NCBI GenBank assembly: GCA_022447205.1
Contig: JAKVBQ010000031.1
Coordinates: 1 to 38,624 of the forward strand
DNA: 38,624 nucleotides
Direction of reading: 5' to 3'
Origin: Phycisphaerales bacterium
GTDB lineage: Bacteria; Planctomycetota; Phycisphaerae; Phycisphaerales; SM1A02
The translations under genes were made by a program, and so were the position numbers. Shown one piece after another: positions 1 through 38,624 of this stretch (within the stretch, counting starts at the first letter, position 1; each line of letters opens with the position of its first letter). A model generated the notes under the pieces. It was not told the DNA's origin. It was given only the letters and a program-made list of their open reading frames with translations, and made no database searches.

Positions 1-197
1 CAGCGAACCAACGCACTCCTCTTCTCGTATCGACACGGGGTGAAGAAGTGCTCGAAGGCGCAAGACGACTACCCAATGCCAGTCAAAGAGCGGACCAGAA
101 CGGGGCGACACATGGAACGGCGTGAGCCGGATTCCGTATGCAGCACGGACAGGGTTTGCCACGCCGGAATCAACTCAGCGCGAAGGAACGTCCATCG
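1..197. other. left-edge stretch with no confident gene
   Basis: No recognisable protein is seen in the first 197 bases in any frame. One plus-strand frame stays open from the window edge to a stop at 123-125. Its short translation is unfamiliar, and I cannot tell whether it is the tail of an upstream gene. The sigma-factor gene starts inside or just after this stretch. Confidence 0.3.
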
Positions 198-1277
198 ATG
201 ATCTGCCGGAACTCCCCACTCGAACGTCGCTCGGCAAGAAACAAGCGGTCCAGGAACAGTGCTCTTTCCGCAAGCGGAAAGAAGGATGGAGCCGTCGCCT
301 CCAAGGCCCGGAAGAAGAGCGGCAGCTCGAGCAGCTCGGCCTTGAGGGAAGAGGACGAACGACTCGTCCATGGCCTCCTTGTCGAGCCCCAGGACTTCAT
401 GGATTCACCGGAGTTCCGCAAGCGTGGAGCTGCCAGGCGGATCTACAAGGATGATCTGGAGATCGGTCTCCCTGATGTCTCGTGGTACCGACCACTGCTT
501 GACGGAGCGACCGGTGGCAGAAAGAGAGCGGCCCCGAGGAAGGGCAAGCCCCTGGTGCTCACGGCGGAGCAGGAACGCTCGCTGTTCCTGAAGTTCAACT
601 ACGCACGTTTCATGATCGCGAAGATCCAGACCCGCCTCGACGGACGTTCACCAAACCTGAAGACGAAGCGGGAACTCCTTGAATGGAACCAGACCGCGAC
701 TCGGTACAGGGAACAGATCGCGGAAACGAACCTCGCACTGGTACTGGCCATGGCGAAGCGGACGAGGCTGATCGACGTCGACTTCGGGGATCTGGTCAGC
801 GAAGGCAACATGGCACTGATGCGTTCGGTGGACAAGTTCGACTGTGAACGCGGATTCAAGTTCTCGACCTACGCCTGCAGGGCGATCCTGAAGGCATTCA
901 GCCGACACGGCATGAAGATGAGCCGATATCGCCAGCGTTTCCCCATGGAGTTCGACCCTGCATTCGAGAAGTCGGATCACCTCGCGAACACCAGAGCCCA
1001 GAACGACCAGGAATGCGCGGATGAGGTTCGACACATCGTCCTGAACAACGATGCCGATCTCTCGGATGTCGAACTTGCCGTGATCGAGCATCGCTTCGGC
1101 GTCGGCAACGAAGCCGACGAACCGCTTCGAAGGACCCTTACCCTGGAACAGGTCGGCCAGATCATCGGCGTGACCAAGGAACGCGTCCGACAGATCCAGA
1201 ACAAGGCACTCGCCAAGCTCAAGTGCACCCTCGAGGATGTCACGCCGCGAGAGGCCCCCGTGATCAGCAGGAACTGA
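198..1277 (+). CDS. sigma-70 family RNA polymerase sigma factor, divergent
   Basis: This protein should direct RNA polymerase to a subset of promoters. It has about 359 residues from the ATG at 198, which follows AAGGA at 183-187. An in-frame ATG at 138 would add 20 residues but has no clear ribosome site. The first ~60 residues are rich in Ser, Lys and Arg and look disordered. A clear region 2 follows: NLALVLAMAKR, then DLVSEGNMALMRSVDKFD, then GFKFSTYACRAI. Region 4 closes the protein with LTLEQVGQIIGVTKERVRQIQ, a helix-turn-helix of the -35-binding type. Where primary sigmas carry the WIRQAITR helix of region 2.4, this one reads RAILKAFSRHGMK. No ordinary region 3 is visible between regions 2 and 4. 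It is therefore an alternative or divergent group-3-like factor rather than RpoD. No anti-sigma gene is adjacent. Family call sure; regulon unknown. Confidence 0.85.
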   Translation: MICRNSPLERRSARNKRSRNSALSASGKKDGAVASKARKKSGSSSSSALREEDERLVHGLLVEPQDFMDSPEFRKRGAARRIYKDDLEIGLPDVSWYRPLLDGATGGRKRAAPRKGKPLVLTAEQERSLFLKFNYARFMIAKIQTRLDGRSPNLKTKRELLEWNQTATRYREQIAETNLALVLAMAKRTRLIDVDFGDLVSEGNMALMRSVDKFDCERGFKFSTYACRAILKAFSRHGMKMSRYRQRFPMEFDPAFEKSDHLANTRAQNDQECADEVRHIVLNNDADLSDVELAVIEHRFGVGNEADEPLRRTLTLEQVGQIIGVTKERVRQIQNKALAKLKCTLEDVTPREAPVISRN

Positions 1278-1362
1278 TCCGGGCCGGAACTGCCCCGGAT
1301 TCAGGTGGATGCGGATCGAGTGACATCGACTCGGTCTCCGAACAGGCGTGCATGGCATCCGG

Positions 1363-1393
1363 TTCACAGGATGCCGCACGGCTCGGATACACT
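1363..1393 (+). promoter_or_regulatory. candidate promoter for the CoA-transferase gene
   Basis: TTCACA at 1363-1368 matches the -35 consensus at five of six bases. It is followed by GATACA (17-base spacer) overlapping TACACT (1388-1393, 19-base spacer). TACACT matches TATAAT at four of six bases, and the same hexamer recurs before other genes in this window. Transcription would begin near 1400, giving a leader of about 32 bases with a GGAGCAGG ribosome site. Confidence 0.35.
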
Positions 1394-1431
1394 GCAGCCA
1401 CCGAAGCCCACCCAGAACCCCGGAGCAGGAC

Positions 1432-2127
1432 ATGATCGACAAGGTACGAAGGACCCCGGAAGAAGCGCTCGATGGACTGACCGCCGACGGCATGACCGTG
1501 GCAGTGGGTGGTTTCGGGTTGTGCGGGATACCGGAACAGCTGATCCTCGCCCTTCGCGAGAGTGGCGTGACCGGCCTCACGGCAGTGAGCAACAACGCCG
1601 GCGTCGATGACTGGGGACTGGGACTGCTGCTCCAGACCAGACAGATCCGCAAGATGGTGAGTTCCTACGTGGGCGAGAACGCCGAGTTCGAACGACAGTT
1701 CATGGCGAACGAACTGGAGCTCGAGTTCAACCCCCAGGGCACACTCGCGGAACGGCTGAGGGCCGGAGGGGCGGGCATCCCCGCGTTCTTCACCAGGACC
1801 GGGGTCGGCACCGTCATCGCGGAAGGCAAGGAACATCGAGAGTTCGATGGCGACACCTACCTGATGGAGACCGGCATCAAGGCGGACCTTGCGCTGGTGA
1901 AGGCCTGGAAGGCTGATCGAACCGGCAACCTGATCTACAGGAAGACCGCACGCAACTTCAATCCGATGATCGCCACCTGCGGCCGCCACACGGTCGTGGA
2001 GGTCGAGGAGCTGGTGGAACCGGGAGCCCTCGACGCCGACCAGATCCACACCCCCGGAATCTACGTGGACAGGATCGTCCTGACGACGTCGGAGAAGCGG
2101 ATCGAAAATCGGACGGTGCAGGGCTGA
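1432..2127 (+). CDS. scoA: 3-oxoacid CoA-transferase subunit A
   Basis: Subunit A of succinyl-CoA:3-ketoacid or acetate CoA-transferases moves CoA between acyl groups, usually in ketone-body or short-chain fatty-acid breakdown in the cytosol. The ATG at 1432 follows GGAGCAGG and gives 231 residues, the normal subunit-A length. An upstream in-frame ATG at 1348 would add an unlikely leader. Family marks seen are [13 protein letters not shown] near residues 20-32, the SNNAG segment and the RTGVGT stretch. The catalytic glutamate of these enzymes is on subunit B, which normally follows directly. Here the next gene is an unrelated exported protein and no subunit B lies anywhere in the window. The gene may pair with a distant partner, or be a relic. 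Substrate specificity cannot be read from the sequence. Confidence 0.88.
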
Positions 2128-2245
2128 CCCCGCCCAGCGGCCGAGAAAGCCGCCTGAGGGGTGGATGAGCGCTTGTTTTCCCGATATCACCCCGCTCTGG
2201 TCGATCTGAAGCAGGAAATCCACGCCGAATCCTCGTATCTGCCGC

Positions 2246-2251
2246 CATAAT
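2246..2251 (+). promoter_or_regulatory. candidate -10 element (CATAAT)
   Basis: CATAAT at 2246-2251 matches the -10 consensus at five of six bases, 74 bases before the exported-protein start. No convincing -35 element is seen at the usual spacing, so this is a weak call. Confidence 0.25.
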
Positions 2252-2324
2252 CGAGGTGGATGGGCGTTGGAATGTCCCGGGACGTGAGGTTCCGAACCAG
2301 ACTGCCTTCAGGAGCAAGACCGTG

Positions 2325-3731
2325 ATGCGACAAGGAACACGAGAACGAAGATCCACCCCAGGCCGCCTGAGCGCACTCCTTGCGCTGACCCTGGGACTCC
2401 TCGGCTTCACTGCACCGGCTTCCGCCCAGTTCGGCACCCAGGCCGGATTTGCCGAAGCCTTCCAGAAGGATTTCCTGCGTCGGGACATGCAGCTCTTCAT
2501 GGACTACCTCCGGTTGGAGGACTGGCAGCGGCCGATCATCGAGGTGCTCCTGGATGACTACCAGGATGATTTCGACGGTGGAACCGAAGCCTGCAAGGAT
2601 CGGATGTCGGGCCTCAAGGACGAAATGCTCGCTGATCCGGAGAACGCGATGGAAATCGCCCTCCGCCCGATCAAGGAGTGGGAGCTCGAGAAGAAGCGGA
2701 TGCGGGATGACTTCATCGCAAACCTCCGGACCCAGCTCAGTCCCCTCCAGATGCAGAGATGGCCCAGCCTCGAACGAGCCATGCGACGAGAGAAGGAGCT
2801 TCCGCTCGGGGAACTGCCCGGGGAGAAGATGAACCTCTTCGCGGTCCTGCACGGCATGGAACTCAAGCCGACGGACGTCCAGCAGATCGATCCGGCCCTT
2901 CTCACCTACGAGACGAGACTGGACAATGCGCTCGACAACCGCAGAAAGCAGATGGAGAAGCACCAGCCAGAACTCCAGAACGCGATGGTCTCCCGCAACT
3001 ACCAGGAGGGCCTTCCTCCCCTGCGCAAGATCGCGGCAGCACGCTCGGCAGTGATCGACGTGCACTTCATCGCCATCGACGAGATCTCCAGCCTGCTCCC
3101 GGTGGCGATCGGGGATGAATTCCGACTCGCCATCCTCACCCGCGGGTATCCGGACATCTTCAAGCCGAACTCGGTCGATCGACTGATCAAGCATGTCCGT
3201 TCGCTTCCCGACCTCACCCAGGAACAGTCCGCCGGTCTCGACCAGATCGAGCTCGAATACCTGACCTCCCTTGCCGAAAGCAATGAGCGGCTCCTCCAGG
3301 CCTATCGAATCAACGCCAAGGAGATCCCGATCCTGGAAGCGAAGCAGAGCATCGCCCGCAGGAACAAGGAGGAGATCGAACGTGGCGAGAACGTCCCCTC
3401 CGCGATCACGGACGAAAAGACCCTTCGCGCGGACATGTTCGAGGAATACCGGAATCGGATCCTCGACCTCCTCACCGAGGAACAGAACATGCAGACCCCG
3501 GCCAGCATCAAGTTCGACCGAAGAGGTGGCAGGCAGCGCGGCAACATCGAGCGACCTGCAGGATTGACGAACCCGAACGCTCCGGGACGAGGCAACGGTC
3601 GATCCAGGGCCTCCAATCCGGACAAGATGCCTCCTCCCAAGGGAGGCAAGGTCGATAGTGGACTCAGCGACAGCGGACCCCCGCCCAAGATCGACGATTC
3701 GCCCCCGAAGAACACCGGGGGCGGAGGCTGA
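2325..3731 (+). CDS. exported protein of unknown function
   Basis: I do not recognise the family. From ATG 2325 (AGGAG at 2310-2314; an adjacent GTG at 2322 is equally possible) it has 468 residues. A basic start (MRQGTRERR) and the hydrophobic stretch LSALLALTLGLLGFTAPASA form a standard signal peptide, with cleavage likely before QFG, so it should be periplasmic or outside the cell. The mature part is highly charged and probably mostly helical, with long coiled-coil-like runs of Glu, Arg, Lys and Leu and no Cys-rich or catalytic motif that I can name. The last ~70 residues become rich in Gly, Pro, Asn and Ser and end in NTGGGG, a probable disordered tail. It ends 80 bases before gspE and points the same way, so it may belong with the secretion operon as an accessory or a substrate; this is inference from position only. 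Confidence 0.75.
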   Translation: MRQGTRERRSTPGRLSALLALTLGLLGFTAPASAQFGTQAGFAEAFQKDFLRRDMQLFMDYLRLEDWQRPIIEVLLDDYQDDFDGGTEACKDRMSGLKDEMLADPENAMEIALRPIKEWELEKKRMRDDFIANLRTQLSPLQMQRWPSLERAMRREKELPLGELPGEKMNLFAVLHGMELKPTDVQQIDPALLTYETRLDNALDNRRKQMEKHQPELQNAMVSRNYQEGLPPLRKIAAARSAVIDVHFIAIDEISSLLPVAIGDEFRLAILTRGYPDIFKPNSVDRLIKHVRSLPDLTQEQSAGLDQIELEYLTSLAESNERLLQAYRINAKEIPILEAKQSIARRNKEEIERGENVPSAITDEKTLRADMFEEYRNRILDLLTEEQNMQTPASIKFDRRGGRQRGNIERPAGLTNPNAPGRGNGRSRASNPDKMPPPKGGKVDSGLSDSGPPPKIDDSPPKNTGGGG

Positions 3732-3757
3732 CCCTGAAGAGACCATCCGGTTAGACT
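3728..3757 (+). promoter_or_regulatory. candidate promoter for the secretion operon
   Basis: CTGACC (3728-3733, four of six to TTGACA) and TAGACT (3752-3757, four of six to TATAAT) are separated by 18 bases. Transcription would begin near 3764. A short CGAGC/GCTCG hairpin lies in the leader at 3769-3783. The -35 overlaps the stop codon of the preceding gene. Confidence 0.35.
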
Positions 3758-3811
3758 TCCGAACCCGACGAGCGAACGGCTCGACAGACCACCTGTCCGA
3801 CGAGGCCATGC

Positions 3812-5422
3812 ATGAGCGAGATCGATCTCGACCAGCAACAGAACACCGCGCATGAAGAGGCGGACGAGACCGCGGAGAAATGCCGCCTGCTCGGCATCGA
3901 ATGGCTGGAGAAGGCTCCGGACACCGATGGCGACGTGGTCGGGCTGATCGAGCCCGATGTCGCGGTCCGGCTCCGGGTGGTCCCCATCAGGCGCGACAAC
4001 GGACGACTGCAGATCGCTATGGCCGATCCGCTCGACATCACCGCCGCGGACGAGGTGGGAGCGATCGTGGGTGTCCCGATCACCCGCATAGGCGTCCAGG
4101 GTGACGCCTTCAGCGAACTGATGCGAGGCACGTACGGCACGACCGCAGCCAGAATGGCCGAGAGCCTCGCCGCCGACAGCGGCATGGCGAGCACGGACCT
4201 CGAACACAATCTCGATGCCATCGAGGCCGGTGACATCCACCGGATGGCCGAAGAGCCGACGCTCATCAACCTCGTCAACCTCCTGCTTCTCGAGGCGATC
4301 CAGTCGAGGACGTCCGACGTCCACATCGAGCCGTTCGAGAACGAGCTCAAGGTCAAGTACCGCATCGACGGCATGCTGATCGAGCAGCCCCCACCACCGA
4401 AGCACCTCCAGCCGGCCCTGATCGGACGCATCAAGATCATGGCGGGCATGAACATCGCCGAGCGATACGTTCCGCAGGACGGTCACATCACGCTCAGGTT
4501 CGAAGGACGCAAGGTCGACATCCGCGTCTCGACGGTGCCGACCCTCTACGGCGAATCGGTCGTCATGCGTATCCTCGACAAGAGCTCGATCCAGCTGGAT
4601 CTGGTCACCCTCGGCATGTCCGAGGAGCACCGAACCACGATGGACAAGTTGATCGCCAAGCCCCACGGCCTGGTCCTGGTCACCGGACCGACCGGGTCGG
4701 GCAAGACGACGACGCTCTACGCCTGCCTCAGCAAGCTGTACGACCCCCGGAAGAAGATCATCACCATCGAGGATCCGGTCGAGTACGAACTCGGCGGCAT
4801 CAACCAGATCCCGGTGAACCCCAAGCGCGGCCTGACCTTCGCGACCGGACTTCGTTCCATCCTGAGACAGGACCCGGACGTGATCTTCGTCGGCGAGACC
4901 CGCGATGCCGAAACGATCGACATCGTGATCCGGTCGGCACTCACCGGGCACCTCGTCTTCAGCACCCTGCATACCAATGACGCACTCAGTTCGGTCGGCC
5001 GCATGATGGACATGGGCGCCGAGCCCTATCTGGCCGCAAGCGTTCTCGAAGGGCTGCTCGCACAGCGCCTCGGACGCCGGATCTGCCAGCACTGCCTCGA
5101 CTGGGAGCCCATGTCCGAGGACCTGGAACATCGCCTGACCGCGGAGGAACGCGAGCTCTTCAACGGCAGGATGCCGTTGGGCCGAGGCTGCGATGAATGT
5201 CGCAACCAGGGCTCCCTTGGACGCCTGGGCTTCTACGAGCTGGTCCGAATCACGCCGACCCTCCGGGCCGCGATCGCAGAAAACATGTCGATGGTCCAAC
5301 TCCGGAAGCACCTTCCCGAGGAATTCGAGCCAATGCGCGTCGATGGCATGAGCAAGGCTGCGCGCGGCGAGACCACCGTTCAGGAGGTCCTGCGCGCGAC
5401 CCAGGACGTAGACGAGGCCTGA
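3812..5422 (+). CDS. gspE: type II secretion/type IV pilus assembly ATPase (GspE/PilB)
   Basis: This hexameric cytoplasmic ATPase powers extension of the pseudopilus. At 536 residues it has the usual GspE length. An N-terminal GspE/PilB docking domain (about residues 1-150) is followed by the ATPase core: Walker A GPTGSGKT near 291-298, Asp box TIEDPVEYE near 320, Walker B DPDVIFVGETRD near 353-364 and His box HLVFSTLHTND near 380. The zinc motif is present: CQHC near 425, then 31 residues, then CDEC near 460. All catalytic residues are intact, so it should be active. The ATG at 3812 opens the MSEIDLD start; a second ATG sits just upstream out of frame. It is first in a run of same-strand secretion genes, with gspF starting 9 bases after its stop. 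The companion genes (GspG with a full GspG signature, GspK, secretin) favour a type II system over a true pilus. Confidence 0.95.
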   Translation: MSEIDLDQQQNTAHEEADETAEKCRLLGIEWLEKAPDTDGDVVGLIEPDVAVRLRVVPIRRDNGRLQIAMADPLDITAADEVGAIVGVPITRIGVQGDAFSELMRGTYGTTAARMAESLAADSGMASTDLEHNLDAIEAGDIHRMAEEPTLINLVNLLLLEAIQSRTSDVHIEPFENELKVKYRIDGMLIEQPPPPKHLQPALIGRIKIMAGMNIAERYVPQDGHITLRFEGRKVDIRVSTVPTLYGESVVMRILDKSSIQLDLVTLGMSEEHRTTMDKLIAKPHGLVLVTGPTGSGKTTTLYACLSKLYDPRKKIITIEDPVEYELGGINQIPVNPKRGLTFATGLRSILRQDPDVIFVGETRDAETIDIVIRSALTGHLVFSTLHTNDALSSVGRMMDMGAEPYLAASVLEGLLAQRLGRRICQHCLDWEPMSEDLEHRLTAEERELFNGRMPLGRGCDECRNQGSLGRLGFYELVRITPTLRAAIAENMSMVQLRKHLPEEFEPMRVDGMSKAARGETTVQEVLRATQDVDEA

Positions 5423-5431
5423 TAGCTGCCA

Positions 5432-6655
5432 ATGCCCTCATTTCGCTACGAATCAATCAAGAGCAACGGGAACTCCGCAAGCGGAGCCCTGTCCGCGCCG
5501 GACAAGGCCGAGGCGATTCGGAGGCTGAGACAGCGCGGCATGACGCCGATCAACATCGTCGAAGCCGAAAGCTCGGGCCTCAGCAGCCTCCTATCGAGAC
5601 GGTCGAGGAAGCCCTCCATCAAGAAGGCCGAGCTGGCGAACCTCATCAGGGAGATCGCGACAGCGCTCGAAGCGGGCCTGCCGCTCATGCAGGCTCTGAA
5701 GACGGTCCGCCAGCAGTCCAAGGGACCGGCGATGCCGACCATGCTGGACTTCCTCATCGAGAAGGTCGAGGCCGGCACTCCGTTGCATCAGGCGGCCGCG
5801 GAATACGGCGCACCCTTCGATGACCTTGTGATCGGCATGTTCCGATCCGCGGATGCCTCGGGCAAGATGGACGAGGTGCTCCACCAGCTGGCGAGCCTCC
5901 TTGACCGATCGATCGAACTTCGTCGCGAGATCGTCGGTGCGACCGTCTATCCGATCATCGTCGCACTCCTGATCGTGGCCAGCGTCATCGTCCTGGTGAC
6001 GGTCGTGCTCCCCCGTCTCATGGCGCCGCTCACGGAGCAGACGAACTTCCAGATGCCCTGGCCGACAGCGGTGCTTCTGGGGACGGCTGACTTCATCCAG
6101 GCCTGGTGGTGGCTGATGATCGCGATCTTCATCGGGATCCTTCTGGGCTATCGTGCCTGGGTCGCGATTCCGAAGAACCGTCTCATGCTGGATGGCGTGC
6201 TCCTGAGAGTGCCCTTGATGGGCAAGCTCATCAGAGACGTTGCGGTGGCTCGATTCACCAGGACCCTGGGCACCCTTGTCTCTGCCGGCATCCCGATCCT
6301 CTCGGCACTCAAGATCGTCAGGGACACGCTGGGCAACACCGTGCTGATGGAGGCCATCGACCAGGTGCAGGAGAAGGTCACGACCGGTCAGTCCCTGGCG
6401 GACCCGCTGGCACGCTGCGGCCACTTCCCACCGCTGCTCGTCCAGATCGTGAACATGGGTGAGAAATCCGGCCGGCTGGAATCGATGTTGATCCATGCCG
6501 CCAAGGCATTTGATCGCCAGGTCGACCAGACCCTGAAGGTCTTCACCAAGGCCCTCCCACCCCTGCTGCTGGTCTTCATGGCGCTGATTGCCGCCTTCGT
6601 GCTCACAGCGATCCTGCTGCCCCTGCTCGAAATGCAATCAGCCATCGGGGCCTGA
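5432..6655 (+). CDS. gspF: type II secretion inner-membrane platform protein (GspF/PilC)
   Basis: This platform protein sits in the inner membrane and couples the GspE ATPase to pseudopilin insertion. It has 407 residues, the normal length. Two repeated GspF domains are visible: the first from about residue 70 (ELANLIREIATALEAGLPL), the second from about 270 (ARFTRTLGTLVSAGIPI). Three membrane segments are seen: about 171-195 (YPIIVALLIVASVIVLVTVV), about 228-246 (WWWLMIAIFIGILLGYRAW) and about 380-402. The N-terminal MPSFRYESIKSNG is typical of the family start. The ribosome site is weak, and the short 9-base gap to gspE suggests translational coupling. A second paralogue occurs at 25109 next to pilT. 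The next gene is about 270 bases away, the largest gap in the operon. Confidence 0.94.
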   Translation: MPSFRYESIKSNGNSASGALSAPDKAEAIRRLRQRGMTPINIVEAESSGLSSLLSRRSRKPSIKKAELANLIREIATALEAGLPLMQALKTVRQQSKGPAMPTMLDFLIEKVEAGTPLHQAAAEYGAPFDDLVIGMFRSADASGKMDEVLHQLASLLDRSIELRREIVGATVYPIIVALLIVASVIVLVTVVLPRLMAPLTEQTNFQMPWPTAVLLGTADFIQAWWWLMIAIFIGILLGYRAWVAIPKNRLMLDGVLLRVPLMGKLIRDVAVARFTRTLGTLVSAGIPILSALKIVRDTLGNTVLMEAIDQVQEKVTTGQSLADPLARCGHFPPLLVQIVNMGEKSGRLESMLIHAAKAFDRQVDQTLKVFTKALPPLLLVFMALIAAFVLTAILLPLLEMQSAIGA

Positions 6656-6926
6656 TCACAAAGGCCCGATAAGAACGCGCTTGAAACCTCGAAAAAGCTG
6701 TTCTCGCCGAAAATGCAGCCTGACAGAACGCCCCGACCTGACGTGGGCGGCGGGGCCCCCGTGAATTTCCTGGAAGAACCCCGATCCACGGCCGGAACAA
6801 GGCAACAAAGAGCCCGCCTCAGGCGTTGATAGACCAGCCGGAAGGCACCTGAAACGCGTACCATTGCCCAAATCAGGTGCCGAACCCAGAGAAACGCCCA
6901 TGGGCAACCCAGGAGACCCCTCGACC
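6656..6926 (+). promoter_or_regulatory. gspF-gspG intergenic region with a perfect inverted repeat
   Basis: No gene is seen here. The key element is GGCACCTGA (6844-6852) and its exact reverse complement TCAGGTGCC (6873-6881), separated by 20 bases. It could be a hairpin in the gspG leader or a two-site operator. A TTGATA at 6826-6831 resembles a -35 box, but I see no well-spaced -10. The CGGGG-C-CCCCG stretch near 6751 is GC-rich and lacks a following T-run, so I do not call it a terminator. Confidence 0.55.
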
Positions 6927-7388
6927 ATGTACCGAAGACGTGACGCCGGAACCCGCCACTCCTCTCGACAGCGCCGCAGCGAGCGGCACCTGCGAAGGGG
7001 CTTCAGCCTCATCGAGGTCATCGTGGCAGTCACCATCATCGCCCTGCTGGCGGCGCTCGTCGCCCCACGGTTCGTGAGTTCGTTGCGGAGCTCCACGCGC
7101 CGAACCGCCCAGATCGAGGTCGCGGCGATCCACAAGCAGGTCGAACTGTTCATGATCGAACGCAGCAACGGAATGCTCCCGGACAACTTCGAGCTGATCG
7201 AGCTGACTCAGGGCGAAGACCCCTATCTCAACAACGCGGACGATCTCCTCGACCCCTGGGGCAACGAGTACTACTGCGAGTCCTCCAACCCGGAATACAA
7301 CATCGACTTCGACATCATCTGCTTCGGCGCGGACGGACAGCCCGGTGGCGAAGGAGACGATGCGGACATCGTCAGCGGCAAGGACTGA
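6927..7388 (+). CDS. gspG: type II secretion major pseudopilin GspG
   Basis: GspG is the main subunit of the periplasmic pseudopilus. A basic leader ends in RRG, followed by FSLIEVIVAVTIIALLAALV. This is a prepilin peptidase site (cleavage after G, Phe N-methylated, Glu at +5) and a membrane helix. The C-terminal part carries the GspG hallmark LDPWGNEYYCE, then CFGADGQPGGEGDDADI, the loop that binds calcium in known GspG proteins. The start is uncertain. ATG 6927 follows AGGAG with a 12-base gap and gives 153 residues. ATG 6900 is possible. TTG 6864 falls inside the loop of the inverted repeat and is less likely. Two cysteines in the C-terminal domain (YYCES and IICFG) are not universal in the family and might form a disulphide. 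The next pseudopilin starts 45 bases after the stop. Confidence 0.93.
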   Translation: MYRRRDAGTRHSSRQRRSERHLRRGFSLIEVIVAVTIIALLAALVAPRFVSSLRSSTRRTAQIEVAAIHKQVELFMIERSNGMLPDNFELIELTQGEDPYLNNADDLLDPWGNEYYCESSNPEYNIDFDIICFGADGQPGGEGDDADIVSGKD

Positions 7389-7433
7389 CCGACCGCCCGT
7401 ACGGGATCGGACGTCGGCGTATCGGGTGACGAC

Positions 7434-8027
7434 ATGCCTCGTGAACCAAAGCCCCATTCCTGTCCCTCGGGTCCGAGGGGGTTCACGATCATCGAAGTGG
7501 TGATCGCGGTGCTGGTGATCTCGCTCATGGCGGGACTCATCATCCCGAGACTGGGAGGCGTCGGCAAGAGAGCGGAACAGCTCACGGTCGACCGCGTCGC
7601 GGACCTGTTGGCCGCATTCAGCTATCGAGACTCGCTCGCAAGCGGCTCGACCGCGCTCGAGTACAGTTCGAGCGAAGGTTCGCTCACCCTGCTTCTCCTG
7701 CGACGAAACCCGGACAATCCCGCGGAAACCGAGGTCTGGATGCGGGACACCCTGGCACCGGTCGTGCGCATACCGGAATCGATCATTCTGAACGCATACG
7801 AGGATGGAGCCTTGATGCCCAACGGTGACTGGTCCCTGCTCACCAACCTGGATGGGACGAGACCGAAGATCGAGATCGAGCTTGCCGGGTCCGTCGTCAA
7901 CGCCACGGTCATGCTCGATCCATGGTCCCAGACACCTTCGGTCGTCGACGAATACAACGAAGCCCCACGCGTGCTTCCCGATGCGATCGATCTCGACGCC
8001 GCCGGACAGGAAAGAGACCCATGGTGA
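7434..8027 (+). CDS. gspH: type II secretion minor pseudopilin, GspH-like
   Basis: This minor pseudopilin probably forms part of the pseudopilus shaft or tip complex. The leader MPREPKPHSCPSGPRG is followed by FTIIEVVIAVLVISLMAGLI: a prepilin peptidase site with Glu at +5 and a hydrophobic helix. The remaining ~160 residues are soluble and contain alternating hydrophobic strands (for example SLTLLLLRR and KIEIELAG), as expected for a GspH/FimT-type fold, but sequence identity to named GspH is not obvious. The letter H is given mainly by position between G and I. The length of 197 is slightly above average. It overlaps the next gene by 7 bases (ATGGTGA), a sign of translational coupling. Confidence 0.8.
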   Translation: MPREPKPHSCPSGPRGFTIIEVVIAVLVISLMAGLIIPRLGGVGKRAEQLTVDRVADLLAAFSYRDSLASGSTALEYSSSEGSLTLLLLRRNPDNPAETEVWMRDTLAPVVRIPESIILNAYEDGALMPNGDWSLLTNLDGTRPKIEIELAGSVVNATVMLDPWSQTPSVVDEYNEAPRVLPDAIDLDAAGQERDPW

Positions 8028-8497
8028 TGCCCGGAAGACGTCTGAAAACCGAGCGAAACGGACGAGGCTTCACTCTGGTCGAGGTGATGATTGCCGGCGT
8101 GATCCTCGCCATCGGGATGACCAGCCTGCTGACCCTGACCTCCCGAGCGCTCTCCATGCAGCGCCGTGGCGAGCAGAAGATCATCGCCGCCGCCCTCCTC
8201 GACGAGATCCTGGGCTCGGTTCTCACCGAGGGTCCCCAGGACTTCGAACGGATTCAATCGACGAGTGGCCCCTGCGATGCACCGTTCGAGGACTGGGACT
8301 TCGAGGTCGACATCGAGAGTGCGGTCGGCTCGGACCCATTCAAGGTCCTCGCAACGGTCATAGCCCCGAATGGAAGCTCCTACGAATGCGCCACCCTGAT
8401 CGCGCCCAAGCTGGGCGAGGAACCCGATCCGGACCGCGCCCCGATCGAACCGATCGACCGTGAAGGTCGCTGGCTGGAAATGGAGGACGAGCTGTGA
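8021..8497 (+). CDS. gspI: type II secretion minor pseudopilin, GspI-like
   Basis: A prepilin-type protein of 158 residues that likely joins the GspI-J-K tip complex. The leader MVMPGRRLKTERNGRG is followed by FTLVEVMIAGVILAIGMTSLL, with Glu at +5 and a hydrophobic helix. GspI proteins typically show exactly this FTLxEVxxAxxIxAxG pattern. ATG 8021 lies after AGGAAAGAG; ATG 8027 is an alternative that would restart directly on the previous stop codon. The long in-frame extension upstream overlaps gspH and is rejected. The gene overlaps the following one by 4 bases (GTGA). Exact assignment rests on operon order. Confidence 0.82.
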   Translation: MVMPGRRLKTERNGRGFTLVEVMIAGVILAIGMTSLLTLTSRALSMQRRGEQKIIAAALLDEILGSVLTEGPQDFERIQSTSGPCDAPFEDWDFEVDIESAVGSDPFKVLATVIAPNGSSYECATLIAPKLGEEPDPDRAPIEPIDREGRWLEMEDEL

Positions 8498-9477
8498 AGA
8501 TCCGACAAGGCCGAAGAAGCCGACGCACGCGCAGGGCATTCACCCTGGTGGAGCTGCTCGTGGCAGGCATGGCAGGTGTCCTCGTGATCGGAGCCGTGAC
8601 CATGGCGCTCTTCCAGAGCACGCGGGCACGGAACGCAACGAAGGTCCGTCTGACGGCGTACAGCCGGGCCGGCGCTGCGCTCGACATCGTGCGCAAGGAC
8701 ATCGCCTCCATCATGAGACGAGCGGACCTCTTCGAGACCCGCCTTCTGATCTACGACGACTCGGTGCTCACGTCCAGGGACCTCTACGACCGGGACGAAC
8801 TGCTGCTCTTCAACACCAGCCTTCGACCCACGAGACCGAATGAGTATGCAGGTGAAGGCCAGGAGTATGAATCGCAGTTCCGGGTCGGACAGGACGAGAC
8901 CGGGATCGCGATGTGGCAGCGACGCGATGCGGTACCGGACGAATGGTCGGATGCCGGCGGTCTGGCGACCCCCGTGGTCAGCGGCATCGTCGGACTGAAG
9001 ATCGAGGCCTATGACGGCGAATCATGGTTCGATGAATGGGACTCCGACATCGACGGCATGCCGTGGGCGATCCGCCTGACCGTCACTGCAACCGGCAATG
9101 AATCCCCCGAGAAGATCTACGAGGATCCCCAGATGTTCGCGGTTCTTCGAACGCAGGTGCCGATCGATCGGATCGTCCCGCCCCTGCCTCCTGTCCCCGA
9201 GGAAGAGGAACTCCTCGAAGAGGGCATGGTGGACGAGGAGATGCTCGAAGAGGACACCGGTGGAGTCGGCGGCGGTGGTGGCGGGTTTGGACGACCAGGC
9301 GGAGGCAGACCTGAAGGTGGTGGACGTCCCGGTGGAGGCGGCCGCCCCGGAAGCGGTGGTCGTCCCGGTGGTGGCAGACCCGGCGGCGGCCGACCTGGCG
9401 GAAGTGCCGGCGGTGGTGGTCGACCTGGCGGCGGTTTCGGCGGCGGCGGTGTCGGCAATGGAGGAGGCCCGCGCTGA
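8494..9477 (+). CDS. gspJ: type II secretion minor pseudopilin, GspJ-like, with Gly-Arg-Pro tail
   Basis: A GTG start at 8494 overlaps the gspI stop and follows GGAGG at 8482-8486. The leader ends RRA, followed by FTLVELLVAGMAGVLVIGAV, so the peptidase site has Ala rather than Gly at -1; this is seen in some prepilins. The pilin-like domain runs to about residue 225 and includes the segment TGNESPEKIYEDPQMFAVLRTQVPIDRI, in keeping with GspJ. A very acidic stretch (PEEEELLEEGMVDEEMLEED) follows. The last ~70 residues (from about 256) are almost only Gly, Arg and Pro, built from repeats of GRPGGG. GspJ normally ends at the folded domain, so the tail is unusual. The next gene overlaps the stop by 1 base. 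GspJ is assigned from order and length. Confidence 0.82.
   Translation: MKIRQGRRSRRTRRAFTLVELLVAGMAGVLVIGAVTMALFQSTRARNATKVRLTAYSRAGAALDIVRKDIASIMRRADLFETRLLIYDDSVLTSRDLYDRDELLLFNTSLRPTRPNEYAGEGQEYESQFRVGQDETGIAMWQRRDAVPDEWSDAGGLATPVVSGIVGLKIEAYDGESWFDEWDSDIDGMPWAIRLTVTATGNESPEKIYEDPQMFAVLRTQVPIDRIVPPLPPVPEEEELLEEGMVDEEMLEEDTGGVGGGGGGFGRPGGGRPEGGGRPGGGGRPGSGGRPGGGRPGGGRPGGSAGGGGRPGGGFGGGGVGNGGGPR
9262..9474 (+). repeat. GGC/GGT-rich repeat coding a Gly-Arg-Pro tail
   Basis: Imperfect short repeats of Gly, Arg and Pro codons (GGTGGTGGC, CGACCTGGCGGC and variants) encode repeated GRPGGG units at the C-terminus of the GspJ-like protein. Such tracts can change length by slippage. Confidence 0.8.
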
Positions 9478-10817
9478 TGACCGTGATCCTCCCCCATCAC
9501 CAGGGAAACCGACGGCTCACTCGCAATCGCCGAGGCGGCGTGCTGGCCATCGTGGTCTGGGGCATCGCACTCCTTTCGATCGTCGTCGCGGCAACCCAGA
9601 TCGTGACCTTCAGGACCGCGGCGATGGGCGCCAAGAACCTGGAACGAGTACAGGCACGGTGGGCTGCCCGCGCTGGTGTCGAGCAGGTCATCGCCGTTCT
9701 GGGGGCTGAAGCGGAAGACCCAAACACCACCGATGCGATCGCACTCACACGAACACTCGAGGATGTCGCCCAGGGCCAGATCGAGACCGGCTCCTGGTCG
9801 ATCTCGCATGTCCTCGAAGGTGTCGAGTACCTGGGACCGATGGACGAATCGGCGAAGCTGAACATCAACAGCCTGGTCTCCACCGACTATGAATTGCTGG
9901 AACTCGAGGGCATGTCACTGGATGTGATCGATGCGATCGTCGACTGGCGCGATGAGGACGATGAAGTCTCCCTGATGGGCGCGGAAGAGGATTTCTACCT
10001 GAACAGGAATCTCGCCTACACCCCTCGAAACGCAGACGTCAAGAGCCTTGCGGAACTGGAACTGGTCGCCGGGGTATGGCCCGAGGATCTTCGCGGAGGC
10101 GACCACCGACTGACCAACAGCTTCGATCCCAACGAGACGATCTCAGGCTGGGGCGAATACCTCACGGCGTACACCTATTCGACGGGCGCCCTCCAGACCG
10201 GCGAGCCCAAGTTCCGAATCGACGGCGCCGAGACCGAGGACGTCGCGGCCTATTTCGGGATCAGCAACCAGCAGGCCACGGAGCTCCTCGAATTCTCCAC
10301 CAGCAGCGAGAATGTCCAGCTGGAATCGCTGATCGCGCAGAACATCGGTGGGTCCGCGAACAGCTCGGGACTCCCCTCTCGACGGACCGGCCGAAGCAGT
10401 GCCGGCTCCAATTCGGACTCGGCCATGCCGTTCACGGACGAACAGTATCGGGTGATCCTTGACGAAGGCTGGATCGGGGAGCTGACCGAGCGGCGTCCGG
10501 GGCGGATCAACGTGAACACCGCCACCCAGAAGGCCCTCGAGGTGGTGTTCTCGTTCGACCCCTCCCTGGCCGAGGACGTGATCAGCCTCAGGAACTCCAG
10601 AAGTGGTGGGATCACATCCATCATGGACCTGCTCGAGGCCGGTAGAATCACCCCTGAGTTGCTTGGAGCGGTGGGTCACCGGCTCACCACCCAGGGAACC
10701 GTGTTCTCGATCACCAGCAGGGGAACCTCCCAGTTTGGTGATATCGAGACTGCAATGTTCGTCGTCGTTGATCGTTCCACCCTCCCCATCCAGATCATGG
10801 AATACCGCGAGGAGTAA
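9477..10817 (+). CDS. gspK: type II secretion minor pseudopilin GspK
   Basis: GspK caps the pseudopilus tip in known type II systems. The 446-residue protein begins with a basic leader (RRLTRNRRG) and the hydrophobic VLAIVVWGIALLSIVVAA helix. As in other GspK proteins, the usual Glu at +5 is absent. The inserted soluble domain has the family marks MDESAKLNINS near residue 120, VDWRDEDDEVSLMGAEEDFY, and the SLAELELVAGV helix. A second helix-hairpin-like segment (GRINVNTATQKALEVV) is near residue 340. Asp- and Glu-rich stretches near the tip domain agree with the calcium site known for GspK. Start ATG 9477 overlaps the gspJ stop by 1 base. Length is larger than typical (about 320) because of a Ser-rich insert (SSGLPSRRTGRSSAGSNSDS) near residue 300. 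Confidence 0.9.
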   Translation: MTVILPHHQGNRRLTRNRRGGVLAIVVWGIALLSIVVAATQIVTFRTAAMGAKNLERVQARWAARAGVEQVIAVLGAEAEDPNTTDAIALTRTLEDVAQGQIETGSWSISHVLEGVEYLGPMDESAKLNINSLVSTDYELLELEGMSLDVIDAIVDWRDEDDEVSLMGAEEDFYLNRNLAYTPRNADVKSLAELELVAGVWPEDLRGGDHRLTNSFDPNETISGWGEYLTAYTYSTGALQTGEPKFRIDGAETEDVAAYFGISNQQATELLEFSTSSENVQLESLIAQNIGGSANSSGLPSRRTGRSSAGSNSDSAMPFTDEQYRVILDEGWIGELTERRPGRINVNTATQKALEVVFSFDPSLAEDVISLRNSRSGGITSIMDLLEAGRITPELLGAVGHRLTTQGTVFSITSRGTSQFGDIETAMFVVVDRSTLPIQIMEYREE

Positions 10818-10858
10818 CTCCCATCCCCCCCACCAACGGCGAACAAGACCAATACGCA

Positions 10859-12871
10859 GTGATTCTCAGGCTGCGAAAGGACCGCTGGGCTGCACTCAGG
10901 GCCTCTATCGGTGTGGACCGGATCGAAGTCGTCGAGACCCGTTCCTTCCCGCTGGAGGAGCTGTCTGCGGAGGAGGCAGAAGATGGCGGGTCCGCCAACT
11001 CCCTGATCAACTGGCTCGAGGCGGAGGGCTCCCCCAGGACCTACCTCCTCCTGCCCGCGGGGATCACGATCTCAAGGGTTCTGCCACTGAGCGCTGATGG
11101 AGACGCGGAAGACCTCGACCTCTCACTCCGCCTCCAGGCGGAATCCCACCTGCTGGGCGGGGCCTCGGCCCACCGAATCTGCATGGCAAGCCTGCCGAAG
11201 CGTTCGGATTCCGCCAACCAGGGACTGGTGATCACCTGGCCGGAATCCTCGAAGGTCCAGCTTCCCCTGCTGGTCGAGGATCCCTCCTGCATCACCGAGA
11301 CCACCGCCTTGCTGGCCATGCTGCCCGAAGGTCCGCTCGAGGGCCCCATGCTTCATGTCGAGCGAAGCACCGGTTCACTCGCCCTGGTGCTCGAACACGA
11401 AGGACAGCTCGCGGTCCGTTCCACTCGAGAGGAAGCCCATGACGGCGCGGCCTGGCAGAAGGCGATCGTGCATTCCGTCGTCGAGACCGCGATCACGAAC
11501 CACCAACCGACGGAAGACGTTCAGGCCCTTCGTGACACGGTGATGAAGGCGATGGACGGACAGGAGGAGCTGCTCCTGCTTCCCGATGCGGCAAGGGAGC
11601 ATGTGACAAGTCGGGTCTCCGGAGGCGGAGATGATGACTGGTGGCAGGAATGGGGCATCTGCGCAGGTGCACTCCTCGCATCCTCCGGCAGACTGCAACC
11701 GCTCACCAGCCTGAGACCCAGAAAGCCGATCGAAAGCGCGAACACCTTCGGCGAGATCACGGCAAGCCTTGCACGACCGATGACCGCGGCCTGCATTCTG
11801 ATCGGGGCGTTCTTCGCGATCGCCCTTCTTCCGCTGATCACCTCATGGCTTCGCCTCGCGATCATCGAAGCCAAGGTCGATGACCAGAAGCAGCTCGAGA
11901 AGATCCTGCAGACCACGAAGCAGCAGGAGGCCGTCTACAACGAGATCGCCAATCGTTCCTGGCCGATGACCAAGGTGCTGGGCGACGTCGCCAACTGCAT
12001 GCCTCTGGGGATCGAGACCGACCAGATCACCGCCAACGAAGGAGACGCGGTCATCATCCGCGGCTCGGTCGGACCATACGGTGGCAAGACCCCGAAGGAG
12101 ATCCTGTATGAGATGCAGGTTCGCCTGGACGATGTCGGGATCTTCGGCCCCTGGGACCTCAGCGAGGATCCGATCAACAGTGGTGGCAAGATCGATTTCA
12201 CCATCTCGATCCCGGTCATCACGCCCTTCAAGTACGTGCGCAACTTCAGCGAGGACTTCGCGGAGAAGTCCCATGGCGAGCGCCGGTACGCCGAGACCTA
12301 CGCACGAATCGCCGCACTGGAAGCCGAGAAGAACGGTGAATCGGGTGCCTCCGCGACATCCGGGGAAACGACGGATTCAGAAAGCGCCGCATCAGATGCG
12401 TCCGCTCCCGCCGAGACCACGATCGCTCGTGCGGACAACCCGCGAAGCGGATCCTCCTCGAGCTCGAGGGACAGCAGGGATTCCGCCGAGGATGAAGGCG
12501 GAGCACCACCTGGGGTGGGTCGGGAATCGCTCAGCGGTGTCCGGGGCGGGTCGACCGCGAGCAGGCGATCGAGCAGCTCCTCTTCTTCAAGTCGTGCCGG
12601 CTCGATTCGCGGGTCCAGCGGAAGTGCTGTCCGCCGGAGTGACGCGAGTGGTGCCGTGAGCACCGGTGGCGAAGCACCTGTCCCGGAAATCCTGACCGAC
12701 ACGGAACTGGCCGCTCTCAGCAAGCCCGAGGCTCAGGAAGAGCTGAAGCGGGTCTCGATGGCCCGAAGACGGACCGACCTCGACGAGGAGACCAAGGCGG
12801 CGCTTCGAACGTATTTCGACAGGATCCTCGAACACATGAAGTCGATACCGAACACGGGAGGCTCCCTGTGA
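10859..12871 (+). CDS. gspL: GspL/PilM-PilN-like fusion, inner-membrane assembly protein with unusual C-terminal module
   Basis: This 670-residue protein links the cytoplasmic ATPase to the periplasmic alignment complex. Residues 1-300 resemble the actin-like cytoplasmic domain of GspL/PilM (strands at the very start, then SYLLLPAG-type segments). One membrane segment lies near 307-330 (AACILIGAFFAIALLPLI). A PilN-like periplasmic domain (about 335-470) has the pattern WPMTKVLGDVANCMPLGIE followed by VIIRGSV. A Ser/Arg/Gly-rich disordered linker runs from about 490 to 610. A final module at 621-662 carries RRRTDLDEETKAAL and recurs in the GspC-like protein. The annotated GTG 10859 has no ribosome site and starts directly at a beta-strand, so the true start may lie upstream; see findings. 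The gspM gene overlaps the stop by 4 bases. Linker and tail are not part of ordinary GspL. Confidence 0.82.
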   Translation: MILRLRKDRWAALRASIGVDRIEVVETRSFPLEELSAEEAEDGGSANSLINWLEAEGSPRTYLLLPAGITISRVLPLSADGDAEDLDLSLRLQAESHLLGGASAHRICMASLPKRSDSANQGLVITWPESSKVQLPLLVEDPSCITETTALLAMLPEGPLEGPMLHVERSTGSLALVLEHEGQLAVRSTREEAHDGAAWQKAIVHSVVETAITNHQPTEDVQALRDTVMKAMDGQEELLLLPDAAREHVTSRVSGGGDDDWWQEWGICAGALLASSGRLQPLTSLRPRKPIESANTFGEITASLARPMTAACILIGAFFAIALLPLITSWLRLAIIEAKVDDQKQLEKILQTTKQQEAVYNEIANRSWPMTKVLGDVANCMPLGIETDQITANEGDAVIIRGSVGPYGGKTPKEILYEMQVRLDDVGIFGPWDLSEDPINSGGKIDFTISIPVITPFKYVRNFSEDFAEKSHGERRYAETYARIAALEAEKNGESGASATSGETTDSESAASDASAPAETTIARADNPRSGSSSSSRDSRDSAEDEGGAPPGVGRESLSGVRGGSTASRRSSSSSSSSRAGSIRGSSGSAVRRSDASGAVSTGGEAPVPEILTDTELAALSKPEAQEELKRVSMARRRTDLDEETKAALRTYFDRILEHMKSIPNTGGSL

Positions 12872-13521
12872 ATCTCCCCGAAGACCACATCCTCCGGAAG
12901 ACGGTGGAGAACGCTCGGACTCACTACGAGGGGTTCTCGCGTTCGACGCGCACCCTCGTGATCGTCGGAGCAGTCTCACTCCTGATCCTCGCGGTCCTGG
13001 AATCGTGGACCGCCGCGGAAGCCTACGACAAGCAGACCGAGGCTCTCCTCACGAACATGTCGACCGCCAGGGCGACCAAGACCCAGCTCAGACCGTCATT
13101 CCGAGACCGCGTGCTGTCCCTGGGCACGATCCGACTTCCCGAGGCGAGCCTCGAACCGACGGCAGCCGAGCGGAACCTGAAGCTCGCGGTCGACCAGATC
13201 CTCGCCAAGTACGGTGCGGAGAACGAGAAGACGGATCTGGGACCGGGCGCTGCGATCGCAGCGAACCGTCTTCCCGAGATCCCCAGGGCCCCCGGTCGAA
13301 GACTGACCAAGATCAGCCTTCGAATCGAATTCGACTGCGCGCAGGACAACGCACCGTCGGTCATCAGTGCACTGGAATCCTCCCCGGAGGTCTACACCAT
13401 CACCCGGCTCCAGATCAGGCGGTACGAGGATGGTCAGGAGCAGGTGCGCAAGCTGGTGAACGTGAACCTGACCCTCGAGACCTGGGCGCTCAGCAAGAGC
13501 CGATTGGGAGGACGTGGCTGA
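12868..13521 (+). CDS. gspM: GspM/PilO-like inner-membrane alignment protein
   Basis: A 217-residue bitopic protein with a short cytoplasmic N-terminus, one membrane helix near residues 30-48 (TLVIVGAVSLLILAVLESW), a coiled-coil-like stretch (AEAYDKQTEALLTNMSTARATKTQL) and a small periplasmic alpha/beta domain that ends LVNVNLTLETWALSKSRLG. This layout is that of GspM/PilO, which dimerises with GspL/PilN to form the periplasmic ring under the secretin. Sequence identity to named GspM is low, so the call rests on topology, length and position between L-like and C-like genes. The GTG at 12868 overlaps the previous stop (GTGA). The following gene starts about at its stop codon. Confidence 0.72.
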   Translation: MNLPEDHILRKTVENARTHYEGFSRSTRTLVIVGAVSLLILAVLESWTAAEAYDKQTEALLTNMSTARATKTQLRPSFRDRVLSLGTIRLPEASLEPTAAERNLKLAVDQILAKYGAENEKTDLGPGAAIAANRLPEIPRAPGRRLTKISLRIEFDCAQDNAPSVISALESSPEVYTITRLQIRRYEDGQEQVRKLVNVNLTLETWALSKSRLGGRG

Positions 13522-13522
13522 C

Positions 13523-14443
13523 ATGCGAATGCAGGATCACCTCCCATCCTCCCTCAGGGCTCCGGGCCTGTTCTTCGTGAGCGCGGCCGCCCTCCTGCTC
13601 TCCTCGGCCTTCGTGCTGTCGAGCTTCTCGACGATCATGGATGCCAGCATGGAATCCTCGGTGAATTCAGAGGATGCGGACATCGTGACCCGACTCCTTG
13701 CCGACAACCCGGTCATCGTGCGATCCGAAGAGCGCTTTTCAGGCAGGTCGATCTTCTACATCCCCCGGGCACCCCGGGTTCCGGCACCTCCACCACCCCC
13801 ACGGGTCGTGGTCGAGGAGAGACCTCCGGAACCTCCGCCGCCCCCGCCACCCCCGCGCATCCCGACCACCTATGGGGGCCCGGCAATCACGGGCATCCTC
13901 GGCAAGGACGTGTTCTTCGCGAACAACAAGAGAATCCCCGAAGGCATGGAATCCGAAGGCGTGACGGTGCTCATCGTCCGAGGGCCGTTCAACGTCAAGC
14001 TCGGCTGGCAGGGCGGGGAATTCGAGATCGACCTCTTCACCAAGGAGCTCCCGGACTACTTCTCGGAGCCTCCCTTCTCGGATGGAAGTTCCTCGGACAT
14101 CTTCGCGACCACCGCAGGCTCCGATTCGGGCGTGAGGAGCACCAGCACGAGCAGCGTGAGCAGACCTCAAGCGCCGTCGGGAAGTTCGAGCCGAAGCGCA
14201 CGAGACATGGCGAACGAACGCTCCGAGCAACTGAGCCGGGAACGCGGCCAGGACGCGGAGATTCCCGAGCCCCTCGACCAGGAGGCATTGGGCGACATGT
14301 CCCGGATGGATGCGATCCGTGCGATGACCAAGATCAACTCGGCACTGCGAAGGCAGGATCTCGACGCGGAGACGAAGGAACGCCTGCAGGCCGACCGGAA
14401 GCAGCTCGAATCGAGGATTCGGAGTGCAAGCCAGAATCAGTAA
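13523..14443 (+). CDS. gspC: GspC/PilP-like connector protein with Pro-rich linker and shared C-terminal module
   Basis: This protein probably joins the inner-membrane platform to the secretin. One membrane helix lies near residues 12-35 (LFFVSAAALLLSSAFVLSSF). A proline-rich span (about 88-114, including PAPPPPP and EPPPPPPPPRIP) should cross the periplasm as a rigid rod. A small beta-rich domain follows (about 120-175: YGGPAITGILGKDVFFANNK and then VTVLIVRGPFNVKLGWQGG), like the homology region of GspC or PilP that binds the secretin N0 domain. A Ser/Arg-rich linker leads to a C-terminal module at 260-301 with LRRQDLDAETKERL, the same pattern as the end of the GspL-like protein. ATG 13523 lies 11 bases after GGAGG and is preferred over GTG 13514, which would sit only 2 bases from it. 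GspC is placed late here, unlike the gspC-first order of proteobacteria. Confidence 0.75.
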   Translation: MRMQDHLPSSLRAPGLFFVSAAALLLSSAFVLSSFSTIMDASMESSVNSEDADIVTRLLADNPVIVRSEERFSGRSIFYIPRAPRVPAPPPPPRVVVEERPPEPPPPPPPPRIPTTYGGPAITGILGKDVFFANNKRIPEGMESEGVTVLIVRGPFNVKLGWQGGEFEIDLFTKELPDYFSEPPFSDGSSSDIFATTAGSDSGVRSTSTSSVSRPQAPSGSSSRSARDMANERSEQLSRERGQDAEIPEPLDQEALGDMSRMDAIRAMTKINSALRRQDLDAETKERLQADRKQLESRIRSASQNQ

Positions 14444-14632
14444 GGATGCGAGGCCCTCGTGGCCGAATCGAGGCAATCCCGGCCGAACCGGGACGTTTCA
14501 CATGACTCGGGTACAGTGCACTGCAGCACCGGGACTCACCCTCCCGGAAGGTACCCCCAGAAGGCCTTCAAACGGACTCGAACAGCAACGAGTCCAGGAC
14601 GCACGGCGAACAGCCGGCAAGGAGCTCGGATC
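14444..14632 (+). promoter_or_regulatory. secretin leader with palindrome and two hairpins
   Basis: This gap holds three symmetric elements: TCCCGG-ccgaa-CCGGGA at 14477-14493, the 10-base palindrome CAGTGCACTG at 14514-14523, and GGACTCG-aacagcaa-CGAGTCC at 14574-14595, whose 7-bp arms match perfectly. The last hairpin ends 37 bases before the secretin GTG. None is followed by a T-run, so a classical terminator is unlikely. I see no clear promoter hexamer pair. Confidence 0.45.
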
Positions 14633-17251
14633 GTGATCAAGCGACTCAACTGGCCCCATCAGATCACGGGAATCGCCTTCCTGGTGATCCTGTCAATGGC
14701 CTCGAAGGCGGTCGTTGCCCAGGACGAGGAAGGCACTCCGCCTCCCCCCGCGGAAACCGAAACCGTGACCGAGTCCACCGCTCAGGAAGCCGCGACTGAA
14801 GCCGCAGAACCTGCCGTCGTGGAAACGGAAACCGATACGGTCGTGCCGGAAGCGCAGGAGGAACCGACTGACCCGGGCGAGACGCTGGTCAACCTGAACC
14901 TCCAGAAGCGCCCCGTCGAGGACATCATCGAGTACATCGTCAAGTGGACCGGCAAGGTGGTGATGGTCCAGGAGCAGGCCCTCCTGTCCAAGAAGATCAC
15001 CGTCCTCGCAAGGGAGCCGGTCCCCCAGCGACAGGCGATCGAGCTGCTCTTCCAGGCGTTCAAGCTGAACGACCTCGCCGTCGTCGAGACCGACGACATG
15101 ATCATGATCGACCAGATCACCGACATCAGGCAGCTCCAGCCGGGCGTGGTCTACGGACCGGATGTCGAGATCAGCGACCTCCCGGACGATGGCAACATCG
15201 TGATCAAGGTCTTCCAGATCAAGGAGGCCCGGGCCCAGGACATCTTCGACCAGCTGGAGACGAGCAAGCCCGACTACGTCGAGATGACCGTCGACGTGAA
15301 CTCGAACCAGATCATCGTCGAAGGCGACATCGGGTTCGCCAAGCGGATCGCGAACCTGATCAAGATCCTTGATGTCGAACCGTACATCGCGGTCAAGGTG
15401 GAGACCTTCCGACTGAAGTACGCGGACGCGAACACCGTGGCAGGTCTGATCGAGACGCTCTTCGCACCAAGCGGAGCCCCGACGTCGGGATCAACCAGGA
15501 CCTCCACGAACTCGCAGCAACAACGAGGCCGGACCCAGACCGCCAGTCGGAACAACAACCAGAACGTGGTCGAGGTCGGAACCAGCGAGCAGCTGACGGT
15601 CACCGTCCTCGAACCGACGAACTCGATCACGGTGCGCGCCGAACCCGACATCCTGACCGAGATCACCAGCCTGCTGGAGACCGCATGGGATGTCGCCCCC
15701 TCCCAGGAGGGTGAGATCTTCCGCATCTACGACCTCAAGTACACCGATCCGATCAAGGTCAAGGACCTCCTGTCCGCACTGCTCGAGAACGGAGCCGGCG
15801 GCAGCGCCGGTGGAGCCCGGGGGCAGCAGCGAACGCAGCGGACCACCGGGAATGCCGGCAGTGGCGCGGATGCCGCCGTGGCCAACATCTTCCGGATCGA
15901 GGCCTACCCCGACTCCAACCGACTCATCGTGATCAGCAAGTCGCCGAGCAACTTCGAGTGGCTGGACCAGATGATCATGAAGATCGACGAGCCGTTGACC
16001 GTCGGGATGCCGGTGAACATCGAACTCAAGCATGCCAGTGCGATCGAGGTCGCGGAGATCCTCAATGCGCTCCTCGCCTCGGCAGGTTCGAACAGCAGCA
16101 TCTCCGCACCCGAGGAAGGGCTTTCAGGAGTCGACTTCGGTGTCGCCGGCAGCAATGCCACCAACACCGGTGGCGGCAGCGGAGGCGAGCAGGAGATCTC
16201 CTTCCCGTGGCAGAGCAATCGAGGCGCCGGGGGCGATGCGGCTGAAGTCAGTGCGATCGTCGGCAAGGCAAGGGTGGTCCCCAACTCCGCCCAGAACTCG
16301 CTGCTGGTCCTGGCGACACCCGAGATCCAGGACGCGGTGCTCGACATCATCCAGGAACTCGACCGACCCGGCCGTCAGGTCATGATCACGGCAGTCCTTG
16401 CGGAAGTCGAACTCGGTGACGACTTCGAATTCGGACTCCGATTCGGCAACGTGACTTCGGTCAACGGCGAGAACGCCGTGGTCATCAACGGGCAGGGCAC
16501 GAACGGTTCGATGTTCGCCGCGACCAAGGACGACATCTTCTCCACCTTCGCGACGAGCATCCTCAGCTTCGGCGTCGATGCCACCGTCGTCCTCCAGGCG
16601 CTGGACCAGCTGACGAACACCAGGATCCTCCAGCAGCCGAGGATCTTCACTTCCGACAACAAGGAGGCGAAGTTCTTCGACGGCAAGGATGTCCCCTTCC
16701 AGTCCAGCGGTGAATCCACTTCCGGCGGCGGCAACGTCATCGCAAGCTACGAGCAGATCGCGGTGGGCATCGGTGTGAACGTCAGGCCCCGCATCACCCG
16801 GGAGAAGAACGTCGCAATGGAGATCGAGATCCTCCTCTCGAACGTCGACAACACCGGTGCCGGCAGCCCCGGGAACAACCCGACCATCAAGCGACGCCAG
16901 ACCAACACCACCGTCACCGTCAAGAACGGCCAGACGATCGTTCTTTCAGGCATCAGGACCGAATCCGAAGCGATGATCGAGCGCAAGGTCCCGCTGCTGG
17001 GAGACATTCCGATCCTCGACCTGGTGTTCTCCTCGAAATCCGAGAACACGGTGGTCAGCGAACTCGTCGTGTTCATCACCCCGATCGTGGTGGACAACCC
17101 AGACGAGAACGACATCAACTTCAACGAGCTGGACAGACGCCGTCTCGAGCAGCTTGCGGATCCCCTCAGCGAGCGGACCGAACAGCTGAAGGAGAAGTTG
17201 GGCGTGAACGAGGGCGGCGGATCCGGCAAGGTCGATCCTCGCAGGGATTGA
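14633..17251 (+). CDS. gspD: type II secretion/type IV pilus secretin (GspD/PilQ)
   Basis: The secretin forms the multimeric outer-membrane gate. GTG 14633 follows AAGGAG (14619-14624) at 8 bases and yields a normal signal peptide: MIKRLNWPHQITG, hydrophobic IAFLVILSMASKAVVA, then QDEE. This gives 872 residues; the longer in-frame extension to 14459 runs through the hairpin leader and is rejected. After an acidic/Pro linker comes the N0 domain (LVNLNLQKRPVEDIIEYIV), then three N-type KH-like repeats, each ending in segments such as ANLIKILDVEPYIAVKVETF, with Gly/Ser/Asn-rich loops inside. The secretin core is complete: DIIQELDRPGRQVMITAVLA, TNTRILQQPRIF, and near the end the GSGxx-type strands TTVTVKNGQTIVLSGI and VPLLGDIPILDLVFSSKS. 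Only one secretin is in the window, so it may serve both filament systems. The next gene, a lipoprotein, starts 19 bases later and could include a pilotin role. Confidence 0.95.
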   Translation: MIKRLNWPHQITGIAFLVILSMASKAVVAQDEEGTPPPPAETETVTESTAQEAATEAAEPAVVETETDTVVPEAQEEPTDPGETLVNLNLQKRPVEDIIEYIVKWTGKVVMVQEQALLSKKITVLAREPVPQRQAIELLFQAFKLNDLAVVETDDMIMIDQITDIRQLQPGVVYGPDVEISDLPDDGNIVIKVFQIKEARAQDIFDQLETSKPDYVEMTVDVNSNQIIVEGDIGFAKRIANLIKILDVEPYIAVKVETFRLKYADANTVAGLIETLFAPSGAPTSGSTRTSTNSQQQRGRTQTASRNNNQNVVEVGTSEQLTVTVLEPTNSITVRAEPDILTEITSLLETAWDVAPSQEGEIFRIYDLKYTDPIKVKDLLSALLENGAGGSAGGARGQQRTQRTTGNAGSGADAAVANIFRIEAYPDSNRLIVISKSPSNFEWLDQMIMKIDEPLTVGMPVNIELKHASAIEVAEILNALLASAGSNSSISAPEEGLSGVDFGVAGSNATNTGGGSGGEQEISFPWQSNRGAGGDAAEVSAIVGKARVVPNSAQNSLLVLATPEIQDAVLDIIQELDRPGRQVMITAVLAEVELGDDFEFGLRFGNVTSVNGENAVVINGQGTNGSMFAATKDDIFSTFATSILSFGVDATVVLQALDQLTNTRILQQPRIFTSDNKEAKFFDGKDVPFQSSGESTSGGGNVIASYEQIAVGIGVNVRPRITREKNVAMEIEILLSNVDNTGAGSPGNNPTIKRRQTNTTVTVKNGQTIVLSGIRTESEAMIERKVPLLGDIPILDLVFSSKSENTVVSELVVFITPIVVDNPDENDINFNELDRRRLEQLADPLSERTEQLKEKLGVNEGGGSGKVDPRRD

Positions 17252-17270
17252 ACGAGGAGCAGGCCCGGCG

Positions 17271-18599
17271 ATGTCCATTCCCGCCTCCCCGGCTGGTCGC
17301 GCAAGGAACACGGGATCCGGCGGCATCGCCCTGTGCTGCTGCCTGATTCCCATGTTCGCATCGGGATGCATGGTGAAGGAGACTTCACTGAAGGGTGCCA
17401 GCCGTCTGGTCATCCCGGCAGGTGACACCTACGAGTTCGCCGAACGTCGGGAGGATCTGCCCGACACCCCGATGATCACGCAGACCAGCATGGCAAGCAC
17501 GATCGCCGTCGCGGCCCTGGGGACCGTTCCCTATGACGGGTTCACCCTGCCGATCACCTCATCCTCGACGGAGAAGCAGTACGTCGCGGTCCAGCTGGGC
17601 CCTTCGATTCCCATCGACATCATGCTCGCAACAGGTCGAGGGGCTGCGACCGCAGGCGAGGTGGCAATCTACGAATGCAGTGCAGACGAGGATCCGCTGC
17701 TGGTCAGGACCCACTCCGGCAGCATCATCCTCGGACGAAACTCGAATCGAGAGGGCGTGCTGGTCGAGAAGGCGAATGCGGACGGCTCCCGCTGGATCGG
17801 CCTGGCGCCCTGGAACGGCGAGGACATCCGCTGGATCGTCTCCAACAGCAACGTCAACGCCTTCGGGTGGGTCAACGAGGATTCGACCCTGGCATACGCG
17901 CGCAGGACGACCGATGAGACACGGTTCGAGCTGGTGGTCCGTGCCCCTGACGGGTCGGCATGGATCGTCGAGGAGACGCTCCCCTACTCATGGGAGTATC
18001 CGATGCTCGCCCCCTCCGGCGAAAGCCTGTTCGCATTGAGACGTGGCGAGGGGTTCGCAGATCTCGCATGGGGTGGCGCGGACGACGAGCTGACGTTCCG
18101 GGACACGCTGGTACTTCATCGGACAAGTGACCGAGTGGATGACCTGCGAGCGTGGGAGACCCTTGCCGCCGCGGCCGGTGGTGCCGGCATCCGGGAGGGA
18201 GAGGTCGCGTGGTTCTCCCGAGAGCTTCGTCGCCTCGTGCTGTGGACACCGGAAACCGGGGAAATCAAGCTCCTTCCCGAAGGCACGGTCGCCGCATGCA
18301 AGCAGTCGGAAGCAGGTGAATGGCTGGTGACCGATGCCGACTCCCTCGAACTTGCGGCCATCCTCACGACCACGACCGCGACCTCGCTGATCTTCGAACA
18401 GCCCTGGATCGCCCGTCCGAGCATCGAGGAGAACGCCGTCCTTGCACTTGCCCGGGATGGCTCTCTGGAACTCGCGCTCCTCAAGACCACGGCCATGGAG
18501 GCGGAAACGCCGGTTGATCCGGCTCCGAAGATCGAGCCGGTGGAACCGGTGCCAGTTGAACGGAACGCCACGACGGTTCGTGACCCCAGGATGGACTAG
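17271..18599 (+). CDS. lipoprotein of unknown function, last in the secretion operon
   Basis: The N-terminus has a hydrophobic stretch and an acceptable lipobox ending in FASGC, with Cys at residue 33, so it is probably lipid-anchored. I do not recognise the rest. The 442-residue sequence has repeated short strands with Trp-centred motifs (SRWIGLAPWNGEDIRWIVSN and similar) and looks like a beta-propeller, but no family can be named. The C-terminus is Pro/Glu/Val-rich (DPAPKIEPVEPVPVE). GAGGAG at 17254-17259 precedes the ATG by 11 bases. It follows gspD by 19 bases, the place where pilotin or pilus-associated lipoproteins often sit. It is much larger than pilotins (about 130), so a pilotin role is only a guess. 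It ends tail-to-tail with a small minus-strand gene, sharing the bases CTAG. Confidence 0.78.
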   Translation: MSIPASPAGRARNTGSGGIALCCCLIPMFASGCMVKETSLKGASRLVIPAGDTYEFAERREDLPDTPMITQTSMASTIAVAALGTVPYDGFTLPITSSSTEKQYVAVQLGPSIPIDIMLATGRGAATAGEVAIYECSADEDPLLVRTHSGSIILGRNSNREGVLVEKANADGSRWIGLAPWNGEDIRWIVSNSNVNAFGWVNEDSTLAYARRTTDETRFELVVRAPDGSAWIVEETLPYSWEYPMLAPSGESLFALRRGEGFADLAWGGADDELTFRDTLVLHRTSDRVDDLRAWETLAAAAGGAGIREGEVAWFSRELRRLVLWTPETGEIKLLPEGTVAACKQSEAGEWLVTDADSLELAAILTTTTATSLIFEQPWIARPSIEENAVLALARDGSLELALLKTTAMEAETPVDPAPKIEPVEPVPVERNATTVRDPRMD

Positions 18600-18847
18600 A
18601 CGAAGTCGTCCTCCTCGTCACCTTCTTCATCGTCGTCTTCGTCGATGAAGTCATCCGCCTCATCGTCATCGTCATCGAAGTCGAATTCGTGCCCCTCGTC
18701 GAGATCCCCCTCGAAGTCATCACCCTCGGGAAGACGGGAATCGTCTTCCTCCGGTGAACCGGGCACGAGACCTGCGAGACCAGTGCAGCCTGTACGTTCA
18801 AGGAGCGATTGGGCTGTCGACTGCTGCATGGATGCGTGTCCTGACAT
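18596..18847 (-). CDS. small highly acidic protein
   Basis: An 83-residue protein whose last ~40 residues are nearly all Asp, Glu, Phe and Gly (for example DFDDDDDEADDFIDEDDDEE). The first part, MSGHASMQQSTAQSLLERTG, looks ordinary and might form a helix. ATG at 18847 follows AAAGG on the minus strand; an in-frame ATG at 18877 would add 10 residues. It lies 46 bases after the stop of the large PQQ protein and on the same strand, which supports a real short gene, but the sequence could also be chance low complexity. The function is unknown; acidic tails can bind calcium or basic proteins. I see no membrane segment or signal. Confidence 0.5.
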   Translation of the reverse strand: MSGHASMQQSTAQSLLERTGCTGLAGLVPGSPEEDDSRLPEGDDFEGDLDEGHEFDFDDDDDEADDFIDEDDDEEGDEEDDFV

Positions 18848-18893
18848 CTTTGACCTTTCAACCCGACGACGGGGCATGACGGAGAACCCGGGT

Positions 18894-21800
18894 TCACCCA
18901 TCTCCCATCCTGGAGAGGGGATCGCCATCCGCCTCGACGGGCATGGGAATGGCGAGGACCGAAGAGGAGGTGCCGAGGATCAACCATCCGTCCACGGCCT
19001 TGAGCTGTTCGAGGCGCTGCCTTGAGAAGGCGAGATCCAGACTCGGTGCCGCGATGCTGAAGCCGCGTTCCGGATCAAGTCGGTGGATCAGGTACCGATA
19101 CGAGCCGTCCCGGATGTTCCGAGCGATGGCGTCGACCACGAATTCTCGTCCAGCCGCGCTCACCCATCCCGAATAGGCGACCGGACCGTCGATCGCATCC
19201 ATCCCGGTGACATCACCTTCATCACTGAATCGGATGAGACGCTGGTCCATCAGTGCGTAGACGCCGTCCGCGTCGTTGCGCAGCTCGACAAGACCGCTTG
19301 AGACCTCGCCGTCGGACTCCGAGAGGACGAACGCACCGGGCATCACGCGCCCATCACGAAGGTTGAATCCCATCAATGAACCTTCGGGACGCGCCGCGAC
19401 GATCGTATTGCCATGCGCGATCGCACGAACGGTGCCTCCTGCCAGGAGCGTTTCGTTCGTCCAGATCGGCGCTCCATCACCCTTCATCGGGAAGGCTTCG
19501 ATGCCATCCCTGGTGCCGATGACGAGACGACCTGCAGGGTCGACGAGCAGCCATCTCGGCTCTCCTCCGAGCGTGCCACGGAAAGTTCCGGTGACCGTGC
19601 CGGACTCGAGATCGATGACCGAGAGGCCAGGTCCGAGGACGGTCTCCGCATTCTCCGGCTGCAGCTCCCGAGCCATCCCTGCAAGGATGAGCCGACGATC
19701 GGTCAGGACGGCCTCGTAGACGCGCTCCAGCCCGCTCTCGACCTTCCACCTCACATCGCTCACGTCATTCCGGTTCCCACGGTCAAGAGCCACGACCTGG
19801 CCTGAACGCCGGACCATGAGGAAGGTCTCCCCTGCGACCAGGGGCACGATCTCCTGCGGCCGATAGATCCTGCCACCCGGCATCATGCCTTGTCGACCTC
19901 GTTGAACGAGCCTGTTGTTGGGCGGCGGCCCCATGAGTTCTGAGACCGGAGGTGTCCTCCAGACCTCGGCCCCATCCTCGATCGAGAACGCGATGGCGTA
20001 TGGGGTATCCGTGGTGGGTGTGATCCAGAGCAGGAGTTCCTCGTCGCTGATGGAGATCATGCCCGGATCCCGACTCTCGAGATCACGAGCCCAACGAGGC
20101 TCGATATCGGCGGGCGACCTCCTGTATTCGAGGGTTCGATCCCTGATCATCACCAGGGCATCACCTGAAATCGCACCACGAGATTGATCCCTGACCAGTC
20201 TTCCGGGGAACTCGAGTGCATCACCCAGATCCTCGCCAAGCCTGACATGATCGACACGTCCAATCTGCATGGTCGGCAACGCCTGCTGGATCGCGAGCCT
20301 GATCTCGGGACGCAGCTGGGAGATCTGCAGTCCACGGTCGAGCAGACCCTCGGCACCAAGCGACCAGTCATGACGTTCGTGCAGGAGGATCGCCTCGAGC
20401 AGAAGCGACGGCTCCAGGGGGTTGGAACGAATCGCCTCGAGCGCGGCGGACGCGGCATCATCCAATCGACCTGACGCCTCATGGGCACGGATCGCACGCA
20501 GCCACGCCTCGGCGGAAGCGGATGTACCGACGTGCAGTCGGCCGATCCTCTCGAAAGTGGCGACAGTCTCCCGTGTTCCGAGTGCGTCGAGTGCGTCCGA
20601 CCCCTCCTCTTCCAACAGAGTCCGAACCTCCTCCTCCACAAGGCGCTGCTCCACAAGCAGTCGGGCACGCTGCATCCCCTGGTCACGCTGGATCGGTGTG
20701 TCCGCGAGCTGGGGATCGGCAAGGATGCCTGACCAGACATCGACGGCCTCGGACAGGGCCCCGTTCGAAGCAAGCAGATCGCCCGTGGCGAGCATGACCT
20801 GGGCATGTTGCCGAGGGGTACGAGCCACCTGGTCGGCCAGGGCGACGGCACGTTCCGCGACATCCAGGTCGAGTTCGGCACTCTGCTCCTGGAGTCGCAG
20901 GAGCATGTCGACCAGGGCACCACGAATCTCACTGCCTGAAGTGGACTCGGGATCCGTCTCAAGGATGCCCATGGTGATGTCGGCAGCCTCGAGTGCGAGA
21001 TCGGTACGGCCGGACTGGATCCCAAGCTCGAGAAGAGCGAGAGGCCGACCCGCATTGTCGGGATCCCGCTTGATCCGTTCGCGCAGAAAACGTTCTGCCG
21101 GTTCGATCTTCATCAGCGATTCGACCTGGTCGAGCCCGCCAAGGATCAGCTGGCTGTCAAGCAGAACGGGATGACTTGGCCCACGAACATCGATGCGTTC
21201 AAGAACCCTGCCGTCCTCGGAGTCAAGGACCAGGATGTCATCGACTCCGGGAACAAGAAGTTCGTTGCCAGTGAAATGAATGCGACCCCTGTTTCCAAGA
21301 CGGGAAATGAACCCGGTTCGTGATCGCACCTCGTCACGGGCAGTCTCCGACATTCTCCAGAGTGGCGTGCCCGGGGATGTCGCAGAGAAGGCGGCGACAT
21401 CCTCACCGACCGCGTAGATCGTGCCTCCTCGATCGTCCTCCTCCACACCGACGAGATAGCGAGGCGTGCCCCATGTCGTCCCTCTCCCCGCAGGCCACTC
21501 TTCGAGAAGTTCGCCGGTTTCGACATCAAGGCGGATCACCGCCGAGGCATCCGGAGCGAGCGCATAGAGATCGTCACCCACCACGGCAGGTTGCCCGATC
21601 TCCCAGGGTGTTCCGTAGTTGCTCGTCGAAAGCGGCACCTTGAACCTGCGGAGCCAGACGGGATCCCCGGTCGATGCCTCCACCCTTGCCATGATGCCGA
21701 CCGGACTCGCGACGATCACCGAGTCCTGGTGGGGAATCATCCTGGCGAATCCGCGCTGGGTCCGCACGCCTCCACTCGACGCGAGCAGTCGGACCCATCG

Positions 21801-23138
21801 AACCGATCCGGTCCCCGCATCGAGACCGATCAGGTAGACGATGGTCTCGCGCCTTGAATTGACCTTTCTCGCCAACACGACCGCCATGCCGTCCGCAAGG
21901 ATGACGGGTCCGTAGGGAAATGCACCCTCGAGATCCAACTCCTGCCGAACGGCCTCGCCGGGATCCCCTGCCACCACTGCATCGGCACGAATGGTGTCGA
22001 TCCTGGTCCGCCATCGTTCCTCCCCGGTGGGGAGGTCGAGACAGACGACACCATGCTGACTGGTCCGACCGGTGGTGTAGCCGAGTCCCGAGATCGTGTA
22101 GAGGGAATCTCCGGCCACACTCACTTCGGACAGGTCGGTGATGAGTCCGCTGCGACGTTCGGGCCCCGATGCGATGTTCGTGCTCCAACCGAAGTCGGTC
22201 CCGAACCGATCAAAGGAGCGTACCGTGCTCCCGTCGGAGATCACGATCACCTCGTCCAGCACGAGGGGAATCGAAGTCAGGCTTCCTGCCGAGACTCGAT
22301 CGGATTCGATCAGGCCGAGTGCATTGGAACTGCCTGACTCGAGACGAAGGCCCCTTGAACGCGAGAAGGCGGACGAGGGCATCCCGCCGGACCAGATCCT
22401 GTGCCATCCCTCCTCGGAAGAGGACTCGGCCCGATGGACATCCATCGTGCTGACGCCCTGCGATTGGAACGGCGACATCGAGTCTTGAAGGAACGCGAGC
22501 CGCTCCACGAGATCGGATGAAGCAGGTTCGAGGGCGAGCTCCGCACGGACCTCGTCGGCTCGCGCATGCTCACCCTGGAGATGCAGGACGAGCCCCAGCA
22601 TGTAGAGGTGAAAGCGTGCCTCGCGTCCTTCGAGATCGGGATGACCGGCCAGTTCCTCGAGGAGCCGGCGAGCCTGCGGCAGGTGCCCCGCCTCGAGCTT
22701 CTCCTGCGCGACGACCATCGCGGCCTTCATGCCGGAAGGTGTGAGCCATCCGATCGCCATCGCCTCCTCGAAGGCGCCCTCCTCGAACAAACGGTCGACG
22801 GCAGGCCCCTGCACCTCGCGGAAACGCTCGAGCAGTAGAGGGTTGTCCACAAGGAGTGCGTTGATCCTGTTTCGGACGGTGGTGAAGCGATCCGGCTCGT
22901 CATCGGAGATCGGTATGAGCCGTGGACCGAGCAGCGACAGCAGTGATCGACAGCCCCGCGCCGCTTCCCCGACGTTGTCATCGATCTGGTCGAGGATTCG
23001 CTGCACGAGCATGCTTGCCGTCGGGGATTCATCGACGGCAACAGGTGTCTGGTCCTGCCCGTGGGCGAGAGGGGTCTTCCACGCCAGCAGCAGCGCGAAC
23101 AGGAAGGTCGGAAATGGCAGTGTCCGCAGGCACGTCAT
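18894..23138 (-). CDS. large exported PQQ-like beta-propeller and TPR protein
   Basis: About 1414 residues. ATG 23138 (from TAGGAT at about 8 bases) starts MTCLRTLPF, then a hydrophobic run and AHGQ: a signal peptide. An ATG three codons upstream is also possible. The first ~190 residues are helical with TPR-like repeats. A PQQ/YWTD-type propeller follows (about 240-690), with the hallmark repeats GEERWRTRI, GSVRWVRLL, GDPVWLRRF and GTPLWRMSE. A second TPR-like helical section spans about 700-1000 (for example ALADQVARTPRQHAQVMLATG). A second propeller (about 1020-1400) has GAEVWRTPP and DVRWKVESG. Such proteins are often scaffolds in the envelope, and the BamB family is the best known example, but no enzyme residues for PQQ dehydrogenase are visible, so an oxidase role is not supported. 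The divergent lipoprotein gene starts 71 bases away. The gene runs opposite to the secretion operon. Confidence 0.85.
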   Translation of the reverse strand: MTCLRTLPFPTFLFALLLAWKTPLAHGQDQTPVAVDESPTASMLVQRILDQIDDNVGEAARGCRSLLSLLGPRLIPISDDEPDRFTTVRNRINALLVDNPLLLERFREVQGPAVDRLFEEGAFEEAMAIGWLTPSGMKAAMVVAQEKLEAGHLPQARRLLEELAGHPDLEGREARFHLYMLGLVLHLQGEHARADEVRAELALEPASSDLVERLAFLQDSMSPFQSQGVSTMDVHRAESSSEEGWHRIWSGGMPSSAFSRSRGLRLESGSSNALGLIESDRVSAGSLTSIPLVLDEVIVISDGSTVRSFDRFGTDFGWSTNIASGPERRSGLITDLSEVSVAGDSLYTISGLGYTTGRTSQHGVVCLDLPTGEERWRTRIDTIRADAVVAGDPGEAVRQELDLEGAFPYGPVILADGMAVVLARKVNSRRETIVYLIGLDAGTGSVRWVRLLASSGGVRTQRGFARMIPHQDSVIVASPVGIMARVEASTGDPVWLRRFKVPLSTSNYGTPWEIGQPAVVGDDLYALAPDASAVIRLDVETGELLEEWPAGRGTTWGTPRYLVGVEEDDRGGTIYAVGEDVAAFSATSPGTPLWRMSETARDEVRSRTGFISRLGNRGRIHFTGNELLVPGVDDILVLDSEDGRVLERIDVRGPSHPVLLDSQLILGGLDQVESLMKIEPAERFLRERIKRDPDNAGRPLALLELGIQSGRTDLALEAADITMGILETDPESTSGSEIRGALVDMLLRLQEQSAELDLDVAERAVALADQVARTPRQHAQVMLATGDLLASNGALSEAVDVWSGILADPQLADTPIQRDQGMQRARLLVEQRLVEEEVRTLLEEEGSDALDALGTRETVATFERIGRLHVGTSASAEAWLRAIRAHEASGRLDDAASAALEAIRSNPLEPSLLLEAILLHERHDWSLGAEGLLDRGLQISQLRPEIRLAIQQALPTMQIGRVDHVRLGEDLGDALEFPGRLVRDQSRGAISGDALVMIRDRTLEYRRSPADIEPRWARDLESRDPGMISISDEELLLWITPTTDTPYAIAFSIEDGAEVWRTPPVSELMGPPPNNRLVQRGRQGMMPGGRIYRPQEIVPLVAGETFLMVRRSGQVVALDRGNRNDVSDVRWKVESGLERVYEAVLTDRRLILAGMARELQPENAETVLGPGLSVIDLESGTVTGTFRGTLGGEPRWLLVDPAGRLVIGTRDGIEAFPMKGDGAPIWTNETLLAGGTVRAIAHGNTIVAARPEGSLMGFNLRDGRVMPGAFVLSESDGEVSSGLVELRNDADGVYALMDQRLIRFSDEGDVTGMDAIDGPVAYSGWVSAAGREFVVDAIARNIRDGSYRYLIHRLDPERGFSIAAPSLDLAFSRQRLEQLKAVDGWLILGTSSSVLAIPMPVEADGDPLSRMGDG

Positions 23139-23173
23139 CCATGGCATCCTACGCAGCCGGGGGCCTCATGGGA

Positions 23174-23203
23174 GTGACGCGAATCCAATCAAACGGGTAA
23201 ACT
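23174..23203 (+). promoter_or_regulatory. candidate promoter giving a leaderless lipoprotein mRNA
   Basis: GTGACG (23174-23179, four of six) and TAAACT (23198-23203, five of six) are 18 bases apart. The start codon begins 7 bases after the -10, exactly where transcription would begin. No Shine-Dalgarno sequence is seen. Confidence 0.4.
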
Positions 23204-23209
23204 CCTGCA

Positions 23210-23704
23210 ATGAAGATCGCCGCTCGACTTCGGATCATCCTCCTGCCGTTCTGCTGCCTCCTGGCAGGTTGTGTCTTCGACACGCCCCCGAACGTCCTCG
23301 TTCAGGATGTCTCCGTCTCCGCCGTGGGTGAGGGCTCTCCCGCAGCTGTCGAGCTGGGCATCGACCTGAGGCTCGAAAACACCACGAAGGACCCCATCCA
23401 GCTGGAGACCTTCGAGTACACCTTCACCACCACCGGAGGAGATCGCTGGTCAGGCAGCTGGTCGGCACTCAGGACCCTGCCCGCCAGGGAATCATTCTCC
23501 ATGCGCATCCCGGCGGTCATTCCGGATCCGTTCTCCACGCCTGACCCGGACACCGGTTGGCGCGTCGAGGGCACGGTCTCCTACAAGGCACCGGGCAGGT
23601 GGGCCCAGATCCTCTTCGATACGGGTTTCAGACGCCCAACCCACGATTTTCGAGGCCAGGGCCCTGCCATCAGGCCCATCAGGTCGAACCAGTCATCCAA
23701 TTGA
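23210..23704 (+). CDS. LEA14-like lipoprotein
   Basis: A 164-residue lipoprotein with a lipobox at residues 18-21 (LAGC, Cys21). The mature part has the LEA type 2 (WHy/LEA14) pattern: an initial strand VLVQDVSVSAVG, then VELGIDLRLENTTKDPIQLE, the signature N-P-I-Q-L region, followed by YTFTTTGG and a final WRVEGTVSYKA. In bacteria the domain is a small immunoglobulin-like fold usually found in envelope or stress proteins; the exact role is unknown. No Shine-Dalgarno sequence is found; the -10-like element sits 6 bases before ATG, so the transcript may be leaderless. It is divergent from the large PQQ gene and upstream of pilT, 307 bases away. Confidence 0.82.
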   Translation: MKIAARLRIILLPFCCLLAGCVFDTPPNVLVQDVSVSAVGEGSPAAVELGIDLRLENTTKDPIQLETFEYTFTTTGGDRWSGSWSALRTLPARESFSMRIPAVIPDPFSTPDPDTGWRVEGTVSYKAPGRWAQILFDTGFRRPTHDFRGQGPAIRPIRSNQSSN

Positions 23705-24011
23705 CACGTCTCTGGATACCGCCACACCTGCAGGCTGACCCCCACGGACAGCCCGGAAAGCGGGTTCGCTGGCTGCTTCAGACTGGTGACCAATGCCATC
23801 GGCAGAATGGTTATCGGACTATCTGAGACCGATACAGCTCCTCCAAGCAGGACAACCGGGAAAGACGTGCTGGATGCGACCGCCCACACGCTCGTTCAGG
23901 TCGCGGCAATTCCGCACGCTCTGACGGATCCCCCCTTCAGTCACCCCTCCGAATGCCCGATGAGTTCTCGGCCGTGAGTTCGCACGGAAAGACCACCGGA
24001 GATCCCTATCG
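23705..24011. other. intergenic region before pilT
   Basis: No gene is recognised in these 307 bases. Seen: nested arms CAGCC (23749-23753) and GGCTG (23771-23775) with inner CCCG/CGGG, and an inverted repeat TATCGG/CCGATA at 23812-23834. TTGACA at 23701 is consensus -35 but has no -10 at the right distance. CGGAG at 23997-24001 is the ribosome site for pilT. Confidence 0.4.
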
Positions 24012-25067
24012 ATGCATTTGGATGAAATACTCCGTACTGCCTATGAACTGGACGCCTCTGATGTCCACCTCGTGGCCGGGCAACCGCCCATGGTTCGAGT
24101 TCACACCGTCATCCGCCCTCTCGATCACGACGTGCTCGATGCGGACACGCTGGAACGGGCCCTGAACTCGATCCTCAACGAGAAGCAGATGGAGACCTTC
24201 AGGTCCGCTCAGGATCTCGACTTCAGCTACGAGGTTCCGAGCCTCGGACGCTATCGAGTCAATGCCCACCGGATGCGGAACGGGATCGGACTCGCACTTC
24301 GTACCGTCAAGTCGAAGGTCCCTCAGCTTGGTGACCTGAATCTTCCCGAAGTGATCTCGAGACTGACCTTCCTTCCCCGGGGCCTTGTGCTGGTCACCGG
24401 TGACACCGGCTCCGGCAAGTCGACGACGCTCGCGGCCATGATCCAGGCGATGAACGAACGCTACCGAAAGCACATCATCACGCTCGAGGATCCGGTCGAG
24501 TACGTCTTCGACTCCGACAAGTGCCTCATCGAGCAGAGGGAGCTTGGAGCGGACATGCCCACGTTCGCATCCGGCCTCAAGCATGCGCTTCGACAGGACC
24601 CGGACATCGTCCTCGTCGGCGAGATGCGCGACCTGGATACCGCTGCCCTCGCGATCTCCGCGGCGGAGACCGGCCACCTCGTGTTCAGCACCCTGCACAC
24701 CGTGAACGCCTCCCAGACCGTCGAGCGAATCATCGACATGTACCCGTCAGGCCAGCAGAACCAGATCCGGTCCATGCTGTCGAACACGCTCCAGGCGGTC
24801 ATCAGCCAGACCCTCTTCAGTCGGATCGACCAGCCCGGCATGGTCCCCGCCATCGAGATCCTCCTCTGCACCCCCGCGGTGAGGAACATCATTCGAGAGG
24901 CAAGGACGTTCGAGATCCCCAACGTGATCGAGACTTCACGACAGCTGGGCATGAACAGTCTCGACAACGCCATTTCGGAACTCTACTTCAACGGCTTCAT
25001 CAGCCGTGACGACGCAGTCGCCCAGGCGGCTTACCCGGAGAAGCTCGAGCAGATGCTCGCAGCCTGA
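24012..25067 (+). CDS. pilT: type IV pilus retraction ATPase PilT
   Basis: PilT depolymerises pili, giving twitching motility or DNA uptake. All marks are intact in the 351-residue protein: Walker A GDTGSGKST near 130-138, Asp box LEDPVEY near 158, Walker B DPDIVLVGEMRD near 196-207, His box GHLVFSTLHT near 222-231 and the C-terminal AVRNIIRE near 290-297, a near-copy of the AIRNLIRE motif needed for retraction. The GEMRD form is typical of PilT, while PilB/GspE has GETRD, which supports PilT rather than PilB. There are no zinc cysteines. ATG 24012 follows CCGGAG. It is the first gene of a cluster with a second platform protein and pilin-like genes, and no PilB is next to it. Confidence 0.95.
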   Translation: MHLDEILRTAYELDASDVHLVAGQPPMVRVHTVIRPLDHDVLDADTLERALNSILNEKQMETFRSAQDLDFSYEVPSLGRYRVNAHRMRNGIGLALRTVKSKVPQLGDLNLPEVISRLTFLPRGLVLVTGDTGSGKSTTLAAMIQAMNERYRKHIITLEDPVEYVFDSDKCLIEQRELGADMPTFASGLKHALRQDPDIVLVGEMRDLDTAALAISAAETGHLVFSTLHTVNASQTVERIIDMYPSGQQNQIRSMLSNTLQAVISQTLFSRIDQPGMVPAIEILLCTPAVRNIIREARTFEIPNVIETSRQLGMNSLDNAISELYFNGFISRDDAVAQAAYPEKLEQMLAA

Positions 25068-25081
25068 CCCCTTCTGGAGGT

Positions 25082-25099
25082 GAGCGGCGAAGTCCGCTC
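25082..25099 (+). promoter_or_regulatory. hairpin between pilT and pilC
   Basis: GAGCGG-cgaagt-CCGCTC has 6-bp perfect arms and a 6-base loop, in the 41-base gap between pilT and the second platform gene. There is no T-run. It may separate translation or processing of the two genes. Confidence 0.35.
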
Positions 25100-25108
25100 T
25101 CGTGAGTC

Positions 25109-26338
25109 ATGCCCCAGTATCGCTACCAGGCCAGGATCGCTTCAGGACGAATGCAGTCGGGTGTCATGAGCGCCCAGGATGCCGCCACGGCAGCGTCGAT
25201 GCTTCGAGGCCAGGGACACCATGTCCTGCAGCTTTCGCCTGTCGCCGTGAGCAAGGCGGACTTCGGTTCGTTCCTGAAGCAGCTCAACTACTCCTCGGGC
25301 CCCTCGCAGAAGGACATCCTCGACTTCACGACCCAGCTGGCCGTGATGATCCGAGCCGGCATCTCGATCAGGGCCGCCCTCGAAGGAATCGCCGAACAGG
25401 TCTCCAACCAGAAGTTCCGCAAGATCCTTCACCAGATCCGGAACGACGTCGAGTCGGGCAAGCAGTTCTCCGACGCGATTGCCAAGCACCCGAAGCTGTT
25501 CGGCCCGCTGTACGTCAACATGGTCCGGGCATCGGAGATGTCGGGGTCGTTCGCGAAGATGCTCGACAGGATCGCCGCCTATCTCAACCAGGAGATGGAG
25601 ACCCGTCGGATGGTGGTCGGTGCCAGCATCTATCCGGGTGTCATCGCGACGATGGCGATCGCCGTCACGGTCTTCCTGCTGACCTTCGTGCTTCCGAAGT
25701 TCGCCAGCGTGTTCAAGGGCAAGGAAGCGGCCCTGCCCGGACCCACGAAGTTCCTGATGAGTCTCTCGGCATTCATGGTCGAATACTGGTGGATCGTCCT
25801 TGGCGCAGGACTTGCCGTGATCATCGGCTTTCTGGCGTTCATCAGGACTGAGCTCGGGGGCTTCTGGTGGGATCGGTTCAAGCTGACGGCTCCGCTGATC
25901 AAGCGCATGTTCCGCGCGCTCTACATCAGTCGAAGCCTCCACACCATGGGCGAACTCCTGAATGCGGGCGTGCCCATGCTGGACACCATCACCATCACCA
26001 GCGAGGTCTCCGGCAATCGACTCTTCCGCCGCATGTGGCGCGGCGTGCACTCCTCGGTGAAGCAGGGACGCAAGATCCAGTCGACCCTGACCCGCTCCAC
26101 CCTGCTCCCGAAGTCCGTGGTCCAGATGATCTCGGCAGGCGAGGAGTCGGGGAAGCTCGGCGAGGTTCTCGAGGAGATCTCCACGTACTACAGCAAGGTT
26201 CTCCGTGATGCCATCAAGGCGGTCACGGGGATGATCGAACCCCTGATGATCGTCCTCATGGGTTCCGTGGTCGGGTTCATCGCGATGGCGATCATCCTCC
26301 CGATCTTCAAGATGAGCAGCCTGGTCTCGGGTGGCTGA
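25109..26338 (+). CDS. pilC: second inner-membrane platform protein (PilC/GspF)
   Basis: The 409-residue paralogue of gspF carries two GspF domains (about 70-195 and about 270-400) and three membrane segments: about 172-195 (YPGVIATMAIAVTVFLLTFV), about 220-245 (WWIVLGAGLAVIIGFLAFI) and about 375-400 (MIVLMGSVVGFIAMAIIL). It begins MPQYRYQARIASG. It has clearly drifted from the 5432 copy (different loops and N-terminal spacer), so it is not a recent duplicate. Ribosome site poor. A hairpin lies upstream. The 8-base overlap of its end with the in-frame ORF of the next gene disappears with the GTG start chosen for that gene. Sitting next to pilT, it is likely the platform for a pilus, while the 5432 copy serves secretion. 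Confidence 0.93.
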   Translation: MPQYRYQARIASGRMQSGVMSAQDAATAASMLRGQGHHVLQLSPVAVSKADFGSFLKQLNYSSGPSQKDILDFTTQLAVMIRAGISIRAALEGIAEQVSNQKFRKILHQIRNDVESGKQFSDAIAKHPKLFGPLYVNMVRASEMSGSFAKMLDRIAAYLNQEMETRRMVVGASIYPGVIATMAIAVTVFLLTFVLPKFASVFKGKEAALPGPTKFLMSLSAFMVEYWWIVLGAGLAVIIGFLAFIRTELGGFWWDRFKLTAPLIKRMFRALYISRSLHTMGELLNAGVPMLDTITITSEVSGNRLFRRMWRGVHSSVKQGRKIQSTLTRSTLLPKSVVQMISAGEESGKLGEVLEEISTYYSKVLRDAIKAVTGMIEPLMIVLMGSVVGFIAMAIILPIFKMSSLVSGG

Positions 26339-26360
26339 GCAGTCATCCAGGAGGCATGGA

Positions 26361-26927
26361 GTGGTCCATATGACACGTCGCATCAACAGGTCGACTCGCA
26401 GACTCGCGCGCAGGGGATTCACCCTCGTCGAAGCCGCACTGGCCACGGTCATCATCGGCACTGGTGTGCTCGCGATGATCTCCGCGCAGCAGGTGCTCCT
26501 CGACAAGAACGAATGGTCCTCGATGACGAGCACCGCCACCTGGCTCGGGAACGAGATTCGCGAGATGACGCTCAACCTCCCCCGCCACGACCCGGTCACG
26601 AACACCGAATTCTGGGGCCCGGAGGAAGACGAGACGAGTCTTGATGACTTCGACGATGTCGATGACTTCGACGGATTCGGCGAGGGACTCGTCTTCTCCG
26701 CAAGCCTGAACAACGGACCGATCAACGCGGCCCGGCAGGTCATCGGTGACATGGAGGGCTGGGAGCAGATCGTGACGGTGGAGAGCGTCGACCAGTTCGA
26801 CATCCTCACGCCGCTCGAGGATGGAACGACCGAGATGGTCCGCGTGGAAGTCGTGATTCGATACCAGGATCCCGGTGACGACCAGCCGGTCGAGATGACC
26901 CGGATCCGCTGGATCGCACCCCGATGA
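26361..26927 (+). CDS. type IV prepilin-like minor subunit (PilV/GspI-like)
   Basis: GTG 26361 has AGGAGG at 26349-26354 with 6 bases between, an ideal site; ATG 26370 is a possible internal start and the ORF start at 26331 is not supported. The leader (HMTRRINRSTRRLARRG) is followed by FTLVEAALATVIIGTGVLAM with Glu at +5. The body of about 188 residues carries an acidic patch (LDDFDDVDDFDGFGEG). Layout, with PilX-like and PilW-like genes downstream, resembles the minor pilin set (PilV, PilX, PilW) of type IV pili, whose products prime the pilus and set its tip. Sequence alone does not name which one. Confidence 0.8.
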   Translation: MVHMTRRINRSTRRLARRGFTLVEAALATVIIGTGVLAMISAQQVLLDKNEWSSMTSTATWLGNEIREMTLNLPRHDPVTNTEFWGPEEDETSLDDFDDVDDFDGFGEGLVFSASLNNGPINAARQVIGDMEGWEQIVTVESVDQFDILTPLEDGTTEMVRVEVVIRYQDPGDDQPVEMTRIRWIAPR

Positions 26928-29398
26928 CCCGATCACCCGTGAGGCGAGGAACGGACGGAACGATGTTCTCGACCAGCCATGGAATTCAATCGACCCGAAT
27001 GACGAGCGTCCGCTCACGAGGCATCACCTCGGTGCTTGCGATGATGTTCCTCGTCATCTTCGGTTCGCTGTCGGTCGCGATGGCCATCATGGCGCAGGGC
27101 AACCTGCGAGCGGCGGACAGTGCGTTGCACGTCTCCAGGGCGACGAGTGCGGCCCAGACCGGACTGGTCTTCGCGGTCCGTCGGCTGGATGCGGAAGGAC
27201 GCCGGTGGGTGGTCCAGGAGGGGCTGATCACGGAAGAGTATGGCGAAGCGCTCTGGAGCGGCGAGATCGAGACGATTGACGAGGATGTCGTCCTCCTGCC
27301 GCCGGATGGATACACCACCTCATCCGATCCTGCCGGGCTCATGGAGTCCGTCATGGATGCACACCTCGCGGACGAACATGCCTTCGATGCGGAACCGGGC
27401 GACAACCAGCTCCCGATCATCATCGACGGCGCCCGACTCGAGACCAAGCCGATTCGAATGCGCGCCTCGAAGAACGACTTCTACTTCAGGCTCCGCTACG
27501 AGGTGATCGACAGCGACTCCGACGAGTCCAGGATCAGGGTGACAAGCGAAGGTGTCGACGGAGACATCACACGCCAGGTCGCGATGGACTTCCTGATCAC
27601 GAAGAAGATCCCCTATGCCGCCGTGAGCCCGAACCGGATCATGATCGGAAAGAACGTGATCGTCGAGGGCCCCCTGGGAACGCGATTCGGGATCAACCCG
27701 GGCGAACTCAACGAGGGCAATGGTGATCCCATGGTCATCCGGAGCGATTTCCGGTACCTCGACGACACCTTGAACGAGCAGATCAACCTCCTCAACCAGT
27801 CGATCGCGGAATACGACGTCGACGGCGACGGTCGGCTCAGGCCCACCCATCCGACGGAAAGCATCCCGATCGTCTCGAACGAAGCGCTCCTGGACGTCGA
27901 CGGCGATCAGTACGTGACCGGATTCGATCTCTTCCTGAACCACTTCGACATGAATGGCGACGGTCGGGTCGTCTGGGATGCGGAACGAGCCGAAGACGCC
28001 GGACTCGGGACCCTCACCGAGGAGTTCAGGGATGTGGACAACCAGCTGGCACGACTCCTGGACCGGGCCTTCGAGGACCGGAACCTGGACGGATACGTCG
28101 ACATGACGGACGTCGCGCTGGGCTACAACGACGGAGTCCTCGACGAATTCGACATGTATGCGAAGGTGCGCGGCAACCTCGCCTTCGGAATCTCCGAAGC
28201 CGCGTGGAACACCGCAAATGGAGCGCCCTGGCGCTCGGTGGTCGAAGGAGCGGTCGTCGCTCCGACCGACCAGGCACCGGTGATCTTCGAGGCACCCGAA
28301 AGCCTGCTCCGCGACGTCACCACGACCATGTTCTCCGAGAACCAGGAGTGGTACACGAACCAGACCGGTTCGAGTTCCTCCTTCGAGTCGCAGGTCGAGG
28401 AGAACCTGGCCGACTCCAGTCAGGCGGAATACGTGGAAGCGTCGTCAAGCGAGTGGGAATCGGTTCCGGAAGGTTCGCCGAATCCGTATGACTGGTATCG
28501 AAGGCCCGTCTACAGGAACATGGTCTTCACGGATGTGCTGATCCCGAAGGGGATCAACGGACGATTCGAGAACTGCACGTTCATCGGGACGACCTACGTC
28601 GAAACCGAGGTCGAGTGCGAGAACCCCAACTGGAACTACCTCGGCGCGATCGAACGCATCGAGGACGAGGCACAGAACGTCTCCTACGAGCTCAAGTTCC
28701 CGGGCATTGATCCGGCGGAGACCCCGGATGGTTCGGGAACGATCTCCGACACCAAGACATGGTCGAACAACCTGGTGTTCAACGACTGCACCGTGCTGGG
28801 CGCGATCGCCGGGGACCGACCGGGCGAGTACACGCACTGGCGCAACAAGCTGCAGTTCACGGGGGCGACGAGGTTCTACCTCGATCCGCTCGATCCGGAA
28901 CTGGAGGCCCAGTCGGATTCCGACGAGATCATCTCGATTCTGGAATCGTTCTCCGATGACCAGGCCGACCACTTCAGTCGAAGCATGATGATGATGCCCG
29001 GGTGGTCCGTCGACGTCGGCAACTTCTCGAACGAGCAAGCCGATGACTGGGAGGCCACGCCGGTGGTCAACCTCAGGGGCGTGATCATTGCAGGCGTGCT
29101 TGATGCACGGGGAACGGTCGATGTCCACGGCACGCTCCTCATGACCTTCCGCCCCGTCGAGGGTTCCGGCCCTCTCTTCTACGGAGGCAGCGCCGACCAG
29201 TTCAACACGACGCTGGGCTACTTCGGCGCGCTGGATGGAGACCTGGAAGGACCTGACCCGACAGGCGAGGACTTCGAGGGCTTCGGCGAGATCGTCCTGA
29301 GGTACGACCCGGACGTCCGTCTTCCCGACGGGATCCCCTGGCCGATCACGGTTGCACCCCTGCCCGAGACCTACACGGAAGGGGCGTCCAACCAATGA
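26924..29398 (+). CDS. large PilX/GspK-like pilus component with EF-hand-like calcium loops
   Basis: An 824-residue protein with one N-terminal hydrophobic helix near 37-57 (SVLAMMFLVIFGSLSVAMAI) after a basic RGITSVL; as in GspK/PilX, Glu at +5 is absent. The rest is an unusual large periplasmic or surface domain. Four 12-residue loops fit DxDxDG-type calcium sites at residues 298 (DVDGDGRLRPTH), 324 (DVDGDQYVTGFD), 342 (DMNGDGRVVWDA) and 385 (DRNLDGYVDMTD). A later part has strand-rich segments near 530-620, and the end (from about 690) includes VNLRGVIIAGVLDARGTVDV, strands as in a polymer-like or right-handed helix fold. ATG 26924 overlaps the previous stop (ATGA). The function is inferred from order and topology: a tip or accessory protein analogous in place to PilY1/PilX. 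No such protein family is known to me by sequence. Confidence 0.8.
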   Translation: MTRSPVRRGTDGTMFSTSHGIQSTRMTSVRSRGITSVLAMMFLVIFGSLSVAMAIMAQGNLRAADSALHVSRATSAAQTGLVFAVRRLDAEGRRWVVQEGLITEEYGEALWSGEIETIDEDVVLLPPDGYTTSSDPAGLMESVMDAHLADEHAFDAEPGDNQLPIIIDGARLETKPIRMRASKNDFYFRLRYEVIDSDSDESRIRVTSEGVDGDITRQVAMDFLITKKIPYAAVSPNRIMIGKNVIVEGPLGTRFGINPGELNEGNGDPMVIRSDFRYLDDTLNEQINLLNQSIAEYDVDGDGRLRPTHPTESIPIVSNEALLDVDGDQYVTGFDLFLNHFDMNGDGRVVWDAERAEDAGLGTLTEEFRDVDNQLARLLDRAFEDRNLDGYVDMTDVALGYNDGVLDEFDMYAKVRGNLAFGISEAAWNTANGAPWRSVVEGAVVAPTDQAPVIFEAPESLLRDVTTTMFSENQEWYTNQTGSSSSFESQVEENLADSSQAEYVEASSSEWESVPEGSPNPYDWYRRPVYRNMVFTDVLIPKGINGRFENCTFIGTTYVETEVECENPNWNYLGAIERIEDEAQNVSYELKFPGIDPAETPDGSGTISDTKTWSNNLVFNDCTVLGAIAGDRPGEYTHWRNKLQFTGATRFYLDPLDPELEAQSDSDEIISILESFSDDQADHFSRSMMMMPGWSVDVGNFSNEQADDWEATPVVNLRGVIIAGVLDARGTVDVHGTLLMTFRPVEGSGPLFYGGSADQFNTTLGYFGALDGDLEGPDPTGEDFEGFGEIVLRYDPDVRLPDGIPWPITVAPLPETYTEGASNQ

Positions 29399-30006
29399 CC
29401 CGGAAGAAGCCATCAATTCGAACGCGCCGTGCATTCAGCCTCGTCGAGATGCTGATCGCGCTGGCAATCTCATCGGCACTTCTGGTGGCGACACTGTTTG
29501 CGCTCCAGACATCGTTCTTCGCGTACCAGGTCACGGCGGACCAGGCATCCACCCACGCGGTCGGCAGGCTGGTGATCCACCGGATGATGGCGATGATCCG
29601 CGCGGGGCAGGACTTCCGTCCCTTCCCGAGCGACATCAGGGAACGCTATGTGGCGAGTGACTACCTCGAGTTCTATCACCCAGACACCGGCCAGGTCGTG
29701 ACCATCACCTGGGACCGCAACTCCGGCCAGCTGCTCTATTCGATCGACGGTGGCTACAACACCGTGCTGCTGGAGGGTGTGATCGCCCGGACCGACGAAA
29801 ACGGAGCACTGGTCCAGCCGTTCCTGCTCGAGTGGGAGCCGGGACGACGCGTCCACCGGGTGACGATCGATCTGATGATCATCCCCGATGACAGCGTGTC
29901 CACCTCCGCCGACGGGTACCTTGACGAGTCGGCGAACGGTGGGCAGTCCACCACGCAGCCGATACGTCTCGTCGCATCAGCGATGCCTCGCTCGGCGATG
30001 TTCTGA
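29395..30006 (+). CDS. type IV prepilin-like minor subunit (PilW/GspJ-like)
   Basis: A 203-residue prepilin with leader MTRKKPSIRTRRA and mature start FSLVEMLIALAISSALLVATL. Position -1 is Ala, as in the GspJ-like protein of the other cluster. The body has the pilin-like pattern of a long helix then strands (VVTITWDRNSGQLLYSIDGG) with a tail rich in Ser, Gly and Asp. The overlap ATGA with the upstream gene supports co-transcription. It closes the cluster; ppk begins on the other strand 13 bases later. The PilW/GspJ match is from size and order rather than identity. Confidence 0.78.
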   Translation: MTRKKPSIRTRRAFSLVEMLIALAISSALLVATLFALQTSFFAYQVTADQASTHAVGRLVIHRMMAMIRAGQDFRPFPSDIRERYVASDYLEFYHPDTGQVVTITWDRNSGQLLYSIDGGYNTVLLEGVIARTDENGALVQPFLLEWEPGRRVHRVTIDLMIIPDDSVSTSADGYLDESANGGQSTTQPIRLVASAMPRSAMF

Positions 30007-30019
30007 TCGAAGTCGTCGT

Positions 30020-32170
30020 TCAGGGATCGATTTTGGGAATCTGCAGGCGACTGAGGGTCCTCGCCATGAGCACCTTGTGGGTCCCGATGCCTGCCGGATC
30101 ATCCTCGGCCAGATCGTCCGACGGGGTGCGCAGGATGTAGGAACCGCCGGGCTCCATGTCCCAGGCCTGGACCTGGTCCTGCAGGTTGACCTGAAGTATC
30201 TCCCAGAGCCTTGAACGCTGGGCCCGTCCCTCGACCGGGACGACCGCCTCGACCCTGGAGTGCAGGTTGCGATACATCCAGTCGGCGGAACCGATGAAGA
30301 AGTCGCCATCGAGGGGGTCTTCGCGACCGGCGGAGAACCAGAAGATCCGACTGTGCTCGAGGAACCTGCCAACGACGGAACTCACGCGGATGTTCTCGCT
30401 CATCCCGGGCACGCCGGGTCGGAGGCAGCAGAAACCACGGATCACGAGGTCGATCCTGACGCCGGCCTGGGATGCCTTGTAGAGGGCTTCCGTGACGCTT
30501 CGATCCTCGAGCTGGTTCATCTTGGCGATGATGCGACCGGGACGTTCGGGCGTGTGCAGGAGCGCCTCGCGTTCGATCAGCTCGATGAACCGACGCTTGA
30601 GCGCGACGGGAGCCACCAGAAGCTTCTCGTAGTCACGCTGACGGGAACGACCGGTCATGTAGTTGAAGAGGCTCACCAGATCGGAATTGATGCCTTCGTT
30701 GCTGGTGAAGAGACCGACATCCTCGTAGAGCGTCGCGGTCTTCGAGTTGTAGTTTCCGGTCCCGATGTGGGCGTAGCTTCGGATCCCGTCACCTTCCTGA
30801 CGGATGACCAGCACGGTCTTGGTGTGCGTCTTGAGTCCCACGACCCCATAGGCGACATGGACACCGGCATCCTCGAGCTTCCGGGCCCAGATGATGTTCC
30901 TGGCCTCATCGAAGCGAGCGCGCAGTTCGACGAGGACCGCGACCTGCTTGCCGCTCTCCGCGGCACGGATGAGGTTCGGAATGAAGGGGCTGTCACCCGA
31001 CGTTCGGTACAGGGTCTGCTTGATGCAGAGGACCTTCGGATCGGAAGCCGCCTGCTCCACGAACTGCTCGACGGTGGCATCGAAGCTCTCGTAGGGATGA
31101 TGGACGAGGATGTCGTCGGCACGGATCAGGGAGAAGAGATCCGGTTCCTCGACGTCGATGCCACGTGGGATGGCGGGCTTCCAGTTCTCGTACCTGAGAT
31201 CCGGGCGTTCGAGATCCGCGATCTCGTTCAGGATGCCGTAGTCGATGAGGCCCTCGGTCTCATAGACGTCCTCGGCATCGATGTTGAGCTCGTCACAGAG
31301 CAGCTGGAGCATCTGCCGGTCCGCACCCTCGGTGATCTCGAGCCGGACGACCTTCGCGAAGCGGCGTTCACGGAGCTGCTGCTGGATCTGCGCGAGAAGA
31401 TCCTCGGCATCCTCGTTCTCATTCTCGATGTCCGCGTTCCTCGTGACCCTGAAGGGCAGGACCTTGATGATCTGCATGCCGGGAAAGAGGTCATCAAGGT
31501 TGTTCTCGACGATCTCCCGAACCGAAACCATCCGATTGGTGCCCTTGAAACGGTAGAGCCTCGAGGGCACGTCCGGGACCTTCACGCGTGCGAAGAGCTG
31601 CTCGGTCTCGCCGGGTCGACTCAGCATCACCCCCAGCGAAACACTCATGTTCGAGATGAACGGGAAACGGTGGCCTGGATCGACCGCGAGTGGGGTCAGG
31701 ATCGGGAAGACGTTGCGGTGGTACCAGTGTTCCGCCTCGCGCCGCTCCTCCTCATCGAGATCGGACCAGCCGACGACATGGATGCCTTGCTCCTCGAGCT
31801 CCGGAAGCAGCCTGTCCCGATAGCACCGGGTCTGCCAGGACAGCAGATCCTCCACCCGATTCCTGATCTTCTGCAGGAGGACCCCGGGCGTGTCCGCCTC
31901 TCCACTGATCGCTCCGGCACCGGCATCAATCCTTCGCTTCAGTCCGCCCACCCGCTTCATGAAGAACTCATCGAGGTTGCTGAGGAAGATGCCCAGGAAC
32001 CGGACTCGCTCGAGGAGTGGCGTGCGGGAATCGGCGCCCATGTGCAGGACGCGGTGATTGAACTCCAGCCATTGCAGGTCGCGGTTCAGGAAGCGGTCCC
32101 CGACCGGGCCGTCGCTGCCTTCCCTTGATTCGGAGCCGAGGTTGCTGTCGGAATCGACCATCCTGCCCAT
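30020..32170 (-). CDS. ppk: polyphosphate kinase 1
   Basis: PPK1 makes polyphosphate from ATP reversibly at the inner face of the membrane. The 716 residues are the usual length. Seen: the N-terminal helical domain (FLNRDLQWLEFNHRVL), the phosphate-acceptor His in SYAHIGTGNYNSKTA near 450, the second active His in DWMYRNLHSRVEAVVPV near 610, and conserved segments PYESFDATVEQFV and VLVELRARFDEARNI. It lacks no motif I can check. It follows the PTPS-like gene on the same strand and overlaps it at TGATG. An ATG three codons later is possible. It shares this region with phoU, about 4 kb away, which suggests a local phosphate-handling set. Confidence 0.95.
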   Translation of the reverse strand: MGRMVDSDSNLGSESREGSDGPVGDRFLNRDLQWLEFNHRVLHMGADSRTPLLERVRFLGIFLSNLDEFFMKRVGGLKRRIDAGAGAISGEADTPGVLLQKIRNRVEDLLSWQTRCYRDRLLPELEEQGIHVVGWSDLDEEERREAEHWYHRNVFPILTPLAVDPGHRFPFISNMSVSLGVMLSRPGETEQLFARVKVPDVPSRLYRFKGTNRMVSVREIVENNLDDLFPGMQIIKVLPFRVTRNADIENENEDAEDLLAQIQQQLRERRFAKVVRLEITEGADRQMLQLLCDELNIDAEDVYETEGLIDYGILNEIADLERPDLRYENWKPAIPRGIDVEEPDLFSLIRADDILVHHPYESFDATVEQFVEQAASDPKVLCIKQTLYRTSGDSPFIPNLIRAAESGKQVAVLVELRARFDEARNIIWARKLEDAGVHVAYGVVGLKTHTKTVLVIRQEGDGIRSYAHIGTGNYNSKTATLYEDVGLFTSNEGINSDLVSLFNYMTGRSRQRDYEKLLVAPVALKRRFIELIEREALLHTPERPGRIIAKMNQLEDRSVTEALYKASQAGVRIDLVIRGFCCLRPGVPGMSENIRVSSVVGRFLEHSRIFWFSAGREDPLDGDFFIGSADWMYRNLHSRVEAVVPVEGRAQRSRLWEILQVNLQDQVQAWDMEPGGSYILRTPSDDLAEDDPAGIGTHKVLMARTLSRLQIPKIDP

Positions 32171-32550
32171 CAGCGATCACCATGCCCTTCGGGGAGCCAT
32201 GCTGCCTTGCAGCCGGGAGCCTCGGTGACGCTGATTCGAGCGAGGGAGACGTGACCAGGAAGCCGATCCAGGAGCTGCCGACCGATCAGCCTGGCGACTT
32301 CCTCCGCACTCGGATTCAGGTCCCGGAACGCCGGGGAGGCATTGAGATCCGAGGTCCGGAAGGGACCGATGACCGCCTCCAGGTCGGCTTCGAGGGCGTG
32401 GAAGTCGAGCAGCAGTCCGTCCTCGTCGAGGCTGTCTCCCCGGAAGGTCGCCTCGACCTGCCAGTCATGACCATGAACAGGCTCCCGGACCCCCTTGATC
32501 ACGAGGGCGTGGGCGGCGGAGAAGGAGGATGACAGGGTGAGCTCGAACAC
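32170..32550 (-). CDS. 6-pyruvoyl-tetrahydropterin synthase family protein (PTPS-III-like, ExxHGH type)
   Basis: GTG 32550 gives 126 residues, the usual length for QueD/PTPS enzymes, which act on dihydroneopterin triphosphate. Zinc ligands His14, His26 and His28 are present (SSFSAAHA and HGHDW). The C-terminal Glu in VTEAPGCKAAW is also present. The catalytic Cys of the CxxxHGH motif is replaced by Arg22. Glu23 instead makes ExxHGH (EPVHGH), the form described for PTPS-III proteins that replace FolB in folate synthesis in some bacteria. The assignment to folate rather than queuosine is inference from this motif. A -10-like TATACT ends 6 bases before the GTG, so the mRNA may be leaderless. It is followed directly by ppk. 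The ORF extension beyond the GTG is not supported. Confidence 0.82.
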   Translation of the reverse strand: MFELTLSSSFSAAHALVIKGVREPVHGHDWQVEATFRGDSLDEDGLLLDFHALEADLEAVIGPFRTSDLNASPAFRDLNPSAEEVARLIGRQLLDRLPGHVSLARISVTEAPGCKAAWLPEGHGDR

Positions 32551-32556
32551 GATCCA

Positions 32557-32562
32557 AGTATA
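32557..32562 (-). promoter_or_regulatory. -10-like TATACT before the PTPS-like gene
   Basis: TATACT on the minus strand matches consensus at five of six bases. Six bases separate it from the GTG start, so transcription would begin on the start codon. No clear -35 is seen. Confidence 0.35.
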
Positions 32563-32650
32563 GCCCTGACCGGTGCAGTCATTGCGGCAATCCCGTTCAG
32601 GGAATGCGATGTTTGCCGTGTTCGAGGAGACGATCCGTCCGGGAAGTCCA

Positions 32651-32656
32651 TACACT
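32651..32656 (+). promoter_or_regulatory. -10-like TACACT before the sugar phosphomutase
   Basis: TACACT at 32651-32656 lies 8 bases before the ATG, consistent with a near-leaderless transcript. The 114-base gap between the two divergent genes holds both this element and the TATACT on the other strand. No -35 is clear. Confidence 0.35.
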
Positions 32657-32664
32657 GCGCCATC

Positions 32665-34053
32665 ATGGAACAGGATGCCCCACTCATGCTCTCCGTCAGC
32701 GGTGCCAGAGGCCTCATCGGGAAGTCCATGACACCCGAAGTCGCCGCCAACATCGCTTCGGCGTTCGGCACGGAAGTCAGGTCCGGAAGTGAATCCCCCC
32801 CCACCATCCTCATCGGAAACGACGGCCGGTCATCCGGACCCGAACTGGTGGAAGCCGCGGCGAACGGCCTGGCATCGACCGGGTGTTCGGTGATCGACCT
32901 CGGCATCGTGACCACCCCCACCGTCGGCGTGATGACCTCGGAGCTCGGCGCACAGGGCGCGATCGTCGTGACCGCAAGCCACAACCCGATCGAGTGGAAC
33001 GGGATCAAGTGCCTCGACGCCAACGGCCTTGCACCGCCTCCGGAGGAGGCGTCGAGGATCATCGACCGATTCAAGCGACTCGACTTCGAGTTCGTCCCGG
33101 ATGAGGAACGGACCACCCCCGGAACGGACACCACGAGCACTCGGGTCCATGTCGAACGAGTCCTCTCGATCGTCGACCGTGACCTGATCCGGAGCGCCGG
33201 TTTCACGGTGGTTCTCGACTCGGTGAATGCCTCCGGCGGGCCTGGGGGCCGGATGCTGCTCGAGGCGCTCGGGTGCACCGTCGAACACCTCAATGGCGAA
33301 CAGACCGGGGTCTTCGCCCATCCCCCGGAACCGACGGCGGAGAATCTCGTCGACCTCGCCGGACACATCGGCAGGAACGGTGGGTGCGCGTGCGGATTCG
33401 CCCAGGATCCCGATGCCGACCGACTCGCGATCATCGACGAGAACGGACGCTACATCGGAGAGGAGTTCACCCTTGCACTTGCCGCACTCCGGACCCTCCG
33501 GAAGCATGGCGGCGTTCCACTGGCGGCGAATCTCTCGACGAGCCGGATGATCGACGACATCGCTTCCGGATTCGAAGGTGCGTCGGTCCTGCGCACCGCG
33601 GTCGGCGAGGCCAATGTGGTTGCCGGGATGCGTGCGACGAATGCGCCCCTCGGCGGTGAAGGCAATGGAGGCGTCATCGTCGCAGAGGTCGGCTGGGTGC
33701 GTGACAGCATCGCCGCCATGGCACTCGTGCTCGAACTGATCGCCGGCGAAGGCAGGCCGCTCTCCCGGATCGTCGACGACCTTCCCAGGTACGCAATGGT
33801 CAAACGCAAGCTCGACCTGAGCCGGATCGGTGGGCGTGACGCGATCCAGCCGGCCCTTGATCGACTCAGGGAACACTACGGCGATGCGAGGATCAATGAT
33901 GCAGACGGCGTCCGGATCGACCTGGACGAGGGCTGGGTGCACCTCCGTGCCAGCAACACCGAACCGATCATCCGCCTGATCTCGGAAAGCGAGACGACCG
34001 ACGCGGCGGAAGCGCTGGCCGACCAGGCCGCCACGGCTTCCGGCATCGGCTGA
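32665..34053 (+). CDS. glmM: phosphoglucosamine/phosphomannomutase family enzyme
   Basis: A cytoplasmic alpha-D-phosphohexomutase of 462 residues that moves phosphate between C6 and C1 of a sugar. Motifs: phosphoserine loop VVTASHNPIEWNGIK near 100-115, magnesium loop DPDADRLAI near 248-256, sugar-binding GEGNGGV near 330, and the phosphate-binding end LRASNTEPIIRLISE near 430-445. The SNTEP form is more common in phosphomannomutase and archaeal-type phosphoglucosamine mutases, while bacterial GlmM has SGTEP, so the substrate is open. The UDPGP-family gene 3 kb away fits an amino-sugar path (GlcN-1-P to UDP-GlcNAc), which is the reason for the symbol. It ends one base from the minus-strand Nudix gene. 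No Shine-Dalgarno sequence is seen. Confidence 0.85.
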   Translation: MEQDAPLMLSVSGARGLIGKSMTPEVAANIASAFGTEVRSGSESPPTILIGNDGRSSGPELVEAAANGLASTGCSVIDLGIVTTPTVGVMTSELGAQGAIVVTASHNPIEWNGIKCLDANGLAPPPEEASRIIDRFKRLDFEFVPDEERTTPGTDTTSTRVHVERVLSIVDRDLIRSAGFTVVLDSVNASGGPGGRMLLEALGCTVEHLNGEQTGVFAHPPEPTAENLVDLAGHIGRNGGCACGFAQDPDADRLAIIDENGRYIGEEFTLALAALRTLRKHGGVPLAANLSTSRMIDDIASGFEGASVLRTAVGEANVVAGMRATNAPLGGEGNGGVIVAEVGWVRDSIAAMALVLELIAGEGRPLSRIVDDLPRYAMVKRKLDLSRIGGRDAIQPALDRLREHYGDARINDADGVRIDLDEGWVHLRASNTEPIIRLISESETTDAAEALADQAATASGIG

Positions 34054-34054
34054 A

Positions 34055-34585
34055 TCAGGCCTTGACCGGCGCCTTGATGCTCTGTTCCAGCGTCCATGTG
34101 AAAGGTTCCGTCGCACAGTCGATGTGTGCGACGAAGAAACCACCATGGTGCTTCCTCACATTGGGCCACATCACCTGGCGGTCGGTCTCCGGGATGTTCA
34201 GGGATTCGACGTCGTCGGGCTCGACCCATTCCAGGACGCCCTCGTCGAACGTCATGTGCTCGATCTCGTCGTGTTCGATCGGCCGGGTCACCTCGAAGAG
34301 GAAGATCAACCAGTGGGTCTCCCGCTCGTAGGAGGCCTCGGAAACGATCCCGAACATCCTGATGTCACCCGCATCGAGTCGGATCCCGGCCTCCTCCTCG
34401 ATCTCCCGGATCGCACAGGCATGCGGTCCTTCGCCGGTGGAGACCTCCAACTTGCCGCCGATCGGTGAGTAGAGACCCGCATTCGGTTCCTTGCGACGAT
34501 GCAGGAGGAGCACCCTGCCGGAGGCATCCTTCAGATAGCAGAGGACCGCGATGCGATAAGGCACCTCGGAAAGGTCGTAGCTCAT
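34055..34585 (-). CDS. Nudix hydrolase
   Basis: A 176-residue hydrolase of nucleoside diphosphates linked to X. The Nudix box is present in the form GGKLEVSTGEGPHACAIRE followed by IEEEAGI. The catalytic REXXEE core is intact, but the loop after GGK has two extra residues (ST) relative to the GX5EX7REUXEEXGU consensus, a variant found in several Nudix groups. The N-terminal strand IAVLCYLKD and the RRKEPNAG substrate loop are typical of the MutT-like shape. The target nucleotide cannot be named. The start codon overlaps the dapA stop (ATGA), so it is co-translated downstream of dapA. Its role near lysine synthesis is unknown; it may be a house-cleaning enzyme. Confidence 0.9.
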   Translation of the reverse strand: MSYDLSEVPYRIAVLCYLKDASGRVLLLHRRKEPNAGLYSPIGGKLEVSTGEGPHACAIREIEEEAGIRLDAGDIRMFGIVSEASYERETHWLIFLFEVTRPIEHDEIEHMTFDEGVLEWVEPDDVESLNIPETDRQVMWPNVRKHHGGFFVAHIDCATEPFTWTLEQSIKAPVKA

Positions 34586-35490
34586 GCCTGGGCAGCCTCC
34601 GCAGCAAGTCCGACCTCGGAGTCAGTAAACATGCGAGCAAGCGTCGCTCGCACTTCAGGACCGGGCGGAACGAGCGGAAGGCGCAGCGAACCGCTGCACA
34701 GACCAAGCAGCTCCATCGCGGTCTTCACCGGGATCGGATTCGAGTCGAGTTCGAGCAGCGCTCGAGCAATGGGATGACTTCGATGATGCAGTTCGCGAGC
34801 GTCCTCCCAGCGGCCCTCATGGACGGCCGTGCACAGTGAGGAGACCGTTGCCGGCATCACATTGGAGAGGACGCTGATCACGCCCCTGGCACCGACCGAC
34901 ATCATCGGAAGGGTGAGCGTGTCATCACCGGACAGGACGGAGAGATCACATCCGCGAACGACCTCCGTCACGTCATCGATCGAACCTCCGGCTGCCTTGA
35001 GCCCCCTGATGTTCGGATGGCCGGCGAGTCGGATGATCGTCTCCGGAGCGATCCGGACGCCGCTTCGACCCGGCACGTCGTAGACCACGATCGGATGATC
35101 CGCGGAATCCGCGATCGCCATGAAGTGGGTGTACAGACCCTCCTGGGACGGTCGGTTGTAGTAGGGAGCCACATGGAGCGCGGCATCCGCCCCGAGTTCG
35201 GCGACCAGTCGATTGTTCGCGACGGCATGGGAGGTGGAATTCGAACCGGCACCCGGGATCACTTCCATGCCGAGCCCATGTGCGACCTCGATCGTCCTCC
35301 CCACGAAGGTGCGATACTCCTCATGGTCGAGGGACGGCGCCTCCCCGGTCGTGCCACAGGGGATGACCCCCCGTATGCCTCCCTCGGCCTGACTTCCGAT
35401 CAGTCGTTCGAGGGCATGCAGGTCGAGATGGCCGCTGGACAGGTCGAAAGGCGTGATCAGGGCGGTGTACGCACCACGAAGTTCGGGCAT
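34582..35490 (-). CDS. dapA: 4-hydroxy-tetrahydrodipicolinate synthase
   Basis: DapA condenses pyruvate with aspartate semialdehyde, the first step towards diaminopimelate and lysine. The 302 residues from ATG 35490 (GGAGG at six bases) match family length; upstream ATGs at 35502 and 35538 lack a good site. Motifs: CGTTGEAPSLDHEE near 45-58, catalytic Tyr in YYNRPSQEGLYTHF near 130, Schiff-base Lys in RGLKAAGGS near 160 and a Gly-rich VLSGDD segment near 185. Every residue I can check is conserved. In a planctomycete that makes peptidoglycan this supplies diaminopimelate. It is the first gene of dapA-nudix on this strand. A TACACT -10-like element lies about 40 bases upstream. Confidence 0.95.
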   Translation of the reverse strand: MPELRGAYTALITPFDLSSGHLDLHALERLIGSQAEGGIRGVIPCGTTGEAPSLDHEEYRTFVGRTIEVAHGLGMEVIPGAGSNSTSHAVANNRLVAELGADAALHVAPYYNRPSQEGLYTHFMAIADSADHPIVVYDVPGRSGVRIAPETIIRLAGHPNIRGLKAAGGSIDDVTEVVRGCDLSVLSGDDTLTLPMMSVGARGVISVLSNVMPATVSSLCTAVHEGRWEDARELHHRSHPIARALLELDSNPIPVKTAMELLGLCSGSLRLPLVPPGPEVRATLARMFTDSEVGLAAEAAQA

Positions 35491-35529
35491 GAGTTCCTCC
35501 ATGAAACGACAAGCACCTCGGGTGGTTCC

Positions 35530-35535
35530 AGTGTA
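35530..35535 (-). promoter_or_regulatory. -10-like TACACT before dapA
   Basis: TACACT on the minus strand would start transcription near 35523, giving a leader of about 33 bases that includes the GGAGG site. No clear -35 was found at 16-19 bases. The same hexamer occurs before scoA and glmM. Confidence 0.3.
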
Positions 35536-35580
35536 CATGGGGCGGCCGGCGGCACGGATTGTCCACCGAAGTTGGCAGGC

Positions 35581-36330
35581 TCAGTCGTCCTTGACCTGCT
35601 TGAGAAGCTGCTTCATCTCGACGACCGCCTGCCGGATCCCGACGAAGATCGAACGGCTCACGATCGCATGACCGATGTGGAGCTCCCGGACCCCCTCGAG
35701 GGCGGCGATCGGACCGACGTTCGCGTAGTTCAGGGCATGGCCGGCGTTGAATCGCATCCCGAGGGATCGGATCAGGCGCCCCGCATGATCGACCCGCTCG
35801 AGCTCTGCCTCCACCTCGGGGACCGAGCGATCACGACCATGGTCGTGGAAGGCGGCGGCATAGGGGCCGGTATGGACCTCGCAGACCGAGGCCCCGATCT
35901 CGGCAGCCGCTTCGATCTGGTCCGGACAGGCGTCGATGAAGACGCTGGTCACGATCCCCGCCCCAGCAAGCTCCCGAACCACCTCGCGCAGCCGGTCCCG
36001 GTCGGAGACGACATCCAGCCCACCTTCGGTGGTGATCTCGGCCCGGCCTTCGGGAACGAGCATCGCCATCTGGGGGCGGATCGAACCGGCGATCGAGACC
36101 ATCTCGCTGGTGGCGGCCATCTCGAGGTTGAGCTTCACGTGAACCAGCTCCGAAAGCCGGCGGACATCCTCGTCCTGGATGTGCCGACGGTCCTCACGGA
36201 GGTGAACGGTGATCCCGTCCGCACCCCCCAGCTGGGCCTCGGTCGCCGCCCAGACCGGATCGGGCTCATACGTCCTGCGGGCCTGCCGGACGGTCGCCAC
36301 ATGATCGATGTTGACGCCAAGTTCAACCAT
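35581..36330 (-). CDS. pdxJ: pyridoxine 5'-phosphate synthase
   Basis: PdxJ closes the pyridoxine ring from 1-deoxyxylulose phosphate and 3-amino-2-oxopropyl phosphate in vitamin B6 synthesis. ATG 36330 gives 249 residues, the family size; the longer ORF extension crosses into the divergent promoter region. Motifs: LGVNIDHVATVRQARR at the start, ITVHLREDRRHIQDEDV near 45-60, CEVHTGPYA, RFNAGHALNYANV and the C-terminal LHIGHAIVSRS. All expected binding segments are in place. It is divergent from phoU and upstream of dapA on the same strand, with a 90-base gap holding its own -10-like site, so the two may be separate units. The Shine-Dalgarno sequence is weak. Confidence 0.95.
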   Translation of the reverse strand: MVELGVNIDHVATVRQARRTYEPDPVWAATEAQLGGADGITVHLREDRRHIQDEDVRRLSELVHVKLNLEMAATSEMVSIAGSIRPQMAMLVPEGRAEITTEGGLDVVSDRDRLREVVRELAGAGIVTSVFIDACPDQIEAAAEIGASVCEVHTGPYAAAFHDHGRDRSVPEVEAELERVDHAGRLIRSLGMRFNAGHALNYANVGPIAALEGVRELHIGHAIVSRSIFVGIRQAVVEMKQLLKQVKDD

Positions 36331-36369
36331 GAATGTAAGCGTACCATCCTCACCGCATCCGTTCCTCAT

Positions 36370-36396
36370 GGGTATACTCCGAATACCCCTCCGGAG
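36370..36396 (+). promoter_or_regulatory. phoU promoter region with inverted repeats
   Basis: TATACT (36373-36378) is a good -10 for the phoU start at 36403. It lies within an inverted repeat GGGTAT-actccga-ATACCC (36370-36388). CTCCG (36377-36381) can also pair with CGGAG (36392-36396), which holds the ribosome site. The -35 is weak. The repeat over the -10 suggests an operator, but this is not proven. Confidence 0.4.
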
Positions 36397-36402
36397 AATC
36401 GG

Positions 36403-37092
36403 GTGTCGGAGTTCGATACACAGCTCAGCAGACTGCATGACCAGCTCAACCAGCAGGGCGAGCGCGTTCTCGACCTGACACTCGGCGCGGTCGATGCCTT
36501 CTTCGACGCCAATCGGGCATCCGCGCTCGAGATGATCAAGAGCGACGAGCTCGTGGACCAGACGGACATCCTGATCGAGCGCGCATCGATCCAGCTCCTG
36601 GCCCTCGGCCAGACCGATCCCTATTCGATCCGCTCGGTGCTCACCATCGTGAAGGTGAACAATGAACTCGAGCGGATCGCGGATTGCGGAGTCAACATCG
36701 CCGAATGCGTCCCGGACGAGGAATCAGGGCTGAAGATCCCCATGCCGGAGACCTTCAGGGTCATGGCGAACAGCGTGATCGGCATGATCCGCGATGCCAA
36801 CCGCGCACTGAAGGACAGGAATCCCGAACTCGCCCGCCAGGTGCTCCTCTTCGATGACACCGTGGATCGGTTCAAGAACGAGATCCTGCTCGACGCACAG
36901 TCGAAGATCGCGGCCGGCACGTTCTCCGTGCAGTTCGGCTTCGACCTGCAGACGGTCACCAAGTCCCTGGAACGGATCGCCGACCATGCGACGAACATCT
37001 GCGAACAGGTGATCTACCTCGAGACGGGTCACACCGTCCGCCATGATCCCGAAGGTTGGTCGGAGCCGTTCGATCCGAAAGTCACTGAATGA
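36403..37092 (+). CDS. phoU: PhoU-family phosphate regulator
   Basis: PhoU dampens the Pho response and phosphate uptake through the PstSCAB transporter and PhoR. GTG 36403 with CGGAG at 36392-36396 yields 229 residues in two PhoU helical bundles, the family size. The first bundle has FDTQLSRLHDQLNQQGERVL and ALEMIKSDELVDQTDILIER; the second has RQVLLFDDTVDRFKNEI. The (E/D)xxxD metal-binding pattern is visible in NELERIADCGVNIAE and KSLERIADHATNICE. A much longer reading of this frame, back to 35017, is an artefact over pdxJ and dapA. No pst or phoR gene is in view, and ppk is the only phosphate gene nearby. The next gene overlaps the stop by 4 bases (ATGA). Confidence 0.92.
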   Translation: MSEFDTQLSRLHDQLNQQGERVLDLTLGAVDAFFDANRASALEMIKSDELVDQTDILIERASIQLLALGQTDPYSIRSVLTIVKVNNELERIADCGVNIAECVPDEESGLKIPMPETFRVMANSVIGMIRDANRALKDRNPELARQVLLFDDTVDRFKNEILLDAQSKIAAGTFSVQFGFDLQTVTKSLERIADHATNICEQVIYLETGHTVRHDPEGWSEPFDPKVTE

Positions 37093-38531
37093 CGACTTCG
37101 CCCCCTGAAGCGGAGCTCAGGCAGAGGCTCGACCGGACCGTCGAGATGCTCGAAGGGCACGGTCAGGCGCATCTGCTCGCCCGTTCCGGCGAACTCGAAC
37201 CCGAAGCACTTGAATCGCTGCTCGACCAGATCGACGGGATCGACATCCCGAGCAGTGTTCGCTTGATGAACGAGGCCAGGTCCGGCGGGTGCGCCACGCC
37301 ACCAGAGGATTCGATCAGGCCGGCGAAGGTCGTGCCCCATGAGCCGGCAGATGCCGAAAGCATGCGCGCCCGCGGCCAGCAGCTGGTCGACGAGGGCAGG
37401 GTCGCGGCGTTCACCGTCGCGGGCGGCCAGGGCACCAGGTTGGGCTGGAACGGACCAAAGGGCACCTATCCGGCGAGTCCGATCACGGGCAAGCCGCTCT
37501 TCAGGCTCTTCGCAGAGCAACTGCTCGCCCATGCCCGCAGGTCGGGTCGCTCGATCCCCTGGTACATCATGACCAGCCCGATCAACGATGCGGACACCCG
37601 TGCGTTCTTCCAGGACAACAACTGGTTCGGACTGGATCGAACGGACGTCTTCCTCTTCCCACAGGGTGTGCTGCCCTCCTACGACGACGATGGACGGTTC
37701 CTCCTCTCCGAGCCCGGGAAGATCGCGGTGAACCCCGATGGACATGGCGGCGCGCTCAGGGCATTGCGCGGAAGCGGCGCGATCGAGGACATGCTCGCCC
37801 GCGGCATCGAGCACATCAGCTACTTCCAGGTCGACAACCCGACCGTCCAGGTGATCGACCCGTTGTTCCTCGGCCTGCATGCCTCGAGTGAGGAGAGCTC
37901 CGGCGAGATCTCGAGCAAGATGGTCCCGAAGGCCGCTCCGGACGAGAAGGTCGGCGTCTTCTGCGAGGTGGACGGCCGGACATGCGTCATCGAGTACTCC
38001 GATCTCCCGGAGGAACTCGCGACGGCACGGGAACCGGACGGGTCACTTCGCTTCCTGGCGGGCTCGATCGCGATCCACGCCCTCTCCGTCGACTTCATCG
38101 CACGACTCACGTCGGAGGACTCGGAGCTCGCACTCCCCCTCCATCAGGCGCGCAAGAAGGTGCCGTACGTGGAGACTTCCGATGGCGGGCGGATCGAACC
38201 CACCAGCCCGAACGCGACCAAGCTGGAGCTCTTCATCTTCGATGCGGTCCCGCTCGCGAGCAGGTCATTGGTGTGGGAGACGGATCGCGTCGAGGAATTC
38301 GCACCGATCAAGAACGCGGAAGGGTCGGACAGCGCAGTGACGAGTCGCGACCTGCAGTTCGAACGAGCTGCTCGCTGGCTGGAGGCCAACGGCCACGACA
38401 TGCCTCGGGACGCGGACGGCACCCCCCTCGCGCTGGTCGAGATCACCTCCGAGACCGCCCTTGACCGGAGGGATCTGGCCGGAGCCGACCTCCCGGATGC
38501 ATTCAAGCCGGGCGAGCAGTACATCCTCTGA
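37089..38531 (+). CDS. UDPGP-family nucleotidyltransferase (UDP-GlcNAc pyrophosphorylase-like)
   Basis: A 480-residue enzyme of the eukaryotic-type UDPGP family, which couples UTP with a hexose-1-phosphate or GlcNAc-1-phosphate to give UDP-sugar. The nucleotide-binding motif is VAGGQGTRLGWNGPKGTYP near 117-135, followed by TSPINDADTRAFF, LFPQGVLPSYDD, NPDGHGG and FQVDNPTVQ, a set typical of UAP/AGX rather than bacterial GlmU. The substrate is not settled; UAP-like motifs suggest UDP-GlcNAc. A helical N-terminal extension (residues 1-90) has no enzyme motif. ATG 37089 overlaps the phoU stop, so the two are translationally coupled. Together with the GlmM-like gene it could supply UDP-GlcNAc for wall, lipid A or glycan. 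Confidence 0.87.
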   Translation: MTTSPPEAELRQRLDRTVEMLEGHGQAHLLARSGELEPEALESLLDQIDGIDIPSSVRLMNEARSGGCATPPEDSIRPAKVVPHEPADAESMRARGQQLVDEGRVAAFTVAGGQGTRLGWNGPKGTYPASPITGKPLFRLFAEQLLAHARRSGRSIPWYIMTSPINDADTRAFFQDNNWFGLDRTDVFLFPQGVLPSYDDDGRFLLSEPGKIAVNPDGHGGALRALRGSGAIEDMLARGIEHISYFQVDNPTVQVIDPLFLGLHASSEESSGEISSKMVPKAAPDEKVGVFCEVDGRTCVIEYSDLPEELATAREPDGSLRFLAGSIAIHALSVDFIARLTSEDSELALPLHQARKKVPYVETSDGGRIEPTSPNATKLELFIFDAVPLASRSLVWETDRVEEFAPIKNAEGSDSAVTSRDLQFERAARWLEANGHDMPRDADGTPLALVEITSETALDRRDLAGADLPDAFKPGEQYIL

Positions 38532-38563
38532 ACTGAATCGATGCGTCCTCGGGACGGCGCGGG

Positions 38564-38624
38564 TCAGGCCCGGGCGAGCGAGGCATGAGCATGCTCGCGG
38601 GCATCCTTGATCTCGAGCTGGACG
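38564..38624 (-). CDS. C-terminal fragment of a gene cut by the window edge
   Basis: On the minus strand the last 61 bases read VQLEIKDAREHAHASLARA and stop, ending 33 bases from the UDPGP-family stop in a tail-to-tail arrangement. The frame uses GC-rich codons like its neighbours. It is too short to identify and is given only as a likely partial gene. Confidence 0.35.
   Translation of the reverse strand, partial: VQLEIKDAREHAHASLARA

What the first reader, a model, noticed from the sequence alone, without database searches (positions are those of the whole stretch)
12719..14425. A shared C-terminal module in two different secretion-machine proteins
The GspL-like (residues 621-662) and GspC-like (residues 260-301) proteins are unrelated over the rest of their length. 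Each ends in a ~42-residue segment that aligns without gaps. I count 13 identical residues, centred on RRxDLDxETKxxL, plus conservative changes, with matching Ser at both ends. In both it follows a disordered Ser/Arg-rich linker. The segment is not part of known GspL or GspC families. It may be a docking tag that holds the two proteins to a common partner, or a dimer helix. A recruited mini-domain in both members of the inner-membrane complex would be a new feature of the machine.
Basis: seen in the sequence. Interest (0 to 1): 0.72.

Follow-up and report, generated by a model that had tools for sequence, protein, structure and literature searches.

The report
Portable helical tail on secretion-machine proteins
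In one group of planctomycete bacteria, a 54-residue helical tail ends one protein of the type II secretion machine in almost every species, was later added to a second machine protein, and has been copied onto kinases, lipoproteins and other exported proteins, so it looks like a plug-in docking domain for the machine.

Summary
GspL 609-662 and GspC 251-304 end in the same ~54-residue three-helix module (BLASTP 18/48 identical, E 7e-6; GspL-tail and GspC-tail profiles match at 99.5% probability). The pair-specific reading fails. In 61 related genomes this GspL was found in 47 and bears the tail in 45; for the other two, tail-bearing C-terminal pieces lie elsewhere. GspC has it in 14 of 46, probably after one or two gains. 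So do 28 collected proteins outside the T2SS, in 19 genomes (DUF1579 proteins, STN/N1 'mini-secretins', Ser/Thr kinases, TlpA-like and VWA proteins, lipoproteins), and one GspD. In 25 of 28 an export or anchor segment precedes it. Of 12 extra tails outside the DUF1579 family that could be ranked, 10 most resemble their own genome's GspL tail; one is a 90%-identical DNA copy. Distant GspL relatives in seven other genomes of the class lack it. No Pfam or NCBIfam family covers it. Most likely it is a mobile periplasmic docking module for the T2SS platform, perhaps pairing tail-to-tail. No partner was identified.

The parts
10859..12871 (+). GspL: actin-like cytoplasmic domain about 1-285, TM 307-339, ferredoxin-like periplasmic domain about 343-451, disordered linker 496-604, tail 609-662
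   Evidence: AlphaFold model; Foldseek to PilM and T2SS GspL cytoplasmic domains; K-L-M-C-D gene order
12344..12670 (+). Ser/Arg-rich disordered linker of GspL (residues 496-604)
   Evidence: pLDDT about 29-35; least conserved region against two relatives, 50% and 28% identity, tail 66% and 48%
12683..12844 (+). Tail module of GspL (residues 609-662): helices 614-618, 622-636, 643-662
12868..13521 (+). GspM, between the two tail carriers, no tail
   Evidence: NCBIfam XpsM-type GspM E 1.1e-5 and Pfam T2SSM_b E 0.0012, both below curated cut-off; no tail hit
13514..14443 (+). GspC: TM 18-46, Pro-rich linker, HR-like beta domain 125-173, disordered linker, tail 251-304
   Evidence: AlphaFold model; gene position
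14264..14425 (+). Tail module of GspC (residues 251-304): helices 256-261, 264-278, 285-308
14459..17251 (+). GspD secretin, no tail here; a relative in L097 has one
   Evidence: Pfam/NCBIfam; no tail hit; for L097

Best explanation
The tail is a small, autonomous, mobile docking domain that works in the periplasm. Its home is the C-terminus of GspL, where it hangs from the ferredoxin-like domain on a flexible tether of roughly 110 residues. [quoted passage not shown] Other exported proteins have gained copies repeatedly. A protein that gains the tail is brought to the inner-membrane platform of the T2SS. The contact most likely is tail against tail (helical hairpins pairing), or else all tails use one shared partner. 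SHOWN: homology, position, lineage restriction in the samples searched, repeated spread. SHOWN BY PREDICTION ONLY: the helical fold and the extracytoplasmic place. INFERRED: that it docks at all, that the dock is the T2SS platform, and that pairing is homotypic.
For: GspL is the constant host: in 61 genomes the tail was found on GspL in 47, GspC in 14 and other proteins in 9, never on the latter two without GspL. Distant GspL relatives in seven other genomes of the class have no tail, so it is an add-on. It is predicted with confidence beside a disordered linker in both proteins and ends 1-16 residues from the C-terminus in GspL, 2-23 in GspC. It was added to families whose members mostly lack it: DUF1579, 57 matches in 27 of 41 genomes, tail in 3; STN/N1 proteins, homologues in 23 of 41 genomes, tail in 1. 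Of 12 extra tails outside the DUF1579 family with an own GspL in the set, 10 rank it first of 49, the other two third. The G007 copy is 263/292 nt identical including linker and sequence past the stop: of 78 codons 62 same, 6 synonymous, 10 nonsynonymous; dN/dS 0.48 over 75. 25 of 28 carriers have a hydrophobic export or anchor segment before the tail. STN/N1 proteins, which resemble the secretin N-domains that GspC contacts (PMC3169554, passages), carry it in four genera. All seven DUF1579 carriers fetched have exactly two tails, which suits pairing or avidity. In X. euvesicatoria the GspC, L and M homologues form one complex (PMC11981180, passages).
Against: No partner was identified and no complex could be modelled. 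Co-variation of GspL and GspC tails beyond their bodies is inconclusive: partial r 0.18, 355 of 5,000 permutations as high, 18 pairs. The strongest conserved positions look like helix caps and core, with no obvious exposed binding site (my inspection). 32 of 46 GspC have no detectable tail, so GspC does not need it. None of the 28 carrier stretches (3.8-11 kb) holds a relative of GspE, J, K, L, M, C or D, so the link to the T2SS rests on GspL, GspC and one GspD. Against G013 the GspC tail is barely better conserved (33%) than its linker (29%).
Confidence: 0.45

Rival explanations
1. Every tail binds the same third molecule (a secretin N-domain, GspM, another envelope protein, or peptidoglycan); GspL and GspC are two of its clients, and the carriers are brought to that molecule rather than to the T2SS.
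For: The carriers are mixed envelope proteins with no T2SS genes beside them; long tethers allow reach away from the platform. Own-genome resemblance of tails would also follow from co-evolution with one receptor.
Against: No receptor is known. Own-genome resemblance is explained by recent copying at least in G007.
Confidence: 0.25
2. The tail is a T2SS client signal, like the CTD of the type IX system, which cargo shares with the machine proteins PorA, PorU and PorZ.
For: A shared C-terminal domain between machine and exported proteins; the T9SS precedent (PMC11285876, passages); soluble exported carriers such as DUF1579 and beta-lactamase-fold proteins.
Against: 38 of the 47 genomes with a tailed GspL showed no carrier outside the T2SS (three hits of E 0.006-0.008 not followed up), so it is no general secretion signal. 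Several carriers are kinases with a TM or probable lipoproteins, which a T2SS would not be expected to release. In L147 the tail is near the N-terminus and in L094 and L095 internal.
Confidence: 0.1
3. A structural cap or self-oligomerising helper of GspL with no recruiting role; extra copies are neutral products of recombination that stay because they do no harm.
For: Short helical hairpins are common dimerisation units (recalled); a fresh copy exists; a GspL periplasmic domain is a dimer (PMC6233222, passages).
Against: At least six lineages gained copies in frame (G007, G020, G024, G026, G032, genus g35), on proteins that look exported wherever the N-terminus is intact; tandem tails are kept in all seven DUF1579 carriers fetched, from two genera. 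In three of four comparisons with relatives the tail is about as conserved as the folded domains while the linker drifts; in the fourth (GspC, G013) it is not.
Confidence: 0.17
4. Chance or low-complexity similarity between two Ser/Arg-rich tails.
For: Both tails follow low-complexity linkers and are helical.
Against: clean gap between tail hits and background; 6 of 294 genomes across the phylum hit at E <= 1e-4, all in families f1 and f2 of the same order.
Confidence: 0.01

Closest known systems
T2SS inner-membrane platform GspC/GspL/GspM (XpsCLM, PMC11981180; GspC HR-GspD N0, PMC3169554; passages of both seen)
   Same: Same genes, order and topology; GspC with TM, Pro-rich linker, HR-like beta domain and a C-terminal domain
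   Different: GspL here has an extra linker and helical tail (together about 165 residues), homologous to the end of GspC and of other proteins; the seven distant GspL relatives checked elsewhere in the class have no tail
PDZ or coiled-coil C-terminal domain of GspC (PMC3169554, PMC12369372; passages seen)
   Same: Same place in GspC; a helical domain there has precedent (XcpP coiled coil)
   Different: The module is homologous to the GspL tail; no such sharing is mentioned in the passages seen
T9SS C-terminal domain shared by cargo and PorA/PorU/PorZ (PMC11285876; passages seen)
   Same: One C-terminal domain on machine parts and on other exported proteins
   Different: Helical instead of an Ig-like beta-sandwich; few or no carriers per genome; some carriers membrane-anchored
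GlyGly-CTERM/rhombosortase (PMC3237569, passages seen) and PEP-CTERM (PMC1569441, listing only)
   Same: C-terminal homology tail on many unrelated exported proteins
   Different: Those are motif + TM helix + basic end and are processed (partly recalled); this is a folded domain without TM
Ribosomal protein uL29 hairpin
   Same: Similar predicted three-dimensional arrangement (VIA Z 8.4, rmsd 1.4 over 56 residues)
   Different: No sequence homology (hhalign probability 1.0%); such Z values are common for helical bundles (note)

Membership tests
GspL (T2SS) | Actin-like cytoplasmic domain | tested here: met
   Foldseek with the model: PilM 5eou E 1.5e-6; GspL cytoplasmic domain 4pht E 3.4e-4; PulL 5tkw E 4.3e-4
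GspL (T2SS) | Single TM then ferredoxin-like periplasmic domain | tested here: met
   AlphaFold secondary structure: long helix 307-339, then alpha-beta elements 343-451; by prediction only
GspL (T2SS) | Place in a gsp operon next to GspM | tested here: met
   E, F, G ... J, K, L, M, C, D order
GspL (T2SS) | Match to a curated GspL model | tested here: not met
   0 families at E <= 1 in Pfam and NCBIfam for the window's GspL. Not treated as decisive because fold and synteny agree
GspC (T2SS) | TM, Pro-rich linker, HR beta domain, second linker, C-terminal domain | tested here: met
   Order of elements in the AlphaFold model
GspC (T2SS) | HR domain matches solved GspC HR/PilP | tested here: inconclusive
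   The helical tail filled the match lists; no PDB sequence hit
GspC (T2SS) | PDZ domain at C-terminus (usual but not universal) | tested here: not met
   Helical tail instead; coiled-coil variants are known
T9SS CTD | Ig-like beta-sandwich C-terminal domain | tested here: not met
   Three helices, no strands in the models
GlyGly-/PEP-CTERM | Signature motif, TM helix and basic cluster at the very C-terminus | tested here: not met
   No hydrophobic helix in the tail sequences (inspection); architecture from passages
Any Pfam or NCBIfam family | Tail matches a curated model | tested here: not met
   31 GspL tails scanned in each library: best E 0.0027 (Pfam) and 0.0075 (NCBIfam), each family hit by one or two members only
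uL29 ribosomal protein | Sequence profile homology | tested here: not met
   hhalign probability 1.0%, 8 columns

The most novel reading that the evidence does not exclude
The tail is a docking code: GspL displays a flexible plug, and a lineage can attach a periplasmic protein to the secretion platform by pasting on a copy. Ser/Thr kinases with TPR domains beyond the membrane, mini-secretins, TlpA-like proteins and lipoproteins would then be species-specific accessory subunits that sense, gate or service the T2SS.
Probability: 0.3. Interest if true: 0.82.

Novelty: new variant of a known kind. Interest (0 to 1): 0.62.

Why it matters
If true, the T2SS platform of these planctomycetes (all 30 named records found are metagenome-assembled) has a plug-in point, and the list of tailed proteins in each genome names its accessory subunits. 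It would be another case, besides the T9SS CTD, in which a secretion machine and other exported proteins share one C-terminal module. It is testable with small soluble domains in laboratory E. coli. The tail profile also helps to find GspL here, since no Pfam or NCBIfam model recognised the window's GspL.

Tried and rejected
Chance similarity: rejected by shuffles, the HMM gap and the profile-profile match.

Pair-specific docking tag: rejected; 32 of 46 GspC have no detectable tail and other proteins carry it.

Many independent GspC gains: not needed. On the quick GspL-body tree (45 rows; L069 and L080 left out beforehand as partial) the trait needs 3 changes, on the careful tree without contig-cut L039 and split L046 it needs 2, against a shuffled mean of 12.1. 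All bootstrap trees need 2, yet the AU test does not reject one clade (p 0.26). I read this as one or two gains.

Assembly chimera for the G007 carrier L084: unlikely; the copy differs from GspL by 10% and lies inside a 23.9 kb contig.

uL29 ancestry: similar hairpin, no sequence support. PDB sequence search with the tail profile: best hit a chain named HeliScrew4 (E 1.6e-9, but over 15 positions only), next E 0.015; not pursued. Foldseek for GspC: no hit at E <= 0.001.

Mirror-tree test of GspL and GspC tails: inconclusive. The hydrophobicity background (356 of 592 ORFs at or above 1.9) used ORFs that are mostly not genes, and the 1.6 threshold behind '25 of 28' was chosen on sight, so that count has no proper control.

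Weak hits judged unrelated: L101, L102, L103, L105; of the six own-genome hits, L002 and L004 after looking at their ORFs and L005 unlooked. L006 of that call is the DUF1579 carrier fetched later as L086. Not followed: three hits of E 0.006-0.008, G382:C144, two of three weak class hits, and family hits beyond the listing.

Viral contigs: no relative of GspL found. Literature: searches over the PMC subset listed no paper that I recognised as describing this tail; that library is incomplete.
Full report
WHAT WAS CLAIMED AND WHETHER IT IS THERE. The finding says that the GspL-like and GspC-like proteins of a planctomycete type II secretion (T2SS) operon share a ~42-residue C-terminal segment. 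It is there: 13 of 42 identical residues, no gaps, Ser at both ends; GspC residue numbers shift by 3 if the GTG at 13514 is used. BLASTP extends it to 18/48 identical, E 7e-6. One of 20,000 shuffles of the tails reached the real score, and none of 1,000 locally shuffled full-length pairs did. At DNA level 53 of 126 positions agree, so the similarity is old.

GENES. The operon runs E, F, G..., J, K, L, M, C, D by Pfam/NCBIfam and homology. The window's GspL has no curated family hit, but its model matches PilM and solved T2SS GspL cytoplasmic domains. GspC has the TM, Pro-rich linker and beta-domain order of GspC; its HR domain was not matched separately because the helical tail filled the structural match lists. 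Both models show the tail as a compact three-helix unit (pLDDT 91-98) after a disordered linker. By topology both tails are periplasmic.

DISTRIBUTION. GspL was found in 47 of 61 related genomes. The tail is on 45 of those 47 GspL; that HMM was built from the same 45, but the smaller profile A1 (31 of them) also found the tail in the 14 genomes left out of it, at E 2.4e-4 or better. The other two GspL are split: their C-terminal pieces, with tail, lie in L083 and L099. In 30 named Phycisphaerales/Planctomycetota loci, partly the same genomes, it is on 30 of 30 GspL. Family-wide, 164 of 181 genomes hit the tail profile at E <= 1e-4. In an even sample of the class 37 of 298 genomes hit at E <= 1e-3: 34 in families of the same order and 3 weak hits outside it. 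In the phylum 6 of 294 hit at E <= 1e-4, all in families f1 and f2. Searches scored at most 22 candidates per genome, so weak tails could be missed. Distant GspL relatives of seven other genomes in the class (eight ORFs, L152-L159; E 5e-11 to 3e-5 to the GspL profile; each with a GspD homologue in the stretch) are 487-554 aa and have no tail; one (L156) has a Pro/Ser-rich extension. The tail is therefore most likely a derived addition.

GspC. The HMM from GspL tails alone found the tail at the end of 14 of 46 GspC (E <= 1.2e-5; one of the 32 without it, L039, is cut by a contig end), and of 10 of 27 named GspC (an E 0.9 hit in L131 not counted). GspL-tail and GspC-tail profiles, the latter cut out with the GspL HMM, align over all 54 columns, probability 99.5%, E 1.3e-22. 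On a tree of GspL bodies the GspC tail needs 3 changes against a shuffled mean of 12.1. Without L039 and L046 it needs 2, in all bootstrap trees, while the AU test does not reject one clade, p 0.26. So GspC probably gained it once or twice.

CARRIERS OUTSIDE THE PAIR. I collected 28 further proteins with the tail in 19 genomes, plus one GspD (L097, residues 806-852). This is a sample: part of the family hit list was not shown, and I followed up 17 genomes chosen for extra hits or kinship. They include: DUF1579 proteins with two tandem tails, among them one in the window's own genome (L086; also L087, L088, L144, L145, L148, L149); STN/N1 'mini-secretins' (L084, L091, L093, L138, L141, and L147 with the tail near its N-terminus); Ser/Thr kinases with a TM and TPR domain (L092, L139, L142); vWF_A/YfbK-like proteins (L094, L096); TlpA/thioredoxin-like proteins (L137, L143); a beta-lactamase-fold hydrolase (L089); small lipoproteins or TM proteins (L098, L140, L146). 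Ten carriers were scanned against Pfam (DUF1579 in L086, Beta-lactamase in L089, Pkinase and TPR in L092, vWF_A in L094 and L096, YfbK_C in L096, Secretin_N E 0.0015 in L093; none for L084, L091, L095, L098). The other labels (STN/N1, TlpA-like, lipoprotein, and the further kinase and DUF1579 members) are my reading of the sequences. 25 of 28 have a hydrophobic segment before the tail that reads as signal peptide, TM or lipobox. Of the other three, L100 and L136 are cut by contig ends and L090 has no recognisable N-terminal part. None of the 28 stretches, 3.8-11 kb long, holds a relative of GspE, J, K, L, M, C or D.

HOW IT SPREADS. For 12 carrier tails outside the DUF1579 family whose genome has a GspL in the set, the own GspL tail ranks first of 49 in 10 and third in 2. 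GspC tails rank it 1-37 (first in 1 of 14) and the six DUF1579 tails that could be ranked 17-29. The tail tree, weakly resolved (53 columns, 6 of 98 inner branches starred), groups G007, G020, G024, G026 and G035 carriers with their own GspL (SH-aLRT 89, 98, 94, 89, 91). The G007 mini-secretin carries a 263/292-nt-identical copy of its GspL end, linker and sequence past the stop included. It has 62 identical, 6 synonymous and 10 nonsynonymous codons of 78; dN/dS is 0.48 over 75 codons. Homologues usually lack the tail: STN/N1 proteins occur in 23 of 41 genomes and only the G007 one has it; DUF1579 has 57 matches in 27 of 41 genomes, with the tail in 3. In the 61 genomes no tail on GspC or another protein was found without a tailed GspL.

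MECHANISM. What is shown is a portable domain, by prediction periplasmic, whose constant host is GspL. What I infer is docking. GspL's long tether presents the hairpin away from the ferredoxin-like domain; a protein that gains a matching hairpin is held at the platform. Tail-to-tail pairing is the simplest contact: it needs no further receptor, explains a GspC gain inside a complex that already contains GspL (PMC11981180, passages), and fits tandem tails. A shared third partner is the main rival. A secretion signal like the T9SS CTD, also carried by PorA, PorU and PorZ (PMC11285876, passages), is less likely: 38 of 47 genomes showed no carrier outside the T2SS and several carriers look membrane-anchored. 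A test of GspL/GspC tail co-evolution was inconclusive (partial r 0.18, 355 of 5,000 permutations as high, 18 pairs). Conservation by region is mostly favourable: against G001 the tails keep 66% and 65% identity, the linkers 50% and 32%; against G013 the GspL tail keeps 48% (linker 28%) but the GspC tail only 33% (linker 29%).

NOVELTY. No Pfam or NCBIfam family covers the tail. The fold resembles the uL29 hairpin without sequence support. A C-terminal PDZ or coiled coil on GspC is known. I saw no paper on a module shared by homology between GspL, GspC, a GspD and unrelated envelope proteins among those listed. I rate it a new variant of a known kind: a T2SS with a lineage-specific, transferable docking module.

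Noticed in passing
window 14459-14633: The GspD ORF opens at GTG 14459, but a GTG at 14633 (MIKRLNWPHQITGIAFLVILSMASKAVVAQ) starts what reads as a signal peptide and is probably the true start.
   Followed up: partly
L097 3261-5852 (G320): A GspD secretin that itself ends in the tail module (residues 806-852), in a genome whose GspL also has it; the only case seen.
   Followed up: partly
L138 4494-5432, G000:C45:55690-56217 and others: A family of small exported proteins that look like secretin N0/N1 domains without the pore, in 23 of 41 related genomes; function unknown.
   Followed up: partly
L046 and L083 (G032): GspL is split between two places about 0.7 Mb apart in a one-contig genome, with a run of X (N bases) in the translation at the break: an assembly gap or a rearrangement.
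   Followed up: no
window 9180-9474: The GspJ-like pseudopilin ends in a long Gly/Arg/Pro repeat (GGRPGGGRPGG...), which looks unusual for a pseudopilin.
   Followed up: no
window 17271-18599: A 442-aa protein after GspD with a lipobox-like N-terminus and no Pfam or NCBIfam hit.
   Followed up: no
L147 3317-4780 (G382): The tail lies near the N-terminus, after the signal peptide, ahead of STN/N1-like domains: the reverse order of the other mini-secretins.
   Followed up: no
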